This document shows, in pieces, positions 1 through 64,000 of a stretch of 64,000 nucleotides of DNA (within the stretch, counting starts at the first letter, position 1; the number at the start of each line of letters is the position of its first letter). Below the pieces are notes generated by a model. The model did no database searches. It saw only the letters and a program-made list of their open reading frames with translations, and was not told the origin of the DNA. This DNA is from Panacibacter ginsenosidivorans. GTDB taxonomy: Bacteria; Bacteroidota; Bacteroidia; Chitinophagales; Chitinophagaceae. The position numbers were made by a program, and so were the translations under genes. The stretch covers positions 806,001 through 870,000 of the forward strand of contig NZ_CP042435.1 of NCBI RefSeq assembly GCF_007971225.1. Reading direction: 5' to 3'.

Positions 1-2
1 GG

Positions 3-170
3 AATCAGTATATAGATGGAGCAAATAAAATAAAAGATTTTAAGAAGACAGGAATTGGAATTTCAACAACTTTAAAACGTCTTGAATTATTGTACCCTCA
101 AAAATATGTTTTGGACACAAAAAAAGTAAACGGGTATTATGAAGTAAAACTTCAATTAAATTTAAAATGA
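3..170 (+). CDS. Sensor histidine kinase, LytS/YehU type (C-terminal fragment)
   Basis: The window opens inside this gene; 55 codons remain before a TGA stop. The readable part contains TGIGISTTLKRLELLYP, which fits the glycine-rich G2 box of a GHKL ATPase (usual form GIGLxNxxxRLxxLY) in the His_kinase family of LytS-like sensors, and it ends in the usual beta-strand (YYEVKLQLNLK). The stop overlaps the start of the next gene as ATGA, so kinase and regulator are very likely cotranscribed and translationally coupled. The sensor and dimerisation domains lie outside the window, so the signal sensed cannot be told. Confidence 0.75.
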   Translation, partial: NQYIDGANKIKDFKKTGIGISTTLKRLELLYPQKYVLDTKKVNGYYEVKLQLNLK

Positions 171-874
171 AATTTTACAAATGTTTAATAGTAGATGATG
201 AGCCTATTGCCAGAGATATTATTGTGAATTATTGCAGCCATCTGCCTTTATTTCAAATCGCAGCCTCATGTGCTAACGCGCTGGATGCTAAAAAAATTTT
301 GCAGGAACAAACTGTTGACCTCATTTTTTTAGATATAAATATGCCGGTCTTAGATGGAATCAGCTTTGTAAATACACTTAAAAATCCTCCACAGATAATA
401 TTTACAACAGCTTACAAAGAATATGCAACAGATGCTTTTAATTTGGCTGCCTGCGATTACCTTGTAAAACCATTTTCATTAGAAAGATTTATTATAGCAA
501 TAGATAGAGCGATTGAAAGATTAGAGGCATCTTCTAAAAACAGCGTTGTAAATACGCTAAACGAAAATGATTCTTTCTTTATAAAAGTTGCCGGGAAAAT
601 TTATAGGATAAATTATGACAGTTTTCTATATGCTGAGGCAAAAGGAAATTACACAAGAATAGTTACAGATAACAATATTATTTTGCCTAATATTTCATTT
701 GCAAATTTTGAGAAGCTGTTGACCAATTCAATTTTAATAAGGGTCCACCGTTCTTTTATTATTAACAAAAGAAAAATTGATCACATTGAAAGCAACCGGT
801 TATTTATTAAAAAGACTGAGATTCCGATAGGCAATAATTATAAAGAAGGTTTTTTAAAGAGCCTTGGGTTATAA
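167..874 (+). CDS. LytTR-family response regulator
   Basis: Two-domain DNA-binding response regulator of 235 residues, the normal length of the LytR/AlgR group. The receiver domain spans about residues 1-120, with the acidic pair D10-D11, phospho-acceptor D56 in FLDINMP, T80/T81 and K101 in YLVKPF. A LytTR DNA-binding domain follows from about residue 137 to the end, with the typical SFLYAEAKGNYTRI and RVHRSFIINKRKID segments. It overlaps the preceding kinase gene by 4 bases (ATGA) and is its expected partner. Target genes are not evident. The gene is followed by a convergent epimerase gene, with one intergenic repeat unit between them. Confidence 0.9.
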   Translation: MKFYKCLIVDDEPIARDIIVNYCSHLPLFQIAASCANALDAKKILQEQTVDLIFLDINMPVLDGISFVNTLKNPPQIIFTTAYKEYATDAFNLAACDYLVKPFSLERFIIAIDRAIERLEASSKNSVVNTLNENDSFFIKVAGKIYRINYDSFLYAEAKGNYTRIVTDNNIILPNISFANFEKLLTNSILIRVHRSFIINKRKIDHIESNRLFIKKTEIPIGNNYKEGFLKSLGL

Positions 875-901
875 AATAAATTGCTTAATAAATTTCAAAC
901 C

Positions 902-960
902 GTACAAGTGTGCGACGCAACTGCTGATACCATGAAATACAAAAGCTCGCTATATAAAAA
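902..960. repeat. Intergenic unit, single, right-facing, family A
   Basis: Arm GTACAAGTGTGCGACGCAAC at 902-921, followed by a tail ending in AAAAGCTCGCTATATAAAAA that abuts the stop of the minus-strand epimerase gene. No left partner is present. Confidence 0.75.
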
Positions 961-961
961 A

Positions 962-2290
962 TCACTCCTCTCCTTTTAACCTGTTTACACAATTCATCAT
1001 GGCGCGGAACTGGTGATAGTTGCCTTTCCATATCTGCCCTTTCAGTGCGGTTTTTATTTGCGGGTCTATGTCTGTGCCATTTGCATACCAGTCGCCGTAA
1101 GTATGGTCTATGATATAGGTTTGTATATACTTCCACTGCTGTTGAAACTTGTTATAATACTGCATGGGATCGTTGGGGAAAAGCTGGCTCATGAGCAGCA
1201 ATGAATTCATTTCTTCCGCCTGGCTCCACCAGTTCTTTTCTTTGTTTACAATGGTAAGACCGGGTTTTTTTTTGAAATAATATCCTGCATCATAAAAGCC
1301 GCCGGGCTTTGCATCCCAAGCGTTTTGCAATGCATGATCCACCATTTGTTTTGCAATGCGCAAAGTTGTGGTATCGTTTTTTATGTCTAATGCATGCGAC
1401 GCTTCGAGCAAGAGATAACTTGTTTCCACATTGTGACCAAAAGAAACATGATCGAGACCCCGGTGCGCTTTGATAGATGCATCAGATGAATCGCTGTAAG
1501 AAACAGGTGTCCAGTCGGGCTGAAAGAAAAGCGTGAGATAACCTTTGTTGCCGATCATTGTATCGCGGATGAGCAGGAGCATTTCGTATAAACGTTCCCG
1601 TACAATGGCACTCTGCCAAACGGAATACAAGTCCGTAAATGCTTCCAGCAAATGAATAGAACTGTTCTGGTCTTTATATCCTGTTTCTGCTGTAGATGGT
1701 GTTGATGCAGTTCTTTGTATAGGTGTGCCATCACGTTGCATATGCTGGTAATAACCTTTGTACACATTATCGTGACTGTGTTGCTCCAACCACATGAATG
1801 CCTGTTGTGCAAAGTAAATAGCATCAGGATCATTGGTGAGTTTGCAATAAGCTGCCACTGCATAAATACCGAATGCATTGCCATAAGCATTCTTGGTGGA
1901 ATCAATTACGTTTCCTTTTCTGTCAACCATGGTATAAAAGCCGCCATAGGTTTTATCCCACATCACATCGTGCAGGAATTTATAACCATTTGCTGCGCAG
2001 GTTTTATAGTAAGCAACATCTGGGTATCGCATAGCTGCTTGTGCTGTTGACCATGTGTGACGCGCTTGTGTTACGATGAATTTATTTTGATCTCCTGTTG
2101 GTTTGAAATCGTAGGTGTATGTGCTTAAGAAACCTCCGTATAATGTATCCATGCATCGCGGATACCACTTGTTAAGCATTTCGTGCTGAATGGAGTTTTC
2201 CATTTCGTTTGCGAGTTGCAAACGTTCATCTTTTGTTTGTGCAAATGCGTTTGTTGTTGCAGCTAAAAAAACGAGAAGAAAGATTTTCAT
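962..2290 (-). CDS. Secreted AGE-family epimerase (N-acylglucosamine / cellobiose 2-epimerase-like)
   Basis: Member of the (alpha/alpha)6-barrel AGE superfamily, which epimerises sugars at C2. The call rests on ARHTWS near residue 76, HVSFGHNVE near 281-289 and NWWSQAEEM near 353-361. These are the conserved active-site stretches of cellobiose 2-epimerases and relatives. I placed the start at the Met that begins a signal peptide (MKIFLLVFLAATTNAFAQ), giving 442 residues; a 46-residue upstream extension is open but has no support. Export is unusual, since characterised members are mostly cytoplasmic. The next plus-strand gene cluster includes a secreted glycosidase, so a role in extracellular or periplasmic glycan use is plausible. 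The exact substrate (cellobiose, mannobiose or GlcNAc) cannot be decided from sequence. Confidence 0.82.
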   Translation of the reverse strand: MKIFLLVFLAATTNAFAQTKDERLQLANEMENSIQHEMLNKWYPRCMDTLYGGFLSTYTYDFKPTGDQNKFIVTQARHTWSTAQAAMRYPDVAYYKTCAANGYKFLHDVMWDKTYGGFYTMVDRKGNVIDSTKNAYGNAFGIYAVAAYCKLTNDPDAIYFAQQAFMWLEQHSHDNVYKGYYQHMQRDGTPIQRTASTPSTAETGYKDQNSSIHLLEAFTDLYSVWQSAIVRERLYEMLLLIRDTMIGNKGYLTLFFQPDWTPVSYSDSSDASIKAHRGLDHVSFGHNVETSYLLLEASHALDIKNDTTTLRIAKQMVDHALQNAWDAKPGGFYDAGYYFKKKPGLTIVNKEKNWWSQAEEMNSLLLMSQLFPNDPMQYYNKFQQQWKYIQTYIIDHTYGDWYANGTDIDPQIKTALKGQIWKGNYHQFRAMMNCVNRLKGEE

Positions 2291-2537
2291 ATCTGTAAGC
2301 ATGTTGCTTAAAGATATTTCTTTTATTGATTGGAATTGTTTTGTTCGTTTGAAGTTGTTATTTACTTCTTTTGTCTTGACACAAAAGAAGTAACAAGAAA
2401 AAGTCAAGAAAGAAAAGATATACAACACTTTTCTTTCTTGCGTTTTGATTTGGCTTTAGTGCTACTTTGAATTGAGCTTTGGAACTTCATTGTACTATCT
2501 CAGGTTTCGTACAACGCAATACTTTGAAAACTTCTTT

Positions 2538-2574
2538 AAATCCTCATAATCCTTTTAATCTCTCCAAATCCTGG
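2538..2574. repeat. Short AATCC-periodic tract
   Basis: AATCC or AATCT recurs at 2539, 2548, 2557 and 2567 (period 9-10), between two minus-strand genes and close to the 3' end of the general-stress gene. It may be a simple mini-tandem or a fragment of a dispersed repeat; only one copy is seen here. The rest of 2291-2589 shows no gene. Confidence 0.35.
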
Positions 2575-2589
2575 TTCAGATTTTCCAGT

Positions 2590-3126
2590 TCAGACATTTA
2601 GCTTTCCTTCTATAGAATCATCTAATGTTTTGCCCATAATTGCTCCGGCAACTCTTTTTATTAATCCTATTGCCATATTATGCTTGGTGTCCCAGTAATA
2701 TCCGTCGGATGGTTCTACTTTTATTACAGAGATGCGTGGATCATCAATTCCCTCTGTGAACCATGTTTTCATAATAGGCTTCCACAATTCTTTAATTTTT
2801 CCTTTGTCTTTACTTACCGTTGCCTCACCGTAAATGTTTAAGTAATCAGAATAGTCAGAACCCTGGAATAAAAGCTGCACATGTGGGTCCTTCATTAATT
2901 CATGATCTTTATGACTATCTGTTGCACTTAGAAACCAGAATGTACCATTATTATCTATTTCCTGTAATGCCATAGGTCTTACCGAAAATGGTTTACCCGT
3001 TTGAATGTCTGTGCAAAAAAAACATGACGATGCCTTATCGGTAAGTTCCTTCATTTTCTTTACGGCTTCCTCTCCATGAAGATCTTTCATATTTTCTTCA
3101 GGCTGTTGTTTGTTGATACTGTTCAT
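2590..3126 (-). CDS. General stress protein 26-like, pyridoxamine 5'-phosphate oxidase fold
   Basis: A split-barrel FMN-binding-like protein of 178 residues. The chosen start (MNSINKQQPEEN) leaves a short polar leader before the domain; an upstream in-frame ATG at 3183 would add 19 unsupported residues. Recognisable parts are SSCFFCTDIQTGKPFSVRPM, GTFWFLSATDSHKDHEL, VQLLFQGSDYSDYLNIYGEATV and VIKVEPSDGYYWDT, the layout of the GSP26/Pyridox_ox_3 group. The family is known for binding flavins and for association with stress responses, but the reaction is generally unknown. It stands alone, divergent from a secreted glycosidase. Confidence 0.78.
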   Translation of the reverse strand: MNSINKQQPEENMKDLHGEEAVKKMKELTDKASSCFFCTDIQTGKPFSVRPMALQEIDNNGTFWFLSATDSHKDHELMKDPHVQLLFQGSDYSDYLNIYGEATVSKDKGKIKELWKPIMKTWFTEGIDDPRISVIKVEPSDGYYWDTKHNMAIGLIKRVAGAIMGKTLDDSIEGKLNV

Positions 3127-3352
3127 AGATTTTTTAATTGGTAATGCAAAAAGGATACCTGCAGGAATATGTTTATCATTCATGATTGTAATGCATATAA
3201 TTTATCCACAAACATTTAAAATCACTTTTGTGAAGTGGAAATTCGGCGACATATGGGGAAGAGAATACAAGTAATTTTATTGGCATCAGTTTATAACTAC
3301 AATCTTTTTGCAGGAAATATAGCCATCTTCATTAACTATCCATACACTACTC

Positions 3353-3360
3353 TATATTTG
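3353..3360 (+). promoter_or_regulatory. Bacteroidota -7 element TATATTTG
   Basis: Exact match to TAnnTTTG, 19 bases before the ATG of the secreted glycosidase at 3380. No clear TTTG -33 box at the expected distance. The rest of the 3184-3379 gap shows no gene. Confidence 0.45.
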
Positions 3361-3379
3361 ATCAAACAAACAACTTGAG

Positions 3380-5917
3380 ATGCTGAGCAAAAAACGTTTG
3401 ACTTTATTTTTTTTATTTGTTACCTATTTTATTAGTTTATCAGCTACCTGTGTTGCACAAAATGTAGCTATCAATAATGATATGCAGGAGAAAAGAATAA
3501 TGTTTGGCAACGATAAAATAAAAATGATACTGGATTATAATGGAAAAGCAAATATTTCTTCATTGACACTGCACGGGCAATCAATAATTGAAGGAGATGC
3601 CGGTATTTATTCAAGTATAAGAACAAAGATTGCTACTTATTCAACCCTGAAACTATTATCCCAGCCCTCGGTAAAAATTACAAATAATACGATCGCTGTT
3701 TCCGGAATTAAATATGGGGACAATATGCTCTCAATAAACGAAACATGGACTTTCGTTATAACCAGTAGTAACATAAAATTTAATATCGAAAGAACCCTAT
3801 CGAAATCAATCACAGCAGAACAGGTGGCACTGCCTGTTTTTATGTTTAAGAATATGGATACATGGAATGGCGCCTACCAGGATTATGGCGGATTAGCATG
3901 GTTCTATCTTTTTAATAAAAAATTAGATACGTATGGCGTATATAGTAATTCATCACAATTCTGGAACAGCAAAACGGGCAATGGTCTTACCATCTCCGTG
4001 AATGCACCCGGCAAACAGGTTGCTATGGATTATAGCCGTACGGCAGATGATAAATTAGCTTATACTGTTGCTGTTGCACAAAATAAATTGATACCACGCT
4101 TTGATTCCGGTACACACAGAAGATTATTTATAAGAGATCAATCAGATGTTTGGGAACCTGCCAAAATCAGTATGGGTAAAACAACACAAAGCATCACACT
4201 TTCTTATTTCGATTTCAAAGAACAATTTGACCGTGGAAACCTTGTTGGCATAAACGGCGAAGAAGTGAATGCAGTATTAAATACTATCGCAAGAATTGGC
4301 GTTATTGATAAACAACATTTCGGCGGCAATAGCTGGCATACACCTTACGGACCTATTTGTTTACATGAACAATATATTGCACAGATGGGTCTTGGAATAA
4401 ATGATAGCAATTATTTAAAAGGATATAAGGAATGCCTCGACTTCTACCGCGAGAATGCCATTACTCCTGAAGGAAGAGTTTGGCCAAGATGGGCATATAG
4501 CAATGAAGATGCAATGCCGGGGAAATTTACTGACAAAGGTTTTTACGAAGCGCAGTGGGGGTACCTGTTAGATGCCAACCCTGATTTCGTAACAAATGTT
4601 GCGGAATTATATGATCAAACAGGAGATGCAGCATGGGTAAAGACACAACAACAGGCATGCGAGAAAGCATTAGATTGGATCTTGAAACGAGACAGCAACA
4701 ATAATGGGCTTGTTGAAATGATGACCGATAGTCATACACAAAAAAGAGGAAGTGATTGGATAGATATTATATGGGCATCTTACGAAAATGCTTTTGTAAA
4801 TGCCAAGCTTTATCATGCTCTCGTTTTATGGGCAGATATAGAAAAACAATCAGGCAACATTTCAAAAGCAAAATATTATTATCAGTTCGCTGAAAAGTTG
4901 AAAGCAAGTTTTAATAAACCAACTTCACAAGGTGGCTTTTGGGACGATGAGAAGAAATGTTACATCCACTGGAGAGACAAAGATGGTTCCATACATGGAA
5001 ATAACATGGTTACACCTGTAAATTTTATGGCAATTGCTTATGGCATTTGCGATGACAGTGCACGATCAAAAACAATTCTTAACGATATAGAAACACAAAT
5101 GCAGAAAGAACAACTTTTCTTCTGGCCGCTTTGCATGTACAGTTACGAACCTGGTGAAGGGAATGACTGGCAATTTCCTTTTCCGAATTATGAAAATGGC
5201 GATATCTTTCTGTCGTGGGGCTCTGTGGCCGTTAAAGCATATGCATCTTACAAACCGGAGATCGCTTTAAAATATGTGCAGAATGTATTGGCACAATATG
5301 CCAAAGACGGATTAGCTTTTCAACGTTATGGACGCGCTAAACAAGATGGTCTTGGCGATGATATTCTTTCCGGCAACAGTCTTTCTGTTGTTGGTTTATA
5401 CCAGGCTATCTATGGTATCAATCCACTTTACAATCGTTTTTATCTTGACCCTCATATTACAAAAGAGCTGGCTGGCACACAGGTAAAATATAATTATAGA
5501 AATCAAAAATTATTGATCGGTCTTAACATGGATAATTATGCAGTATCAAACGATCACTTTAAAATTATTTCCAAAACAGACTTCGGCTTTTTTAGTAACA
5601 GCAATGAACTCGCTTACTTCAACAAAAACGATAATACAGCTTCTTTGAAAGTAAAAACAACACCGAATAAAAAGTGCACACTTGACATACAAACATGGGA
5701 AGCTAACCAAATGTCGTGGATACAATCTTCAGAAGATACAAATGCCGGCAATATAAATTATCGGTTGAACAATCTTCAACCAGGAAATTATTACAATATT
5801 TCAGTTGATGATAAAATAATAAAAAAGCTGAGGAGTACTACAGGTGGCAGTCTGATATTCAATTATTATATGGGTAGTAATCCCGTTAAAATTGTTGTAT
5901 CAGCAAGCAAACCTTAG
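3380..5917 (+). CDS. Secreted six-hairpin glycosidase-like protein
   Basis: 845 residues with an N-terminal signal peptide ending near residue 26 (SATCVAQ). An N-terminal beta-rich domain (about 30-280) precedes an (alpha/alpha)6 catalytic-type domain (about 290-680) and a small C-terminal beta domain. Segments such as KGYKECLDFYRENA, QWGYLLDANPDF, GLVEMMTDSH, SDWIDIIWASYENAFVNAKLYHAL and GDDILSGNSLSVVGLYQAIYGI resemble glycogen-debranching, GH63, GH78 and GH94-like six-hairpin enzymes. I cannot assign a GH family or substrate with confidence. It lies downstream of a TATATTTG promoter element and is not in a SusC/SusD locus. It probably works on oligosaccharides in the periplasm or outside the cell. 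Confidence 0.68.
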   Translation: MLSKKRLTLFFLFVTYFISLSATCVAQNVAINNDMQEKRIMFGNDKIKMILDYNGKANISSLTLHGQSIIEGDAGIYSSIRTKIATYSTLKLLSQPSVKITNNTIAVSGIKYGDNMLSINETWTFVITSSNIKFNIERTLSKSITAEQVALPVFMFKNMDTWNGAYQDYGGLAWFYLFNKKLDTYGVYSNSSQFWNSKTGNGLTISVNAPGKQVAMDYSRTADDKLAYTVAVAQNKLIPRFDSGTHRRLFIRDQSDVWEPAKISMGKTTQSITLSYFDFKEQFDRGNLVGINGEEVNAVLNTIARIGVIDKQHFGGNSWHTPYGPICLHEQYIAQMGLGINDSNYLKGYKECLDFYRENAITPEGRVWPRWAYSNEDAMPGKFTDKGFYEAQWGYLLDANPDFVTNVAELYDQTGDAAWVKTQQQACEKALDWILKRDSNNNGLVEMMTDSHTQKRGSDWIDIIWASYENAFVNAKLYHALVLWADIEKQSGNISKAKYYYQFAEKLKASFNKPTSQGGFWDDEKKCYIHWRDKDGSIHGNNMVTPVNFMAIAYGICDDSARSKTILNDIETQMQKEQLFFWPLCMYSYEPGEGNDWQFPFPNYENGDIFLSWGSVAVKAYASYKPEIALKYVQNVLAQYAKDGLAFQRYGRAKQDGLGDDILSGNSLSVVGLYQAIYGINPLYNRFYLDPHITKELAGTQVKYNYRNQKLLIGLNMDNYAVSNDHFKIISKTDFGFFSNSNELAYFNKNDNTASLKVKTTPNKKCTLDIQTWEANQMSWIQSSEDTNAGNINYRLNNLQPGNYYNISVDDKIIKKLRSTTGGSLIFNYYMGSNPVKIVVSASKP

Positions 5918-6042
5918 CAAACCGTATATTTCACAATTCTGTTAAAATATTGGCTTGTCTATAATAAGTTATGTAATACACACGTGTTAGCATCTTTATA
6001 ACAGCATAAATGAATATGCTTGGGTATTTTTGTAATAAGACT

Positions 6043-6099
6043 TATATGAACCTGGCTGAAGAATGGACATGTAGCTTATGTTGCGTCGCACACTTGTAC
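6043..6099. repeat. Intergenic unit, single, left-facing, family A
   Basis: Tail ATGAACCTGGCTG, then arm GTTGCGTCGCACACTTGTAC at 6080-6099, 34 bases before tonB. The rest of the 216-base gap shows no gene or terminator. Confidence 0.75.
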
Positions 6100-6133
6100 T
6101 GCTGGTTCATGTGGATCACTTAAATAGTTTGGA

Positions 6134-7006
6134 ATGACAAGTATTCAACAACAACACGCCGAGTTTGAAAGGCAGAAAAATATAAAAGCCTTTAGTTACA
6201 CTACTGTTATAACAGTGGCTGTATTCTTTTTATTCTTTATCAGCTGGACGATACCACAACCGCCTCCGCCGCCTGTTGATGAAGGCATAGAAGTAAATCT
6301 CGGCAACAGCGAAACCGGTCTTGGTGATGTACCGCCGCAAATTCCCGACGAAATGAGTAATGCAGAGCATACAACGGTTGCAGCCCCACAAACAACGCAG
6401 GCTGCGGCAGAAACACAAGCGGAAGTAGCAGATAATAAAGAACCGGATGCACCTGAAATACATACTTCTCCCAAACCGGAAGTAAAAAAGAATCCGGCAA
6501 AAACAGAAAATACTACTGCAAAAAATAACAATACAAAACCTGTGGTAAACACGCCACCCAAAGTTGTAAAACCAAAAGCGGTATATGCTGGGGGTAAAAG
6601 CAGCACTGGCACAGGTAATAATGCAGATTCTTATAATAAAGCAAAAGACCAGGGTATAGCAGGCGGTAAAGGCGACCAGGGACAACCAAACGGTAATCCG
6701 AACTCTGATAGTTATAAAGGCAATGGTGGTACAGGAACAAGCGGTATAAGAATTACCAATGGCTTAACCGGCCGTTCCGCCAGGAATACAAGGTTTGAAG
6801 ACACCTACAAATATGGAGGTATTGTATATGTAAATGTAACAGTTGATGAAGAGGGTAATGTAACTTCTGCAACAATGAAACAAGGCAGTCCTTTCCCGGA
6901 TATTAATGCCATTGCTTTAAAAAGAGCAAAACAGATAAAATTTTCCAAAGGAACAGAAGTACAAAGCGGTACCATACAGATCAAATTTGAAAACCCCAAA
7001 GGATAA
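6134..7006 (+). CDS. TonB-like energy transducer
   Basis: 290-residue inner-membrane-anchored periplasmic protein. A single membrane helix at about residues 21-40 is followed by a proline tract (PQPPPPPVDEG), a long low-complexity A/T/K/P/N/G linker to about residue 200, and a C-terminal TonB-type domain (YGGIVYVNVTVDEEGNVTSA, PDINAIALKRAKQIKF). TonB passes proton-motive force from ExbB/ExbD to outer-membrane receptors such as the thiamin-linked receptor at 35.3-37.7 kb. exbB and exbD are not adjacent upstream. A hairpin terminator follows directly. The linker's base composition produces several long false ORFs on the other strand. Confidence 0.85.
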   Translation: MTSIQQQHAEFERQKNIKAFSYTTVITVAVFFLFFISWTIPQPPPPPVDEGIEVNLGNSETGLGDVPPQIPDEMSNAEHTTVAAPQTTQAAAETQAEVADNKEPDAPEIHTSPKPEVKKNPAKTENTTAKNNNTKPVVNTPPKVVKPKAVYAGGKSSTGTGNNADSYNKAKDQGIAGGKGDQGQPNGNPNSDSYKGNGGTGTSGIRITNGLTGRSARNTRFEDTYKYGGIVYVNVTVDEEGNVTSATMKQGSPFPDINAIALKRAKQIKFSKGTEVQSGTIQIKFENPKG

Positions 7007-7029
7007 AATTTTTTCTGACTTTTATATAG

Positions 7030-7065
7030 ACCTGTAGGCATTGAAAATCTTACAGGTTTTTTTAT
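7030..7065 (+). terminator. Intrinsic terminator after tonB
   Basis: Stem ACCTGTA (7030-7036) pairs with TACAGGT (7051-7057) and is followed by a T run. It separates tonB from folC, suggesting at least partial transcriptional independence. Confidence 0.75.
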
Positions 7066-7089
7066 TTTCAAACTTTCTAACTTTCGGGG

Positions 7090-8379
7090 ATGAATTATAA
7101 AGAAACAATAGCTTATTTATACGACACATTGCCCATGTTCAGCCGTATTGGTGCGGCAGCATATAAAAAAGATCTAACTAATACGATTGCTTTATGTGAA
7201 ATACTTGATAATCCACACGAAAAATTTAAAAGCATACATATTGCGGGCACCAATGGTAAAGGCTCTACAAGCCATATGCTTGCTGCCGTTTTACAAACAG
7301 CAGGCTATAAAACAGGTTTATATACTTCACCACACTTAAAAGATTTCAGGGAAAGAATAAAAGTGAACGGAGAAATGTGTGAACAGAGTTTCATTGTTGA
7401 CTTTGTTGAAAAAATAAAACCACATATTGAGACGATTCAACCATCTTTCTTTGAAATAACGGTTGCCATGGCTTTTGAATATTTTGCACTACAAAAAGTG
7501 GATGTAGCGGTTATTGAAGTTGGTTTGGGGGGAAGATTAGACAGCACAAATGTTATTGCTCCTGAAATATCAGTGATTACCAATATTGGCTGGGACCATA
7601 TGAATTTGTTGGGAAATACGCTTGAACAAATTGCTTACGAAAAAGCAGGAATTATAAAAGAAAATATTCCTGTTGTTGTTGGAGAATTCCTGCCAGAAAC
7701 AAAATCAGTATTTGAAAAAGTTGCTGCAGTAAAAAATGCCCAACTGATCTTTGCCCAGGAAAAAAGATATGCTATCGAATGGAAATATGATCATCATAAA
7801 TTATTAGCTACAGTTGTTGATAAACACAATGATGAACATGAGGAATATGCTTTAGATCTTACAGGTATCTATCAAACAAAAAATCTCGTTACAGTTTTAG
7901 AAGCTTTACAGCTATTGCAAACAAAAGGCTGGAACATTTCTGATAAGCAAATCAAAGAAGCTTTATCTAAAACAAAAAAGTTGACCGGTTTGCATGGTCG
8001 ATGGGAACTGATTCATGAAAACCCTGCAGTAATTCTTGACGTTGGTCATAATGAAGACGGCATAAAACAAATAGTAGAGCAACTTGAATTATCTACTTAT
8101 AATCAATTGCATATTATCATCGGCATGGTAAAAGATAAAGCCGTAGAAAAGGTTTTATCGTTGTTGCCAAAATTTGCCAGTTATTATTTTACGAAAGCGC
8201 AGATACCAAGAGCATTACCTGAAAATGAATTGGCTCAAAGGGCCACCGCTATTGGCTTACAAGGGAAAGAATTTCCTGAAGTCAATCTTGCACTAACGGA
8301 AGTATTAACGCATGCTCATAAAGATGATTTGATCTTAGTGTGTGGCAGCGTGTTCCTGGTGGGGGAAGTAGCCCCCTAA
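7090..8379 (+). CDS. folC: Folylpolyglutamate synthase / dihydrofolate synthase
   Basis: 429-residue Mur-ligase-fold enzyme that adds glutamate to dihydropteroate and/or folates. The P-loop HIAGTNGKGSTSH sits at about residues 50-62. GLYTSPHLKDFRERIKVNG, VIEVGLGGRLDSTNV and NIGWDHMNLLGNTLEQIAYEKAGIIK follow, and ILDVGHNEDG begins the C-terminal Mur domain. These are diagnostic of FolC. folK, an earlier step of folate synthesis, lies 40 kb away. Oddity: the last codons and the stop (GEVAP, stop) are written by a GC-rich intergenic repeat, CCCCCTAAATCCCCC, so the natural C-terminus may have been replaced. Confidence 0.93.
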   Translation: MNYKETIAYLYDTLPMFSRIGAAAYKKDLTNTIALCEILDNPHEKFKSIHIAGTNGKGSTSHMLAAVLQTAGYKTGLYTSPHLKDFRERIKVNGEMCEQSFIVDFVEKIKPHIETIQPSFFEITVAMAFEYFALQKVDVAVIEVGLGGRLDSTNVIAPEISVITNIGWDHMNLLGNTLEQIAYEKAGIIKENIPVVVGEFLPETKSVFEKVAAVKNAQLIFAQEKRYAIEWKYDHHKLLATVVDKHNDEHEEYALDLTGIYQTKNLVTVLEALQLLQTKGWNISDKQIKEALSKTKKLTGLHGRWELIHENPAVILDVGHNEDGIKQIVEQLELSTYNQLHIIIGMVKDKAVEKVLSLLPKFASYYFTKAQIPRALPENELAQRATAIGLQGKEFPEVNLALTEVLTHAHKDDLILVCGSVFLVGEVAP

Positions 8380-8400
8380 ATCCCCCGGTGGGGGACTTTA
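8371..8400. repeat. GC-rich intergenic repeat (CCCCTAAATCCCC family), copy 1
   Basis: GCCCCCTAAATCCCCC followed by GGTGGGGGACTTTA; TCCCCC (8381-8386) can pair with GGGGGA (8390-8395). A near-identical copy lies at 55353-55389, and a related inverted copy lies at 8671-8703. This copy overlaps the folC stop codon. Confidence 0.7.
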
Positions 8401-8670
8401 CGCAAAAGTATTTCAATTAAAATCTCTGCATTATTGCAAAGTAGTTTTGAAACACATAGAAACATAGGCACATAGCACTTCACATAGGTTTCTATGTGTT
8501 ACTATGTGTTTCTAATGTGGCTATGTGGTTGACTTGCTCAATAGGATTACTTTCAGATGAAGAGTGCGACGCAACAGATGATGCTATGAAATACAAATGC
8601 CGGGCTCATAAAATAACTCTGCATCTCTCCGTCTTTGCGGTTTCTTTTCCTGTGTTTTTCCCATTTTTTT
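8401..8670. other. folC-mutS intergenic region with CACATAG inverted repeat
   Basis: No gene seen. AACACATAGAAAC (8451-8463) is inversely repeated as GTTTCTATGTGTT (8488-8500), with further CTATGTG copies to 8527. A single right-facing repeat unit lies at 8559-8614 (arm GAAGAGTGCGACGCAAC at 8559-8575, tail ending GCCGGGCTCATAAAA). The whole stretch is a patchwork of repeats. Confidence 0.65.
8559..8614. repeat. Intergenic unit, single, right-facing, family A
   Basis: Arm truncated at its GTAC end (GAAGAGTGCGACGCAAC, 8559-8575), with a well-kept tail GATGCTATGAAATACAAATG followed by CCGGGCTCATAAAA. Confidence 0.7.
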
Positions 8671-8703
8671 CTTAATTCCCCTTTAGGGGTTAGGGGCTTA
8701 AAC
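8671..8703. repeat. GC-rich intergenic repeat, inverted copy 2
   Basis: TTCCCCTTTAGGGG then TTAGGGGCTTAAA. On the minus strand it reads AAGCCCCTAACCCC, matching the repeat at 8371 in the opposite orientation. The two copies bracket the intergenic region before mutS. Confidence 0.5.
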
Positions 8704-8752
8704 TCTTTATCCACATTTCGTTTCACCTCTTTAGGAGACGGGGGCGTCTTTC

Positions 8753-8760
8753 TATATTTG
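8753..8760 (+). promoter_or_regulatory. -7 element TATATTTG of mutS
   Basis: Perfect TAnnTTTG match ending 6 bases before the mutS ATG at 8767. Transcription starting at the usual distance would give a leaderless or nearly leaderless mRNA. Confidence 0.5.
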
Positions 8761-8766
8761 CCCACT

Positions 8767-11388
8767 ATGGCAAAAGTGGCGACAGATACACCTTTAATGC
8801 AACAGCACAGGGCTATCAAACAAAAATATCCCGATGCAATATTGCTGTTCAGAGTGGGTGATTTCTATGAAACATTTGGAGAAGATGCCATCAAAGCATC
8901 GCAGGTGTTGGGCATCACACTAACGAAGCGAAATAACGGAGCCGCATCATCAAGTGAGTTGGCAGGATTTCCGCATCATGCATTGGATACTTATTTACAT
9001 AAGTTGGTGAAAGCAGGTTATCGTGTTGCCATCTGCGATCAATTGGAAGATCCAAAACAGGCAAAAGGAATTGTAAAACGTGGCGTAACAGAAATGGTAA
9101 CACCAGGTGTTGCAACGAATGACAAACTGCTTGAACATAACAGTAATAATTTTTTAGCAGGCGTACATTTTACAGAAAACAAATTAGGCATTGCATTACT
9201 TGATATTTCTACCGGTGAATTTTTTGCAGCAGAAGGCGATACGGAATACATTGATAAATTACTGCAAAGTCTTAAACCTGCCGAAGTAATTTTTCAACGC
9301 AGCAGCCAGAAATATTTTAAAGAAACATTTGGTACGCGTTTTTATACTTACACTTTAGAGAGCTGGATCTTTGATGAAGCATTCGCAACAGAACTACTAT
9401 TAAAACATTTTCAAACACATTCGCTGAAAGGTTTTGGTGTGGAGAATATGCATTGCGGTATTGTTGCTGCAGGCGCCGTGTTGCATTATTTAAAAGAAAC
9501 AGAACATCCGAACCTGCAACATGTTACAACCATTCAACGCATAGAACGTGATGATCATTTATGGATGGATCGTTTTACAATTCGTAATCTTGAATTACTG
9601 AACAGTGGTGCAGAACAGGGAAATAATCTATTAAAAGTTTTAGACAACACAGTAAGCCCGATGGGTGCACGTTTGTTGAAACGATGGATGGTATTGCCTT
9701 TGCTGGACATCAAAAAAATAAATGAGCGGCTTGATCTTGTTGAATATTTCATTAAAGAAACAGATATCAGGAAAAATATTCAGCATCTTATTAAACAATG
9801 CGGTGATGTTGAAAGACTGGTGAGCAAAATTCCCGTTAAGAAAATAAACCCAAGGGAAGTATTGCATCTTGCAAAAGGTTTACAACAAACAGACCAGGTA
9901 AAACAGATCTGCACTGCATCAAACAATGAATATTTAAAACGTTTGGGTGATGCATTGAATCCATGCACTTACATTTCGAATAAGATCATTAATGAAATTG
10001 TAGAAGCACCTCCGGTTGCTTTGAACAAAGGAAGCGTGATAAAAAATGGCGTACATGCAGAGTTAGATATGCTGAGAAATATATCGAGTGGTGGCAAAGA
10101 ATATTTATTAGAGATACAACAAAAAGAAGCAGAACGCACAGGCATCACTACATTGAAAATTGGTTTCAATAATGTCTTTGGATATTTTTTAGAAGTAACC
10201 AATTCACACAAACAAAAAGCGCCTGCAGATTGGATCCGCAAACAAACACTCGCCAATGCCGAACGGTACATAACACCTGAGCTAAAAGAGTACGAAGAAA
10301 AGATAACGGGTGCGGAAGATAAAATTTCAGCTATTGAATCTGAGTTGTATGATAAGTTATTAATAGAACTACAGGATTATATTGCTTCCATACAAGTCAA
10401 CGGAAATATTCTTGCAATTCTTGATTGCATCATTTGCTTTGCAGAGAATGCATTGCATTTCAATTATAAAAAACCTGATCTGCACGAAGGCGTTAAACTG
10501 AATGTAAAAGATTGTCGCCATCCTGTTATAGAAAGAAATTTACCTGTTGGTGAACATTATATTGCAAATGATATTTTGCTCAATCCGCAGGAGCAACAAA
10601 TCATTATTCTTACCGGACCAAACATGAGTGGTAAGAGTGCTATTCTTCGCCAGACTGCGTTGATAACATTGATGGCGCACATGGGAAGTTTTGTTCCTGC
10701 ATCGTCTGCATACGTTCCTATCACTGATAAAATATTTACACGTGTTGGAGCCAGTGATAATCTCAGCGGTGGCGAAAGTACTTTCATGGTGGAAATGAAT
10801 GAAACGGCAAGCATCATCAACAATATTTCTGCACGCAGTTTGATCCTGCTTGATGAAATTGGTCGCGGCACTTCTACGTATGATGGCATTTCTATTGCAT
10901 GGAGCATCGTTGAATTTCTGCATGCATCCAATGCAAAACCAAAAACATTGTTTGCTACACACTACCACGAATTGAACGAGCTTGAAAATAAATTGCCACA
11001 GGTGAAGAATTATCATGTTACCAATAAAGAGGTTGGTAATAAAATTATTTTCCTGCGCAAACTTGCACCCGGCGGCAGTACACACAGTTTTGGTATTCAT
11101 GTTGCAAAGATGGCGGGCATGCCGCCGGCGTTGATCGAACGAGCCAATGAAATACTTGCCCAGCTTGAAGAAAAACATGTTGATGATGAGCCCACCACGC
11201 ATAAAGTAAGAAAGACTGAAGATAACGTAAAAAGATTAAGCACCACCAAAATGCAGCTCTCTATTTTTGATGCACACTCACAAACTTTTGCAGACATAAG
11301 AACTGTGTTGGAAAATATGGATATTAACCGCCTCACTCCTGTTGAAGCTTTAATGAAGCTGAATGATATAAAGAAGATGATCCAATAA
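8767..11388 (+). CDS. mutS: DNA mismatch repair protein MutS
   Basis: 873 residues from the chosen ATG (MAKVATDTPLMQQHRAIK), the usual MutS length. The open frame extends upstream to 8635, but that part is intergenic repeat and promoter sequence. The mismatch-reading F33-x-E35 lies in GDFYETFGED. The ATPase domain has Walker A TGPNMSGKS at 616-624 and Walker B LILLDEIGRG at about 692-701, with the ST(S)xYDG and THYHEL motifs after it. MutS binds mispaired bases as a dimer and recruits MutL. No mutL is nearby. The predicted promoter lies almost on the start codon. Confidence 0.96.
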   Translation: MAKVATDTPLMQQHRAIKQKYPDAILLFRVGDFYETFGEDAIKASQVLGITLTKRNNGAASSSELAGFPHHALDTYLHKLVKAGYRVAICDQLEDPKQAKGIVKRGVTEMVTPGVATNDKLLEHNSNNFLAGVHFTENKLGIALLDISTGEFFAAEGDTEYIDKLLQSLKPAEVIFQRSSQKYFKETFGTRFYTYTLESWIFDEAFATELLLKHFQTHSLKGFGVENMHCGIVAAGAVLHYLKETEHPNLQHVTTIQRIERDDHLWMDRFTIRNLELLNSGAEQGNNLLKVLDNTVSPMGARLLKRWMVLPLLDIKKINERLDLVEYFIKETDIRKNIQHLIKQCGDVERLVSKIPVKKINPREVLHLAKGLQQTDQVKQICTASNNEYLKRLGDALNPCTYISNKIINEIVEAPPVALNKGSVIKNGVHAELDMLRNISSGGKEYLLEIQQKEAERTGITTLKIGFNNVFGYFLEVTNSHKQKAPADWIRKQTLANAERYITPELKEYEEKITGAEDKISAIESELYDKLLIELQDYIASIQVNGNILAILDCIICFAENALHFNYKKPDLHEGVKLNVKDCRHPVIERNLPVGEHYIANDILLNPQEQQIIILTGPNMSGKSAILRQTALITLMAHMGSFVPASSAYVPITDKIFTRVGASDNLSGGESTFMVEMNETASIINNISARSLILLDEIGRGTSTYDGISIAWSIVEFLHASNAKPKTLFATHYHELNELENKLPQVKNYHVTNKEVGNKIIFLRKLAPGGSTHSFGIHVAKMAGMPPALIERANEILAQLEEKHVDDEPTTHKVRKTEDNVKRLSTTKMQLSIFDAHSQTFADIRTVLENMDINRLTPVEALMKLNDIKKMIQ

Positions 11389-11390
11389 AT

Positions 11391-11447
11391 TTTTATGAGC
11401 CAAGCTGTTGTAAATGTAGTATCGGTTGTTGCGTCGCACACTTGTAC
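11391..11447. repeat. Intergenic unit, single, left-facing, family A
   Basis: TTTTATGAGCCAAGC begins two bases after the mutS stop, and the arm GTTGCGTCGCACACTTGTAC is at 11428-11447. It may pair with the diverged tail at 12468-12503 on the far side of the HEPN-like gene. Confidence 0.75.
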
Positions 11448-11519
11448 TTTCTGAACAATGTGGAGCTTTTATTTAGGCGTAAGTGTTGCGTGAAGGCACA
11501 CAATACGGCGCAAAATCTA

Positions 11520-12362
11520 CTATGAAAACCTTGACAGGTTTAAAGGTGTTGGTATATACTGTGGCACATCTAAAGGTAATTTAGATTCCATTGAAAGGCT
11601 AATAAAAATGAAATGTGCGAATGTGTTTAACCAATTTATAATATCAGAAGTAATATCTTTTTCGAGGAATACACAAACATGATTTCCCATTTTTTTTCTT
11701 TGAAAATGTCGGTCAAACATTTCATTCGCTTTATTTGTATCCAAATATTTTAATAACCGTGGAGAAATAATTTGACGATTATGGACAAGTGTATGTCTTA
11801 TCATTGAGACCAAATCAAACCATTGTGTTATATTAACTTTATAAATATTATTAGATTCATGTTTTCTAAAATAAGAAGAAATTTTTCTGATCATTGAAAG
11901 TAACCCTTTGTTATTAGTTCTTTGATTTAGCTTAACCATATTTCTTATAGTTTCTCTAATGAGAATAATATCTTCAGTCACAAATTTGAAAAGCTTTAAT
12001 TTTTCTTGATTGTTTAATAAAAATTCGGTCAAAATTTCAATTAGAAAACTTTCAAAAACCTCATATGCTTGTGACACTGCGAAACAGCAATGTTGACTAA
12101 TAACATCTTTTATTTCATTTTCAAGATTATCTGTGGTTGTTGAGTAAATACAATTAGGAGTAAATAAATTCATTTCAGCTTTTATCAACGACAAATCTCT
12201 ATAACTAGTTATTGCACTTACTATTTCCTTATTCAATCTCTTTTCTTTAACAATTTCATCTTTCTTTGTAGTTAAAAATGATGCCGACAGAATTAGCTTT
12301 CCTTCAATGATTAATATCTCAGAAAAATAGCTTTCAAGTATTTTCAACAAATAATTTCTCAT
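11520..12362 (-). CDS. HEPN-like domain protein (putative RNase), AT-rich
   Basis: 280 residues, largely helical, no signal peptide or membrane helix. The sequence SMIRHTLVHNRQIIS at about 187-201 contains R189-x4-H194, the Rx4-6H signature of HEPN RNases found in toxins, abortive-infection proteins and RES-linked defence systems. The family assignment is by motif and overall helical pattern only. Codon use is visibly more A/T-rich and rich in Asn, Ile, Leu and Lys than its neighbours, suggesting recent acquisition. It is bracketed by a left-facing repeat unit at 11428 and a diverged repeat tail near 12468-12503. No partner antitoxin gene is adjacent. Confidence 0.5.
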   Translation of the reverse strand: MRNYLLKILESYFSEILIIEGKLILSASFLTTKKDEIVKEKRLNKEIVSAITSYRDLSLIKAEMNLFTPNCIYSTTTDNLENEIKDVISQHCCFAVSQAYEVFESFLIEILTEFLLNNQEKLKLFKFVTEDIILIRETIRNMVKLNQRTNNKGLLSMIRKISSYFRKHESNNIYKVNITQWFDLVSMIRHTLVHNRQIISPRLLKYLDTNKANEMFDRHFQRKKMGNHVCVFLEKDITSDIINWLNTFAHFIFISLSMESKLPLDVPQYIPTPLNLSRFS

Positions 12363-12540
12363 TCAATTAGTATTTTCTTACTCCATAAAGTTAGTTCTTA
12401 TAAATTTCTTCTTCGCCATGCTGCGTGGAGACACGCTCCCCATCTTTGCTTCCATCAAAGCCCAATAGCATTCCTACAGTTCGCTACATAAATATTCTAA
12501 AATAAAAATATTTAATAGCTTTAATAGATTAATTGCGCCA
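12363..12540. other. Intergenic with diverged repeat tail
   Basis: AAAGCCCAATAGCATTCCTA and the following GTTCGCTACATAAA (about 12468-12503) closely match the tail of the repeat at 14363-14398. The arm is missing, and GCGTGGAGACACGC lies upstream (near 12422-12436). It is a decayed unit. Confidence 0.5.
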
Positions 12541-12573
12541 GTGCTAACTTATAATTTTTCAAAAGTTTTGTAT

Positions 12574-14259
12574 ATGAACTTTTCTATAAAACGATGGCTG
12601 TTATTCTTTCTATTAACTTTCATAGTTGTAGCATGTGAAAATGATTCTAATCCTTCAAAAGAACAGATCTCACAATTAAATCTTAAAAGAGGAGAACTGA
12701 TTTCCTGTGGATCACCCGGTAAGGAATTTGGTACGGTTGATTTTGAAATCAGCTGCGATGAAAAAGTAAAAAAAGATTTCAACCTTGCTATAGAACTGCT
12801 ACATTCTTTTGAGTATGATGAATCAGAAAAAGTCTTTGCCAAAATAATTGATGAAGCGCCGGAATGTGCCATGGCATATTGGGGTGTAGCCATGTGCAGT
12901 TATCATCCGTTATGGGAAGCGCCGTCAGATACCGATCTTAAGAAAGGCGCCGAGGCAATTGCAATTGCAAGATCAATTAATAAAAAATCAGGAAAAGAAT
13001 CGGCGTATATCAATGCAATTGCTGCTTACTACGATGATTGGGATAAAACAAATCCACGTGCAAGGAGCATTAACTTTGAAAAAGCAATGGAGCAGTTGCA
13101 CAATACTTATCCGCAGGATAAAGAAGCTGCCATATTTTATGCGCTTGCTTTAGATGCTGCTGCAGACCCGACCGACAAGACTTATACAAATCAAAAAAAA
13201 GCAGGCGATATACTTAACGCATTATATGCTGCAGAATCAAATCATCCGGGCATTATACATTATATCATTCACACGTATGATTATCCTGGTTTAGCAACAC
13301 TTGCATTACCTGCTGCACGAAGATATGCAGCAGTGGCGCCATCATCTGCGCATGCACTACATATGCCATCGCATATTTTTACAAGGCTTGGGTTGTGGGA
13401 TGAATGCATCAAATCAAATCTTGAATCTGTTGCTGCGGCGCAATGTTATGCAGAGGCATCCGGCATTAAAGGACATTGGGATGAAGAGTTGCATGGGCTC
13501 GACTATCTTACCTATGCTTACCTACAGAAAGGTAATGATGATTCTGCAAAACAAGAGTTGGACTATTTATCAACGATCAAAGAGGTGCATCCTGCAAACT
13601 CTAAAGTTGCTTATGCGTTTGCAGCTATTCCCGCACGTATTGCGCTTGAAACGAAGAATTGGGATGACGCTGCTAACCTGCAACTGCCCCAACTAAATCT
13701 GGCATGGAATAAATTCCCGTGGCAGGAAGCTATTATTCATTTTGCACGTTTGTTAGGTTCTGTAAAATCTCAAAAGATTGATGCCGCAAAATATGAGTTA
13801 GTAAAATTAAATGCACTTCATGATACATTACTACAACAGAAAGATATTTATAAAGCCAACCAGGCGGCTATTCAAATAAAGACTGGTGAGGCATGGATAC
13901 AACTTGCACAAGGCAAAAAAACAGAAGCCTTACAATTGATGAAAACCGCTGCCGATATGGAAGACAGCACTACCAAGCATCCTGTAACGCCGGGTGAAGT
14001 ATTGCCTGCAAGAGAATTATATGCAGATATGTTGTTACAGTTAAATCAAAACGAAAATGCATTGCATGAGTATGAAGCTGTGTTAAACAAAAATCCCAAT
14101 CGCTTTAATAGTTTGTATGGTGCAGGTGTTGCCGCAGGAAGAACCGGCGACGATAATAAAAAAATAATGTATTACAAACAGCTATACACAATAGCGGGTA
14201 AGACATCTGGAAGAACGGAGTTAACAGCAGTAAAATCTTTTCTAAATATTCCATTGTAG
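12574..14259 (+). CDS. TPR-repeat lipoprotein
   Basis: 561 residues from the ATG at 12574; the open frame reaches upstream to a GTG at 12541 with no signal value. The N-terminus is a lipoprotein signal with C21 in FIVVAC, so the mature protein should be lipid-anchored. The body is helical with tetratricopeptide-like units, for example FDYDESEKVF-type and AMAYWGVAMCSYHPLW, and C-terminal PARELYADMLLQLNQNENALHEYEAVLNKNPNRF. Such proteins serve as scaffolds; no enzymatic motif is seen. It is monocistronic and followed closely by a paired repeat. Confidence 0.8.
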   Translation: MNFSIKRWLLFFLLTFIVVACENDSNPSKEQISQLNLKRGELISCGSPGKEFGTVDFEISCDEKVKKDFNLAIELLHSFEYDESEKVFAKIIDEAPECAMAYWGVAMCSYHPLWEAPSDTDLKKGAEAIAIARSINKKSGKESAYINAIAAYYDDWDKTNPRARSINFEKAMEQLHNTYPQDKEAAIFYALALDAAADPTDKTYTNQKKAGDILNALYAAESNHPGIIHYIIHTYDYPGLATLALPAARRYAAVAPSSAHALHMPSHIFTRLGLWDECIKSNLESVAAAQCYAEASGIKGHWDEELHGLDYLTYAYLQKGNDDSAKQELDYLSTIKEVHPANSKVAYAFAAIPARIALETKNWDDAANLQLPQLNLAWNKFPWQEAIIHFARLLGSVKSQKIDAAKYELVKLNALHDTLLQQKDIYKANQAAIQIKTGEAWIQLAQGKKTEALQLMKTAADMEDSTTKHPVTPGEVLPARELYADMLLQLNQNENALHEYEAVLNKNPNRFNSLYGAGVAAGRTGDDNKKIMYYKQLYTIAGKTSGRTELTAVKSFLNIPL

Positions 14260-14260
14260 T

Positions 14261-14399
14261 TTTATGAGCCCAGCGAATATGCGTATGGCATCGCCTGTTG
14301 CGTCGCACATTTGTACGCTTTGTTCAATAATGCTCAGAACGTACAAGTGAGTGACACAACGAAAGCTCAATAGCATTACTGCAGCCTGCTACATAAAAG
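14261..14399. repeat. Intergenic inverted pair, A/B
   Basis: Left arm GTTGCGTCGCACATTTGTAC (14297-14316) faces right arm GTACAAGTGAGTGACACAAC (14341-14360) across 24 bases. The tails TTTATGAGCCCAGC and GCAGCCTGCTACATAAAA form the outer ends. It starts one base after the TPR gene stop. Confidence 0.85.
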
Positions 14400-14455
14400 C
14401 TTTTTTGTTATTCCATAAAAGAAAAATAATCTTTGCCATCCTTTAAAATCATGGC

Positions 14456-14851
14456 ATGGATTATTCTTTTATTATTCTGATCGTTTCTGTTTTTGGTTCG
14501 AGATGGTTATTGCTGCGTGCATTTAATAAACTTACCGATGAAGAAAAAGCAAAAGTGCTTTCGGGAAATATTATCAGGCTTTCGCAAATTACGATGGCCA
14601 CAACAATCCTGATGGTCGTAGTGTTTTATTTCATGATTGTGAATTACCCGCAAATGTATCAGACCATAAGCATCAGCTTTTTTACGATATTGATTATGCA
14701 AAGAATGATCGCATATCTTATTACGAAGAAAAGTATGCTGACCAATAATATACCGCAAACATATATCAATAAATATTTTCTTTCGTGGCTGATAACAACT
14801 GTTGGCGTCCTCATTTTTATTTTCTTATTGGTAAAAGATAATTTCAAATGA
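14456..14851 (+). CDS. Small integral membrane protein, unknown function
   Basis: 131 residues with four predicted membrane helices (about 3-20, 45-63, 68-88 and 108-127). No recognised family. Its stop overlaps the start of the downstream methyltransferase gene as ATGA, so the two are likely translated from one transcript. An out-of-frame ATG five bases earlier is ignored. The function cannot be inferred from the partner. Confidence 0.72.
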   Translation: MDYSFIILIVSVFGSRWLLLRAFNKLTDEEKAKVLSGNIIRLSQITMATTILMVVVFYFMIVNYPQMYQTISISFFTILIMQRMIAYLITKKSMLTNNIPQTYINKYFLSWLITTVGVLIFIFLLVKDNFK

Positions 14852-15801
14852 CGGAAGCGGAAAAACTTTCGATGTTTGAGAACCGTTTGCTGAAAGTATA
14901 TAAGCACAAAAGCAAACTTGCCAGGCGGCAGAACATCGCATGCTATCGTGTGTATGATCATGATATGCCCGAATTCCCTTTCTGCATTGAATTATATGAA
15001 GACAAAGTTTACCTGGCAGAATACCTGCGCCATCATGGTATGACTGATGAAGAGCATGATGTATGGCTTGATGCATGCATTGCATTAATTGGCAAACTGC
15101 TCGATGTTCCTGAATCAAAGATCTATGTACGGCAAAGAAAAAAAATGAGTCACCGCACAGAAGACCAGTATGAAAAGCTCAATGAACAAAAAGATTTTTT
15201 TACTGTAGAGGAGAATGGTTTAAAGTTCCTGGTAAATCTTACCGATTATTTAGACACCGGTTTGTTTCTTGACCATCGTATCACGAGACAAATGGTAAGA
15301 GAGCAATCAAAAGATAAACGTGTATTGAATTTATTTTGCTACACAGGTTCATTCTCGGTCTATGCCGCTGCAGGCGAAGCTGCATCTGTAACTTCTGTTG
15401 ATCTTTCTAAAACATATTTGCAATGGGCAGAAGATAATTTTATAATTAATCGTTTTAAAGACAAAACCAAATATCAATTTGTTCACGCTGATGTAAAGCA
15501 ATGGCTGAAGACATTACAGCCGGATAGTTTTGATTTGGTGATTATGGACCCGCCAACATTCAGCAACAGTAAGCGCATGAAAGATTTTCTCGACATTCAA
15601 AGAGATCATGTGGAATTATTGAATGATGTGTTGCATGCAACAACAAAAGAAGGCGTTGTTTACTTTAGCACCAACTATACGAAATTTATTTTAGAGCAGG
15701 ATAAGATCAATGCTGCATCTGTGAAAGATATTACCAAAGCAACGACCCCATTTGACTTTGAAGGGAAATTGAAAAGATGGTGTTATAAGATCATCAGGTG
15801 A
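14848..15801 (+). CDS. Class I SAM-dependent methyltransferase, RlmK/RlmI-like
   Basis: 317 residues. The C-terminal Rossmann methyltransferase domain carries VLNLFCYTGSFSVYAAAG (SAM-binding motif I), SVDLSKTYLQWAEDN (motif II) and LVIMDPPTFSNSKRM (motif IV, DPPxF). This combination is typical of COG1092 23S rRNA methyltransferases such as the RlmK half of E. coli RlmKL. An N-terminal substrate-contact region (about 1-125) precedes it. It probably methylates 23S rRNA, though cytosine-5 RlmI-like activity cannot be excluded. It overlaps the upstream membrane-protein gene by 4 bases. Confidence 0.8.
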   Translation: MTEAEKLSMFENRLLKVYKHKSKLARRQNIACYRVYDHDMPEFPFCIELYEDKVYLAEYLRHHGMTDEEHDVWLDACIALIGKLLDVPESKIYVRQRKKMSHRTEDQYEKLNEQKDFFTVEENGLKFLVNLTDYLDTGLFLDHRITRQMVREQSKDKRVLNLFCYTGSFSVYAAAGEAASVTSVDLSKTYLQWAEDNFIINRFKDKTKYQFVHADVKQWLKTLQPDSFDLVIMDPPTFSNSKRMKDFLDIQRDHVELLNDVLHATTKEGVVYFSTNYTKFILEQDKINAASVKDITKATTPFDFEGKLKRWCYKIIR

Positions 15802-15854
15802 GTGTCGAGTAGTGAATTGTGCATATTTATTCACAACTGACCACTCACTCTTTA

Positions 15855-16214
15855 CTATTCCAGTTTCTTTTCACTCAACTTACCCTCTTTATGAAAAAGA
15901 TAATTGGAGAAAACATAAGTTATTGTTGCATGATCGGCAATGCTGTCGGTGTTATAATGAAGTTGTAATTGAAAAATATAATTTTCATCACGCATGATCC
16001 ATTTATCGCTGTTTGCTTTTGCAGTGGTGCTATCTTCCGCCGGTCTTCCGATATAAAATACATATTCGCTGCGCTTAAGACCAACAACAATATTCCGCCA
16101 TTTATACGGCATAGAAACAATGGCAGCTTTTGGAATTACAAAGAAGTATGCGAAGGAATAGAACGCAATAAAAAAGGCAATGATCGTTATAAATACCCAG
16201 CGCCATTTTTTCAT
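15855..16214 (-). CDS. Membrane-anchored small protein, unknown
   Basis: 119 residues with one N-terminal membrane helix (about 6-28) and a soluble C-terminal part, probably periplasmic, containing KRSEYVFYIGRPAEDS. It is the last gene of a coaE-cupin-this operon, overlapping the cupin stop by 4 bases (ATGA). No family is recognised; the SmpA/OmlA-like look of VFYIGRP is too weak to call. Confidence 0.68.
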   Translation of the reverse strand: MKKWRWVFITIIAFFIAFYSFAYFFVIPKAAIVSMPYKWRNIVVGLKRSEYVFYIGRPAEDSTTAKANSDKWIMRDENYIFQLQLHYNTDSIADHATITYVFSNYLFHKEGKLSEKKLE

Positions 16215-16570
16215 ATAATGTCAAGCTCCTTCTTTGTGAATTCATTTTCTGTATTACCTGTATTTAGTGTTGTTGCGGGTTCAAACAACATTACCCAAAC
16301 TTCTTCCGGTGCATTTGGTCTGTGTTCAACACCACGAGGCACTATAAGAAAATCACCTTCATTAAGTTCAATATCTTTATCACGCAGCTCCATTATAAAA
16401 CTTCCTTTCACTACATAAAACAATTCATCTTCATGATCGTGATGATGCCATGTAAAAGGCCCTTTGAATTTTACCAGCTTTATGTGCTGACCATTTAGCT
16501 CACCAACAATCTTCGGTGACCAATGATCTGTAAACAATTCAAATTTTTCCAACAGGTTAACCTTTTGCAT
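16211..16570 (-). CDS. Cupin-domain protein
   Basis: 119 residues (starting at MQKVNLL; an ATG three codons earlier is possible). A single cupin barrel carries the metal-binding motif WHHHDHEDELFYVVKGS and the second motif GDFLIVPRGVEHRPNA. Such small cupins bind a divalent metal; activity is not predictable. The start lies inside the end of coaE and the stop overlaps the next gene, so it is translationally coupled at both ends. Confidence 0.82.
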   Translation of the reverse strand: MQKVNLLEKFELFTDHWSPKIVGELNGQHIKLVKFKGPFTWHHHDHEDELFYVVKGSFIMELRDKDIELNEGDFLIVPRGVEHRPNAPEEVWVMLFEPATTLNTGNTENEFTKKELDII

Positions 16571-17165
16571 CACGTTCATTTTTTATAGACAATAATTTTT
16601 CATGCACCTTCAACACTTGTGGAATCACTAACTGTTGCTCATCATTTGTAATTACAAAATCACAAAGTTTCATCTTCATGTGTTCGTCAATTTGCTTTGC
16701 CATACGCTTCAACACTTCTTCCCTGCTCACTTTATCACGATTCATTGTCCGTTGAATTCTTATATGTTGGGGCGCAAATACGCCAATAACATAATCTAAT
16801 CCTGCTGCTGCACCCGATTCAAACAATATAGCTGCTTCTTTCAACACGTAATGAGACGTTTGTTGTTGCATCCACTCTTCCGCCATTGCAATCGTAACAG
16901 GATGCACAATCGCATTTAATTGCTCCAGTTTAAGTGCATCATTAAACACTATACCGGCAATATATTTTCTATCAAGTTCATTGTTTATATAAGCACTCTC
17001 ACCAAACAATTCAATAATCTTTTTTTTCACATCTATATTTTCATGCATGGCTTTTTTCGCGGCAGCATCTGCGTCAAACACAGGAATACCAAGCGTTTTA
17101 AAAATATTGATCACGGTAGTTTTTCCACTTCCTATTCCACCGGTAATTCCAACTTTAAGAGGCAT
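16557..17165 (-). CDS. coaE: Dephospho-CoA kinase
   Basis: 202 residues. The P-loop GGIGSGKT is at 9-16, followed by IPVFDADAAAKKAM, HPVTIAMAEEW, ILFESGAAAGLDYVIGVFAP and RTMNRDKVSREEVLKRMAKQ. This is the standard CoaE pattern. It catalyses ATP-dependent phosphorylation of dephospho-CoA, the last step of CoA synthesis. First gene of a three-gene overlapping operon, with a promoter candidate at 17184-17212. Confidence 0.94.
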   Translation of the reverse strand: MPLKVGITGGIGSGKTTVINIFKTLGIPVFDADAAAKKAMHENIDVKKKIIELFGESAYINNELDRKYIAGIVFNDALKLEQLNAIVHPVTIAMAEEWMQQQTSHYVLKEAAILFESGAAAGLDYVIGVFAPQHIRIQRTMNRDKVSREEVLKRMAKQIDEHMKMKLCDFVITNDEQQLVIPQVLKVHEKLLSIKNERDAKG

Positions 17166-17183
17166 AACAATTATAATGTGTTA

Positions 17184-17212
17184 CAAACTTATTGATTTAT
17201 TTTATGGAACAA
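17184..17212 (-). promoter_or_regulatory. coaE promoter
   Basis: On the minus strand, TAAGTTTG (17191-17184) matches TAnnTTTG and has TTG (17212-17210) 18 bases upstream. The ATG lies 18 bases downstream. The -33 box falls inside the tail of the adjacent repeat unit. Confidence 0.55.
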
Positions 17213-17340
17213 GCCGAAGTATTTTATAGCATCGCTTGTTGTGTCACTCACTTGTACTTCCTGTTCAATATTGATCTGAACGTTGAAGAGTGCGACGCAA
17301 CGAATGTTTAATTGAAATACAAAACCCGGGTTCAAAAAAA
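17201..17340. repeat. Intergenic inverted pair, B/A
   Basis: Left arm GTTGTGTCACTCACTTGTAC (17238-17257) and right arm GAAGAGTGCGACGCAAC (17285-17301). The right tail ACCCGGGTTCAAAAAAA abuts the rmlD stop. Confidence 0.82.
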
Positions 17341-17341
17341 A

Positions 17342-18199
17342 TTACAACTTACCAAGACACGCTGCAAGACTTTGCTGCCACGGCTTTAATTGAATGTTAT
17401 AAACGTTAACGATTTTCTCTTTACTCATAACAGAGTATGCAGGCCGTTTTGCAGGTGTAGGATATTGCGAAGAAGGAATTGCATGGACATTGCAGTTAAA
17501 ATGTTTTGCATCTTTTATAGCACTTGCAAAGGTATGCCAGTTTATTTCGCCGCTGTTACTGAAATGATAAATGCCGGGCTGAAAATTATTTTGTACAATG
17601 ATCTGTATGATAGCCTCGGCAAGATCTTTTGCATAAGTTGGAGAACCATATTGATCGTTAACAACATTAATATCTGTGCGATCTTTCATTAACCGCATCA
17701 TCGTTTTTACAAAGTTATTTCCGTACACACTATATACCCATGATGTGCGTATGACGATTGTCTGCGGATTGTTTTGTAATGCAAGCTGCTCTCCGATCCA
17801 TTTGGTGTAACCATAATAATTTACAGGATCAGTCGCATCATCTTCTTTATATGGCTTTGTGCCTTTTCCGCTAAAAACATAATCAGTGGAAACGTGTATA
17901 AGCTTTGTGCTCCAAGCTTTACATGCTTTTGCGATATTACCTGTTGCTTCTGCATTGATAAGATATGCCTGCTCCTGTTCAGCTTCAGCTTTATCAACCG
18001 CTGTATATGCAGCAGTGTTGATGAAATATGTTGGTTTAAACTTCTCAAATGCGGTGTTGATAGCTTCTGTATTTGCAATATCAAGTTCTGTTCTGTCGAA
18101 GAAATGAAATTCGAATAGAGCATAGTTGTTGGCAATATCATTCAGCTCATTACCAAGCTGACCATTTTTTCCTGAAACAATGATAACAGGTTTTTCCAT
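17342..18199 (-). CDS. rfbD: dTDP-4-dehydrorhamnose reductase family protein
   Basis: 285-residue SDR-fold reductase of the RmlD group: GKNGQLGNEL near 10-19, STDYVFSG, YYGYTKWIGEQLA (Y-x3-K) and TSWVYSVYGNNFVKTM. It normally makes dTDP-L-rhamnose with NAD(P)H. It begins directly after the stop of the UDP-sugar dehydrogenase (0 bases between), as the last gene of the nucleotide-sugar operon. rmlA, rmlB and rmlC are not in the window, so a different 4-keto sugar cannot be excluded. Confidence 0.85.
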   Translation of the reverse strand: MEKPVIIVSGKNGQLGNELNDIANNYALFEFHFFDRTELDIANTEAINTAFEKFKPTYFINTAAYTAVDKAEAEQEQAYLINAEATGNIAKACKAWSTKLIHVSTDYVFSGKGTKPYKEDDATDPVNYYGYTKWIGEQLALQNNPQTIVIRTSWVYSVYGNNFVKTMMRLMKDRTDINVVNDQYGSPTYAKDLAEAIIQIIVQNNFQPGIYHFSNSGEINWHTFASAIKDAKHFNCNVHAIPSSQYPTPAKRPAYSVMSKEKIVNVYNIQLKPWQQSLAACLGKL

Positions 18200-19492
18200 T
18201 TATAAACTCCAGTAATAACGGTTAGCAATTTTATTCCTATATAAACCTTTTATGTCTGCAATAAGGGCATGAGGCTTTGTAATGGAAGCGAAATATTTTT
18301 CGTCAAGTAATTTGTAGGGTGTATGTGGAACAGCAAGAATTACTACATCGTAATCATTGTCTGTATCTCTTGTAAGACCGAAACCATATTCATGCTTTAG
18401 TTCATCAGAAGATGCGTAAGGATCAACGATATGAATATTGATATAATAAGACTGCAATACATTTACAATATCTGCAACTTTTGAATTACGTATATCGCTT
18501 ACATTCTCTTTGAATGTTGCGCCCATGATGAGCACTTTCGACTCCTTTACATTGCCACTGTGTTGAATGATGTGCTGAATGATCTTCTTGGAAATATAAT
18601 TGCCCATTGTATCATTTACATAGCGACCTGCAGTAATTACACGTGAATTGAAGCCAAGCTCAGAAGCTTTATAAGTCAGATAATATGGATCAACACCGAT
18701 GCAATGACCGCCAACAAGCCCGGGTTGGAATTTTAAAAAATTCCATTTGGTGCCTGCAGCTTCCAATACTTCGTATGTGTTGATGCCAACTTTATCGAAG
18801 ATGATGGAAAGTTCATTCATCAATGCAATATTGAGATCGCGTTGGGTGTTCTCAATAACCTTTGCCGCTTCTGCAACCTTGATGGAGCTTGCTTTGTAGG
18901 TTCCCGCTTTTACAACCATTTCATAAACAGTTGCAATATTGTTCAATGATTCTTCATCGCAACCCGCAACTACTTTTATAATTTTCTCTAGTGTATGTTC
19001 TTTATCACCTGGATTTATACGTTCTGGTGAATAGCCGATTTTAAAATCTTCTATTGCTTTTAACCCACTTCCTTTTTCCATTACAGGAATACAATCTTCT
19101 TCTGTACAACCGGGGTATACTGTTGATTCAAAAACAATATAATCTCCTTTCTTTATAACGCTGCCTAATGTTTTACATGCTTTCAATAATAAAGAAATAT
19201 CAGGCACTTTATGATCATCAACAGGTGTTGGAACTGCAGCAATAAAAAAAGAAGCTTGCTTTAAAACTTCCAAATCATTTGTAAAAGTTATATTGCAATC
19301 TGCAAATGCTTTTTTGTCCAGTTCTTTGCTGGGATCGATGTGATCGTTCAACATTTTGATGCGTTCAGCATTCATATCAAAACCAATAACACTTATCTTT
19401 TTTGCAAATGCCAATGCAATAGGTAAACCTACATAGCCTAAACCTATTACGGCAAGTTTGGTTTCTTTATTGAGTAGTTGCTGAACGATCAT
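18200..19492 (-). CDS. UDP-sugar 6-dehydrogenase (WbpA/WbpO/TviB-like)
   Basis: 430 residues. NAD-binding GLGYVGLPIALAFA lies at 18-31, AAVPTP near 85-90, K211 is in AEAAKVIENTQRD, and catalytic C264 is in GGHCIGVDPYYL. The last is the signature of the UDP-Glc/UDP-ManNAc dehydrogenase superfamily. Length and the ESTVYPGCTEE and IGYSPERINPGD stretches point to the UDP-HexNAc dehydrogenase branch rather than UDP-glucose dehydrogenase. It supplies a uronic acid sugar for surface polysaccharide. It sits between UDP-xylose synthase and rfbD in one operon. Confidence 0.86.
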   Translation of the reverse strand: MIVQQLLNKETKLAVIGLGYVGLPIALAFAKKISVIGFDMNAERIKMLNDHIDPSKELDKKAFADCNITFTNDLEVLKQASFFIAAVPTPVDDHKVPDISLLLKACKTLGSVIKKGDYIVFESTVYPGCTEEDCIPVMEKGSGLKAIEDFKIGYSPERINPGDKEHTLEKIIKVVAGCDEESLNNIATVYEMVVKAGTYKASSIKVAEAAKVIENTQRDLNIALMNELSIIFDKVGINTYEVLEAAGTKWNFLKFQPGLVGGHCIGVDPYYLTYKASELGFNSRVITAGRYVNDTMGNYISKKIIQHIIQHSGNVKESKVLIMGATFKENVSDIRNSKVADIVNVLQSYYINIHIVDPYASSDELKHEYGFGLTRDTDNDYDVVILAVPHTPYKLLDEKYFASITKPHALIADIKGLYRNKIANRYYWSL

Positions 19493-19518
19493 TTTATCTG
19501 CAGAGTTATGTTATTGTA

Positions 19519-19574
19519 GTACAAGAGTGCGACGCAACGAAAGCTTCATATTTATTCAAAAGCTAAGTACAAAA
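19519..19574. repeat. Intergenic unit, single, right-facing, family A
   Basis: Arm GTACAAGAGTGCGACGCAAC at 19519-19538; tail AAGCTAAGTACAAAAAATTA abuts the stop of the UDP-xylose synthase gene, inside the sugar operon. Confidence 0.75.
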
Positions 19575-19576
19575 AA

Positions 19577-20560
19577 TTACTTCTTTGAAATAAACTCTTT
19601 TGGAAGTTTTACCAATTCTTCTTTTGGCAAGGATTTGAAATATTCATACGTTTTCTTCAAACCCTCTGCACGACTCACTTTCGGCTCCCATCCAAGAATT
19701 TGTTTTGCTTTGGTAATATCGGGCTGGCGTTGTTTCGGATCATCAACAGGCAATGGCTTGTAAACAAGTTTTACTGAAGAACCTGTTAGCTTCAACACTT
19801 CTTCGGCAAAATCTTTCAATGAAATTTCTACAGGGTTACCAATGTTCACAGGCTTTGCATAATCGCTCATGAGCAAACGATAAATACCTTCGATGAGATC
19901 ATCAACATAACAGAAGCTGCGTGTTTGACTACCATCACCAAACACCGTAAGATCTTCTCCACGCAATGCCTGACCGATGAATGCAGGTAATGCACGACCA
20001 TCATTCAATCGCATACGCGGACCATACGTATTGAAGATACGAACGATGCGTGTTTCCAATCCATGAAAGGTGTGATATGCCATTGTAATAGCTTCCTGGA
20101 AACGTTTTGCTTCATCGTACACACCACGCGGACCAACAGGATTTACATTGCCCCAATATTCTTCTGTTTGCGGATGCACCTGCGGATCTCCATATACTTC
20201 GCTTGTTGATGCAACAAGAATTCTTGCATTCTTGCTACGCGCCAAACCAAGACAGTTGTGCGTTCCAAGCGAACCCACTTTTAAAGTTTGAATCGGAATT
20301 TTTAAATAATCTATCGGGCTTGCAGGCGAAGCAAAGTGTAAGATATAATGCAACTCACCGGGAACGTGAATAAACTTTGTAACATCGTGATGATAGAATT
20401 CAAAATCTTCCAAAGGAAAAAGATGTTCGATGTTTCTAAGATCACCGGTGATAAGATTGTCCATGCCAATTACATGAAACCCTTCCTTAATAAAACGGTC
20501 ACAAAGATGCGATCCCAGGAAACCTGCCGCCCCGGTAATAAGTACACGCTTTTTACTCAT
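19577..20560 (-). CDS. UDP-glucuronate decarboxylase (UDP-xylose synthase)
   Basis: 327-residue extended [17 protein letters not shown] sits at the N-terminus, [22 protein letters not shown] and STSEVYGDP follow, catalytic YxxxK is in [12 protein letters not shown], and [10 protein letters not shown] and [17 protein letters not shown] complete the pattern. This is the near-invariant UXS pattern. It converts UDP-glucuronate to UDP-xylose with internal NAD+ recycling. It lies between the aminotransferase and the dehydrogenase genes. Confidence 0.9.
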
Positions 20561-20575
20561 AGAATGTTGGTTGCT

Positions 20576-21706
20576 TTATTGGTTAATATATTCTAACACA
20601 GAACTTGTAATATAAGATAATTGTTCTTCATCAAGCTCTGTATGAATGGGTAATGAAATTACGCGTTCTGTAAGCCAATCTGTAGTTGCTAATTCAACAT
20701 CAGGCAGGTTAAAAGAGTCAAACATTTTTTGTTTGTGACCAGGCACTGGATAATAGATCATGGAAGGAATTTGCTTTAATGCAAGGTATTCATTCAATCC
20801 ATCCCTGTTCACTCCTTCAAGCACTAATGTGTATTGGTGAAACACGTGATTGGTATATGGTGCACGATATGGTGTAGTAATCTTTGGATTGTTTGCAAAT
20901 GCAGCATCATAATAATCCGCAGCTTTTCTGCGTGCGGCTATGTAATTATCAAGCTCACGTAATTTGATATTAAGAATCGCTGCCTGCACTGTATCTAATC
21001 TTGAATTGCAACCAACCACATCATGATAATATCTTTTACTCTGGCCATGATTGGCAACCATTTTCATTTGCGCGGCCAAAGCATCATCATTAGTAAAGAT
21101 GGCACCACCATCTCCATAACCACCCAAATTTTTTGAAGGGAAGAAAGATGTTGTTCCTATTGTTCCAATTGTCCCGGTTTTCTTTTTTGTGCCATCTTTA
21201 AAAATATAATCACTGCCAATTGCCTGGGCGTTGTCTTCGATCACTGCTAAATTATGTTCATTCGCAATTTCCATGATCGCTTCCATGTTTGCAGCCTGAC
21301 CGTATAAATGCACGGGAACGATTGCTTTTGTTTTTGGCGTAATTGCTTTACGTAAAGATTCAGACCCCATGCAAAAAGTTTTTGCATCTACTTCTACAAA
21401 CACAGGTTTTAAACGAAGTAATGCTACCACTTCCGTTGTAGCTATATAAGTAAACGAAGGTGTAATAACTTCATCACCCGGTTGCAAGCCTAAAGCCATC
21501 ATTGCAATTTGCAAAGCATCGGTTCCGTTAGCGCATGGAATTACATGCTTTACGTCAAGATATTCCGATAAATTTTCAGCGAATTGCTGCACAGGTTTGC
21601 CATTAATAAAAGCAGAACTCTCAAGTACATCAATAACTGCAGTGTCAATCTCGGTTTTAATCTTTTGATACTGCGTCTTAAGATCCACCATCTGGATAGC
21701 TCTCAT
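20576..21706 (-). CDS. DegT/DnrJ/EryC1/StrS sugar aminotransferase
   Basis: 376-residue PLP-dependent fold-type I enzyme. ANGTDALQIAMMALGL binds the cofactor phosphate, D158 lies in VIEDNAQAIG, and the Schiff-base lysine K192 is in FFPSKNLGGYGDGG. It transfers an amino group from glutamate to a keto-nucleotide-sugar. The neighbouring HexNAc dehydrogenase suggests a WbpE-like 3-keto uronate substrate, but the oxidoreductase and acetyltransferase of that route are absent here. First gene of the four-gene sugar operon; a -7 element lies at 21733-21726. Confidence 0.87.
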   Translation of the reverse strand: MRAIQMVDLKTQYQKIKTEIDTAVIDVLESSAFINGKPVQQFAENLSEYLDVKHVIPCANGTDALQIAMMALGLQPGDEVITPSFTYIATTEVVALLRLKPVFVEVDAKTFCMGSESLRKAITPKTKAIVPVHLYGQAANMEAIMEIANEHNLAVIEDNAQAIGSDYIFKDGTKKKTGTIGTIGTTSFFPSKNLGGYGDGGAIFTNDDALAAQMKMVANHGQSKRYYHDVVGCNSRLDTVQAAILNIKLRELDNYIAARRKAADYYDAAFANNPKITTPYRAPYTNHVFHQYTLVLEGVNRDGLNEYLALKQIPSMIYYPVPGHKQKMFDSFNLPDVELATTDWLTERVISLPIHTELDEEQLSYITSSVLEYINQ

Positions 21707-21725
21707 ACGTCAATTTTAAGTGCGG

Positions 21726-21733
21726 CAAAACTA
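21726..21733 (-). promoter_or_regulatory. -7 element TAGTTTTG of the sugar operon
   Basis: TAnnTTTG match on the minus strand, 19 bases before the aminotransferase ATG. No clear -33 box. Confidence 0.42.
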
Positions 21734-21790
21734 ACGTAAAAACGCATCATTCGCATTATTGTTGTTTGGGCAATAAATGGTTAAGGCAAT

Positions 21791-22204
21791 TTTTATGTTA
21801 CCGGCTTAGAGTACTTTGAGCATTGTATGTTGTGTCACTCACTTCAAGGTTCTGAAGATTGAGCAACAACATAATTCTAATGTTGTAATAAAATAATTTT
21901 ACTGGGCAGTTCCTTTGCCTGATAATTTTACTACAACATACATGATAAGAATAAGCAGCGCAATATTAATTATTGGCCAAAGGATGGATGATAATTCTAA
22001 ATGACGCATACGCACAGTTTTTCGGAGATTAGAATATTGGATATCTTGGTCTTTCAATGTAAAACTAAAAATAAATTCTGAAAGAGAACATTAATAAAAC
22101 CTTTGGAATCAACTAAAATAATAATGTGTTGCTTGTTGATAAAGCGTACAAGAGTGCGACGCAACCAATGTTAAATTAATAATATACAGCTGGGTACAAA
22201 AAAT
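21791..22204. repeat. Intergenic inverted pair, B/A, with a long centre
   Basis: Left arm GTTGTGTCACTCACTT (21829-21844, decayed at the GTAC end) and right arm GTACAAGAGTGCGACGCAAC (22146-22165). The centre of about 300 bases holds a 36-residue membrane-peptide ORF. This gap (21707-22247) contains nothing else recognised. Confidence 0.75.
21899..22009 (-). CDS. Very small membrane protein (36 residues)
   Basis: ATG to TAA frame encoding MRHLELSSILWPIINIALLI and a further ILIMYVVVKLSGKGTAQ tail: a single membrane helix (about 8-28) with a short positively charged C-terminus. The clean hydrophobic pattern supports it; no homologue is recognised. It lies between the two arms of the repeat pair at 21829/22146. 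Confidence 0.45.
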   Translation of the reverse strand: MRHLELSSILWPIINIALLILIMYVVVKLSGKGTAQ

Positions 22205-22247
22205 AGAAGCTTTAAATTTAGTTTATCACTTTCTTTGCAGCTTAGAT

Positions 22248-23501
22248 ATGGGAAAAACTGCTTACCTGCTATTCATTAAATTATATCCTCTTGCTGCACG
22301 CATTACCGCTTTATTTAACCGCAAAGCACGACTGTGGATTGCAGGAAGGAAAAATGTATTTGCAAACATTCATAGCAGCCTGCAAAACGATACGCGAAAA
22401 AAAATATGGGTGCATTGTTCTTCGCTGGGCGAGTTTGAACAAGGCCTTCCGTTAATGAAAGAATTGAAAAAAAAGTACCCCTTCTATTGTTTGGTGCTAA
22501 CTTTTTTCTCCCCATCCGGTTATGAAAATGAAAAAAATAACAGCGTTGCAGATCGTATTTTTTACATGCCCATGGATAGTAAAAAAAATGCTGCTCTTTT
22601 TTATGAAACAGTTAAGCCTGTTCTTGTAGTTTTTGTTAAGTATGAATTTTGGTATTATTATCTCACAGAAGCAAAACAAAGGAACATTCCTTTACTGCTT
22701 GTATCAGGTATATTCAGAAAAAGTCAGCCATTCTTTGCATGGTACGGAGGTTTTCACAGGCAAATGCTGCAGTGTTTTACACATTTATTTTTACAAAATG
22801 AAGAGTCGCTGCAATTATTAAAAAGTATAGAGATCATTAACACTTCAGTAGGCGGCGATACAAGGTTTGACAGGGTTTTAGAAATAGCAGAAACATTTAA
22901 ACCCATAACATCCATTGAAGAATTTTGCAGAAATAAGAAAGTAATTGTTGCAGGCAGCACCTGGACAGATGATGACGAAGCGCTTGATCACTATGTAAAC
23001 AGCTATAAAGATTATTGCTTTATTATTGCCCCGCATGATATTGGTGAGGATCGTTTAAAAGAATGCGAGTCATTATATCATCATTCGGTACGTTATTCAG
23101 CCATTGGCACTCAGATTGTGGAACCTGAAATCAACACATTCATAATTGACAATATTGGTACACTTAAATATCTGTATAAGTATGCAGACATCTGTTATAT
23201 AGGTGGCGGATTTGGAGGTGATGGTGTACACAATGTTCTAGAAGCAGCTGTTTATAATAAGCCAGTTGTATTTGGGCCTGAATACGAAAAATACATTGAA
23301 GCAGTAGAATTACTCGAAAAGGAAGGCGGTTTTTCTGTAGAGAACGCGCTGGAACTGGAAGAAATATTCAATGAGTTAATAGAAGATAAAGATCTGTATG
23401 AGTATTGCGCTGCTGCGGCAGGCAATTATGTGCGTTCTAAGACCGGCGCTACAGCCGGGGTTATGCAATATATTCAAGAGAAGCGCCTTCTTACCAGCTG
23501 A
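22248..23501 (+). CDS. waaA: 3-deoxy-D-manno-octulosonic acid (Kdo) transferase
   Basis: 417-residue GT-B glycosyltransferase of family GT30. An N-terminal membrane-anchoring region precedes IWVHCSSLGEFEQGLPL, VLTFFSPSGYE, VKYEFWYYYL, FLQNEESLQLL, AGSTWTDDDE and the C-terminal YIGGGFGGDGVHNVLEAAVY, all typical of WaaA/KdtA. It adds Kdo from CMP-Kdo to lipid A precursor at the inner membrane. Its 3' end overlaps the opposite-strand gene by 28 bases. Confidence 0.92.
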   Translation: MGKTAYLLFIKLYPLAARITALFNRKARLWIAGRKNVFANIHSSLQNDTRKKIWVHCSSLGEFEQGLPLMKELKKKYPFYCLVLTFFSPSGYENEKNNSVADRIFYMPMDSKKNAALFYETVKPVLVVFVKYEFWYYYLTEAKQRNIPLLLVSGIFRKSQPFFAWYGGFHRQMLQCFTHLFLQNEESLQLLKSIEIINTSVGGDTRFDRVLEIAETFKPITSIEEFCRNKKVIVAGSTWTDDDEALDHYVNSYKDYCFIIAPHDIGEDRLKECESLYHHSVRYSAIGTQIVEPEINTFIIDNIGTLKYLYKYADICYIGGGFGGDGVHNVLEAAVYNKPVVFGPEYEKYIEAVELLEKEGGFSVENALELEEIFNELIEDKDLYEYCAAAAGNYVRSKTGATAGVMQYIQEKRLLTS

Positions 23502-24199
23502 TCAAAATGTTTTACTGTTAAGCTTTCCTCATCCCACCCGATCTTTGTTTTTAATTCACGTTGTATCCAATATTCAGCTTCAGGAAAAATAGTAAAGCTA
23601 TTGATAGTTTTAATACTGCGTTCGTACATATTTTCATCACCACGAAACAGCTCTTCTATAAAAACAAAGCGGTCGTTAATCCCTATAGCTTTCTTAAGAT
23701 CTTTAACAGGGCTTTCTTTTAAGATGGCTGCTAACTCCTTCTTTTCAGTCTTAAGCCGGTCATTAAGCGTTTGCTCACCCGACGAAGAAATGCTGTCATT
23801 TAATTCAAATACATCTTTTTGTTGATAAGCAAAGGTTGGAATTTCTTCTATTTTTGGTAGCGGCGCATATGTTTTTACAACTTTTTGTTTTTCTTCTCTT
23901 ATCTCAGCAGCTTTTTCTTTTACAGGTTCAGAGGCAGGCTGGTATACACTAATTACGGGCCGCGCTTCTTCTTTTTCAGGAACTTTATCTGCAATAGCCT
24001 GTGCAATTATTAAAGACTGAACATCTGCATCTTTAATACCAGGATGTATTACAGATACTTTATTACCGGCACTAGCTTCCCTATTATTTTCCTGTAGTTC
24101 GTGCACCAGCATTTGTGCGGTTACCAGCATAGCTGAATTACCTGAATGTGATTCATGAAGTTCAAGCAATCTTTTTATAAGAGTATCAACTCTTTCCAT
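23474..24199 (-). CDS. Hypothetical protein with a conserved C-terminal helical domain
   Basis: 241 residues, soluble. An N-terminal helical part (about 1-45) leads through a charged low-complexity linker (E/K/P-rich) to a conserved-looking C-terminal domain: LKKAIGINDRFVFIEELFRGDENMYERSIKTIN. I recognise this layout from Bacteroidota proteins of unknown role but can assign no function. The 3' end runs 28 bases into waaA in antisense. Confidence 0.7.
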   Translation of the reverse strand: MERVDTLIKRLLELHESHSGNSAMLVTAQMLVHELQENNREASAGNKVSVIHPGIKDADVQSLIIAQAIADKVPEKEEARPVISVYQPASEPVKEKAAEIREEKQKVVKTYAPLPKIEEIPTFAYQQKDVFELNDSISSSGEQTLNDRLKTEKKELAAILKESPVKDLKKAIGINDRFVFIEELFRGDENMYERSIKTINSFTIFPEAEYWIQRELKTKIGWDEESLTVKHFDQLVRRRFS

Positions 24200-24318
24200 G
24201 GGATATTATACATTTGACGATTAATAAGATGGCCACACGCAATTGCTGTGCCACCTTTATATATGTTGACTGATTAAAAGTACTAAGCTTTTCTGTAACG
24301 AATACCAGGTTTTGCATA

Positions 24319-24888
24319 ATGTTTATAGAACCACACATATCTGGAGAACGCAGGGGCTGGATAGAAGTTATTTGTGGCTCTATGTTCAGTGGCAAAACAG
24401 AAGAATTAATAAGAAGGCTTAAGCGTGCTAAAATTGCCCATCTTAAGGTAGAAATATTTAAACCATCTGTAGATGTAAGATATGGCGAAGAACAGGTAGT
24501 TAGCCATGACGCTAATGCAATACTTTCAACACCGGTTGATAATTCGCAAACAATATTATTGATGGCCGATGATGTTGATGTAATTGGTATTGATGAAGCC
24601 CAATTCTTCGACCCTCAATTGATACAGGTATGTGAAACATTGGCATTAAAAGGTACAAGGGTGATCGTTGCAGGGTTAGATATGAGTTTCCAGGGCAAGC
24701 CATTTGGACCAATACCTCAGCTATTGGCTGTGGCAGATTATATAACCAAGCTTCATGCGATCTGTGTAAAATGTGGCAATATTGCCAGTTATTCTTATCG
24801 CAAAAGCGGTCCTGAATCTCTGGTTGTACTCGGTGAAAAAGATTTGTACGAACCACGTTGCCGGAAATGTTATCACGAAAAATTATAA
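24319..24888 (+). CDS. tdk: Thymidine kinase
   Basis: 189-residue type II thymidine kinase. The P-loop [11 protein letters not shown] is at 20-30, [11 protein letters not shown] is the Walker B region, [23 protein letters not shown] is the nucleoside-binding lasso region, and a zinc site is formed by CVKCGN and RCRKC. It phosphorylates thymidine in the salvage pathway. A second deoxynucleoside kinase lies at 48.1 kb. The next gene (ccmB) starts inside the end of tdk, suggesting cotranscription. Confidence 0.94.
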
Positions 24889-25565
24889 AAAGAAAAGCAT
24901 TGAATAATTCCGGATCTCAAAAAATACCTGCACTTATAAGAAAGGACCTGTTGCTTGAAATAAGACAGCAATATACTTTTTATGGCGTGTTGCTATATGT
25001 AGCTTCTACTATATTCGTAGTTTATCTCACTATGGGGCAGCCGGAGGAAGAAGTTTGGAATGCCCTCTTTTGGGTAATTCAATTGTTTGTTTGTGTAAAT
25101 GCAGTAGCTAAAAGCTTTCTACAGGATAGTAAAGGTCGCATGCTTTATTATTACTCTATTGCGGGTGCAAGAGATTTTATTATATCCAAACTTGTCTTTA
25201 ATGCATTGCTCATGATGCTGATGAGTTTGCTTAGTCTTTTTGTATTCATGCTTTTACTTGGCAATCCGCTTTTACATATCATTGCTTTCGCAGGAATTGG
25301 CTTTCTTGGTGGAATAGGCTTTAGCTTAATATTTACTTTTCTTGCAGCAATAGCGTCTAAAGCCCAGCAACAGGCTGCATTAATGGCTATCATGGGCTTT
25401 CCTATTATCATTCCGCAAATACTTTTATTAAGTAAAATTGCAAAAGCTGCTTTTGCACCTGTACTGCAAGCCGGTTTGTGGCAAATGGTATTTTTATTAG
25501 TAGCATTAGACTTATTAATAATTGCATTAGCGGTTATACTTTTCCCTTTTCTATGGAAAGATTGA
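24867..25565 (+). CDS. ccmB: Heme exporter CcmB (ABC permease)
   Basis: About 232 residues with six membrane helices; [38 protein letters not shown] and IIIPQILL fit CcmB. The start is taken at the first ATG, 22 bases inside tdk; a TTG at 24900 is an alternative, as is a TTG at 24858. CcmB forms the membrane part of the CcmAB complex for cytochrome c maturation. ccmA, the ATPase gene, is not next to it, which is common in Bacteroidota. ccmC and a CcmD-like gene follow. Confidence 0.85.
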
Positions 25566-25686
25566 GTATTCTTATAATTTTTACGCTGCTAATCATTTGT
25601 TCTAAAGGCTTTCCCCTAAATTTGCCCCGCAGAATTTTGCAACAGGCTTGCCAAATAACCTCCTGTTACTACTGAAAAATTATTGT

Positions 25687-26367
25687 ATGATTCGTCAATA
25701 CTGGTGGAAAATACTTTCTTTTATTTTACTTGTGTACACCTGTACGATGGGTTTTTTGGTTAAAGTACCTAAGCTTGACGGCCGCATGCAGCAAACCGTC
25801 CGCAACTTATTTTTTCATGTGCCTATGTGGTTCTGCATGCAAACACTTTTTATTGTTTCGGTTATTTATGCCATTAAATACTTACGCACGCCAAATCCCC
25901 GTTTTGATTATTATTCTCTTGAATTTGCCAGAACCGGTGTAGTGTTTGGAATATTGGGGCTTATAACGGGTGCTATATGGGCAAACTATCAATGGGGACA
26001 GCCATGGAGTGGCGACCCCAAACAAAATGGAGCCGCCATTGCAATACTTATTTACATGGCCTATTTTGTGTTACGTGGTTCTATGACAGATATGGACAAG
26101 CGTTCCCGCATTAGCGCGGTGTATAACATATTTGCTTTTGCCATGCTATTTCCTACTATCTGGATACTGCCACGTCTTACAGAATCCTTACACCCTGGCG
26201 GGCAGGGAAGCGAAGGAAACCCGGGATTAAACCCTAACGACACAACACCAGAAATGGAAATGGTATTTCTTCCTGCAATTATAGGCTGGATTTTACTGGG
26301 CGTCTGGATCTCAACATTACGTACAAGATTAGCAATACTAACTGAAAAGAAACTGTCTCATGAATAA
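25687..26367 (+). CDS. ccmC: Heme-handling protein CcmC/CcsA-like
   Basis: 226 residues from the ATG at 25687 (MIRQYWWKILSF), six membrane helices. The heme-binding tryptophan-rich segment is present as IWANYQWGQPWSGDPKQNG. The canonical form has WxWD; here the second Trp is replaced by Gly, so WSGD. FHVPMW supplies the conserved His near the N-terminus. It should load heme for cytochrome c assembly. It overlaps the following CcmD-like gene by 8 bases. Confidence 0.85.
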   Translation: MIRQYWWKILSFILLVYTCTMGFLVKVPKLDGRMQQTVRNLFFHVPMWFCMQTLFIVSVIYAIKYLRTPNPRFDYYSLEFARTGVVFGILGLITGAIWANYQWGQPWSGDPKQNGAAIAILIYMAYFVLRGSMTDMDKRSRISAVYNIFAFAMLFPTIWILPRLTESLHPGGQGSEGNPGLNPNDTTPEMEMVFLPAIIGWILLGVWISTLRTRLAILTEKKLSHE

Positions 26368-26584
26368 ACTGAGAAATATTGCATGCACTGTTGCACTTTG
26401 TATTATACAGGTTTATGTTTTTGCGCAAGACACAAATGCAAAAACAGAAGACCCAACAGATTTCATGCGCAGTGAAGGAAAATTATATGTGGTAATGGCG
26501 GTTGTTGTTGTTATATTGATCGGGCTTTTTATTTATTTGATAAATCTAGACAGGAAAATAAAGGCGCTGGAAAAGAAAGGATAA
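26360..26584 (+). CDS. CcmD-family small membrane protein
   Basis: 74 residues: a signal-like hydrophobic N-terminus ending at VFAQ, a short acidic linker, one membrane helix (VVMAVVVVILIGLFIYLI) and a charged tail LDRKIKALEKKG. Position directly after ccmC with an 8-base overlap and the LDRKIxxLE tail identify it as the CcmD-like partner, although it is longer than proteobacterial CcmD. Confidence 0.78.
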   Translation: MNKLRNIACTVALCIIQVYVFAQDTNAKTEDPTDFMRSEGKLYVVMAVVVVILIGLFIYLINLDRKIKALEKKG

Positions 26585-26735
26585 ATTTTGTTGCCCGTCT
26601 GCAGTGTATGTATTTAGCTGCTCTTGCGTCGCACTCTTGTACGCTTTTTTCATTGTTCAGCAGAGTTTGGAACGTACAAGTGAGTGACACAACAGGCGAT
26701 GACCAAATAAGATAAAGTTTGATAAATATTTTTTT
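26583..26735. repeat. Intergenic inverted pair, A/B
   Basis: Left arm CTTGCGTCGCACTCTTGTAC (26623-26642) and right arm GTACAAGTGAGTGACACAAC (26674-26693), 31 bases apart, with AACAGGCGATG after the right arm. Confidence 0.83.
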
Positions 26736-26800
26736 TCTTATCACCAATAACAAATGTTAATTAGCTGTAAATCATCTTCTAATATTTAAACATCATTTAT

Positions 26801-28219
26801 ATGTCAGATCAACAGTATAGTTTTTTTGAAAGCGTTGTAAAAAGTTTCGACAAAGCGGCAAAATTTACAAGGTGGGAAAAGGGTTTGCTGGAGCAGATAA
26901 AAGCCTGCAATGCAGTCTACCAAATGCGTTTTCCTATTAAAAGAGACGACGGTTCTATTGAAGTTATTGAAGCATACCGTGTGCAACATAGTCAGCATAA
27001 AACGCCTTGCAAAGGCGGCATTCGTTTTAGCGATGAAGTAAACCAGGACGAGGTAATGGCACTTGCATCCCTTATGACGTACAAATGTGCAATTGTAAAC
27101 GTACCATTTGGCGGTGGTAAAGGTGGTATCAAAATCAATCCACGCAAATACAGTGAGTTTGAACTACAAAAAATTACCCGCCGGTACACTGCTGAATTGA
27201 TTCGCAAGAACTTTATTGGTCCAGGTACGGATGTTCCTGCTCCTGACTATGGCACCGGTGAACGTGAAATGGCCTGGATCGTTGATACTTACGAAAGTAT
27301 GAAACCGGGCGAAATTGATGGTCTTGCCTGTGTTACCGGTAAACCTGTTACGCAAGGTGGCGTTCGCGGTCGTAAAGAAGCAACAGGATTGGGGGTATTC
27401 TTTGGTGTGCGTGAAGTTTGTAACATGCCGGATGTAATGGCACGTATTGGCTTACCAGTGGGCGTGCAAGGAAAACGTGTGGTTGTACAGGGGTTAGGTA
27501 ATGTGGGCTACCACTCTGCCAAATTCTTCCGCGAAAATGGTTCCAAAGTAGTTGCTATTGCAGAATATGAAGGTGCAATCTTTAGTGAAGATGGCTTGAA
27601 CGAAGACGAGGTTTTTCACCACAGGAAGAAAACAGGTTCTATTCTTAACTTCCCCGGTGCCACCAATCTTGCTAAAAGCGGCGATGCACTTGAGCTTGCC
27701 TGCGATATTCTTATACCCGCTGCTTTGGAAAATGTGATCAATAAAGACAATGCTGCCAATGTAAAAGCAAAGATCATTGGCGAAGCAGCGAATGGTCCTC
27801 TTACACCAGAAGCTGATGAAATACTTATAAAGAATGGAACCCTCGTTATCCCTGATATGTATCTGAATGCTGGTGGCGTTACGGTTTCTTATTTTGAATG
27901 GCTCAAAAATCTTAGCCATGTTCGTTATGGCAGAATGGAAAAACGTTTTACCGAGAACCAGAATAAAGGTTTACTAAGTGCATTAGAAACACTTACCGGA
28001 AAGTCTGTTAATGCAAAAGAAAGGACTTACATTGAACATGGACCAAGCGAAGTTGACCTGGTGCACAGCGGTCTTGAAGAAACTATGATAGAAGCTACTC
28101 ATGAAATCATGAATTGCTGGAAAGCAAACCCTGCTATTCCTGATATGCGTACTGCAGCTTATGTTGTTGCCATTGACAAAGTGGGTACAGCTTATGCAGA
28201 GCTGGGTATATTTCCATAA
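26801..28219 (+). CDS. Glutamate dehydrogenase
   Basis: 472-residue Glu/Leu/Phe/Val dehydrogenase. Substrate-binding lysines lie in PCKGGIRFSDEVNQDEVMALASLMTYKCAIVNVPFGGGKGGI. The dinucleotide fold has VVVQGLGNVGYHSAKFF, and GEAANGPLTPEADEIL and PDMYLNAGGVTVSYFEWLKN complete the family pattern. It interconverts glutamate and 2-oxoglutarate plus ammonia. The acidic residue (E) that follows the GxGNVG strand region (IAEYEGAIF) suggests NAD rather than NADP preference (inference). Followed by a strong terminator. Confidence 0.93.
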   Translation: MSDQQYSFFESVVKSFDKAAKFTRWEKGLLEQIKACNAVYQMRFPIKRDDGSIEVIEAYRVQHSQHKTPCKGGIRFSDEVNQDEVMALASLMTYKCAIVNVPFGGGKGGIKINPRKYSEFELQKITRRYTAELIRKNFIGPGTDVPAPDYGTGEREMAWIVDTYESMKPGEIDGLACVTGKPVTQGGVRGRKEATGLGVFFGVREVCNMPDVMARIGLPVGVQGKRVVVQGLGNVGYHSAKFFRENGSKVVAIAEYEGAIFSEDGLNEDEVFHHRKKTGSILNFPGATNLAKSGDALELACDILIPAALENVINKDNAANVKAKIIGEAANGPLTPEADEILIKNGTLVIPDMYLNAGGVTVSYFEWLKNLSHVRYGRMEKRFTENQNKGLLSALETLTGKSVNAKERTYIEHGPSEVDLVHSGLEETMIEATHEIMNCWKANPAIPDMRTAAYVVAIDKVGTAYAELGIFP

Positions 28220-28239
28220 AGGAATTATTAATTTATGCA

Positions 28240-28270
28240 AAAACTCCCTTAATAAAAGGGAGTTTTTTAT
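28240..28270 (+). terminator. Terminator after glutamate dehydrogenase
   Basis: AAACTCCCTT (28241-28250) pairs with AAGGGAGTTT (28255-28264) with a 4-base loop, followed by T residues. Confidence 0.88.
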
Positions 28271-28280
28271 TTGGTTAGTT

Positions 28281-28492
28281 TATTAATTAACAAGCTGCAG
28301 TGTTTGTGGCATCTTTGGTTGTGTCACTCACTTGTACGTTTGAATTTTTAATGAACAAATAACGTGGGTTTAGCTATGTGCGAACAAAATATGAAAGCCC
28401 AAAACTTGTAGCTATCAGCTGATAGCTATTTAAAAGTACAAGAGTGCGACGCAACAAAAGCCTAAATAATATTCGAATGCCAGGCACAAAAA
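28281..28492. repeat. Intergenic inverted pair, B/A, containing a 20-bp palindrome
   Basis: Left arm GTTGTGTCACTCACTTGTAC (28318-28337), right arm GTACAAGAGTGCGACGCAAC (28436-28455). Between them is the perfect palindrome TAGCTATCAGCTGATAGCTA (28409-28428). The right tail CCAGGCACAAAAA merges with the next terminator. It fills the 323-base gap between two convergent genes. Confidence 0.85.
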
Positions 28493-28517
28493 TCCCCGCA
28501 TTTTATCATGCAGGGAT
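28486..28517 (-). terminator. Terminator of the DUF2723 gene
   Basis: On the minus strand ATCCCTGCAT pairs with ATGCGGGGAT, followed by TTTTTG. The T run is the end of the repeat tail. Confidence 0.78.
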
Positions 28518-28542
28518 CTTATTTGTTAAGTGCCTATAAGCT

Positions 28543-31500
28543 TTATTTATTAGTATCTTTTGGTAAGGCATTTGAGTCTGTGCCAATAACGCCATTATTC
28601 AAGTCGGGATTTGCGCCTTTGGAACCTGTATATTCTTTTTCTATCTGATCCAGCTGTTGCAAAAGGTTTGCAGTATTGCGTTTTTCATAATCCATATTTT
28701 CCGCCTTCAGATCTGTAAGCGCATCATAATAACGCATCTGCTGCTGAAGGTCTTTCTTTACGCCAGCCAATACTTTTGCAGCCAGTTGCGTATCATCAGA
28801 ACGATAGCAGGCTTCAAGAAATGCCATAGACAGCCTGTTGTGATCGTTATTGCGGGATGCCATTCCGTAAGGCAGATTTTCCTGCAATATCATTTTGTCT
28901 GTACGATCCAATACCTTTCGGGCATCTTCTTTTCTACCTTTCATAATAAGATCATAAGCAAGCTCTATATCTGTTTTTCTTATGTCGTTCAAATGCCTGC
29001 GGTTCTCTTCATCATAATAAACACCAGGCAGGTTTGCATTACCATAACCCCATTTTTTGGGATCCATTACAAGCTTGTATACCCAATCGGTATTTACAGA
29101 AGAATTCTCTACAGGAACCAAACGATACGTCATACCATCTTTTCTTAAGTAATTCTGGAAACCAAGATCATCGTAAGGCATAGTAAAATAAATAGGACGT
29201 TTCCATTTATTAGCTGCAATAATGTTGAGCACAGCAAGATCATTTTTCATTAACGCATTCTTTGGAGGAATATCAAAACGCATTTCACTTACTACACTGT
29301 CTGTTGCATTTACAGTGCCATTTGCCCGTACAGTATTGATATCTACAGGTACAGAAACCTTGCGTACAGGGAAAGTGTTGTATTGATCTTCGCCATTGGC
29401 AACCATCTTATCAGGATCATTGCTGCCTACATAAGATTTCATCATGTCGTACAGATCATAGTATCTGTTCTCAGGGAACTGTGGTTTAGGCTGGTAAATA
29501 ATATAATCACGATTACGGCCTTCGATCTGTGCCGGCGTCCAGATCACATCAATAGAATCACTATTATTGACTTTATACCTAAGCTGGTTAATATACCAAT
29601 CAATGCCCAATAAACTTGTATTAATAACCCTTATGTCTGTACGTATTCCTTCTACTTCCTGTGCATACCAAAGCGGGTAAGTATCATTATCACCAAAAGT
29701 AAAAAGAATTGCATTTGGCGCACAGCTTTCAAGATAGTCTTTGGCCATATCACGTGGCAATTGCTTTTTGCTGCGATCATGATCATCCCATTCCTGAGCC
29801 CCCATTAAGGCAGGCACCAGCAGGGAAATGATCAAAGCAGCATAAGTAATGATGTTCGGACTTTTTAGTGCTTTTAAAATAAAAGGAACACCTGCAGCAA
29901 CAGCAGCAAGCAATACAAAGAAACCCAGGCCAACAGTAATACCTGCTGTACCTCCATAACCTGAAAGACCAATAGAGAACATAAATATAAAAGCCACTAC
30001 AGAACCACCAACGAGTACATCCTGTATTAGTTTCTTATCCCATTTACAAGCAAGATCAATAAAATAAGGGACAGCTAATCCAATCCACACAGCAAAAGCG
30101 TAGAAAGATCCTACATATGCATAATCACGTTCACGTGGCTGATAACCAGGCTGGTTAAGGTAGATTATAATGGCAAAGCCAGTACCTATAAACAACATCA
30201 TATTTACCAGTGCATCACTGCCTTTTCTTTTAAAATGGTAGAACATACCAATCAGCCCAAGAATAAAGGGCAACATAAACATGGTGTTATGTGCTTTATT
30301 CTGTTTAAGACTGTCTGGCAACACACTTTGATCTCCGTAAAGCGCATTGTCTATAATTGGTATACCCGATATCCAGTTGCCATCTCTTACATTACCTGTA
30401 AACACACCCTGAAGGTCATCTTGTTTACCGCTAAAATTCCACATGAAATAGCGGATATACATAAAGTATGTTTGGTAGCTTACAAAGAATTTTAAATTCT
30501 CGCCAAACGTCGGACCGCGTTCATACTCACCATTTTGTCCCTTACCTATTTGCAGAAAGTATGCGTAATAATCGGCATGGCCCTGATCGTTACTGGCATC
30601 CCACATGCGTGGGAAAATCATCTTATCTTCTTTACGGTAAACATATTTTACATCGTTTCCGTTTGCTACATATTTGCCGTTTGATTTGGTGTATTTGGCA
30701 GAACCCTGCGCATAATCAGCGGGGCTTGCATTAAATGTTTGTCCATAAAGTATAGGGAAGTCTCCATATTGTTCCCTGCCTAAGTAACCCACAAGGCTCA
30801 TTGGGTTATCAACGTTATACATATCTACGGAAGGATCAGCATTACTGCGGATCATTGTAGTCAAATAGGTACTATAACCAATTAAAAGAAATGCAAAGCA
30901 CCAAACCGCCAGGCGCAAATAAGGCCAACCTTTTTTAGCAGCAAATCGCAAAGCATACCAGGTAGCTGCAGCAATAAGTAAAAAGAAAAATGTAAAGCCA
31001 GAGAAGAATGGAAGGCCAAAACTGTTTACAAATAAAATATCAAACTGACCGGCCCCTTTTATCGTGTACTGAATTACACCAATCTGAACTATACCAATTA
31101 TAATAACACCTAAAACAAGAAATATATAAGTGCCTCCATACAGTTCTTTTTTGTCCTTGTTTATTCGTTCTATAAGAGACAAAAGACCGATTGCCAAGGC
31201 AGCACCCAGCAAGAGTAATGCTGCAACTGTACCATCCATTGTAACGCCGCGATCCGCATTCACCTCTGACTGTGCACCTAATAAAGCCAATATAAATCCT
31301 GCGGCACCGCCAATAATAATAGTCCAGATAAAATATTTACGAATGGCTGTATAATTAAATAAGTGTCTTCTTCTGAAATAATATGCCAACACAATTGCAG
31401 GAATACAAAGCAAACAGAGCAAGTGCACACCAATAGACAACCCAATCATGAAAAAGATAAAAACGATCCATTTATCAGAGCCAGGTTCATCGGCCTGACT

Positions 31501-31998
31501 ATCCCATTTTAAAATGCCCCAGAATACAATCGCAGTAAAAAAAGAACTCATTGCATATACCTCACCTTCTACTGCACTGTACCAGAATGAATCGGAAAAA
31601 GTATAAGCCAATGCACCAACAATACCGGCACCCATAATACTTACGAGTTGCGTAGAAGTAAGCAGCTTTGTATTATCAGGCTGCACCATTTTTTTGGCAA
31701 AATGGGTAATGCTCCAAAACAGGAAAAGAATGCTGAAACCACTTGCCAGTGCACTCATTACATTTACACCTTTGGCGGCCGTATTTGGATCATCGCCAAA
31801 AAGTACAACGAAGATCCTGCCCAGCATTACAAAAAGCGGTGCTCCGGGCGGATGGGGAATCTGGAGTTTAAAGCAACTGCTCACAAATTCACCGCAGTCC
31901 CAGAAACTGCCGCCAGCTTCGCTGGTCATTATGTATACAGTACAGGCAAACAAACCTACTATCCAACCCGTAATAACATTGGTCTTTTTAAAATTCAT
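28543..31998 (-). CDS. DUF2723 (GT117-like) membrane glycosyltransferase with C-terminal repeats
   Basis: 1151 residues. The N-terminal half has ten or more membrane helices with the DUF2723 opening SEAGGSFWDCGEFVSSCFKLQIPHPPGAPLFVMLGRIF. A central NQPGYQPRERDYAYVGSFYAFAVWIG motif follows, then a soluble C-terminal part (FTFGDNDTYPLWYAQEVEGIRTDIRVIN and TPR-like helices near 1020-1120). Bacteroidota proteins of this type are related to protein O-mannosyltransferases and are linked to O-glycosylation of exported proteins. The acidic D/E pair in the first loop (DCGEF) fits the catalytic position. It stands alone. Confidence 0.85.
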   Translation of the reverse strand: MNFKKTNVITGWIVGLFACTVYIMTSEAGGSFWDCGEFVSSCFKLQIPHPPGAPLFVMLGRIFVVLFGDDPNTAAKGVNVMSALASGFSILFLFWSITHFAKKMVQPDNTKLLTSTQLVSIMGAGIVGALAYTFSDSFWYSAVEGEVYAMSSFFTAIVFWGILKWDSQADEPGSDKWIVFIFFMIGLSIGVHLLCLLCIPAIVLAYYFRRRHLFNYTAIRKYFIWTIIIGGAAGFILALLGAQSEVNADRGVTMDGTVAALLLLGAALAIGLLSLIERINKDKKELYGGTYIFLVLGVIIIGIVQIGVIQYTIKGAGQFDILFVNSFGLPFFSGFTFFFLLIAAATWYALRFAAKKGWPYLRLAVWCFAFLLIGYSTYLTTMIRSNADPSVDMYNVDNPMSLVGYLGREQYGDFPILYGQTFNASPADYAQGSAKYTKSNGKYVANGNDVKYVYRKEDKMIFPRMWDASNDQGHADYYAYFLQIGKGQNGEYERGPTFGENLKFFVSYQTYFMYIRYFMWNFSGKQDDLQGVFTGNVRDGNWISGIPIIDNALYGDQSVLPDSLKQNKAHNTMFMLPFILGLIGMFYHFKRKGSDALVNMMLFIGTGFAIIIYLNQPGYQPRERDYAYVGSFYAFAVWIGLAVPYFIDLACKWDKKLIQDVLVGGSVVAFIFMFSIGLSGYGGTAGITVGLGFFVLLAAVAAGVPFILKALKSPNIITYAALIISLLVPALMGAQEWDDHDRSKKQLPRDMAKDYLESCAPNAILFTFGDNDTYPLWYAQEVEGIRTDIRVINTSLLGIDWYINQLRYKVNNSDSIDVIWTPAQIEGRNRDYIIYQPKPQFPENRYYDLYDMMKSYVGSNDPDKMVANGEDQYNTFPVRKVSVPVDINTVRANGTVNATDSVVSEMRFDIPPKNALMKNDLAVLNIIAANKWKRPIYFTMPYDDLGFQNYLRKDGMTYRLVPVENSSVNTDWVYKLVMDPKKWGYGNANLPGVYYDEENRRHLNDIRKTDIELAYDLIMKGRKEDARKVLDRTDKMILQENLPYGMASRNNDHNRLSMAFLEACYRSDDTQLAAKVLAGVKKDLQQQMRYYDALTDLKAENMDYEKRNTANLLQQLDQIEKEYTGSKGANPDLNNGVIGTDSNALPKDTNK

Positions 31999-32025
31999 AC
32001 CGGTTTTGGTTTTTTAAAAGTGTCG

Positions 32026-32033
32026 CAAACCTA
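32026..32033 (-). promoter_or_regulatory. -7 element TAGGTTTG of the DUF2723 gene
   Basis: TAnnTTTG match on the minus strand, 27 bases before the ATG at 31998. No clear -33 box. Confidence 0.4.
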
Positions 32034-32121
32034 TCGTAAAAATTGTAAAGTGGAAAATTGAAGATCATTTTTAAGAATAGAATAGGATTTTCATTTCGGA
32101 TTTTGGATTTAAGATGGCAGG

Positions 32122-32177
32122 TTTTTAGATACCAGCAGTAGCTTTTCATGGCGTCTTCGTTGCGTCGCAAGCACTTC
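32122..32177. repeat. Intergenic unit, left-facing, family A (decayed)
   Basis: GTTGCGTCGCAAGCACTTC (32159-32177) with a weak tail. Its probable partner is the right-facing unit at 32701, so the pair brackets the DUF4258 gene. Confidence 0.6.
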
Positions 32178-32218
32178 ATCATTCGTTAAAAATGGCAACA
32201 AAAACATTAACCGTTGAA

Positions 32219-32653
32219 CTATTCACAGTCGCACACCCATTCTTTTCCCAGGTCAATTACCGTTACTACTGTTACTTCATCTGCACAAGGTGCAAATATA
32301 ATCCGTACTTTCTGATCATCCTTTGTATTGCCCTCCACAGCGTATTTCTTTTTACAGTCCTCTCCTTTCAGCTCGCTTTTGGTATAGTTGATCTTTCCTT
32401 CTCTTAATATTTGTTTCACTTCAGCTTCATCAATATGCCGGCAATCCATACGGCACCGTGCATGTTTGGAGTAATTAATATGAGATGGATTCCGGTTTAA
32501 ACCGCGCTTTGAATAATCCTGCTGTGTAGTATCTGTTTGCTTTTTATTTTTTATTGTTGGCCTTACATCATTGGTTATGTTGTTGCATTGTTTAAGAGAC
32601 AAAGCAATAACGGCCAATACTACCAGCAGAATCAAAGGCAATGCTTTTTTCAT
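32219..32653 (-). CDS. DUF4258 domain protein
   Basis: 144 residues from the ATG at 32653. An N-terminal hydrophobic helix (about 4-22) is followed by a linker and a DUF4258 domain: YSKHARCRMDCRHIDEAEVKQILREGKINY, then KYAVEGNTKDDQKVRIIFAPCADEVTVVTVIDLGKEW. The family is of unknown function, with a BrnT-like toxin fold suggested for relatives. The membrane anchor and the extra cysteines (CRMDCR, CDCE) argue for an envelope role here. Flanked on both sides by repeat units. Confidence 0.75.
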   Translation of the reverse strand: MKKALPLILLVVLAVIALSLKQCNNITNDVRPTIKNKKQTDTTQQDYSKRGLNRNPSHINYSKHARCRMDCRHIDEAEVKQILREGKINYTKSELKGEDCKKKYAVEGNTKDDQKVRIIFAPCADEVTVVTVIDLGKEWVCDCE

Positions 32654-32700
32654 AAGCAATAAAAATAATAAATATCTCTATTGCTGAATTAACATATGCA

Positions 32701-32755
32701 GTACAAGTGAGTGACACAACGAAGATGCCACATGCACAAAAGCCGGTTACCAAAA
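32701..32755. repeat. Intergenic unit, right-facing, family B
   Basis: Arm GTACAAGTGAGTGACACAAC (32701-32720), tail GAAGATGCCACATGCACAAA then AGCCGGTTACCAAAA. Confidence 0.78.
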
Positions 32756-32803
32756 CCTAAAAAGTGAAAAGCTAAACGAAAAACGATAAACCACAAACCT
32801 TCT

Positions 32804-32811
32804 TATCTTTG
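32804..32811 (+). promoter_or_regulatory. -7 element TATCTTTG of mtaB
   Basis: TAnnTTTG match ending 7 bases before the mtaB ATG; predicts an almost leaderless transcript. Confidence 0.5.
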
Positions 32812-32818
32812 CGCCTTT

Positions 32819-34111
32819 ATGGAAAAGAGGCGAACAGTTGCATTTCATACATTGGGTTGTAAGCTCAATTTCTCGGAGACATCAACACTCAGCCGTATGC
32901 TGGAAAATGATGGTTTTGAGAAAAAAGATTTTGATGACCTTGCCGATGTGTATGTGATCAACACCTGCTCTGTTACAGACAATGCAGATAAAGAATGTCG
33001 CCAGTTGGTGCGTCGCATTCAACGCAAATCTCCTGAGAGCCTGGTTGTAATTACAGGCTGCTATGCGCAGTTAAAACCAAAAGAAATTTCAGAAATCCCC
33101 GGTGTGGATCTTGTATTAGGTGCTGCTGAAAAATTTAATATTGGTGCACATATACGTGAGCTTGCAAAAGGAGATTCAGCAAAAATTTCCAGTTGCGATA
33201 TTGAAACTGTAAGTGGCTTTTATGCTTCCTATTCTTTAAATGACAGAACAAGAACATTTTTAAAAGTGCAGGATGGTTGTGATTATAATTGTTCTTTCTG
33301 CACCATTCCGATGGCACGTGGTAAAAGCCGCAGCGATACTATTGAAAATGTTTTACGCAATGCAAAAGAACTGGCCGCGAATGGTGTAAAAGAAATTGTG
33401 TTGACTGGTGTTAATCTTGGCGATTTTGGTAAAGGGCCGGATGGGATTAGCGAAACGATCAGTATTAATAACCGCGAAGAAAATTTCTTTGAATTAATAA
33501 AGCAATTGGATGAGGTTGAAGGTATAGAACGTTACCGCATTTCTTCTATTGAACCGAATCTATTAACAAACGAGATCATTGAATTTGTAAGCAACAGCAA
33601 TAAGTTCATGCCACATTTTCATATTCCATTGCAAAGCGGCAGTAACAAAACTTTAGCTGCCATGCGCAGAAGATATAAAAGAGAATTGTATGCCGAGCGT
33701 GTTGGCTTGATTAGAACATTAATGCCGCATTGTTGTATTGGTGTGGATGTGATCGTTGGTTTTCCTGGTGAAACAGAAGAAGATTTCAACGAAACATTTG
33801 AGTTTCTTCATTCGCTGGATGTTTCTTACCTGCATGTATTTACGTACTCAGAAAGAGATAATACAAAAGCGCTTGAAATAAAACCGGTGGTTCCGGTTAA
33901 TATGCGCCACGAACGAAATAAAATTTTACGTAACTTGAGTTATATGAAGATGCAGTTCTTCACTGAACAACACAGCGGACAAACCCGTAAAGTGTTGTTT
34001 GAAAGCCATGAAAAGAACGGCATGATGGAAGGTTATACTGATAATTATATTCGTATCACTACACCGTACCGTGCTGATTTTTCCAACAACATAGTTGATT
34101 GGAAAATTTAA
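32819..34111 (+). CDS. mtaB: tRNA t6A37 methylthiotransferase
   Basis: 430 residues. The N-terminal methylthiotransferase domain holds three cluster cysteines (C14 in HTLGCKLN, C50 in VINTCSVTD, and one in TGCYAQ). The radical SAM motif CDYNCSFC follows, with QDGCDYNC context, IPLQSGSNKTLAAMRRRY and a C-terminal TRAM-like domain. HTLGCKLN identifies the MtaB branch rather than MiaB or RimO. It converts t6A37 to ms2t6A37 in tRNAs reading ANN codons. Confidence 0.93.
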   Translation: MEKRRTVAFHTLGCKLNFSETSTLSRMLENDGFEKKDFDDLADVYVINTCSVTDNADKECRQLVRRIQRKSPESLVVITGCYAQLKPKEISEIPGVDLVLGAAEKFNIGAHIRELAKGDSAKISSCDIETVSGFYASYSLNDRTRTFLKVQDGCDYNCSFCTIPMARGKSRSDTIENVLRNAKELAANGVKEIVLTGVNLGDFGKGPDGISETISINNREENFFELIKQLDEVEGIERYRISSIEPNLLTNEIIEFVSNSNKFMPHFHIPLQSGSNKTLAAMRRRYKRELYAERVGLIRTLMPHCCIGVDVIVGFPGETEEDFNETFEFLHSLDVSYLHVFTYSERDNTKALEIKPVVPVNMRHERNKILRNLSYMKMQFFTEQHSGQTRKVLFESHEKNGMMEGYTDNYIRITTPYRADFSNNIVDWKI

Positions 34112-34150
34112 TCCTTAACGATAGCCTGCCCTGATTAAAAATTGTGTGTT

Positions 34151-34441
34151 ATGAAAAAATTCCAGGCAATCATTCATTTTGATATGGATGAACAATTCAT
34201 GAATCTTGTTCCGCCTCATCGTACCTATATCAATTATCTTATCAATAAAAATATTATTGATAGTTATGCTGTAAGCATGGAATCTCAAACCGTTTGGATC
34301 ACCATCAATGCGGAAACTAAAGCTGAAATTGATACTTATCTTGCCAAGTCTCCTCTGTATAAATACTGGGATTATACCATTGAAGAATTATTTGTATACG
34401 ATGGTCAGTTGTACCGACTACCTTCTGTGCAATTAAATTAG
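34151..34441 (+). CDS. Small ferredoxin-like-fold protein (muconolactone isomerase/YciI-like)
   Basis: 96 residues from the ATG at 34151; the frame opens at a TTG three codons earlier. The beta-alpha-beta layout (FQAIIHFDMDEQF, LINKNIIDSYAVS, VWITINAETKAEIDTYLAKSP) resembles dimeric alpha/beta barrel proteins. No catalytic assignment is possible. It lies 39 bases after mtaB and may be cotranscribed. Confidence 0.7.
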   Translation: MKKFQAIIHFDMDEQFMNLVPPHRTYINYLINKNIIDSYAVSMESQTVWITINAETKAEIDTYLAKSPLYKYWDYTIEELFVYDGQLYRLPSVQLN

Positions 34442-34442
34442 A

Positions 34443-34498
34443 AATAGAACTTAACTGCAGTATTACTATTAGACTTTTGTTGTGTCACTCACTTGTAC
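34443..34498. repeat. Intergenic unit, single, left-facing, family B
   Basis: Arm GTTGTGTCACTCACTTGTAC at 34479-34498, preceded by AACTGCAGTATTACTATTAG. Confidence 0.75.
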
Positions 34499-34653
34499 GT
34501 CCTGTTTTTATAGCAGCATTTCGTTTTCATTTTTATTATATTTTTCTCTTAACGTTAATGCACGGTTAATACAATTAATTAAAGTAAACCAACGATTTTT
34601 CTTTTCATCGTAGTACTGTTTTAAAAATCTTTAGATCATTAAAAACAAAAACA

Positions 34654-35181
34654 ATGAAAAGAATAATGCTTTCCGCTGCTGCAATAATATTGATAGTATC
34701 TGCTGCTTCTGCAGGTGGTAAAAAAATAAGCTTTACTACACCTGCCTCAAACATGAAATTAAACCTGTTATCAAATCAGTTTAAAGACCTCTGTGCAACA
34801 GTTCCGGCTAAAATAGAAGTCAAAAAAAATCTCACCGTTTTTACTGATGCCACGAATGATGAAAATGATGAAACACCATCAAGGTATATTGTAACACTTG
34901 CTGGTAAAGGGTATGACGAAAAAGCTAATTATGACAGCAAAGGAATTCTTATAAGTTATGAAGATAAAATTAAGGATGCTCAATTACCTGCTGCTGTTAC
35001 CGATGCAATTATGCAGAAACATACAGGAGCAATAATTACAAAAGACCGGGAAATAATAAAAGATTCCAAAGGCATAACAAAAGATGAATACAAAGTGCAT
35101 TTTAAAGATAACAAAAAACATTATACAGCTTTAGTAGAAGCCAATGGAACAATTGATCGTATGCATAAGCATTTTATTTAA
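34654..35181 (+). CDS. Secreted PepSY-like small protein
   Basis: 175 residues with a signal peptide (MKRIMLSAAAIILIVSAASA). The mature part has two repeat-like beta-alpha units with FTDATNDENDETPSRYIVTLAGKGYDEKANYDSKG and AAVTDAIMQKHTGAIITKDREI. This is the pattern of Bacteroidota PepSY-like, beta-lactamase-inhibitor-fold proteins. Function unknown, probably periplasmic. A bidirectional terminator separates it from the convergent TonB receptor gene. Confidence 0.75.
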   Translation: MKRIMLSAAAIILIVSAASAGGKKISFTTPASNMKLNLLSNQFKDLCATVPAKIEVKKNLTVFTDATNDENDETPSRYIVTLAGKGYDEKANYDSKGILISYEDKIKDAQLPAAVTDAIMQKHTGAIITKDREIIKDSKGITKDEYKVHFKDNKKHYTALVEANGTIDRMHKHFI

Positions 35182-35211
35182 AAGCATAAATATTTTGATA
35201 AAGTCAGCTGG

Positions 35212-35243
35212 AAAAACTACGCGGCTATTGCTGCGTAGTTTTC
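35212..35243 (+). terminator. Bidirectional terminator
   Basis: AAAACTACGC (35213-35222) pairs with GCGTAGTTTT (35233-35242), with A and T runs on either side, so it can serve both the PepSY-like gene and the convergent receptor gene. Confidence 0.82.
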
Positions 35244-35274
35244 ATGCCTATTTATTTTATTCAATAATTAATTA

Positions 35275-37656
35275 CTACAATTTCACATTTACAGAAAGCA
35301 TAAAATTGGTCCCTGCCATTGGATAATAATAATTATCATTCACCAATGATCCTTCATAAAAATAAGGATAGGTATAACCATTCGGTTCATACTTTTTGTT
35401 GAACACATTATTCACCTGCAGTATAAAATTCCATTCTTTAAACAACACATTTTTTGCATTATAAATAGCCCTTATATCCTGCACATAATAATCATTCAGG
35501 CTGCGGTTCTTGTTTTGTGTATTATCCATATATTGCCTGCCAACATATTTCCCTAATAAACTCAGCTCTGTATTTTTAAAAGGTAAAATATTTATACTAC
35601 CACCTGCAATTACAGAAGGTGAAAAAGAGATGTTTGTATTACTATGTTCAACACTTTGCTGTTTGTTTTCATCCCAGTCATCAATATACTCTGTGAATGA
35701 TTTTATTTTGTTCCTGCTCAAACTCAGGTTGGCAGCAGCATTCACCCACTTATCGATCACAACCCCACCTTGCAATTCCACACCCATCCTGTAACTGCCG
35801 GGAACATTTGTTCTTGTATAACTACCCACATCATTGATCTTACCTGTAAGCACCAGCTGGTTGTTATAATACATATAATAAAAAGTGGCACCCCAGTTAA
35901 ATTGTGATGTTTTTTTATCAATACTCAATTCAACATCATGCAATGTTTCATATTCAGGCTGCTGTGATGGGTTAGCTTCAAAATCATCGCGGTTGGGTTC
36001 ATGATGCGCTAAAGCATAACTGAGATAAGCATGATAGCCGTTGTTGAAATAACTTATACCTGCTTTTGGATTTACAAAATTAAAATTACGTTTGATCATC
36101 AATTCAGGATTATCCTCAAACCCATTCATATCATGCACCACTCTTCTATATTGCAGGTCTGCAAACACATTCCAACTACTGCTTACCTGATGCAACCATT
36201 TGGCATAAACATTTGCATCATTTTTATTGGCAGTTAAAAAATAATATCGGTAATCTTTAGGTATGCCAACATTCGCCCAAATAATATCGCCGTGATGTTT
36301 ACCATCATATTTGGTCCAGCTACCACCTACAGTCAATTCATCTTTTGCTTTTTTATATTGCAAGGAAAAAATCTGCCCATAGAAATAATTATCAAGCCAG
36401 CGATCTCTTACTAAGTCTGTAGCGGTTATCGTTTCTGAACCAATAACTACATTTTCCAATCCATAATCTTCAAAAGATTGCTCAGCCTTGTACTCTTCAT
36501 AATAACCCTTTCCTCTTGTTAGAAAAGAAGCAACATTTAAACTCCAACTGCTATTCAAAACCTGGTTCACGAATAACTGGTAATGATCCTGCTGGTAATT
36601 ATCTGTCTGATTATCGTATGGCTCACCCGGTTTTTCTGTTCCTGCAGCATTATAGGTTCTGTCTGTTTGCAGCAAAGCTTCGGGCAAGCCATACCATGAC
36701 TGGTACGTTTTTTCTTTACCTGAAAAAACATTCAATCTTATTGAAGTATTCTTACTGGTATAAGCAGGAGAGAAATAAAATGATTGCAGATTACTGCTTG
36801 CTCTGTCAACATAGCCATCACTACTTATACGACTAAGTCTTGCATCAATAGTAAAATGATCACTAATTAAACCGCTGCCAACCTTTATTGTATTCTTCCA
36901 GGTATTAAAAGAGCCAAAACTATTGTTGGATTCTCCGTAAGCAGTCTCATTGAATTCATTGGTACTCATATTAATGGTAGCGCCAAATGCGCCTGCTCCA
37001 TTTGTAGAAGTTCCTACGCCTCTTTGAACCTGTATAGAATTTATTGAAGAAGCAAAATCAGGAAGGTCAACAAAATAAGTGCCCTGGCTCTCTGCATCAT
37101 TATAAGGAATTCCATTGAGCGTAACATTGATGCGTGTGGCGTCTGAGCCTCGTATGCGAATGCCTGTATAACCAATACCGGTACCGGCATCAGAATTTAC
37201 GACTACCGATGGTGTTTGATTCAACAGGAATGGAATATCCTGTCCCTGGTTGAGTTTTGCAAGATCCTTTTTCGAAATATCTGTTTTTGTAAATGGTGCT
37301 CTATCAGAAGCCCTAATAGCTTTTACTTCCAATGGCTCAAGTAAAAAGGCAAGATCATTTAAAACTATATCGAAAGTTTTATTGTCTGTCGTGGTAAAAC
37401 TTTCTTCCTCTTTTTGCATACCTACATATTCCACCACCAGTTTGCAGACAGCATTAGCAGTTACGTTGGTAAATTCAAAACTACCGGCATTATTGGTAAG
37501 TGCCGTCCTTTCTTTTTTGTCATTGATACGCAAGGTTACGGTAGCGCCTTCCAGTGGTTTGTTCTCTTTGTTTTTTACTGTTCCGGAAATGTTGACTTGT
37601 GCAAATGTTGTTACAGCCAGCACAAAAGCTGCTAATGTTCCCAAAAGCTTTTTCAT
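35275..37656 (-). CDS. TonB-dependent receptor, thiamin-linked
   Basis: 793 residues from the ATG at 37656 (MKKLLGTLAAFVLAVTTFAQ signal peptide). A carboxypeptidase-like domain (about 20-110: VNISGTVKNKENKPLEGATVTLR) precedes the plug (LNQTPSVVVNSDAGTGIGYTGIRIRGSDATRINVTLNGIPYNDAE) and a 22-strand barrel ending in the outer-membrane C-terminal strand FMLSVNVKL. A TPP riboswitch lies upstream on the same strand. Together this indicates import of thiamin or a thiamin precursor, powered by a TonB such as the one at 6.1 kb. No thiamin permease or salvage gene is adjacent. Confidence 0.9.
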   Translation of the reverse strand: MKKLLGTLAAFVLAVTTFAQVNISGTVKNKENKPLEGATVTLRINDKKERTALTNNAGSFEFTNVTANAVCKLVVEYVGMQKEEESFTTTDNKTFDIVLNDLAFLLEPLEVKAIRASDRAPFTKTDISKKDLAKLNQGQDIPFLLNQTPSVVVNSDAGTGIGYTGIRIRGSDATRINVTLNGIPYNDAESQGTYFVDLPDFASSINSIQVQRGVGTSTNGAGAFGATINMSTNEFNETAYGESNNSFGSFNTWKNTIKVGSGLISDHFTIDARLSRISSDGYVDRASSNLQSFYFSPAYTSKNTSIRLNVFSGKEKTYQSWYGLPEALLQTDRTYNAAGTEKPGEPYDNQTDNYQQDHYQLFVNQVLNSSWSLNVASFLTRGKGYYEEYKAEQSFEDYGLENVVIGSETITATDLVRDRWLDNYFYGQIFSLQYKKAKDELTVGGSWTKYDGKHHGDIIWANVGIPKDYRYYFLTANKNDANVYAKWLHQVSSSWNVFADLQYRRVVHDMNGFEDNPELMIKRNFNFVNPKAGISYFNNGYHAYLSYALAHHEPNRDDFEANPSQQPEYETLHDVELSIDKKTSQFNWGATFYYMYYNNQLVLTGKINDVGSYTRTNVPGSYRMGVELQGGVVIDKWVNAAANLSLSRNKIKSFTEYIDDWDENKQQSVEHSNTNISFSPSVIAGGSINILPFKNTELSLLGKYVGRQYMDNTQNKNRSLNDYYVQDIRAIYNAKNVLFKEWNFILQVNNVFNKKYEPNGYTYPYFYEGSLVNDNYYYPMAGTNFMLSVNVKL

Positions 37657-37727
37657 AATACTCATTTTTTCGTTCAATAATTTGGGAACAGGGAAAATTG
37701 CTGATGGAGAGGAACATGCATGTAGTG

Positions 37728-37806
37728 TTCACCTTCCCTTCGCAGGCATTACCCTGTTCAGGTTCTACGGGTGTAATCTCAGCCTCCATTGAAGGAAGCA
37801 CCCCGG
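37728..37806 (-). promoter_or_regulatory. TPP riboswitch (THI element)
   Basis: Read on the minus strand: CCGGGGTGCTTCC, then GGCTGAGATTACACCC, GTAGAACCTGAACAGGGTAA and TGCCTGCGAAGGGAAGG. These are the conserved pieces of the thi-box in order: the GGGGTGC stem, CTGAGA, ACCTGA, GGxTAATGCC and GCGxAGGGAA. It sits about 70 bases before the receptor start and should switch the receptor off when thiamin pyrophosphate is plentiful. Confidence 0.93.
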
Positions 37807-37852
37807 GAAATAGTAAAAATGGTTGAATAATTGCTGATTAGTATTACCAGCC

Positions 37853-37893
37853 GTACAAGTGAGTGACACAACAGGCGATGATAGCAGTAATAC
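37853..37893. repeat. Intergenic unit, single, right-facing, family B
   Basis: Arm GTACAAGTGAGTGACACAAC (37853-37872), then AGGCGATGATAGCAGTAATA; the outer tail is lost. The rest of the gap 37807-38009 shows no gene. Confidence 0.7.
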
Positions 37894-38009
37894 AGATCGT
37901 CAACAAATCATTTCAAATATCTTACCGTTATAGCTGCAAAGTAATAACAGAAATTTTAAATTAGCTGTAACAATTTTTCATGTCAGCCGTTCCACCTAAA
38001 AATTAAACA

Positions 38010-38726
38010 ATGAAAAAAATTATAGGAAGCCTTTTTACATTAATGATAATGGGCACTCTACATGCGCAGAATCTTGTGTATGATGCCAATGCGCAGGTAA
38101 GAAAAGTAAGCAGTTTTCATGGTGTTGCTGTGGGTAGTGGTATTGTATTGTATCTCTCACAAGGCAAAGAACAGGCCGTAGCTGTTAGTGCTGAAGATGA
38201 AAAATATACGGAACGCATCATTACAGAAGTAAAGGATGGTATTTTAAAGATCCGTGTAGATGGCAAAATGTGGAATAACTGGAACTGGGGTAACAAAAAA
38301 CTGAAGGCTTATGTAACGGTGACAGACCTTGATTATTTAGATGCATCGGGCGGTTCAATCGCAAAAATTACAGATGAAATTTCTGTAAACGATCTGAAAA
38401 GTGAAGCCAGCGGCGGCAGTATTATAGAAGGAAAAATAAAAGGGAATAAAATGGATGCAGAACTCAGCGGTGGCAGCATTTATAAAATTGATGGTTCATT
38501 TAACAGTATAAATATTGATGCAAGTGGTGGAAGTATTTTTAAAGATTTTGAGTTTGAAGTAAACACCTGTGCAGTGGAAGCAAGTGGCGGTTCAATCATC
38601 TCACTTTCTGTGAATAAAGAATTGAAAGCGGATGCAAGTGGCGGTTCTATTATCAATTATAAAGGAACCGGCGTTATAACCAGTGTTGATGCAAGTGGCG
38701 GATCGAGCATCAAGAAAAAAGACTGA
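38010..38726 (+). CDS. Head-GIN domain protein (DUF2807)
   Basis: 238 residues with a signal peptide (MKKIIGSLFTLMIMGTLHAQ). The N-terminal part (FHGVAVGSGIVLYLSQGKEQAVAV) opens a DUF2807 beta-solenoid. Seven SGGS turns recur about every 20-25 residues (DASGGSIAKI, EASGGSIIEG, ELSGGSIYKI, DASGGSIFKD, EASGGSIISL, DASGGSIINY, DASGGSSIKK). The fold is common in Bacteroidota envelope proteins and is sometimes labelled a putative autotransporter adhesin; function unproven. Confidence 0.85.
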   Translation: MKKIIGSLFTLMIMGTLHAQNLVYDANAQVRKVSSFHGVAVGSGIVLYLSQGKEQAVAVSAEDEKYTERIITEVKDGILKIRVDGKMWNNWNWGNKKLKAYVTVTDLDYLDASGGSIAKITDEISVNDLKSEASGGSIIEGKIKGNKMDAELSGGSIYKIDGSFNSINIDASGGSIFKDFEFEVNTCAVEASGGSIISLSVNKELKADASGGSIINYKGTGVITSVDASGGSSIKKKD

Positions 38727-38741
38727 TAAGCGTTTAAAAAG

Positions 38742-38773
38742 TTTGGTTCGTAACCTGCCTGCTCCTATCTTTG
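38742..38773 (+). promoter_or_regulatory. tRNA-fMet promoter
   Basis: TTTG (38742-38745), 20 bases, then TATCTTTG (38766-38773): a complete Bacteroidota -33/-7 promoter, 37 bases before the mature tRNA. Confidence 0.7.
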
Positions 38774-38810
38774 CACCCCAAATCGCGAAACAATAAGTAA
38801 AATTATATAT

Positions 38811-38882
<72 letters not shown>

Positions 38883-38890
38883 CTAAAAGT

Positions 38891-38917
38891 AAAAGCCTCT
38901 TTGTGAGGCTTTTTTCT
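38891..38917 (+). terminator. Terminator after tRNA-fMet
   Basis: AAAGCCTC (38892-38899) pairs with GAGGCTTTT (38905-38913), followed by a T run. The tRNA is a single transcription unit. Confidence 0.88.
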
Positions 38918-38927
38918 TTTATACAAT

Positions 38928-38982
38928 TATGGGCCAGGGTGCAGTAAAAGTATTAAGCTGCCGTTGCGTCGCACTCTTGTAC
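38928..38982. repeat. Intergenic unit, single, left-facing, family A
   Basis: ATGGGCCAGGGTGCAG tail and arm GTTGCGTCGCACTCTTGTAC at 38963-38982, between the tRNA terminator and era. Confidence 0.75.
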
Positions 38983-39041
38983 TTTTATAACTTTATTGAA
39001 CAATAAAACAACTCGGCAATCTTGGGCCTTTGCGGTTAACA

Positions 39042-39911
39042 ATGAAAGCAGGATTCGTAAACATATTTGGTAAGCCAAACGCAGGCAAAAGCACTTTATT
39101 AAATGCATTGCTCGGCGAAAAGCTGGCTATTGTTTCACCAAAAGTGCAAACAACAAGACATCGTATAAAAGGTTTTGTAACAGAACCCGGAAAATACCAG
39201 ATCATATTTTCTGATACCCCGGGCATTATTGAGCCACGTTATAAACTGCAGGAGAAAATGATGCAGTCTGTAAAAAGTGCATTAGAAGATGCAGATGTGG
39301 CATTACTGCTTGTTGATACGACAGAAGGTGTGGAAGAAAACAATAACCTGTTTACTTCCCTGAAATTAAAAGTTCCGGCTATTGTAGTTTTGAATAAGGT
39401 TGATAAGATCGGTGAGAAAAGAATTACAGCAGCAGAAAATTTTTATAGTCAGCAACCTTATTGTAAAAAGCTGGTAAAAATATCAGCACTGAAAAATGAT
39501 AACATACAGGAATTAATAAATGCTATTCTTGAATTTTTACCAGAAGGAGAACCATTTTATCCGGAAGATGATATGACCGATCTGCCCACAAAATTCTTTG
39601 TCGGCGAAATGGTAAGAGAGAAAATTTTTGAATTGTTTGGAGATGAAATACCTTACCACACGGCAGTAATGGTAAATGAATTTAAAGAGAAAGAAACACT
39701 GGTAAAAATACAGGCAGATATAATAGTACAAAGAGAAAGTCAGAAAGGAATATTATTGGGCGAAGGTGGCAAGATGATAAAACAAATAGGTACACTGGCA
39801 AGACAGGATATCGAAAAATTTCTTCAACAAAAAGTATTTTTGCAGCTCTTCGTAAAAGTAAGACCTAAATGGAGAGACAATGAAATGCATTTGAAAGAAT
39901 ATGGATATTAA
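39042..39911 (+). CDS. era: GTPase Era
   Basis: 289 residues from MKAGFVNIFGKPNAGKST; an upstream in-frame ATG at 39030 would add four residues. G1 is GKPNAGKS at 10-17, G3 is DTPGI, G4 is NKVD. A C-terminal KH domain carries the QADIIVQRESQKGILLGEGGKMIKQIG pattern. Era binds the 3' end of 16S rRNA and is needed for 30S maturation. It is followed after 79 bases by another ribosome-assembly GTPase gene, der. Confidence 0.95.
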   Translation: MKAGFVNIFGKPNAGKSTLLNALLGEKLAIVSPKVQTTRHRIKGFVTEPGKYQIIFSDTPGIIEPRYKLQEKMMQSVKSALEDADVALLLVDTTEGVEENNNLFTSLKLKVPAIVVLNKVDKIGEKRITAAENFYSQQPYCKKLVKISALKNDNIQELINAILEFLPEGEPFYPEDDMTDLPTKFFVGEMVREKIFELFGDEIPYHTAVMVNEFKEKETLVKIQADIIVQRESQKGILLGEGGKMIKQIGTLARQDIEKFLQQKVFLQLFVKVRPKWRDNEMHLKEYGY

Positions 39912-39990
39912 AAAGCCTTCAGGTATCAGCGATCAGGTTTTCGATGTGATTTCCTTGAGCCTGTTACCTGGAAACTGAAATCTAAAAATC

Positions 39991-41301
39991 ATGAGTTTTA
40001 CAGTAGCAATAGTAGGCAGACCAAATGTAGGCAAAAGCACTTTATTCAACCGTTTATTGGAAAAACGCCAGGCCATTGTAGATGATGTAAGTGGTGTTAC
40101 AAGAGATCGTCAATATGGTATTGCTGAATGGAATGGCAAATCTTTCAACGTTATTGATACTGGTGGTTTTGTGGCAGGCAGTGCAGATGTGTTTGAAACA
40201 GAGATACGCAAGCAGGTAAAGATTGCTATTGAAGAAGCTGATGCGGTTATATTCATGACTGACGCAGCGGTTGGTATCACCGATCTTGATGATGATATGG
40301 CTGATCTTTTGCGTCGCTCCTCCAAACCCGTTTTATTGACCGTAAATAAAGTTGACAATAATGACAGGATGCTGTCAGGTACAGAATTTTACAGCATGGG
40401 TTTTGAAAATGTATATTTTGTAAGCAGCATGAGCGGCAGTGGTACAGGTGAATTACTGGATGCTGTTGCAGCTTTTATTCCTGAAAAAGATGCAGATAAA
40501 GAAGATGAAAACCCACTTCCAAAATTTGCAATCATTGGTCAGCCAAATGTGGGAAAGTCTTCATTATTGAATGCGCTGATAGGCAAAGAACGTACTATTG
40601 TAAGCGACATTGCAGGCACTACCCGAGATACTATTCATACGCACTATAATCTTTTCAACAAAGAATTTATTCTTATTGATACAGCGGGTCTTCGTAAGAA
40701 GAGTAAAGAAAAAGATGACCTTGAATTTTATTCCGTAATACGTGCCATACGTGCCATGGATGAAGCAGATGTTTGTATGCTCATACTTGATGCTTCCAAA
40801 GGTATTACGGCACAGGATGTAAGCATCTATTCACTTGCAGCCAGGAAAGGCAAAGGCATTGTGGTGCTGGTAAACAAGTGGGATCTGGTTGAGAAAGCTA
40901 CCAACACTGCCCGTGATTATGAGAAACAATTAAAAGAAAAACTGGCGCCGTTTAACGATGTTCCTGTGATCTTTATTTCAGTAAAAGAAAAGACCCGCAT
41001 TTTTAAAGTAATAGAAACAGCGCTGGATGTTTACGAAAGTAAAACACGTAAAATACCTACCAGCAAACTAAATGAAGTAATGCTGAAAGCTATTGAATCT
41101 TATCATGCACCTGTGGTAAGAGGTCATTCTGTGAAAATAAAATTTGTAACGCAGTTACCAACGCACGTTCCTTCCTTTGCGTTCTTTTGCAATTTCCCTG
41201 ATGATATTAAAACACCTTACAAAAATTATCTCGAAAACCAGTTGCGCAGCAATTTCAATTTCAGTGGTGTACCCATGAGATTATTTTTTAGAAAGAAGTA
41301 G
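39991..41301 (+). CDS. der: GTPase Der (EngA)
   Basis: 436 residues with two tandem GTPase domains, unique to Der: GRPNVGKST at 9-17 with DTGGF and NKVD, and IGQPNVGKSS near 184 with DTAGL and NKWD. A KH-like C-terminal domain follows (YHAPVVRGHSVKIKFVTQ, VPMRLFFRKK). It functions in 50S subunit assembly. The 79-base era-der spacer contains GGTATCAGCGATCAGG, similar to the TATCAG palindromes in two repeat pairs. Confidence 0.95.
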   Translation: MSFTVAIVGRPNVGKSTLFNRLLEKRQAIVDDVSGVTRDRQYGIAEWNGKSFNVIDTGGFVAGSADVFETEIRKQVKIAIEEADAVIFMTDAAVGITDLDDDMADLLRRSSKPVLLTVNKVDNNDRMLSGTEFYSMGFENVYFVSSMSGSGTGELLDAVAAFIPEKDADKEDENPLPKFAIIGQPNVGKSSLLNALIGKERTIVSDIAGTTRDTIHTHYNLFNKEFILIDTAGLRKKSKEKDDLEFYSVIRAIRAMDEADVCMLILDASKGITAQDVSIYSLAARKGKGIVVLVNKWDLVEKATNTARDYEKQLKEKLAPFNDVPVIFISVKEKTRIFKVIETALDVYESKTRKIPTSKLNEVMLKAIESYHAPVVRGHSVKIKFVTQLPTHVPSFAFFCNFPDDIKTPYKNYLENQLRSNFNFSGVPMRLFFRKK

Positions 41302-41312
41302 TAGAATAATCT

Positions 41313-41665
41313 TTTTAAACCACGCTGCATTACTACTATCAGGCGTTCCTTGCGTCGCACACTTGTACTGCAATAAACAAATGAGCAAATAAAAAACAAG
41401 CCCGTCCAGGAATAGACAGGCTTTAACCAATTCTTGAAAACTTGTAATACCGATCTTTGTCCTTGATCATGTGTTACAGCTGCAAAAGAACAGCAATACC
41501 GTCGTTATAAAAATAGATGGCAGCTCCCTTTGTTTGTAACAATTAAATAAACTCAGTTGTAGTAGAATTATTACAGCAAAAAATATTGCCGGCTAATGTT
41601 TAAAGTGCACAAGTGTGCGACGCAACAAAAGTTTAATAGCATTGCTTATGTCTGGCTCATAAAAA
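41313..41665. repeat. Intergenic inverted pair, A/A, with a long centre
   Basis: Left arm CTTGCGTCGCACACTTGTAC (41349-41368) and right arm GCACAAGTGTGCGACGCAAC (41607-41626). The right tail TCTGGCTCATAAAAA abuts the priA stop. The 238-base centre holds a minus-strand terminator and no ORF; the gap has no other gene. Confidence 0.8.
41390..41423 (-). terminator. Minus-strand terminator inside the der-priA gap
   Basis: On the minus strand AAGCCTGTC pairs with GACGGGCTT (one G-U), followed by GTTTTTTA. It lies about 240 bases beyond the priA stop, so it ends either the plsC-priA transcript or an unannotated short RNA from the centre of the repeat pair. Confidence 0.6.
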
Positions 41666-44167
41666 TCATACCGGATCTACATCAATAATAATATCTACAC
41701 TCCTGTATCTTTTATTGCTCTGAATAATTACAACCTGCTGCTGTAATTGCATCTTGCATTGATTGATAAGATGAGCATCTTTAGGAAGTTTAAACAATAC
41801 ATCCCACAAATACTGATTGCGTACACGGTTTACAACAGGCTCGGCAGGACCTGTAATATATTTATGCAATGTTGGCAAACCTTGCACCAGCAGGTTTGCA
41901 GCCTCTTCGGCAAGATGCGTTTCTCTGTGACGAAATGTAATATGAATCAGGCGGGAGAAAGGAGGATAAAAAAATAATTTACGGTTATCTATTTCAAAAT
42001 CGTACAACGCTTTGTAATCATGAGCCTGCACAAATTTTAACACAGGATGATTTGTGTTGGTAACCTGTATAATGACTTTCCCTTTGTCATCTTTGCGACC
42101 TGCTCGTCCGCTTACCTGTTCCATTAACTGGTAAGCTCTTTCATTAACACGAAAATCTGTAAAGCTGAGCAATGCATCTGCATCAAGAATGCCTACAAGA
42201 TTTACATGTTCAAAATCGAGCCCCTTTACCACCATTTGAGTACCCACTAAAATATCCAGCCGCTGTTGTTCAAAAATTTTTATCAGGTTATCATGATCAT
42301 GTTTTCCTTTTACACTATCGTAATCCATGCGTGCCACACGGGCTGAGGGAAATTCTTCAACAATCGCTTCTTCAATTTTTTCAGTACCAAAATTCTTTTG
42401 TATAAAGTTGTGGCTGCCACATGCAGCACATGTTTGCAAAACAGGATAATTGGTGCCGCAATAGTGACAGGAAAGTTTATTCTTAGACTTATGATAGGTA
42501 AGCGTTACATCACAATGCTGGCATTGCGGTATCCATCCGCATACGCTGCATATCATATAAGGCGTATAACCACGCCTGTTTTGAAAAATTATAACTTGCT
42601 TTTTTTCATGTAAGGATGCTTCAATCGCAGTTTTCATCTGCAAAGAAAACATTGGTTTGCTTTTATCTTTGGTAACAACTGTTTTAAGATCAACGATCTC
42701 AATATCAGGAAGCTTTCCTTCACCAAAACGTTCATTCAATTCTACCAAACCATATTTATTATTTTGAGCATTATGGTAAGTCTCCATTGAAGGCGTGGCG
42801 CTGCCAAGTAATACTTTTGCTTTAAACAAAGAAGCATAGTAAATAGCTGTATCCCTTGCATTGTAGCGTGGGGCAGGATCATGCTGCTTATAAGAAGTAT
42901 CATGTTCCTCATCAACAATTATAAGTCCCGGATCTTTAAAGGGCAGCAGCAACGCGGATCTTGCGCCTAACACTACTTTTACCTCACCATGCTTTACCTT
43001 ATTCCATATCTCCACACGTTCATTGGGATTAAACTTAGAATGATAAATAGCTATATTGCCGCCAAAGTGTTTCTGCAGTCTTCGTATTATCTGCGCTGTT
43101 AATGCGATCTCCGGCAGCATATACAATACCTGCCTACCTTGCTTGATATATTGTTCAATAAGCTTTACATACAATTGTGTTTTACCACTCGATGTTATAC
43201 CATGCAAAAGACAAACTTGTTTATCAATAAATGTTTGTTCTATTTTCTGTAAAGCTTCTTCCTGTGCTGGTGACAAAACAAATTCAACCGATACATTTCT
43301 TGGCAGCATTGGCAGTCTGCTGGCATCTTTCTTTTCTGCAATAAGAATATTTTTATCTATCAGGCCTTTCAATTGTGCAGAACTTGCATTTGCCTTTTTT
43401 AATAACGCAGTCTGTGTTACTTCTCCTTCCGATTTAATGATATGTAAATAGGCCAACATCAACTCTAGCTGCTTTGGTGCTTTACTCCAATTATTAAGCA
43501 GATCAGCTAATTTATCTTCATTGAAATAAATTGGATTGAGTGCTATATATGTTTCTGTTTTGGGCTTGTACTTATCTTTAAGCTCTTCCCATACATAACA
43601 AACTTTTTTATCGATCAGTTTTTTTATAACCGGATATACATGAGAAGCATCCAATATCTGCTGCACCTCACTTAAACGTAATTCTTTCTTTAATTCCAGC
43701 GCTTCTGCAACAAGATATTCTTCATCGTTAAGATCACTAAAATCAAGGCCGTGCTCTTCGTTCCACAGCAATATACTTTCGCTGGAAAGCTTAAGATTAG
43801 AAGGCACTGCAGCATGCATTACTTCACCTTCACTGCACATGTAATATGAAGCTACCCACTGCCATAATTGTAATTGCCGGGGATATACCAATGGCTCAGT
43901 ATCCAACACATTGAGTATTTCCTTAGGTTCAAATGCAGCAGGCTTATTTGTATGCAAAGTCTTGATGATTCCTGCATATTTTTTATTTCTTAACTGTACT
44001 TCTACTCTCGAACCAGTTTGTACAGATGATTGCAGGTGGAATGGAATAAGCCATGTATAATTCTGTGGTAACGCAAGGGGAATAATTATTTCAGCAAACA
44101 ACACACCCGTTTGCCGTTGCGAAAAAAGATCTGAACTATTATTTATTTTATTTGCAGCTGCACTCAT
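41666..44167 (-). CDS. priA: Primosomal helicase PriA
   Basis: 833 residues. An N-terminal 3'-DNA-binding domain (AEIIIPLALPQNYTWLIPF) precedes the helicase core with Walker A GITSSGKTQLY, DEEHDTSYKQ, GSATPSMET, and the zinc-binding insert with CSVCGWIPQCQHCDVTLTYH and CHYCG. GTQMVVKGLDFEHVNLVGILDAD and QVSGRAGR complete the core. It restarts stalled replication forks. plsC lies 2 bases upstream, so the two form an operon. Confidence 0.95.
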   Translation of the reverse strand: MSAAANKINNSSDLFSQRQTGVLFAEIIIPLALPQNYTWLIPFHLQSSVQTGSRVEVQLRNKKYAGIIKTLHTNKPAAFEPKEILNVLDTEPLVYPRQLQLWQWVASYYMCSEGEVMHAAVPSNLKLSSESILLWNEEHGLDFSDLNDEEYLVAEALELKKELRLSEVQQILDASHVYPVIKKLIDKKVCYVWEELKDKYKPKTETYIALNPIYFNEDKLADLLNNWSKAPKQLELMLAYLHIIKSEGEVTQTALLKKANASSAQLKGLIDKNILIAEKKDASRLPMLPRNVSVEFVLSPAQEEALQKIEQTFIDKQVCLLHGITSSGKTQLYVKLIEQYIKQGRQVLYMLPEIALTAQIIRRLQKHFGGNIAIYHSKFNPNERVEIWNKVKHGEVKVVLGARSALLLPFKDPGLIIVDEEHDTSYKQHDPAPRYNARDTAIYYASLFKAKVLLGSATPSMETYHNAQNNKYGLVELNERFGEGKLPDIEIVDLKTVVTKDKSKPMFSLQMKTAIEASLHEKKQVIIFQNRRGYTPYMICSVCGWIPQCQHCDVTLTYHKSKNKLSCHYCGTNYPVLQTCAACGSHNFIQKNFGTEKIEEAIVEEFPSARVARMDYDSVKGKHDHDNLIKIFEQQRLDILVGTQMVVKGLDFEHVNLVGILDADALLSFTDFRVNERAYQLMEQVSGRAGRKDDKGKVIIQVTNTNHPVLKFVQAHDYKALYDFEIDNRKLFFYPPFSRLIHITFRHRETHLAEEAANLLVQGLPTLHKYITGPAEPVVNRVRNQYLWDVLFKLPKDAHLINQCKMQLQQQVVIIQSNKRYRSVDIIIDVDPV

Positions 44168-44169
44168 TA

Positions 44170-44961
44170 TTACTCTTTTTCACCGGCCATATCTTTTACA
44201 CTTATACCCGTTGTTTTAAATTTACGATACTTTCTCAGGCCCTCTTCTATTTTATCATACACTTGCCTTTTTAATATTTGCATATCTCTTACTGTGTATC
44301 CATCCACTGAAATTTCATTCAAGTACACAACTCTTGACCTGCCAGGTGTTAATTCAAAAATACCACTCCAATGCATCCTGTCAATCGTATCTACAAATAA
44401 CAAAGGCTTTATTGGTGTTTGTGTTTCAATGGCAATTTTAAAAGCACCATCATAAAAATCTTTTAGTGGCTCTTCTGTTTCATTAAAAGTTCCTTCAGGA
44501 AAAATAAAAATGGAAATACCATGTTTTAAAGCAGCCTTCAATGCTCTTACACTCTTGGCTCTTTTTTCCGGGCTGCTCCTGTCAACAATTATTGCAGCTG
44601 CGCGATATATCCACCCAAAAACAGGATAATGCACCATTTCATGTTTTCCTAAAACCCTTACAGGCTGGTGCATGCAGCGTACAAGTGCTGGTATATCCAT
44701 ATATGAACTATGATTTGCTACAAAAATGTATTGCTTTGTTTTATCATGTGCCGTTTCATATATTTCCTTATGCCTTATAAAAATAAAACCATACCAGATC
44801 CTTGCCCACATGTTACAAATTATATATACAATATTGCCCCCTCTTATACCAAAGAATGAAAACACCACCACGAAAGGCAATGCAGTAAACATAATAATAA
44901 CGAAAGTTATTAATGCATAAACACAATACAGGTATTGAAAAAATCTTCGCAGGTATTTCAT
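44170..44961 (-). CDS. plsC: 1-acyl-sn-glycerol-3-phosphate acyltransferase family
   Basis: 263 residues. An N-terminal membrane helix (about 12-35) leads into the acyltransferase domain with the catalytic HX4D motif NHSSYMDIP, the KHEMVHYPVFGWIYRAAAIIVDRSS segment and FPEGTFNE. It acylates lysophosphatidate, or a related lyso-lipid, at the inner membrane. Only 2 bases separate it from priA. Confidence 0.88.
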   Translation of the reverse strand: MKYLRRFFQYLYCVYALITFVIIMFTALPFVVVFSFFGIRGGNIVYIICNMWARIWYGFIFIRHKEIYETAHDKTKQYIFVANHSSYMDIPALVRCMHQPVRVLGKHEMVHYPVFGWIYRAAAIIVDRSSPEKRAKSVRALKAALKHGISIFIFPEGTFNETEEPLKDFYDGAFKIAIETQTPIKPLLFVDTIDRMHWSGIFELTPGRSRVVYLNEISVDGYTVRDMQILKRQVYDKIEEGLRKYRKFKTTGISVKDMAGEKE

Positions 44962-45013
44962 TATTCTATTATCGTACCGAAGATAAGGAGAGTTTAGAGT
45001 TCATAGTTTTTGT

Positions 45014-45071
45014 ATTTATGAACCCGGCTATTACATCTAAAAGCATCACCTGTTGCGTCGCACACTTGTAC
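45014..45071. repeat. Intergenic unit, single, left-facing, family A
   Basis: Tail TTTATGAACCCGGCTATTAC, arm GTTGCGTCGCACACTTGTAC at 45052-45071, between plsC and the desaturase gene. Confidence 0.78.
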
Positions 45072-45102
45072 TGTATTTGTTTATGCAGCAACAAGATGGT
45101 CA

Positions 45103-46089
45103 TCATTTATTTTCACGGGTAGGTTCCTTTGCAAACAATGTAGCTATTTGAAGATCTTCGCTATTATCGCCTTCGACTGTAATATTATTATAACCCCAAT
45201 CTTGCTTTTCTGTTTCACGCATCTGTTCACTTGTTTGCCGGCTGCCATCATGGCTCCAGCCCGGCGGGCCAAAAATATAATTCCATTTTTCTTTAAAGCT
45301 TATATCCTTTATCCTTACATCCTTCCATAATTGTTTCCATTCATGAAACACAATATTGACCGGAGTTTGTTCTTCCACATTTTTTGTAAGACCATATTTT
45401 AACGGAGCATATTCTTCTTCTGGTAATTCAGGTTGAAATGTGCCAAAAAATTTATCCCAGACTATCAGGAACATACCCATATTCATATCGAGATATTTAG
45501 GATTAGAAGCATGGTGTACCCTGTGATGAGAAGGTGTTACAAAAATATATTCCATCCAACCCATTTTTTTGATCAGCTCAGTATGCACAAAAATGCCCCA
45601 TATCTGTGTGGCGGAATAAATAAAAGCTATATCCAGTGGTTTAAACCCACACAAGGCAAGCGGAATAAAATAAATAAATCTATATAAAGGCTGAAATACA
45701 GAAGAGCGGAAACCAACTGTAAAATTCATTTTTTGCGAACTGTGATGCGTAACGTGCGTGGCCCAAAAAAATCGTACTTCATGATCAAACCTGTGCAACC
45801 AGTAATAAATAAAATCTTCTGACAATAAAAGTAATAACCAATATGCAGTTGCAGATTGCCAGGTTATAGCCGATCTGCTGTAAAACCAACTCAATACTGT
45901 TAAAGAAACAATACGGAAAATAAGATCTAAACCTCCGTTCAGCAGCATCAGGTAAACATTGGCAACCGTATCTTTAACTGTATAAGACTTTCTGTGCTGC
46001 AGATGCGTCAATAGAATTTCTATTCCTATAATGAGGAGATATAGAGGTGTTGATAAAATAATGAGCCATTGCTCTCTTATACTTTCCAT
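45103..46089 (-). CDS. Sterol desaturase / fatty acid hydroxylase family protein
   Basis: 328 residues with four or five membrane helices and the three histidine clusters of the di-iron family: HRFDHEVRFFWATHVTHHSS, and HTELI with TPSHHRVHHASN. DMNMGMFLIVWDKFFGTFQPE is a common following motif. It is an integral membrane oxidase acting on lipids. Substrate unknown; bacterial relatives act on carotenoids, sterol-like lipids or alkylglycerols. Confidence 0.88.
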   Translation of the reverse strand: MESIREQWLIILSTPLYLLIIGIEILLTHLQHRKSYTVKDTVANVYLMLLNGGLDLIFRIVSLTVLSWFYSRSAITWQSATAYWLLLLLSEDFIYYWLHRFDHEVRFFWATHVTHHSSQKMNFTVGFRSSVFQPLYRFIYFIPLALCGFKPLDIAFIYSATQIWGIFVHTELIKKMGWMEYIFVTPSHHRVHHASNPKYLDMNMGMFLIVWDKFFGTFQPELPEEEYAPLKYGLTKNVEEQTPVNIVFHEWKQLWKDVRIKDISFKEKWNYIFGPPGWSHDGSRQTSEQMRETEKQDWGYNNITVEGDNSEDLQIATLFAKEPTRENK

Positions 46090-46192
46090 GTTGTAAGGGG
46101 TTGGCTGCAGTTAATTAACTGAAAAGCCTCAAATTTGTCTGGGCAAAGGAAATACAAATCTTCAAAAAAGTAATTTAAAACTTTCTGAAAGC

Positions 46193-46669
46193 ATGAAAGA
46201 GGATATTTTACATAATTGGCAAAAAAAGTCTACAGACCACCAGAAACAATACAGACAATTCCTGAATCGTGCCGACAAGAATAAAGTTTTGAAACAATTA
46301 CCCGATCTGCATGAAGAAGCTTTTCAAAAAATAAATTGCCTGGAATGTGCCGCCTGCTGCAGAAATTACTCGCCGCGTTTTAAAACACCTGATATAAAAC
46401 GTATAAGCAAGCATTTAAAAATGCGTGAAAGTGATTTTATAGAAACCTACCTGAGAATTGATGAAGATGGTGATTACGTAGTAAAAAGCAAACCCTGCCC
46501 ATTTCTTGGTGAAGATAATTATTGCAGTATTTACGATGTAAGGCCTTCTGACTGTCACCGCTTTCCTTATACGGATGAAGATGTGATTTTAAAAAGACCA
46601 AATATTACTTTGAAGAATTCCACCTTCTGCCCTATTGTTTATTATGTGCTGGAAAAGCTGTTGCCATAA
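46193..46669 (+). CDS. YkgJ-family cysteine cluster protein
   Basis: 158 residues. CLECAACCRNYSP and SKPCPFLGEDNYCSIYDVRPSDCHRFP are the conserved cysteine motifs of the UPF0153/YkgJ family, proposed to bind zinc or an iron-sulphur cluster. No further function is known. Divergent from the desaturase gene. Confidence 0.87.
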   Translation: MKEDILHNWQKKSTDHQKQYRQFLNRADKNKVLKQLPDLHEEAFQKINCLECAACCRNYSPRFKTPDIKRISKHLKMRESDFIETYLRIDEDGDYVVKSKPCPFLGEDNYCSIYDVRPSDCHRFPYTDEDVILKRPNITLKNSTFCPIVYYVLEKLLP

Positions 46670-46678
46670 AATATAAAA

Positions 46679-46730
46679 GTACAAGTGAGTGACACAACCG
46701 GTGATGCCATAAAAAACAATAGCCTGCAAA
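46679..46730. repeat. Intergenic unit, single, right-facing, family B
   Basis: Arm GTACAAGTGAGTGACACAAC (46679-46698) starts 10 bases after one stop codon, and its tail ends at the stop of the convergent MFS gene. It fills the gap completely. Confidence 0.8.
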
Positions 46731-47975
46731 CTAATATTCCATCTTTCTTAAACTTGGCGCTTTAAACCATGTTGTAATTACAACTAATAAGGTCATACAT
46801 CCACCAAACACCACAGAAGGAACAACACCAAGCATTTTTGCTGCAACGCCACTTTCAAACTGACCGAGTTCGTTGCTTGAATTAATGAACATGCTGTTGA
46901 CACTCATGACACGGCCACGCATATTGTCCGGCGTTTTCAATTGAAGAATAGTACCACGAATTACAACGCTTATACCATCGAGCATACCGCTTAGCATTAA
47001 TGCAAAAAATGAGAGCCAGAAAAATTTTGACAATGCAAATATGATAATGCAGGTACCAAAACCACCTACTGCAAAAAATAATTTTCTCCCTTGCTGCCGT
47101 TGCAATGGAAATACTGTAAGCATTACCACAATACAAATAGAACCTATATCCATTGCTGCATTCAACCAACCAAAACCTATTGCACCAACTTTTAATATAT
47201 CTCTTGCATACACAGGCACCATGGCAACAGCACCACCAAACAACACTGCAAAAAGATCGAGCGATAATGCGCCAAGCACTTCTTTTGTTTTGAAAACAAA
47301 ACGCAGGCCTTCCTTTACACTATCCCATGTTTTCTTCTCGCCGGGTTCGTTTAATGCTGGTTTGGGTTTTAGTTGCAGCATTACAAAAAAAGCTGCCAGT
47401 ATAAGTGAGCAGATCACTATTAATGTTCCTGTTATTCCTGCATACGATATTAGTAATCCTCCCATCGCATGGCCAACTACAGATGCAGTAAGCCATACAC
47501 CCTGGTTCCACGTGGTTGCATTCTGCAGTATATTTTTTGGAACGATATACGCAACAAGTACTCCAAACACGGGCCCTGTAAATGCACGTGTAATGCCTGT
47601 GCAGAATATCACTGCATATATACAAACCGCTATCCAGTGATTAGTTAAATGTGCTGATGTAAATTTTGTAGAAAGCATTAATAAAATCAATGCACATAGT
47701 GCATAGATCAACACGCCGCGTAATATCATTTTTCTTTTTTCGCTGAGATCAATTACGTGACCGGCGTATAGTGCAAGCGAAACGGCAGGAATTACTTCAG
47801 ACAAACCAACCAAACCAATTGCCAACGGGTCATTTGTCAAATTGTATATCCACCAGCCAACCAATGTACCCATCATACGTAGCCCCATAATGAAAATAAA
47901 ACGGCCGGCCATAAGGCTTCTGTACTCTGGTATTTTTACCGCTTCTAAAGGATCCTGCTTTCTGGTTAATGACAT
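46731..47975 (-). CDS. MFS transporter
   Basis: 414 residues with about twelve membrane helices. IPEYRSLMAGRFIFIMGLRMMGTLVGWWIYNLTNDPLAIGLVGL and the loop GHVIDLSEKRKMI (the MFS motif A position) place it in the major facilitator superfamily, in the group of enterobactin-exporter-like/DHA3 efflux proteins. Substrate unknown. A TACATTTG -7 candidate at 48019-48012 overlaps the repeat unit upstream. Confidence 0.87.
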   Translation of the reverse strand: MSLTRKQDPLEAVKIPEYRSLMAGRFIFIMGLRMMGTLVGWWIYNLTNDPLAIGLVGLSEVIPAVSLALYAGHVIDLSEKRKMILRGVLIYALCALILLMLSTKFTSAHLTNHWIAVCIYAVIFCTGITRAFTGPVFGVLVAYIVPKNILQNATTWNQGVWLTASVVGHAMGGLLISYAGITGTLIVICSLILAAFFVMLQLKPKPALNEPGEKKTWDSVKEGLRFVFKTKEVLGALSLDLFAVLFGGAVAMVPVYARDILKVGAIGFGWLNAAMDIGSICIVVMLTVFPLQRQQGRKLFFAVGGFGTCIIIFALSKFFWLSFFALMLSGMLDGISVVIRGTILQLKTPDNMRGRVMSVNSMFINSSNELGQFESGVAAKMLGVVPSVVFGGCMTLLVVITTWFKAPSLRKMEY

Positions 47976-48011
47976 GAATAAAAATTAATACCCGCTCTGT
48001 AGATAAAAGTG

Positions 48012-48019
48012 CAAATGTA
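48012..48019 (-). promoter_or_regulatory. -7 element TACATTTG overlapping a repeat arm
   Basis: TAnnTTTG match on the minus strand, 36 bases before the MFS start. Its first three bases are the TAC end of the arm at 48017-48036. Confidence 0.35.
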
Positions 48020-48075
48020 CAAGAGTGCGACGCAACAGTTGATGCTATGAAAAATAAAAGCCGGGTTCACAAAAA
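48017..48075. repeat. Intergenic unit, single, right-facing, family A
   Basis: Arm GTACAAGAGTGCGACGCAAC (48017-48036), tail GATGCTATGAAAAATAAAAG then CCGGGTTCACAAAAA, abutting the stop of the deoxynucleoside kinase gene. Confidence 0.82.
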
Positions 48076-48076
48076 T

Positions 48077-48709
48077 TCACGGTAATGTAAAATAATGCTG
48101 CCCGTCATCAAGATCGCTCTCTAACGCATCCAGCACTACTTTCAGGTGCTTTTCATTGTCAAGAAAATCCGCGCTGGATGCATCAATGAAAATAGTCTTT
48201 ATGTTGTGCTGCTTTATATAACCTGTATATGTTTCCTGTATGTTAAAGAGATATTCATCAGGTATACTTTGCTCGTAACTGCGGTTGCGCTTCCTTATAT
48301 TTTTTTGCAATTTAGCCACAGGCGCATGCAGGTAAATAACTATATCGGGAAAAATGATCTGCTGGTGCATAATATCAAACAGCTTTTGATACAACCGGAA
48401 CTCTTCTTCAGGCAGATTTACTTTTGCAAACAACAGACATTTGGTGAACAAATAATCAGAAACGGTTACCGATTGAAACATATCTTTTGTACGCAGCATA
48501 TCTTTCAATTGCTTATAACGCTCTGCCATAAAAAATAATTCAAGCGGAAAAGCATATTGCTTCGGGTTCTCGTAAAACTTTGGCAGAAAAGGGTTTTCAT
48601 CAAACTCTTCTAAAACCAAACGTGCATTCAGTTTCTTCGACAGCAAATGCGCCAGCGTTGTTTTACCTGCTCCAATATTTCCTTCAATGGCTATGAAATG
48701 ATATTTCAT
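48077..48709 (-). CDS. Deoxynucleoside kinase
   Basis: 210 residues from MKYHFIAIEGNIGAGKTTLA; the open frame continues 32 codons upstream through a repeat unit and is not credible there. The P-loop EGNIGAGKT, LVLEEFDENPFLPKFYENP and the lid RKRNRSYEQ identify the dNK/dGK-dCK family. It phosphorylates purine and/or pyrimidine deoxynucleosides for salvage. folK lies upstream on the same strand across about 180 bases. Confidence 0.88.
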   Translation of the reverse strand: MKYHFIAIEGNIGAGKTTLAHLLSKKLNARLVLEEFDENPFLPKFYENPKQYAFPLELFFMAERYKQLKDMLRTKDMFQSVTVSDYLFTKCLLFAKVNLPEEEFRLYQKLFDIMHQQIIFPDIVIYLHAPVAKLQKNIRKRNRSYEQSIPDEYLFNIQETYTGYIKQHNIKTIFIDASSADFLDNEKHLKVVLDALESDLDDGQHYFTLP

Positions 48710-48726
48710 TAGTGAACCGGATTTTT

Positions 48727-48785
48727 CTTTTTTTGAACCAGGCAACAAATCAATGTGCTTCGTTCCTTGCGTCGCACTCTTCTGC
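48727..48785. repeat. Intergenic unit, single, left-facing, family A
   Basis: Tail TTTTGAACCAGGCAACAAAT, arm CTTGCGTCGCACTCTT (48766-48781) with the GTAC end altered to CTGC. Lies between the dNK start and folK. Confidence 0.7.
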
Positions 48786-48890
48786 TTTATTTCTTTACGC
48801 AGCAAAATATAACTAACCTATTTTCATAACTGCTCTTAACAAAATGTCGTCTTCATCAAAAAGGCTGATATTCAAAATTAAGTGCTGCAA

Positions 48891-49382
48891 TCAGTTGTTG
48901 GAATCAATTTTATACACATTCAGGGTATCTGCACATTCTTCGAGTAATTGGGCCACGCTTTTATTAAAAACAGGATGTACGAAATCGGGAGCAATTTCTG
49001 CAAGTGGCATCAATACAAAACGTCTTTGGTGCATGCGTGGATGGGGAACTATAAGGTTGGGCTCGTTAATAATATCGTTGTTGAAAAAAAGAATGTCAAT
49101 ATCAATGGTGCGTGGGCCCATCTTCACTGCCCGTTCCCGTCCCATTATGTTTTCTATACGCAATAATGTTTCAATAAGTTTGTGAGCCTTTAATTCTGTA
49201 TTAATAAGTAGTACCTGGTTATAAAAGTCAGGCTGATTTTCCAAACCCCATGCGGCTGTTTCATATATAGACGATTTACGAACTATTTCGCCACAGTATT
49301 GTTTAATATAATTATACGCCGTTAACAGATTGTCCGAACGGTTGCCTAAATTGCCGCCTGTCAGCAGGTATGCTTTATTCAT
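48891..49382 (-). CDS. folK: 6-hydroxymethyl-7,8-dihydropterin pyrophosphokinase
   Basis: 163 residues. LLTGGNLGNRSDNL, ENQPDFYNQVLLINT and GPRTIDIDILFFNN with HPRMHQRRFVLMPLAEIAP are the HPPK signature. It transfers pyrophosphate from ATP to the pterin in folate synthesis. Divergent from sppA with 59 bases between the starts. Confidence 0.93.
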   Translation of the reverse strand: MNKAYLLTGGNLGNRSDNLLTAYNYIKQYCGEIVRKSSIYETAAWGLENQPDFYNQVLLINTELKAHKLIETLLRIENIMGRERAVKMGPRTIDIDILFFNNDIINEPNLIVPHPRMHQRRFVLMPLAEIAPDFVHPVFNKSVAQLLEECADTLNVYKIDSNN

Positions 49383-49414
49383 AAATAGAAATAGTAAAAG
49401 GGTTCAAATATCTT

Positions 49415-49422
49415 TATTTTTG
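49415..49422 (+). promoter_or_regulatory. -7 element TATTTTTG of sppA
   Basis: TAnnTTTG match, 19 bases before the sppA ATG, in the short folK-sppA divergent gap. Confidence 0.45.
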
Positions 49423-49441
49423 AAATGCACAAAAGAGAACT

Positions 49442-51205
49442 ATGAAGAGTTTCCTAAAAATATTTTTTGCTTCGTTCGTGGCATTGACCATTTTCAGTTT
49501 ACTTGCAATCGTTATTGGCTTCTGGATACTGACAAGTGTTTTACAGCCAGATAAACCGCAGGTTGGCTCAAAAGGTGTTTTGGTGTTAGATCTGAATGTT
49601 GCATATAACGAGCAGGAAAAAGATAATCCACTTTCTGCATTATCTGGTAATGAATCTGGTAATGCACCCGGTTTATATGATGTAGTGCGCATGTTGCATT
49701 ATGCAAAAACAGATAGTACTATTAAGGGTCTTTATATAAAAGGTGGTTATAACGCTAACGGTTTTGCTTCCAGTGAAGAGTTACGTAAAGCTGTAGTTGA
49801 TTTTAAGGAAAGTAAAAAGTTTGTAATTGCTTATGGAGAAACATTGGACCAAAAGTCATATTATGTTTCTACAGCAGCAGATAAAGTTTACTGTCATCCT
49901 CAGGGTGGTATTGATTGGGACGGGTTTTCAGTAACACTTTTGTTCATGAAAGGTTTGTTGGATAAACTTGGCGTAGAGCCACAGGTATTTTATGCAGGTA
50001 AATTTAAAAGTGCTACAGAACCTTTCCGTTTTACAAAAATGTCTGATCCTAATCGCCTTCAGACCACAGATATGCTTAACGATCTGTACGCAACTTTTCT
50101 CGAAACAACAGCTCAGGCCAGGAAAATTGATACGGCTACGTTACATCAGCTTTCTATTGACGGCACCATAAGAACTGCTTCTGATGCTTTAGCAAATAAA
50201 TTGGTAGATGGATTAAAATATGACGATGAAGTAAAAGATGAACTAATAAAAAAACTAAACATTAAAGAAGCCGATAAGATCAATTTTGTTTCATTGGGTA
50301 AATATGCAAAAGCAGTAAATTTCAAAAATAGCAAAGGAGATGACAAGATCGCAATAATTTATGCATCCGGAGATATAGTAGGTGGTAAAGGTCAGGATGG
50401 GGAAATAGGCAGTGATAATTTCGTGGAACTTATCAGAAAAGCAAGATTGGATGATGATGTAAAAGCGATCGTATTTCGTGTTAATTCACCAGGCGGTAGT
50501 TCGTTAGCGAGTGATGCGATCTGGAGAGAGATAACGCTTGCAAAAAAAGAAAAACCGGTTGTTGTTAGTATGGGTGATTATGCCGCATCCGGAGGTTATT
50601 ATATTAGCTGCAATGCTGATTCTGTTTTTGCAGATGCAAGCACTATTACCGGCTCAATTGGTGTATTTAGTTTACTCCCTAATATGCAGAAACTTTTCAA
50701 CGATAAACTCGGCATCACTTTCGATGGCGTTAAAACTGCACCTTATGCAGATATGGGCGGCATTAACCGCCCACTTACCGAACCGGAAAAAAGATTTTTG
50801 CAGTTATCTATAGATTCAATTTATAGCACTTTCAAACAGCGTGTTGCTGATGGCAGAAAAACTGATATTAATTTTATTGACAGTATAGCACAGGGTCATG
50901 TTTATACTGGTCAACGTGCTATCTCTTTGAGACTTGTTGACAGAACAGGCACTTTACAGGATGCCGTTAATTGTGCAGCAAGAATGGCAAAAAGTAAGAG
51001 CTACTGGTTAAAAGAATATCCTGAAAAGAAATCGTTTTGGGAGGAATTAACAAATGTCAGTTCTTATACTGAATCAGCAAGCGAAAAAACCATTGAAAAT
51101 AAAATTGGGAAAGATCAATATAACATGCTGCAACAGGTAAACAAAATAAAAGAGATGATTAAAACACCTCAATCCAGGCTGCCTTTTGATCTAACAGTCA
51201 ATTAA
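49442..51205 (+). CDS. sppA: Signal peptide peptidase SppA, long (67K) type
   Basis: 587 residues. An N-terminal membrane anchor (about 7-30) is followed by two tandem S49 peptidase domains. The general base K189 lies in YAGKFKSATEPF of the first domain, and the nucleophile S383 in GDYAASGGYYIS of the second. This split Lys/Ser arrangement is that of E. coli SppA. It degrades released signal peptides in the inner membrane. Its stop overlaps the stop of the convergent toxin gene. Confidence 0.94.
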   Translation: MKSFLKIFFASFVALTIFSLLAIVIGFWILTSVLQPDKPQVGSKGVLVLDLNVAYNEQEKDNPLSALSGNESGNAPGLYDVVRMLHYAKTDSTIKGLYIKGGYNANGFASSEELRKAVVDFKESKKFVIAYGETLDQKSYYVSTAADKVYCHPQGGIDWDGFSVTLLFMKGLLDKLGVEPQVFYAGKFKSATEPFRFTKMSDPNRLQTTDMLNDLYATFLETTAQARKIDTATLHQLSIDGTIRTASDALANKLVDGLKYDDEVKDELIKKLNIKEADKINFVSLGKYAKAVNFKNSKGDDKIAIIYASGDIVGGKGQDGEIGSDNFVELIRKARLDDDVKAIVFRVNSPGGSSLASDAIWREITLAKKEKPVVVSMGDYAASGGYYISCNADSVFADASTITGSIGVFSLLPNMQKLFNDKLGITFDGVKTAPYADMGGINRPLTEPEKRFLQLSIDSIYSTFKQRVADGRKTDINFIDSIAQGHVYTGQRAISLRLVDRTGTLQDAVNCAARMAKSKSYWLKEYPEKKSFWEELTNVSSYTESASEKTIENKIGKDQYNMLQQVNKIKEMIKTPQSRLPFDLTVN

Positions 51206-51657
51206 ACTTTAAAGAGTCTTTCGTCAAACCTGAAATTATTTCTCGCCTTTAATTTTATCTTTTTAAAAGATTCATGTGCAGGATTTAGTAAAAAATTATT
51301 TTCCTGCTCTACAACTACAGATGGACATTTGATAATTAGTGGCGCATTGGATTTCATAATCGTAGTTCCCATCCATTGTGTATATTCAAAATCTTTCCAC
51401 CAATCTTTTTTTAATTTCCCTACAGCTATTTCGTGAATGCCTATGTTATCTGGAATTTCGATCTCTATTAATTGAATTAATTGTAATTGCTCTAAAGTAC
51501 TTGCATTCGCCAGTACTTCGAGTAAACCGAGAGATATGCTTTCACTGGTATAGACTACAGGCGTACCGGGTAAATTCCATCTGCCACCCTTAAGCCTGGC
51601 ACCATTTCCTGAAATATCATCAGCATATTTTGGATGCGAAAATCTGTAAACTATCAT
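51202..51657 (-). CDS. RES-domain toxin
   Basis: 151 residues. The RES fold is recognised by YRFSHPKYADDISGNGARLKGGRWN (arginine), PVVYTSESISLGLLEVL (E47) and PSVVVEQENNFLLNPAH (S113). The family is related to ADP-ribosyltransferases and depletes cellular NAD+. It lies downstream of its antitoxin with a 4-base ATGA overlap. Its stop shares bases with the stop of sppA, leaving no terminator between the convergent genes. Confidence 0.92.
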   Translation of the reverse strand: MIVYRFSHPKYADDISGNGARLKGGRWNLPGTPVVYTSESISLGLLEVLANASTLEQLQLIQLIEIEIPDNIGIHEIAVGKLKKDWWKDFEYTQWMGTTIMKSNAPLIIKCPSVVVEQENNFLLNPAHESFKKIKLKARNNFRFDERLFKV

Positions 51658-52106
51658 GTATAAACGCCGTATTGAATTCTTCCAAGCTGGTCTGTAATAT
51701 CTTGTATCCCTTGTGTACTGTATAACGATTCAAAATTGAGTACTTGCCCTAATACCTTCTTCTCCCTGTGCAACCACTTGTAAAAGGCTTCAGCATCTGT
51801 AAATGTTTCAAGCCCCATCTGTATCATTTGCTCAATCTGAAGTATCCTATCTACATAGATACCTTCAAAACTACTGTTATCTTTAGAATATCTTTGCAAA
51901 GTTCTTTCAGAAAGGTGCAATATATTAGACCACTCTTTTTGCGTAAAAGGAATTAACGCAGCAATTTTTTCAAATTTTCTATAAGGATAATCAGCTACAA
52001 CAGGCAATCTCTTTTTAGTTGCTCTGTATTCTGCAACAGGTTCATCAACCTTTACGGCTGCAGGAGAACCTGTATTGTATTTTTTAGGTTTAATATTTTT
52101 TGCCAT
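51654..52106 (-). CDS. Xre/MbcA/ParS-type antitoxin of the RES toxin
   Basis: 150 residues from the ATG at 52106; the longer frame starts at a TTG. The N-terminal Xre-like region (FEKIAALIPFTQKEWSNILHLSERTLQRYSKD) and the C-terminal DUF2384 toxin-binding domain (MGLETFTDAEAFYKWLHREKKVLGQ) fit. It neutralises the RES toxin by covering its NAD site and represses its own promoter; the direct repeats at 52110-52142 are the probable operator. Confidence 0.92.
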   Translation of the reverse strand: MAKNIKPKKYNTGSPAAVKVDEPVAEYRATKKRLPVVADYPYRKFEKIAALIPFTQKEWSNILHLSERTLQRYSKDNSSFEGIYVDRILQIEQMIQMGLETFTDAEAFYKWLHREKKVLGQVLNFESLYSTQGIQDITDQLGRIQYGVYT

Positions 52107-52109
52107 AAC

Positions 52110-52142
52110 CGTCAATTGTCGTACAAATATACGTCATTTGTC
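52110..52142 (-). promoter_or_regulatory. Toxin-antitoxin promoter with direct-repeat operator
   Basis: On the minus strand GACAAATGACG (52142-52132), TATATTTG (52131-52124, a -7 element) and GACAATTGACG (52120-52110). The two 11-bp direct repeats are exactly 22 bp apart (two helical turns) and flank the -7 box, so bound antitoxin would block RNA polymerase. Confidence 0.68.
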
Positions 52143-52171
52143 TTTTAATTTAAATTTCTTTTTTATATTTT

Positions 52172-52202
52172 TTTGTACCGGTTAGATTATAAAATAGTTT
52201 TG
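52172..52202 (+). promoter_or_regulatory. Promoter of the ABC permease gene
   Basis: TTTG (52172-52175), 19 bases, TAGTTTTG (52195-52202); the ATG follows 19 bases later. Divergent from the toxin-antitoxin promoter. Confidence 0.62.
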
Positions 52203-52221
52203 CGCTTCAATAACAAGGGAT

Positions 52222-53325
52222 ATGGAAGTTAAATATAGTCAGGCAAAAGCAATGTTCTCCATTACAAAAGCGAGTCTTAAAGCAACTTTTCGCAGTCCAT
52301 CAGCAGTAATTTTTAGCATTGGATTTCCCATGATCTTTATTCTGGTGTTTGGTTTTATTGGCGAAGGAGGAGGATTTTCTGTAAATGTGGCGCTGGATAA
52401 AAGCAGCGATACTACAAACCCCGTTTACGCCGCTATCAGTAATGTACCCGGAATTCATTTTGTTGACAAACCCGATAGCCTGTTAAACGAAGACCTTGAA
52501 AAAGGCAATCTTACTGCATTCATTTCTATCAAAAAAAATACTGGAAACCCAGCTTACTTAGTAAAACTTAAAACTTCTGAAGCCGTAAAAACACAGGATC
52601 TTCAAATACTGCAATCGATTTTAAATTCAGTTATCAGCAACATCAATAATGCAGTGTATCCTAACGCGGAAACGATTGCGACTGTTGATAAAGAAGTTCA
52701 AAAAGTTCCCGGACGTGTTTACCGGCAAATAGATTTTATACTTCCCGGACAGCTTGGTTTTTCATTGCTCAGTGCCGGTGTTTTTGGGGTTGCTTTTTTA
52801 TTCTTTAATCTTCGGCAGCAGTTAGTTTTAAAAAGATTTTTTGCAACACCAATTACAAGAACCTACATTGTTTTGGGTGAAGCGATGAGCCGTGTTTTAT
52901 TTCAAATGATCGCTTCTGTTGTTATTGTAACAATAGGTGTATTTGGTTTTCATTTTACCCTGGTGCATGGCGTTGTAACGTTTATTGAGTTAATGTTACT
53001 GTCTTTACTTGGCCTTATTGTCTTCATGGGTTATGGATTTATTGTAAGTAACGTAGCAAAAAACGAAAGCACCATTCCACCATTTGCAAACCTTTTTACA
53101 TTTCCTCAATTCCTGCTATCGGGCACATTCTTTCCAATAGATGTGTTTCCAAAATGGTTGCAATTTTTTTGTAATCTGTTACCACTAACACATTTCAACA
53201 ATGCCATGCGTGATATATCTTTTGAAGGCGCCACTATATTCGATGTTTGGAAAGATGTAGGTGTGTTGCTTATCTGGGGCGTACTGTTATATGCAGTAGC
53301 CATCAAAGTTTTTAAATGGGAATAA
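52222..53325 (+). CDS. ABC-2 type transporter permease
   Basis: 367 residues with six membrane helices: one N-terminal (FSIGFPMIFILVFGFIG), a large extracytoplasmic loop (about 50-175), then five helices with LLSLLGLIVFMGYGFIVSNVAKNES and LLSGTFFPIDVFPKWLQFFCNLLPLTHF. This is the ABC2_membrane_3/DrrB-like layout of drug or lipid exporters. No ATPase gene is adjacent, so the partner must be elsewhere. Confidence 0.85.
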   Translation: MEVKYSQAKAMFSITKASLKATFRSPSAVIFSIGFPMIFILVFGFIGEGGGFSVNVALDKSSDTTNPVYAAISNVPGIHFVDKPDSLLNEDLEKGNLTAFISIKKNTGNPAYLVKLKTSEAVKTQDLQILQSILNSVISNINNAVYPNAETIATVDKEVQKVPGRVYRQIDFILPGQLGFSLLSAGVFGVAFLFFNLRQQLVLKRFFATPITRTYIVLGEAMSRVLFQMIASVVIVTIGVFGFHFTLVHGVVTFIELMLLSLLGLIVFMGYGFIVSNVAKNESTIPPFANLFTFPQFLLSGTFFPIDVFPKWLQFFCNLLPLTHFNNAMRDISFEGATIFDVWKDVGVLLIWGVLLYAVAIKVFKWE

Positions 53326-53328
53326 ATA

Positions 53329-53549
53329 TTTTTGAGCCCAACATTAGAATAGGCATGAATCTTTCGTTGCGTCGCACTCTTGTGCTGCTATGCGGACAGT
53401 AGCAGATGAATAGACAAAATAAAAAGTGAAATCGCGAAAATGATTTGACTTTTGCCCTTTCACTTTTCACTGATAAATAAAGTTCCGAACGTACAAGTGA
53501 GTGACACAACAGGCGATGCCAAAAGTTATTAAGCTGAAAAACAAAAAAT
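53329..53549. repeat. Intergenic inverted pair, A/B
   Basis: Left arm GTTGCGTCGCACTCTTGTGC (53366-53385), right arm GTACAAGTGAGTGACACAAC (53491-53510). The centre carries a further inverted repeat, AAAAGTGAAA (53422-53431) against TTTCACTTTT (53458-53467). Tails begin just after one stop and end at the next ATG. Confidence 0.83.
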
Positions 53550-53553
53550 ACAA

Positions 53554-54066
53554 ATGCGCATTTTAAGATTAGTACTCGTAAGTTTTTTTATTCTGTTTGT
53601 AGTAGTTACTGCAATTGGTTTGTTGTTTCCTGCTACAGTTAAAGTATCGAGGGCAACAAATATTAGTGCCCCATATGATACTGTTTACAAATACCTGAAT
53701 GATGTAAAATACTGGAAGCTGTGGATGGACGGCGCTGATAGCAGCACCATTGTTTTTCTTTCTGCAAAAACAGCAGGCGTAGGAACAGTAGTAAAAATTG
53801 GAAGCGGTGGTGAAGTAACACTTACAAGAAGTACTTCAGACAGCATTTTCAGCAACTGGAAAAGTGGCGAGGGGAATATTCAGCAAAGTGTTTTTACTAT
53901 AATGAAAGATGCTACAGGTAATGTTACCACTGCGCAATGGTCCTTTGAGCAACAGTTAGGCTGGTATCCGTGGGAACGTTTTGGTTCAATGGCCAACGAT
54001 AAAATTCTTGGACCGATCATGGAGCAAAGTCTTGATAAACTGAAACGCGTTTTAGAAAAGAAGTAA
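53554..54066 (+). CDS. SRPBCC-family protein (polyketide cyclase-like)
   Basis: 170 residues. A hydrophobic N-terminal helix (about 4-22) is followed by a helix-grip (START/Bet v1) domain: VSRATNISAPYDTVYKYLNDVKYWKLWMDG and a C-terminal long helix NDKILGPIMEQSLDKLKRVLEKK. The fold binds hydrophobic ligands; function unknown. Its stop is immediately followed by the stop of the convergent symporter gene. Confidence 0.82.
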   Translation: MRILRLVLVSFFILFVVVTAIGLLFPATVKVSRATNISAPYDTVYKYLNDVKYWKLWMDGADSSTIVFLSAKTAGVGTVVKIGSGGEVTLTRSTSDSIFSNWKSGEGNIQQSVFTIMKDATGNVTTAQWSFEQQLGWYPWERFGSMANDKILGPIMEQSLDKLKRVLEKK

Positions 54067-55311
54067 TTAACCAATTGCTTCTTTTGCAACTTCCATATCT
54101 ATTTTCTTTTCCCATTTGGCAACAACAATTGTAGCCACTGCATTGCCAATAAAATTGGTGATAGCTCTTGATTCGCTCATAAAGCGATCAATGCCGAGTA
54201 TCAATGCAACTGATGCAACAGGAATATGCTCAACAACAGGTAATGTTGCTGCAAGGGTTATAAATCCCGCGCCGGTAACGCCTGCTGCACCTTTTGATGT
54301 AAGTAGTAACACAAGCAACAAATAAATTTGCTGACCTAACGTAAGCGGCATATCAATGGCCTGAGTGATGAATATGGCGGCCATTGTAAGATAAATGCAG
54401 GTGCCATCAAGGTTAAAAGAATAACCTGTTGGTACCACCAAACCGACAACAGAATCTTTGCAGCCAAGCTTTTTTAATTTTTGAATGAGCGCAGGTAATG
54501 CACTTTCTGACGACGATGTACCTAAAACGATCCATAACTCCTCTCCTATATATTTCAGCAGTCTGAAGATATTAAAGCCGTACATTTTAAGAATACCACC
54601 AAGTATTACTACAATAAATACAGCACAGGTAGCATAAAAACAAAGCATCAGTTTTCCTAATGATGCCAGTGATTCAAAACCATATTTACCAACCGTAAAG
54701 CTCATGGCACCTAAAGCTCCAAGGGGAGCCAGCCGCATTATTATACGCATTACTGCAAACAAACCATCTGTTAAGCTATGCAAACCTTTAAGTATAGGTT
54801 GAGCTTTATCTCCTATCTGTGATAATCCTGCACCAAACAAAACAGCAAAGAACAATACCTGCAATATATTTCCTTCTGCCAATGCACTTACAAAATTTTC
54901 AGGAATAATGTGCATCAGGAAATCTACAAAACCACCGGAGGTTTGCCCCTGTTTTATATACCCTTGCACACCACTTGCATCAAGACTTGCGGGATTTACA
55001 TGCATACCGCTGCCAGGCTGCACAAAGTTTACGATGACCAAACCGAGGATAAGGGAAATGGTAGTCAGTATCTCAAAGTAGATCAATGCTTTTAAACCAA
55101 CGCGGCCAGTAGTTTTCATATCTTCCATACCCGCAATCCCGTTAACAATAGTGCAGAAAATGATGGGTACGATCATCATTTTGATGAGCTTGATAAAAGC
55201 ATCGCTCATGGGTTTAAGCGATATAGCAAAATCGGGAAGCCAGATGCCCAGAATAATTCCTATAAATATGGCAATGATAACCTGTGCATAAAGGCTCTTT
55301 AAAATTTTCAT
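54067..55311 (-). CDS. Dicarboxylate/amino acid:cation symporter (DAACS family)
   Basis: 414 residues with eight membrane helices and two hairpin loops. [19 protein letters not shown], the serine-rich hairpin [16 protein letters not shown], the conserved [24 protein letters not shown] and [21 protein letters not shown] mark the GltP/DctA family. It imports C4-dicarboxylates, glutamate or aspartate with H+ or Na+. Substrate undecided. Confidence 0.92.
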
Positions 55312-55352
55312 GCGGCTTATGGTTTATATGCAGGCTTTAAAAATAACCAATT

Positions 55353-55389
55353 TAAAGCCCCCTAAATCCCCGGTGGGGGACTTTTTAAA
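55353..55389. repeat. GC-rich intergenic repeat (CCCCTAAATCCCC family), copy 3
   Basis: AAAGCCCCCTAAATCCCC then GGTGGGGGACTTTTT. Nearly identical to the copy at 8371-8400, 47 kb away. Confidence 0.72.
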
Positions 55390-55414
55390 GTGAGTTTTAA
55401 ATATTTCGATAGCT

Positions 55415-55470
55415 GAAGTGTGCGAAGCAACGAAGATGCCATTAAATACAAAAACCGGGACACAAAAAAA
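55415..55470. repeat. Intergenic unit, single, right-facing, family A (decayed)
   Basis: GAAGTGTGCGAAGCAAC (55415-55431; the core palindrome is broken by one base), tail GATGCCATTAAATACAAAAA then CCGGGACACAAAAAAA, whose A run is the T run of the rpsP terminator. Confidence 0.68.
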
Positions 55471-55494
55471 TCCCGGCAAAAATTAACCGGGATT
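55463..55494 (-). terminator. Terminator of rpsP
   Basis: On the minus strand ATCCCGG pairs with CCGGGAT, followed by seven T residues. Confidence 0.85.
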
Positions 55495-55521
55495 ATAAAA
55501 GAGATTAAGTTGTTGGCTGAT

Positions 55522-55965
55522 TTACTGACCTGAACTTTCACCTTTTTGCTCATAACGTCTTTCGGACTGTCCATAAGGACGTCTTGAACGCTGCGCCTTT
55601 CTGTGTTCGTCTGTACGACGTCTTACGTTGGCTTCATGCTCTTCGTGCCACTTTTGAAACTTAACCATTGCGGTAGCTTCATCAAACAAACCAAGCTTTA
55701 CGCCACGCAGCAGGTGCTTAAGGTATAATACACCTTTAAACGAAAGGATGCGTCTTACGGTATCAGTTGGCTGTGCACCTTTGTGCAGCCACTCAAGGGC
55801 TTTCTGCCTGTCGAGCTGAATTGTTGCTGGTACTGTAAGTGGGTTGTAAGTTCCGATTTTCTGGATAAATTTTCCATCACGGGGTGCACGGGCATCGGCT
55901 ACTACAATAAAATAGAAAGGCCTTTTTTTACTTCCGTGTCTCTGAAGTCTGATTTTAACTGCCAT
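55522..55965 (-). CDS. rpsP: 30S ribosomal protein S16
   Basis: 147 residues. [40 protein letters not shown] is the near-invariant S16 core. The length exceeds the roughly 80-90 residues of many bacteria because of a charged C-terminal extension ([31 protein letters not shown]), common in Bacteroidota. It stands alone here, without the rimM-trmD-rplS neighbours seen in many phyla. Confidence 0.96.
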
Positions 55966-56082
55966 TTTAAATAGAAATTTACAGGCTTAAATAATTAGGT
56001 TAACTTCTTAATTAAACAATTAAGAGTGCGAAAATAAGATGTATCGGTAAAATAGCAAACTTTATGGAGTTGAAAGTAAATT

Positions 56083-56264
56083 ATTTTTTTGGAACCGGGC
56101 TTTGGAACATATGGCATCGACTGTTGTGTCACTCACTTGTACGTTAGGAAATTTTAATGAACAATTAAACATTTATAGCGTTGCACGCTCAATTGCAAAC
56201 TAAAAGCACAAGAGTGCGACGCAACGTAAGATGCACAAAGTACTTAAGCCAGGTACAAAAGGTT
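56083..56264. repeat. Intergenic inverted pair, B/A
   Basis: Left arm GTTGTGTCACTCACTTGTAC (56123-56142), right arm GCACAAGAGTGCGACGCAAC (56206-56225), tails GGAACCGGGCTTTGGAA and AAGCCAGGTACAAAAGG. The 398-base gap (55966-56363) shows nothing else. Confidence 0.84.
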
Positions 56265-56363
56265 ATTTAACACAGCTATAGTGTTTTATACAATGATTAT
56301 GAACAAGGCATTATAAATTTGAAAATTATTAAGGTGATTATACGTTAAACATTGAATAAGTCT

Positions 56364-57170
56364 ATGTTCAAATCAATTTTTTTTGGCAACCAGGCAACAA
56401 TTTTATTGCTGTGTGGATTAATTGGTTTATTTGATGGCTGCACTAACCAGCAAAATAATTCAAAAAATGATATTGCTATTGATACGCTGCCTCTAAAAAA
56501 AGTTGATACAGCCAAGGTTATTTATCTAACTTTCGATGATGGCCCTCTCAATGGCACAGAAGGAATATTAGACGCGCTGGATAAAGAAAAGATACCTGCT
56601 ACCATGTTTATGGTTGGGCGGCATATGAAAGCAGATACGGAAATGAAAAATAAGTTTGAAATGGCATATAATGATAATCTGCTGGAAGTAGCAAATCACA
56701 GTTTCTCTCACGCAAATAATCATTATGAGGCTTATTATAAAGATCCTCAAAAAGTGCTTGAGGACTTTAATAAAAATCAAGAACTGCTGAACTTTAAAGA
56801 TAAAGATGCACGTATGCCCGGCAGGAATACATGGCGTATAGGAACCCGCGGAAAAGACGATATATCTGCTAACGGCAGAGAGGCGGCTGACTTATTGCAC
56901 AAAAATGGGTACAACCTTTTTGGATGGGATCTTGAATGGCAGCATAGTGCAGGTGGAAAGCCTGTACAAACGGTGCAGCAAATGTTTGAAGAAATAGAGA
57001 AACGTATTAATGACCCGCAGAGATGTTTTACACCCAATCATTTTGTTTTGCTTTCACATGACGAGATGTTTCGTAAGCCATGGGAGGTTAGTGAACTTAA
57101 ACAGCTTGTAGACCTCTTAAAGGCAAAGGGATATGAATTTGATCATACTGATAATTATCCCGGCAAATAG
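56364..57170 (+). CDS. Polysaccharide deacetylase lipoprotein (NodB-like, CE4)
   Basis: 268 residues from the ATG at 56364; the frame opens at a TTG four codons earlier. A lipoprotein signal ends at LFDGC. The NodB domain begins with YLTFDDGPLNGTEGILDAL (catalytic Asp pair, TFDDGP) and has NHSFSHANNHY (metal-binding H-S-x-S-H) and FVLLSHDEMF. In place of the usual RxPxG loop it has ARMPGRNTWRIG. It probably removes acetyl groups from a cell-envelope polysaccharide or peptidoglycan. Confidence 0.85.
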   Translation: MFKSIFFGNQATILLLCGLIGLFDGCTNQQNNSKNDIAIDTLPLKKVDTAKVIYLTFDDGPLNGTEGILDALDKEKIPATMFMVGRHMKADTEMKNKFEMAYNDNLLEVANHSFSHANNHYEAYYKDPQKVLEDFNKNQELLNFKDKDARMPGRNTWRIGTRGKDDISANGREAADLLHKNGYNLFGWDLEWQHSAGGKPVQTVQQMFEEIEKRINDPQRCFTPNHFVLLSHDEMFRKPWEVSELKQLVDLLKAKGYEFDHTDNYPGK

Positions 57171-57365
57171 CTAAATTGTGCCATCCTGTTTGTACACGTG
57201 TCAAAACATATCCACCTGGCTACGGTTTAATTAGAATTAATACAAAACATTTAATATTGGCCTATGAGCAGGCTACAAATAGTCGCTTAGCGTTCGATTT
57301 TGCAAAAGCCACCTACTTTATAAATAAGAGGTTACACAGTTACCGGTAGTATAAAGGGGTAATTA

Positions 57366-57614
57366 TTAATACCTCCCTCCTGGCCTTGGCCGTTGTGATT
57401 GTTGGCTAAACAGGTTGCAGTAGTATTCATTTTCATACATGTAAACGGTGGCAGTTCTAAATCCGCCGTCATAATTTTTATAAATAAAGGCCTTATACTT
57501 TTTAATTATCTTATTACGTTCAAATACGTCCGTATCTTTTAATCCAAGCTTATTTACAAGCATATATACGGGTTTGGCATTTGTAACAATTGCCGTTTTT
57601 TCAATTTCTGTCAT
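57366..57614 (-). CDS. Small hypothetical protein
   Basis: 82 residues, no signal or membrane helix. VYMYENEYYCNLFSQQSQRPRPGGRY gives it a basic Pro/Gly tail. No family recognised. Good start (ATG) and position in an otherwise empty stretch support it modestly. The flanks 57171-57365 and 57615-57846 show no other gene. Confidence 0.5.
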   Translation of the reverse strand: MTEIEKTAIVTNAKPVYMLVNKLGLKDTDVFERNKIIKKYKAFIYKNYDGGFRTATVYMYENEYYCNLFSQQSQRPRPGGRY

Positions 57615-57846
57615 AAAAATAGTTCCGCAGGTTTATCTTATTAACGATGGAAGATAGGAAAATATTCTAAAGTTGATCGCAGGTACGGAATTTTGCTGCA
57701 AATAATCAATGTAAAAATGTAAAGCCCGTTATATTGCCTGCGGCTCATATAATTACTTCATCCTTAAATAAGAAGTTTATTTTTTTGTATTTACCTAATG
57801 GCTGATAATCAACCCTACTGCTAAAAAATCCAATAAAGAATCCGGG

Positions 57847-57969
57847 CTAATCGGAATAAATCTCATGAAGCCGTTTCGCTTTATTTTTTTCCGCAATAGA
57901 ATAATTCCTGTAGGAGTTAATAGAATTAAGGACGATGGCAGTCAGCACAATAATTAATATGATAATCAT
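57847..57969 (-). CDS. Very small membrane protein (40 residues)
   Basis: ATG to TAG frame: MIIILIIVLTAIVLNSINSY followed by RNYSIAEKNKAKRLHEIYSD. One membrane helix (2-16) then a charged amphipathic tail, the usual form of genuine small membrane proteins. No homologue recognised. An overlapping 30-residue plus-strand frame lacks such a pattern. Confidence 0.45.
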   Translation of the reverse strand: MIIILIIVLTAIVLNSINSYRNYSIAEKNKAKRLHEIYSD

Positions 57970-58218
57970 AAAATAGGATTTTGGTATTCACGTAAAGGTT
58001 TACACCTGTACTTATAAATACGTTATTAAAAGGGATTAAGTTGTGTACGGATGACTAATAATTTTCTAGCAGTGTATCTGCATCAAATGACAGAAGGAAT
58101 AACATTTGTGTTGCATTCGATAAGAAAATAGCTGTTTTTATTGCAAGACAAATAGTATAATCATTGATAAAAGGTGAAATAATTCAGAGCGATGCTCACT
58201 TGCAATGCAAAGCTTAGT
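57970..58218. other. Intergenic, no feature recognised
   Basis: AT-rich sequence between two very small minus-strand genes. Only a 26-codon plus-strand frame without supporting features is seen. Confidence 0.5.
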
Positions 58219-58335
58219 TTAGCAATGACCAAGCGCCCAATATATCAGCAAAAAAATTACAACTGTTCCAAGGCACCCACCGCCCCATTTATAAGCGCCA
58301 TAGCCTGCAAGTAATGTTCTTAACCAGTTTTGCAT
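58219..58335 (-). CDS. Very small glycine-rich membrane protein (38 residues)
   Basis: From the inner ATG the product is MQNWLRTLLAGYGAYKWGGG followed by CLGTVVIFLLIYWALGHC. It has an amphipathic start, a GGGCLG turn and one membrane helix. The compact, well-formed membrane peptide argues for a real gene; the 26 codons upstream in the same frame look like untranslated sequence. Function unknown. Confidence 0.55.
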   Translation of the reverse strand: MQNWLRTLLAGYGAYKWGGGCLGTVVIFLLIYWALGHC

Positions 58336-58418
58336 AAAGTTTATTTGTGTATAAATTATATAAAAATTATGCCACTTGCAATTAATACCGCAAAGGATGG
58401 GTTTTGTAACCATTAAAA

Positions 58419-58567
58419 TTTTATGTACCCACCGGCAGGAATACTATTTGGCTGTCGTTGCGTCGCACTCTTGTACACTTTTTTCACTGTCCGGCTTTCT
58501 ACAGAATATTGAAGTGTGCGACGCAACGAAAGTTTCATAACAATACAGAATGCCGGCTTCAAAAAGT
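58419..58567. repeat. Intergenic inverted pair, A/A
   Basis: Left arm GTTGCGTCGCACTCTTGTAC (58457-58476), right arm GAAGTGTGCGACGCAAC (58511-58527), 34 bases apart, tails TATGTACCCACCGGCAGG and ATGCCGGCTTCAAAAAG. It occupies most of the gap before bshC. Confidence 0.84.
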
Positions 58568-58654
58568 GCACAGTTGTTTTCGAATTGTGAAAGATTGCTA
58601 AAAGGTTGTACATACAAAAAAGAAAGAGATTAAATTGCTGCCCAATTCTGTTGC

Positions 58655-60256
58655 ATGGAAGCAAATTGTACGTATCTCGCTTATAGCCAAACGAACTATT
58701 TTTCAGACTTAGTCATTGATTACCTGAATGCAGATGAAAAACTGCAACCCTTTTACCGATATGGAGTAAGTAAGGCAGGTATTAAACAATCTATTGAAGC
58801 AAGGAGACTTTTTCCCCAGCAAAGAGCTGTACTGGTGCAGGAGCTGAAAAAGCAATATGACGCTTTGCCAAAAACAAAGGCGCTTGGTAATAATATGGAA
58901 TTGCTGAACAATGAGAATACTTTTACTATTACAACAGCACACCAACCGAATATTTTTACCGGTCCTCTATACTTTATTTACAAGATACTGCACACAATAG
59001 AGCTTGCTGCAACATTAAAAAAACAATTACCTGAATACAATTTTGTACCTGTTTATTATATGGGAAGTGAAGATGCAGACCTTGATGAAATAGGTAATAT
59101 AAAAATTGATGGCGTTGCTTATGGCTGGCAAACAGATCAAACTGGTGCTGTTGGCAGAATGAAAGTTGATAATGCCTTTCTGCAACTTATTGCTCAAATG
59201 CATGGCCAGCTTGGAGTATTGCCTTTTGGTAATGAATTGATTGATACCTTCAGGAGGGTTTACAGTAAAGGAAAGACCATACAGTCAGCAACACTTGAAC
59301 TGGTAAATGATTTATTTGGGAAATATGGATTGGTAGTACTAATACCGGATAATGCGACTCTTAAGAAATTATTTATACCGGTAGTAGAAAAAGAATTAAG
59401 AGAAGGATTTTCTCATAAGGCTGTAAGTGCAACCATTGCGGCATTAGAAAAACATCACAAACCACAGGCTGGCGGAAGAGAATTGAATTTGTTTTATTTG
59501 AAAGACAATAAACGGGAACGAATAGAGAAGGTTGATAACCGCTACAAAATAGATGCCTTAGGTTTAAAGTTTTCTGAAGATGAAATAATAAAGGAATTGT
59601 ATGATTATCCGGATAGATTCAGCGCAAATGTAATTCTGCGTGGCGCTTTCCAGGAAACAGTGCTGCCCAATATTGCATTTATCGGAGGAGGCGGAGAGCT
59701 GGCTTATTGGCTGGAATTGAAGTCTGTTTTTGAAGCGGTTGATATTCCGTATCCTGTTTTATTACTTCGTAATTCATTCTTAGTTATAGAAGAAAAATGG
59801 GTGAAAAAAATAAATGAATTAGGGATAAAAGCAGCAGACCTTTTCCAACCTGCTTTTGAAATAATGAATAGCATTGTTGCCGGAAGAAGCAGCAAACAGT
59901 TTGCATTAAATGGAGAACTAAAGCATATTGAGAATCTTTATACCCAAATAAAAACACTTGCGGGTGCTGTTGATGAAACCCTGCATGATCATGTTATTGC
60001 ATTAAAAGTAAAGGCGTTAAAACAGTTACGTGAACTTGAAAAGAAAATGTTACGCGCTGAAAAAAGAAAATTTGAAGTTGAACAACACAACCTTGGCAAA
60101 TTACAATCTGCATTATTCCCGGGGAATAATTTGCAGGAAAGAGTGGAAAATTTTTCTCTGTTTTATTCGAAATATGGAATTGAGTTTATAGATATGCTGC
60201 TTAAGTATTCTCTTGCGATGGAACAGGAATTTGGCATACTGCAATTAAATTCCTGA
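58655..60256 (+). CDS. bshC: Bacillithiol biosynthesis cysteine-adding enzyme BshC
   Basis: 533 residues. ITTAHQPNIFTGPLYFIYKILHTIELA, VPVYYMGSEDADLDEIGNI, FSANVILRGAFQETVLPNIAFIGGGGELAYWLELK and a C-terminal coiled coil (about 430-500) are typical of BshC. It is the putative last enzyme that adds cysteine to GlcN-malate to make bacillithiol. bshA and bshB are not in the window. It converges on the WYL regulator with 26 bases between. Confidence 0.93.
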   Translation: MEANCTYLAYSQTNYFSDLVIDYLNADEKLQPFYRYGVSKAGIKQSIEARRLFPQQRAVLVQELKKQYDALPKTKALGNNMELLNNENTFTITTAHQPNIFTGPLYFIYKILHTIELAATLKKQLPEYNFVPVYYMGSEDADLDEIGNIKIDGVAYGWQTDQTGAVGRMKVDNAFLQLIAQMHGQLGVLPFGNELIDTFRRVYSKGKTIQSATLELVNDLFGKYGLVVLIPDNATLKKLFIPVVEKELREGFSHKAVSATIAALEKHHKPQAGGRELNLFYLKDNKRERIEKVDNRYKIDALGLKFSEDEIIKELYDYPDRFSANVILRGAFQETVLPNIAFIGGGGELAYWLELKSVFEAVDIPYPVLLLRNSFLVIEEKWVKKINELGIKAADLFQPAFEIMNSIVAGRSSKQFALNGELKHIENLYTQIKTLAGAVDETLHDHVIALKVKALKQLRELEKKMLRAEKRKFEVEQHNLGKLQSALFPGNNLQERVENFSLFYSKYGIEFIDMLLKYSLAMEQEFGILQLNS

Positions 60257-60282
60257 ATAAATAATGCGGTTAAAAAAGCTTC

Positions 60283-61230
60283 CTATAAAAATTTATCAGC
60301 CATTTTACGCAGGTAGTTTTTCAATGTTTCTTTTAGAGAATCCGGGTAAACAATTTCTGCATGATCTGCAAACATAATATACCATCTTATAAAGGATTCG
60401 GAAGAAGCTGATAAGAAAGTCATTTGAATTTTATCACTTACCTTCTGCTCGTTTACAAAGCCATAATAATGTTTCTGGCCTTCTAAATATTTTGCAGCTT
60501 TCCTTTCTACGTTAATAACTATTTTTTCTAATTGCTGCTGTTGTACAAACTTCTCAAGATAATTTTTAAGGGTGGGATGTTCCGTGTGAAATGATTCATC
60601 AGTCAGGCTTATTGAATTGATACGGTCTGCCCTAAAATCCCTGTAATCCTTACGCATTCTGCAATACGCAATAACGTGCCAGTAACCGCTTGCATAAAAA
60701 ATACCCACAGGTTCAATATCTCTTTCAGTTGTTTCATCTGAATGAAAAGCTGTGTAACGTACATGAACAATTTTTTGTTCCACTATACTTTTTAAAAATG
60801 GTTGAAGCCTGTCCCTTGAAGTCTCTGCATCAAAAGGTAAAACGTTTCTTATAACCTGTATATGATCTTCCATGTTTTCAAGCAGTTCTTTGTCAGCATT
60901 GCGTAATACAGCACGCACTTTATACATAGCAGATTTATAACTTGCTTCTGTAGATGCATCTGTAAATTTTTCTATTATTTTTTCTGCAGTAAGAAATGCC
61001 GTTGCTTCTTCTTTTGTAAACATTACAGGTGGCAAACGATATCCATCCATGATTGAATAACCAACACCCGCTTCACCAATTATGGGTATGCCAGCTTCTT
61101 CAAGTGTTTTTACATCACGATAAACTGTGCGTAAACTGATCTGGAAACGGTCAGCAATATCCTGTGCTTTTACTATTTTTTTGGATTGTAGTTGTATAAG
61201 TATAGCAGTAACTCTGTCAATACGATTCAT
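60283..61230 (-). CDS. HTH-WYL transcriptional regulator (YafY type)
   Basis: 315 residues. The N-terminal HTH_11 domain (AILIQLQSKKIVKAQDIADRFQISLRTVYRDVKTLEEAGIPIIGE) is followed by a WYL domain around 140-225 (IVHVRYTAFHSDETTERDIEPVGIFYASGYWHVIAYCRMRKDYRDFRADRI) and a WCX C-terminal part. The WYL aromatic pair reads YWH here. The ligand is unknown; relatives sense nucleotides or DNA damage. Target genes are not evident. Confidence 0.88.
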   Translation of the reverse strand: MNRIDRVTAILIQLQSKKIVKAQDIADRFQISLRTVYRDVKTLEEAGIPIIGEAGVGYSIMDGYRLPPVMFTKEEATAFLTAEKIIEKFTDASTEASYKSAMYKVRAVLRNADKELLENMEDHIQVIRNVLPFDAETSRDRLQPFLKSIVEQKIVHVRYTAFHSDETTERDIEPVGIFYASGYWHVIAYCRMRKDYRDFRADRINSISLTDESFHTEHPTLKNYLEKFVQQQQLEKIVINVERKAAKYLEGQKHYYGFVNEQKVSDKIQMTFLSASSESFIRWYIMFADHAEIVYPDSLKETLKNYLRKMADKFL

Positions 61231-61280
61231 AGAAATGAAAAGTAAATATTTTAATCGAGAGAAGAAGTAGCGTTATTATA

Positions 61281-61486
61281 TTTTTTGTGAACAGGCAGAA
61301 TTGCTACTATTAAACTTTTGTTGTGTCACTCACTTGTACTGCTGAATAAATTTCAGCTATCAGCAGTCGGGTATCAGTTAAAACTTGCATCTGAATGCTG
61401 ATCCCTGATAGCTCCTGCCTATTCCGAACGTATAAGTGAGTGACACAAGAGGCGATGCTATAAATACTGAAGCTCATAAATAAAAA
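61281..61486. repeat. Intergenic inverted pair, B/B, with nested inverted repeat
   Basis: Left arm GTTGTGTCACTCACTTGTAC (61320-61339), right arm GTATAAGTGAGTGACACAAG (61430-61449). The centre carries AGCTATCAG (61355-61363) inversely repeated as CTGATAGCT (61405-61413). It fills the 306-base gap. Confidence 0.83.
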
Positions 61487-61510
61487 ATGGCCTGAAAAAA
61501 AGACCATTCA
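61481..61510 (-). terminator. Terminator of the FadN-like gene
   Basis: On the minus strand AATGGTC pairs with GGCCATT (one G-U), followed by TTTTTA; the T run is the end of the repeat tail. Confidence 0.7.
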
Positions 61511-61536
61511 AAAAGTTTTATTATATAATTTTTGCA

Positions 61537-63915
61537 TTAGTTTCTCAATGGCTTTCCACTTTTCAAAACACTTTGTATTCTTTCCAGTGTTTTTCTTTCT
61601 CCGCATAAGCTCAAGAAGGCTTCACGTTCAAGATCGAGTAGGTATTGTTCACTTACCAAACTCTGCTCGCTAAGATCGCCACCACACATTACATATGCCA
61701 GTTTACGTGCAACCAATGCATCATGATCTGTTGCATAATTGCCACGCCACATTCCGTTGATGCCAGCAAGTAAAGCTCCCAATGCAGAACGACCTAACAC
61801 TTTTATATCAGTGCGCTGCACAGGCATTGTATAACCGCTTTCATATAATTCGATAACACTTCGCTTAGCCTCAGCAATACGCCGGCCCTGGTTTACCACC
61901 ACTTCATCATGACCCTTACGCATGATGCCAAGTTCATAAGCTTCAAAACCAGATGTAGCAACTTTTGCTGTTGCAATATTAAAGAAGCGGCTCTTCAATG
62001 TAATTGTTTCGGGTTCATCTTCGTGCATGTCGTCTGATGCACGCAACACAAATTCTTTAGTGCCACCACCACCCGGAATAAGTCCCACACCTAACTCAAC
62101 AAGACCAATATATGTTTCAGCAGCAGCGCAAATTTTATCTGCATGCAAATTCATTTCGCAACCACCACCAAGCGTTAAACCATGCGGCGCAATAACAACT
62201 GGAATGCTTGAATAACGAACACGCATCATGCTATTTTGAAACATGCGTATAGCCATATCAAGCTCATCATATTCCTGTTCTATGGCAAACATAAAGATCA
62301 TGCCCACGTTGGCACCTGCGCTGAAATTTGCGCCATCATTGGCTATAACAAGACCCTTGAATTTTTCTTCAGCTGTAGTTATGCTTTTATTCATTGCTTC
62401 CAGTACTTCGCTGCCAATGCTATTCATCTTGGTGTTCCATTGTAATGCCGCAACATCATCACCAATATCATATAACGCAGCGTTGCCGTTTTTCCAGACG
62501 ATCTTTTCTTTATAATTATTTAGAATAATGAATGCATCTCCACCTGGAGTTGGTTTGTATGATTTACTAGCAACATCATAATACAACCTTTTACCATTTT
62601 CTACTTTATAAAATGATTTGTTGCCTGCTGCCAGCATTTCTTCAACCCACGGAGCAACAGTATAGCCTGCTGCTTTCATTGTTTCCACATTCTTAGTAAC
62701 CCCTAATGTATCCCAGCTTTCAAAGGCACCAATTTCCCAACCAAAGCCAGCCATCATTGCATCATCTACACGATAGATCTCATCACTTATTTCAGGAATG
62801 CGATGCGAAATATATGAGAACAATGCATAGTGAAAATGACGATAAAATTCACCGGCTTTATCTTGCCCTGCAGTTAGTGCTTTCAATCTGGTTTTCAGAT
62901 CTTCAATAGGTTTGGCTGTTTCTAAAGTTGCAAACTTTGGTTTAATGCGTGGCGCATATTCCATTGTTTGCAGGTTGAGTGTAAGAATTTCTTTCTCACC
63001 GCCTGCACCCTTTGTTTTTTTAAAAAATCCCTGGCCTGTTTTATCTCCGAGCCAGTTATTAGCAATCATCTTATCAAGCCACTCAGGGATAGTAAAAATA
63101 TTTTTTGCTTCATCATTGGGGCAATTCTCTGCTACACCCTTTGCTACTTTTACTAACGTATCTATACCAACTACATCGGCAGTTCTAAAGGTTGCAGATT
63201 TTGGTCTGCCGATAATTGGTCCTGTTAATGCATCTATCTCATCAACGCCCAAACCCAATTTTTGCATACTGTTGAAAATGGCCATAATACCAAATACACC
63301 AATCCTGTTTGCAATAAATGCGGGTGTGTCTTTTGCAAGCACCGTTGTCTTACCTAAATACAAGTCACCATAATGCATTAAGAAATCAACAACTTCAGGG
63401 TCTGTATCTTTTGTAGGAATAATTTCTAATAATCTTAAGTAGCGTGGAGGATTAAAAAAGTGTGTGCCGCAGAAATTCTTTTTAAAATCTTCACTTCTTC
63501 CCTGCGACAAAATATTAATCGGAATTCCCGAAGTATTAGATGTTATAAGTGTTCCGGGTTTTCGGTATTTTTCTACCTGTTCATATATTTTTTGTTTTAT
63601 GTCAAGTTTTTCTATTACTACTTCGATGATCCAATCGCAGGCAGCAATGTCTTTCATATTATCATCAAAGTTGCCGGTAGTAATGCGTTTAATGACACCT
63701 TTAGTATAAACAGGAGAAGGATTGCTTTTTATTGCGGCCGTTAATGCATCGTTTACAATTTTATTTCTTGCCGCAGGTTTTGCATCTGCTGCTACATCTT
63801 TGGGAACAATATCCAGTAACAAAACCTGCACACCAATTCCTGCAAAATGGCAAGCTATCCTGCTGCCCATAACACCACTGCCGAGAACTGCTACTTTCTT
63901 AATAGTACGTTTCAT
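61537..63915 (-). CDS. 3-hydroxyacyl-CoA dehydrogenase / enoyl-CoA hydratase fusion (FadN-like)
   Basis: 792 residues in the order dehydrogenase then hydratase, which matches FadN rather than FadB/FadJ (hydratase first). NAD-binding GSGVMGSRIACHFAG lies at about 12-26, GTHFFNPPRYLRLLEIIP and DTPAFIANRIG mark the HAD domain, and the crotonase part (about 480-700) has ANDGANFSAGANVGM and PHGLTLGGGCEMNLHAD. It carries out two successive beta-oxidation steps. A thiolase and acyl-CoA dehydrogenase usually follow; here the downstream gap holds a terminator and repeat pair, so partners are elsewhere or upstream beyond the window. Confidence 0.9.
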   Translation of the reverse strand: MKRTIKKVAVLGSGVMGSRIACHFAGIGVQVLLLDIVPKDVAADAKPAARNKIVNDALTAAIKSNPSPVYTKGVIKRITTGNFDDNMKDIAACDWIIEVVIEKLDIKQKIYEQVEKYRKPGTLITSNTSGIPINILSQGRSEDFKKNFCGTHFFNPPRYLRLLEIIPTKDTDPEVVDFLMHYGDLYLGKTTVLAKDTPAFIANRIGVFGIMAIFNSMQKLGLGVDEIDALTGPIIGRPKSATFRTADVVGIDTLVKVAKGVAENCPNDEAKNIFTIPEWLDKMIANNWLGDKTGQGFFKKTKGAGGEKEILTLNLQTMEYAPRIKPKFATLETAKPIEDLKTRLKALTAGQDKAGEFYRHFHYALFSYISHRIPEISDEIYRVDDAMMAGFGWEIGAFESWDTLGVTKNVETMKAAGYTVAPWVEEMLAAGNKSFYKVENGKRLYYDVASKSYKPTPGGDAFIILNNYKEKIVWKNGNAALYDIGDDVAALQWNTKMNSIGSEVLEAMNKSITTAEEKFKGLVIANDGANFSAGANVGMIFMFAIEQEYDELDMAIRMFQNSMMRVRYSSIPVVIAPHGLTLGGGCEMNLHADKICAAAETYIGLVELGVGLIPGGGGTKEFVLRASDDMHEDEPETITLKSRFFNIATAKVATSGFEAYELGIMRKGHDEVVVNQGRRIAEAKRSVIELYESGYTMPVQRTDIKVLGRSALGALLAGINGMWRGNYATDHDALVARKLAYVMCGGDLSEQSLVSEQYLLDLEREAFLSLCGERKTLERIQSVLKSGKPLRN

Positions 63916-63934
63916 AAATTCTTGTTTGGGTATA

Positions 63935-63995
63935 TTTTTTTCTGAGCCTGGCTAAAATTATGCTATTAAGCTTCTGTTGCGTCGCACTCTTGTAC
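63935..63995. repeat. Intergenic unit, left-facing, family A, at window edge
   Basis: Tail TCTGAGCCTGGCTAAAATTA, arm GTTGCGTCGCACTCTTGTAC (63976-63995). A right partner may lie beyond the window end. Confidence 0.78.
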
Positions 63996-64000
63996 TGCAT

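Follow-up and report, generated by a model that had tools for sequence, protein, structure and literature searches.

The 64-kb window (the whole stretch of DNA analysed here) carries many copies of a short sequence, each of which we call an arm, and with moderate confidence we regard the arms as copies of a DNA site that is dispersed between genes, specific to one bacterial family and organised like REPs/BIMEs, rather than as parts of long hairpins. On this reading the bias towards pairs of two unlike types, A and B, would stem from the way dimers multiplied and survived. All arms share a core of 19 bp, TTGYGTCRCNCNCTTGTAC, which is asymmetric apart from its middle 7 bp. Type A is recognised by TTGCGTCGCAC and type B by TTGTGTCACTC; the two cores differ in four bases, positions 3, 7 and also 9 among them, the last of which lies outside the symmetry. 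At the locus from which the analysis started, the core of arm A occupies 14298-14316 on the plus strand (TTGCGTCGCACATTTGTAC) and that of arm B 14359-14341 on the minus strand (TTGTGTCACTCACTTGTAC), giving a core-to-core distance of 61. Each arm reaches from about −41 to +38 around its core, as judged from the base-frequency profile and the distances to stop codons, and the whole pair therefore extends over 14257-14400, beginning at the stop codon of the upstream gene (14257-14259).

Independent listing of the arms in the window reproduced the counts of an earlier sequence-only reading, namely 36 arms (23 A and 13 B, 18 per strand) and 11 facing pairs, eight of them A/B. The listing allowed four mismatches; a match at 2053, within a gene, was discounted as chance, and a diverged A arm at 32160-32178 (+), which exceeds this limit, was added from a separate reading and faces the B arm at 32701-32719 (−) at 559 bp. 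Core matches place the other mixed pairs at 17239-17257 (+, B) with 17282-17300 (−, A), at 26624-26642 (+, A) with 26674-26692 (−, B), at 28319-28337 (+, B) with 28436-28454 (−, A), at 53367-53385 (+, A) with 53491-53509 (−, B), at 56124-56142 (+, B) with 56206-56224 (−, A) and, as a wide pair, at 21830-21848 (+, B) with 22146-22164 (−, A). Two pairs are A/A, the wide one formed by 41350-41368 (+) and 41607-41625 (−) and that formed by 58458-58476 (+) and 58508-58526 (−), and one is B/B (61321-61339, +, and 61430-61448, −). Single A arms were found at 902-920 (−), 6081-6099 (+), 8556-8574 (−), 11429-11447 (+), 19519-19537 (−) and 63977-63995 (+); the remaining single arms are described below together with their counterparts in a relative.

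In the whole genome (5,528,026 bases, a single contig, of which the window takes up 806001-870000) the core occurs 2,391 times (1202 + 1189) with up to two mismatches, while the core read backwards does not occur at this threshold in the same genome, so the motif is not due to chance. An exact match to TTGYGTCRCNCNCTTSNNC was found in 158 of 294 genomes of the same family. Copy number ranges from 0 to 2,139 per genome and is uneven inside genera, with none in G004 and 449 in G126. Since the backward control reaches 0-2 hits per genome in these 294 genomes, those with one or two hits may reflect chance. An even sample of 296 genomes across the phylum gave 11 with a match, comprising eight family members (our own genome included) and three outsiders with one hit each. 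The element was seen only in one family, the Chitinophagaceae as judged by record titles, and is patchy within it. Titles of the 22 named stretches holding a B/A dimer are those of Chitinophagaceae MAGs, Segetibacter and Limnovirga soli, the latter two of which we take to be members of this family. The A core is also present in 21 stretches of viral contigs (L193-L213). Our searches of open-licence papers gave no description of this repeat.

Because 11 pairs are too few for a statistical test, we used a larger sample of 1.554 Mb of the same genome (28%), with 804 arms at up to two mismatches, referred to below as our own sample. Neighbouring arms less than 400 bp apart face each other in 173 of 189 cases, the others being back to back (8) or in the same direction (8). 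Among relatives, 74 of 76 such neighbours face each other, a count in which overlapping loci were kept and to which 22 loci picked for a facing dimer contribute 36 pairs. When four of the 173 facing pairs were left out, one arm being of neither type, 130 of the remaining 169 were mixed, 36 were AA and 3 were BB. Random assortment gave a mean of 81.6 mixed pairs (sd 6.3, maximum 108 in 10,000 permutations), so that the earlier observation of preferential A/B pairing is confirmed for this genome. Our own arithmetic from the type frequencies gives about 27 BB and about 60 AA pairs as the expectation. The two orders are about equally common among mixed pairs (AB 69, BA 61), and the 173 facing pairs show preferred spacings of 61 bp (25 pairs) and 67-69 bp (30 pairs). 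Grouped by core distance, mixed pairs make up 43/55 at 58-72 bp, 7/12 at 72-90 bp, 24/27 at 90-110 bp, 20/25 at 110-130 bp and 26/31 at 130-160 bp, or 120/150 over the whole range of 58-160 bp. At 160-400 bp mixing was not significant (10/19), and facing single arms up to 2.5 kb apart showed no mixing bias (51/108, expected 47.3). Spacers longer than 90 bp, for instance window 53386-53490 and 61340-61429, are mostly unrelated, but by eye short phrases such as TGCCTATTGCC recur in them.

The A/B bias is strong in this genome but is not a general rule of the element. In G093, which belongs to another genus, only 6 of 26 pairs are mixed, with 18 AA and 2 BB, where about 6.6 mixed pairs are expected from 136 A and 24 B arms. 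In G001, three of six pairs are mixed, again as the arm frequencies predict; the bias is therefore not universal. Mixed pairs number two of four in G025 and 9 of 14 distinct unselected pairs in the 22 named loci, which were chosen for holding a B/A dimer. It has to be considered whether A and B are halves of a single functional unit that requires one of each, such as a site for a heterodimeric protein or for recombination between unlike ends. The near absence of BB among predominantly mixed pairs, the nearly equal frequency of the two orders and the preferred spacings all speak for such a unit. We nevertheless think it unlikely, given that 458 of the 804 arms in our own sample lie outside any close facing pair, that 36 AA pairs exist, and that G093 lacks the bias, which the six G001 pairs do not show either. 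Its absence in G093 indicates that the A/B preference is not a working requirement of the element.

The sequence-only reading had also held that A and B arms pair less well than like arms would, and computed hairpins agree. With DNA parameters and consensus cores joined by one spacer, A/B hairpins reach −13 to −16.5 kcal/mol, about half the stability of A/A (−25 to −29) and B/B (−25) hairpins. This raises the possibility, which we regard as real though rather doubtful, that A/A and B/B dimers extrude strong hairpins and are removed by hairpin nucleases or replication slippage, so that A/B dimers remain. Besides the energies, the restriction of significant mixing to 160 bp is in keeping with such purging, and protection from hairpin cleavage has been offered as an idea for REP heterodimers (PMC3733652). 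Hairpin loss alone does not fit, however, because BB pairs fall further below expectation than AA pairs although the BB hairpin is not the stronger, because mixing stays steady from 61 to 160 bp without fall-off, and because AA pairs show no preference for an extra mismatch at position 11 (18/35, expected 17.4). The lack of mixing in G093 also tells against it, as does the existence in G026 of two A arms that form a perfect palindrome without spacer (L038:3648-3683).

We favour instead the reading in which the A/B preference is most likely a product of dimer multiplication and survival within this lineage, a close pair corresponding to a REP-like head-to-head dimer. Mixed dimers of the 61-bp class share their spacer (identity 0.665) and one outer flank (0.502 vs 0.426 for random A arms), the other flank being close to background (0.422 vs 0.415). 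The shared spacer and flank point to partial common descent, and the 61-bp dimers may thus derive in part from A/B founders. Descent alone does not fit the 67-69-bp class, since its outer flanks are at background (0.421 and 0.393). Mixed dimers, whose hairpins are about half as stable, may in addition be lost less often, which would give them a survival advantage. The mode of spread, too, is something we infer. The heterodimer bias of paired bacterial repeats still awaits an explanation, and the present element, with a four-base difference between A and B, about 2,400 copies and a related genus without the bias, offers a clean test.

The 7-bp centre of the arms had been proposed to be a covarying palindrome. 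In line with this, positions 3 and 7 read C..G or T..A in 752 of 759 arms with no more than one mismatch. Position 9, however, is locked to the same haplotypes, being A in 493 C..G arms and T in 260 of the T..A type; the 20 commonest haplotypes contain some ten exceptions. As position 9 has no symmetric partner within the 7 bases and follows all the same, the joint change at 3 and 7 within this genome reflects haplotype linkage and is no proof of symmetry; the difference between A and B is mainly one of two fixed haplotypes. Counts over 58 relatives are suggestive of GYGTCRC being kept symmetric. The form changed at both 3 and 7 with A at position 9 (T..A) occurs 76 times in 27 of the 58 genomes, although 30 of the 76 are in G121 and this form also lies one step from type B, whereas the half-changed form in which only position 7 differs (C..A) occurs 17 times in 12 of them. 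The idea of a symmetric protein site stands only in part, and not in the form proposed. The 76 vs 17 occurrences lend some support to a symmetric centre; the conserved core as a whole is 19 bp long and asymmetric, only its middle 7 bp are symmetric, and the types also differ at position 9.

The core is conserved far better than the weak consensus that surrounds it from about −41 to +38. Random pairs of arms in our own sample agree at 0.816 of core positions and 0.384 of flank positions, so the arms are not fresh copies. The arm as a whole is an unfolded, weakly conserved stretch of about 80 bp around the core, and its base-frequency profile has a T-run from −39 to −34, a weak CC.GG around −29 to −25 and two further weak modules, one spanning −12 to −4 and the other +33 to +38. 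Mutual information within A and within B arms peaks between near neighbours in the weak modules, which we read as alternative words and not as base pairs. Mixing of the −12 to −4 module within pairs amounts to its linkage to core type (60/115, expected 59.6). The tail module is not mixed overall (37/158, expected 34.3) and slightly so below 72 bp (25/51, expected 19.1, P 0.02, uncorrected). By eye, the profile and the low-copy loci also contain a weak internal repeat, A.......T..AGC, at about −18 to −6 and again 43 bases later at +25 to +37. A short ORF starting from ATG or TTG near −35 was rejected because its frame relative to the core shifts between copies, again judged by eye.

No structure was detected in single arms. 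The mean z-score for folding of 60 of our own arms on each strand was +0.06 and −0.07, the RNAalifold consensus of samples of 60 had an energy of 0, and Rfam gave no match at the arms; an RNA or single-strand fold of the arm can accordingly be discarded. The two arms of a pair are, outside the core, no more alike than random arms (0.387 vs 0.384). The sequence-only reading had suggested that pairs are not maintained as long hairpins, and the 458 arms outside close facing pairs together with the lack of folding in single arms bear this out. Each arm may rather be read as double-stranded DNA by a putative sequence-specific protein.

We next consider the location of the arms relative to genes, using a rough gene caller of our own in place of the annotation (1,211 genes, 83.6% coding). 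Gaps of at least 20 bp between called genes hold 719 of the 804 arms; the other 85 lie at stretch ends or overlap called genes, two groups that were not separated. Over the first 464 kb, gaps hold 213 of the 234 arms, while 4 are at ends and 17 within called genes; 11 of these last carry two mismatches. By gap type, arms occupy 102 of the 146 between convergent genes, 358 of the 642 between co-directional genes and 78 of the 157 between divergent ones. Again within the first 464 kb, 114 arms have a co-oriented stop codon no more than 300 nt away, and 49 of them sit 38-44 nt past it; facing pairs, moreover, would suit convergent gene ends, as might be expected if the arms were transcription terminators. 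We judge this highly unlikely, because genes near the arms run in almost random directions (the sense fraction is 0.58 immediately behind an arm, 0.41 immediately ahead of it and 0.47-0.55 farther out), arms are found in half of the divergent gaps, a single arm has no fold, and the T-run precedes the conserved block. Many arms begin directly at a stop codon, as at window 14257-14298. A second group lies 84-94 nt past the stop, where by eye several arms follow an apparent terminator hairpin and T-run.

The related genomes compared with ours are for the most part about 70-85% identical, the collinear chains with G001 being mostly 72-80%. In three such chains, 11 of our 15 arms are matched in G001 by an arm of like orientation at the same place, a mapping that leans towards matches since alignments can run through arms. 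Two G001 arms in the chains lack a partner in our genome, besides one chance match. Nine of the 11 orthologous arms are of the same type (about 5.6 expected) and two have switched at positions 3, 7 and 9 together, so arms sometimes change type. Within the window, the B arm at 32701 and the single B arms at 34480-34498 (+) and 37853-37871 (−) keep both place and type, as does the single A arm at 38964-38982 (+), which was matched by eye just beyond a collinear block. Single A arms at 45053-45071 (+) and 48767-48785 (+) are conserved, and so is the place of the single A arm at 55412-55430 (−), which has CTTC for CGTC. The A arms at 41350 and 53367 are conserved as well, that at 41607-41625 having no G001 match within 250 bp and the partner of 53367 not being conserved; the B arm at 56124 has type A at the same place in G001. 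The single arms at 46679-46697 (−, B) and 48017-48035 (−, A) were not found in G001. Over 12 orthologous arms (the 11 plus 38964), core identity is 0.89 (random 0.81) and flank identity 0.35-0.51 (random 0.33-0.41), showing that the core is what is kept. Stretches of G001 show apparent synteny breaks at arm-bearing regions (window 38883-39043 and 56150-64313), and 64313-69001, which runs beyond the window into L041, is inverted in G001. Rfam places a TPP riboswitch at window 37717-37815 (−) and a tRNA gene at 38811-38882 (+).

Orientation has a further effect on the arrangement of the arms, and the resulting deficit of same-direction copies is a stronger feature than the A/B bias. Consecutive single arms in our own sample alternate in direction (246 opposite, 69 same), with 214 opposite vs 36 same at 0.4-2.5 kb and 18 vs 20 beyond 3 kb. 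When positions and close pairs were fixed and the singles flipped at random, 89.4 same-direction pairs were expected within 1.6 kb and only 38 were seen, none of 500 permutations being as low in either bin. Compared with random placement in gaps, same-direction pairs at 0.4-1.2 kb reach about 0.2 of expectation, back-to-back pairs about half and facing pairs 0.87-1.49, so that facing arms are not depleted. The deficit recurs in G093 (6 vs 14.5 expected within 1.6 kb; fractions 0.008 and 0.015 in the two bins). It was not significant in G001 (1 vs 4.5 expected), and the 24 singles of the named loci showed none (3 vs 4.0 expected). At 2.5-3.5 kb same-direction pairs are in excess, by 1.29 relative to gap placement and weakly relative to flipping (200 vs 188.9), an excess that is reversed in G093 (24 vs 30.1). 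Beside close pairs there is little alternation of singles (103 to 85), which is what one would expect of a pair that repels arms of either direction. In our own sample the orientation pattern is independent of gene direction and of place on the chromosome.

Two explanations of this pattern were set aside. A need for arms in couples at long range is not supported, the alternation being without a parity effect (pair positions 41/47, between 21/25). Exclusion through recombination between direct copies is unlikely, as only 39% of flank positions agree and same-direction copies close to each other differ no more than random ones do. We put forward, tentatively and with low confidence, that the arms form an orientation-aware, chromosome-wide pattern in which a copy keeps others of its own direction out of the surrounding 1.6 kb or so, while facing copies may come into contact. 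If so, something would read the arms directionally along the DNA over kilobases, be it uptake, looping or strand-specific processing. We know of no report of such an orientation-aware genome mark in Bacteroidota. The orientation-dependent spacing is the part most deserving of follow-up, for it allows one to ask which process senses site orientation over kilobases of a bacterial chromosome.

One candidate for such a process is DNA uptake, with the arms as signposts spread by molecular drive; a machinery preferring core-bearing DNA would let the core accumulate and persist in place. The arms resemble DUS/USS, which likewise have a short asymmetric core present some 2,000 times, and here the core, at about 2,400 copies, is overrepresented without strand bias along the chromosome. 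It is kept while its flanks drift, its copy number is very uneven between related genomes, and same-strand spacing is fairly regular, with a CV of 0.53 that is biased low by the use of 20-kb pieces (0.64 in G001, 0.77 in G025). We consider this explanation improbable all the same. Same-strand spacing in G093 is irregular (CV 1.04 over 460 kb), and the arms differ from uptake sequences in being mostly intergenic, face to face when close, and spaced according to orientation. By comparison, PMC1939737 places 65% and 35% of uptake sequences in two species inside reading frames and reports no effect of their orientation on uptake. The same paper cites Karlin et al. for significantly even spacing and itself describes the spacing as less even than compaction would need (PMC1939737).

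The likeness to REP/BIME elements (GTAG and CGTC superfamilies) is closer. Those elements also reach up to thousands of copies, unevenly among relatives, and form mostly head-to-head dimers with spacers mostly of 20-100 bp, head-to-tail dimers being few or absent (PMC3733652). Heterodimers are preferred in many REP families and homodimers in others, a bias that varies between species and is called there without obvious explanation (PMC3733652). Correspondingly, 173 of 189 close neighbours here are in opposite, facing orientation, and heterodimers are preferred in this genome (130/169) and not in G093 (6/26). Type A cores include CGTC and type B cores TGTC, both of which can occur in the heads of CGTC-REPs (PMC3733652). 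The arms differ in that a single one, about 80 bp long, is not the palindromic stem-loop that defines a REP unit of either the GTAG or the CGTC type; the tag letters of the CGTC type are present and its 8-9 bp stem is absent. Moreover, the same-direction deficit reaches 1.6 kb, while the scarcity of head-to-tail REPs concerns neighbouring units and not kilobases (PMC3733652). The arms thus resemble REP dimers yet fall outside the REP definition, and their pairing bias is a known kind of phenomenon.

The proteins checked as partners (RAYT, GIY-YIG and arm-neighbour proteins) yielded no binding protein or copying enzyme for the arms. RAYT (Y1_Tnp), another point of difference from REP, had no match in our genome, where 18 candidates were scored, or in the arm-rich G025, and was rejected as partner. 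Across 30 family and order genomes, strong Y1_Tnp matches (E below 1e-15) occur in 10 of 13 arm-rich vs 7 of 17 arm-poor genomes, which may reflect a weak link among relatives. An abundant non-palindromic repeat in a genome that lacks RAYT broadens the range of possible REP-like elements. A small GIY-YIG nuclease of the Ssn type was a further candidate. Our genome has two GIY-YIG matches, the listed one in a frame of 605 aa, and all 60 genomes examined have 1-10, whether arm-rich or arm-free, with no visible relation to arm number, and such a nuclease seems an unlikely partner. Like MITEs, the arms are non-coding and dispersed, and facing arms could be read as terminal inverted repeats; unlike them, more than half of the arms are single and the flanks of copies are only 38% identical. 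Ten proteins neighbouring arms at 17 loci in low-copy genomes included no member of a transposase family that might be an autonomous parent, and three of the ten had no Pfam match. Integron attC boxes read RYYYAAC and GTTRRRY; by eye, the arm core begins GTTGYG and not GTTRRR. Finally, Thermoflavifilum aggregans presumably belongs to the same order as the host. REP counts for this species and for two Flavobacterium species are given in PMC12306157.
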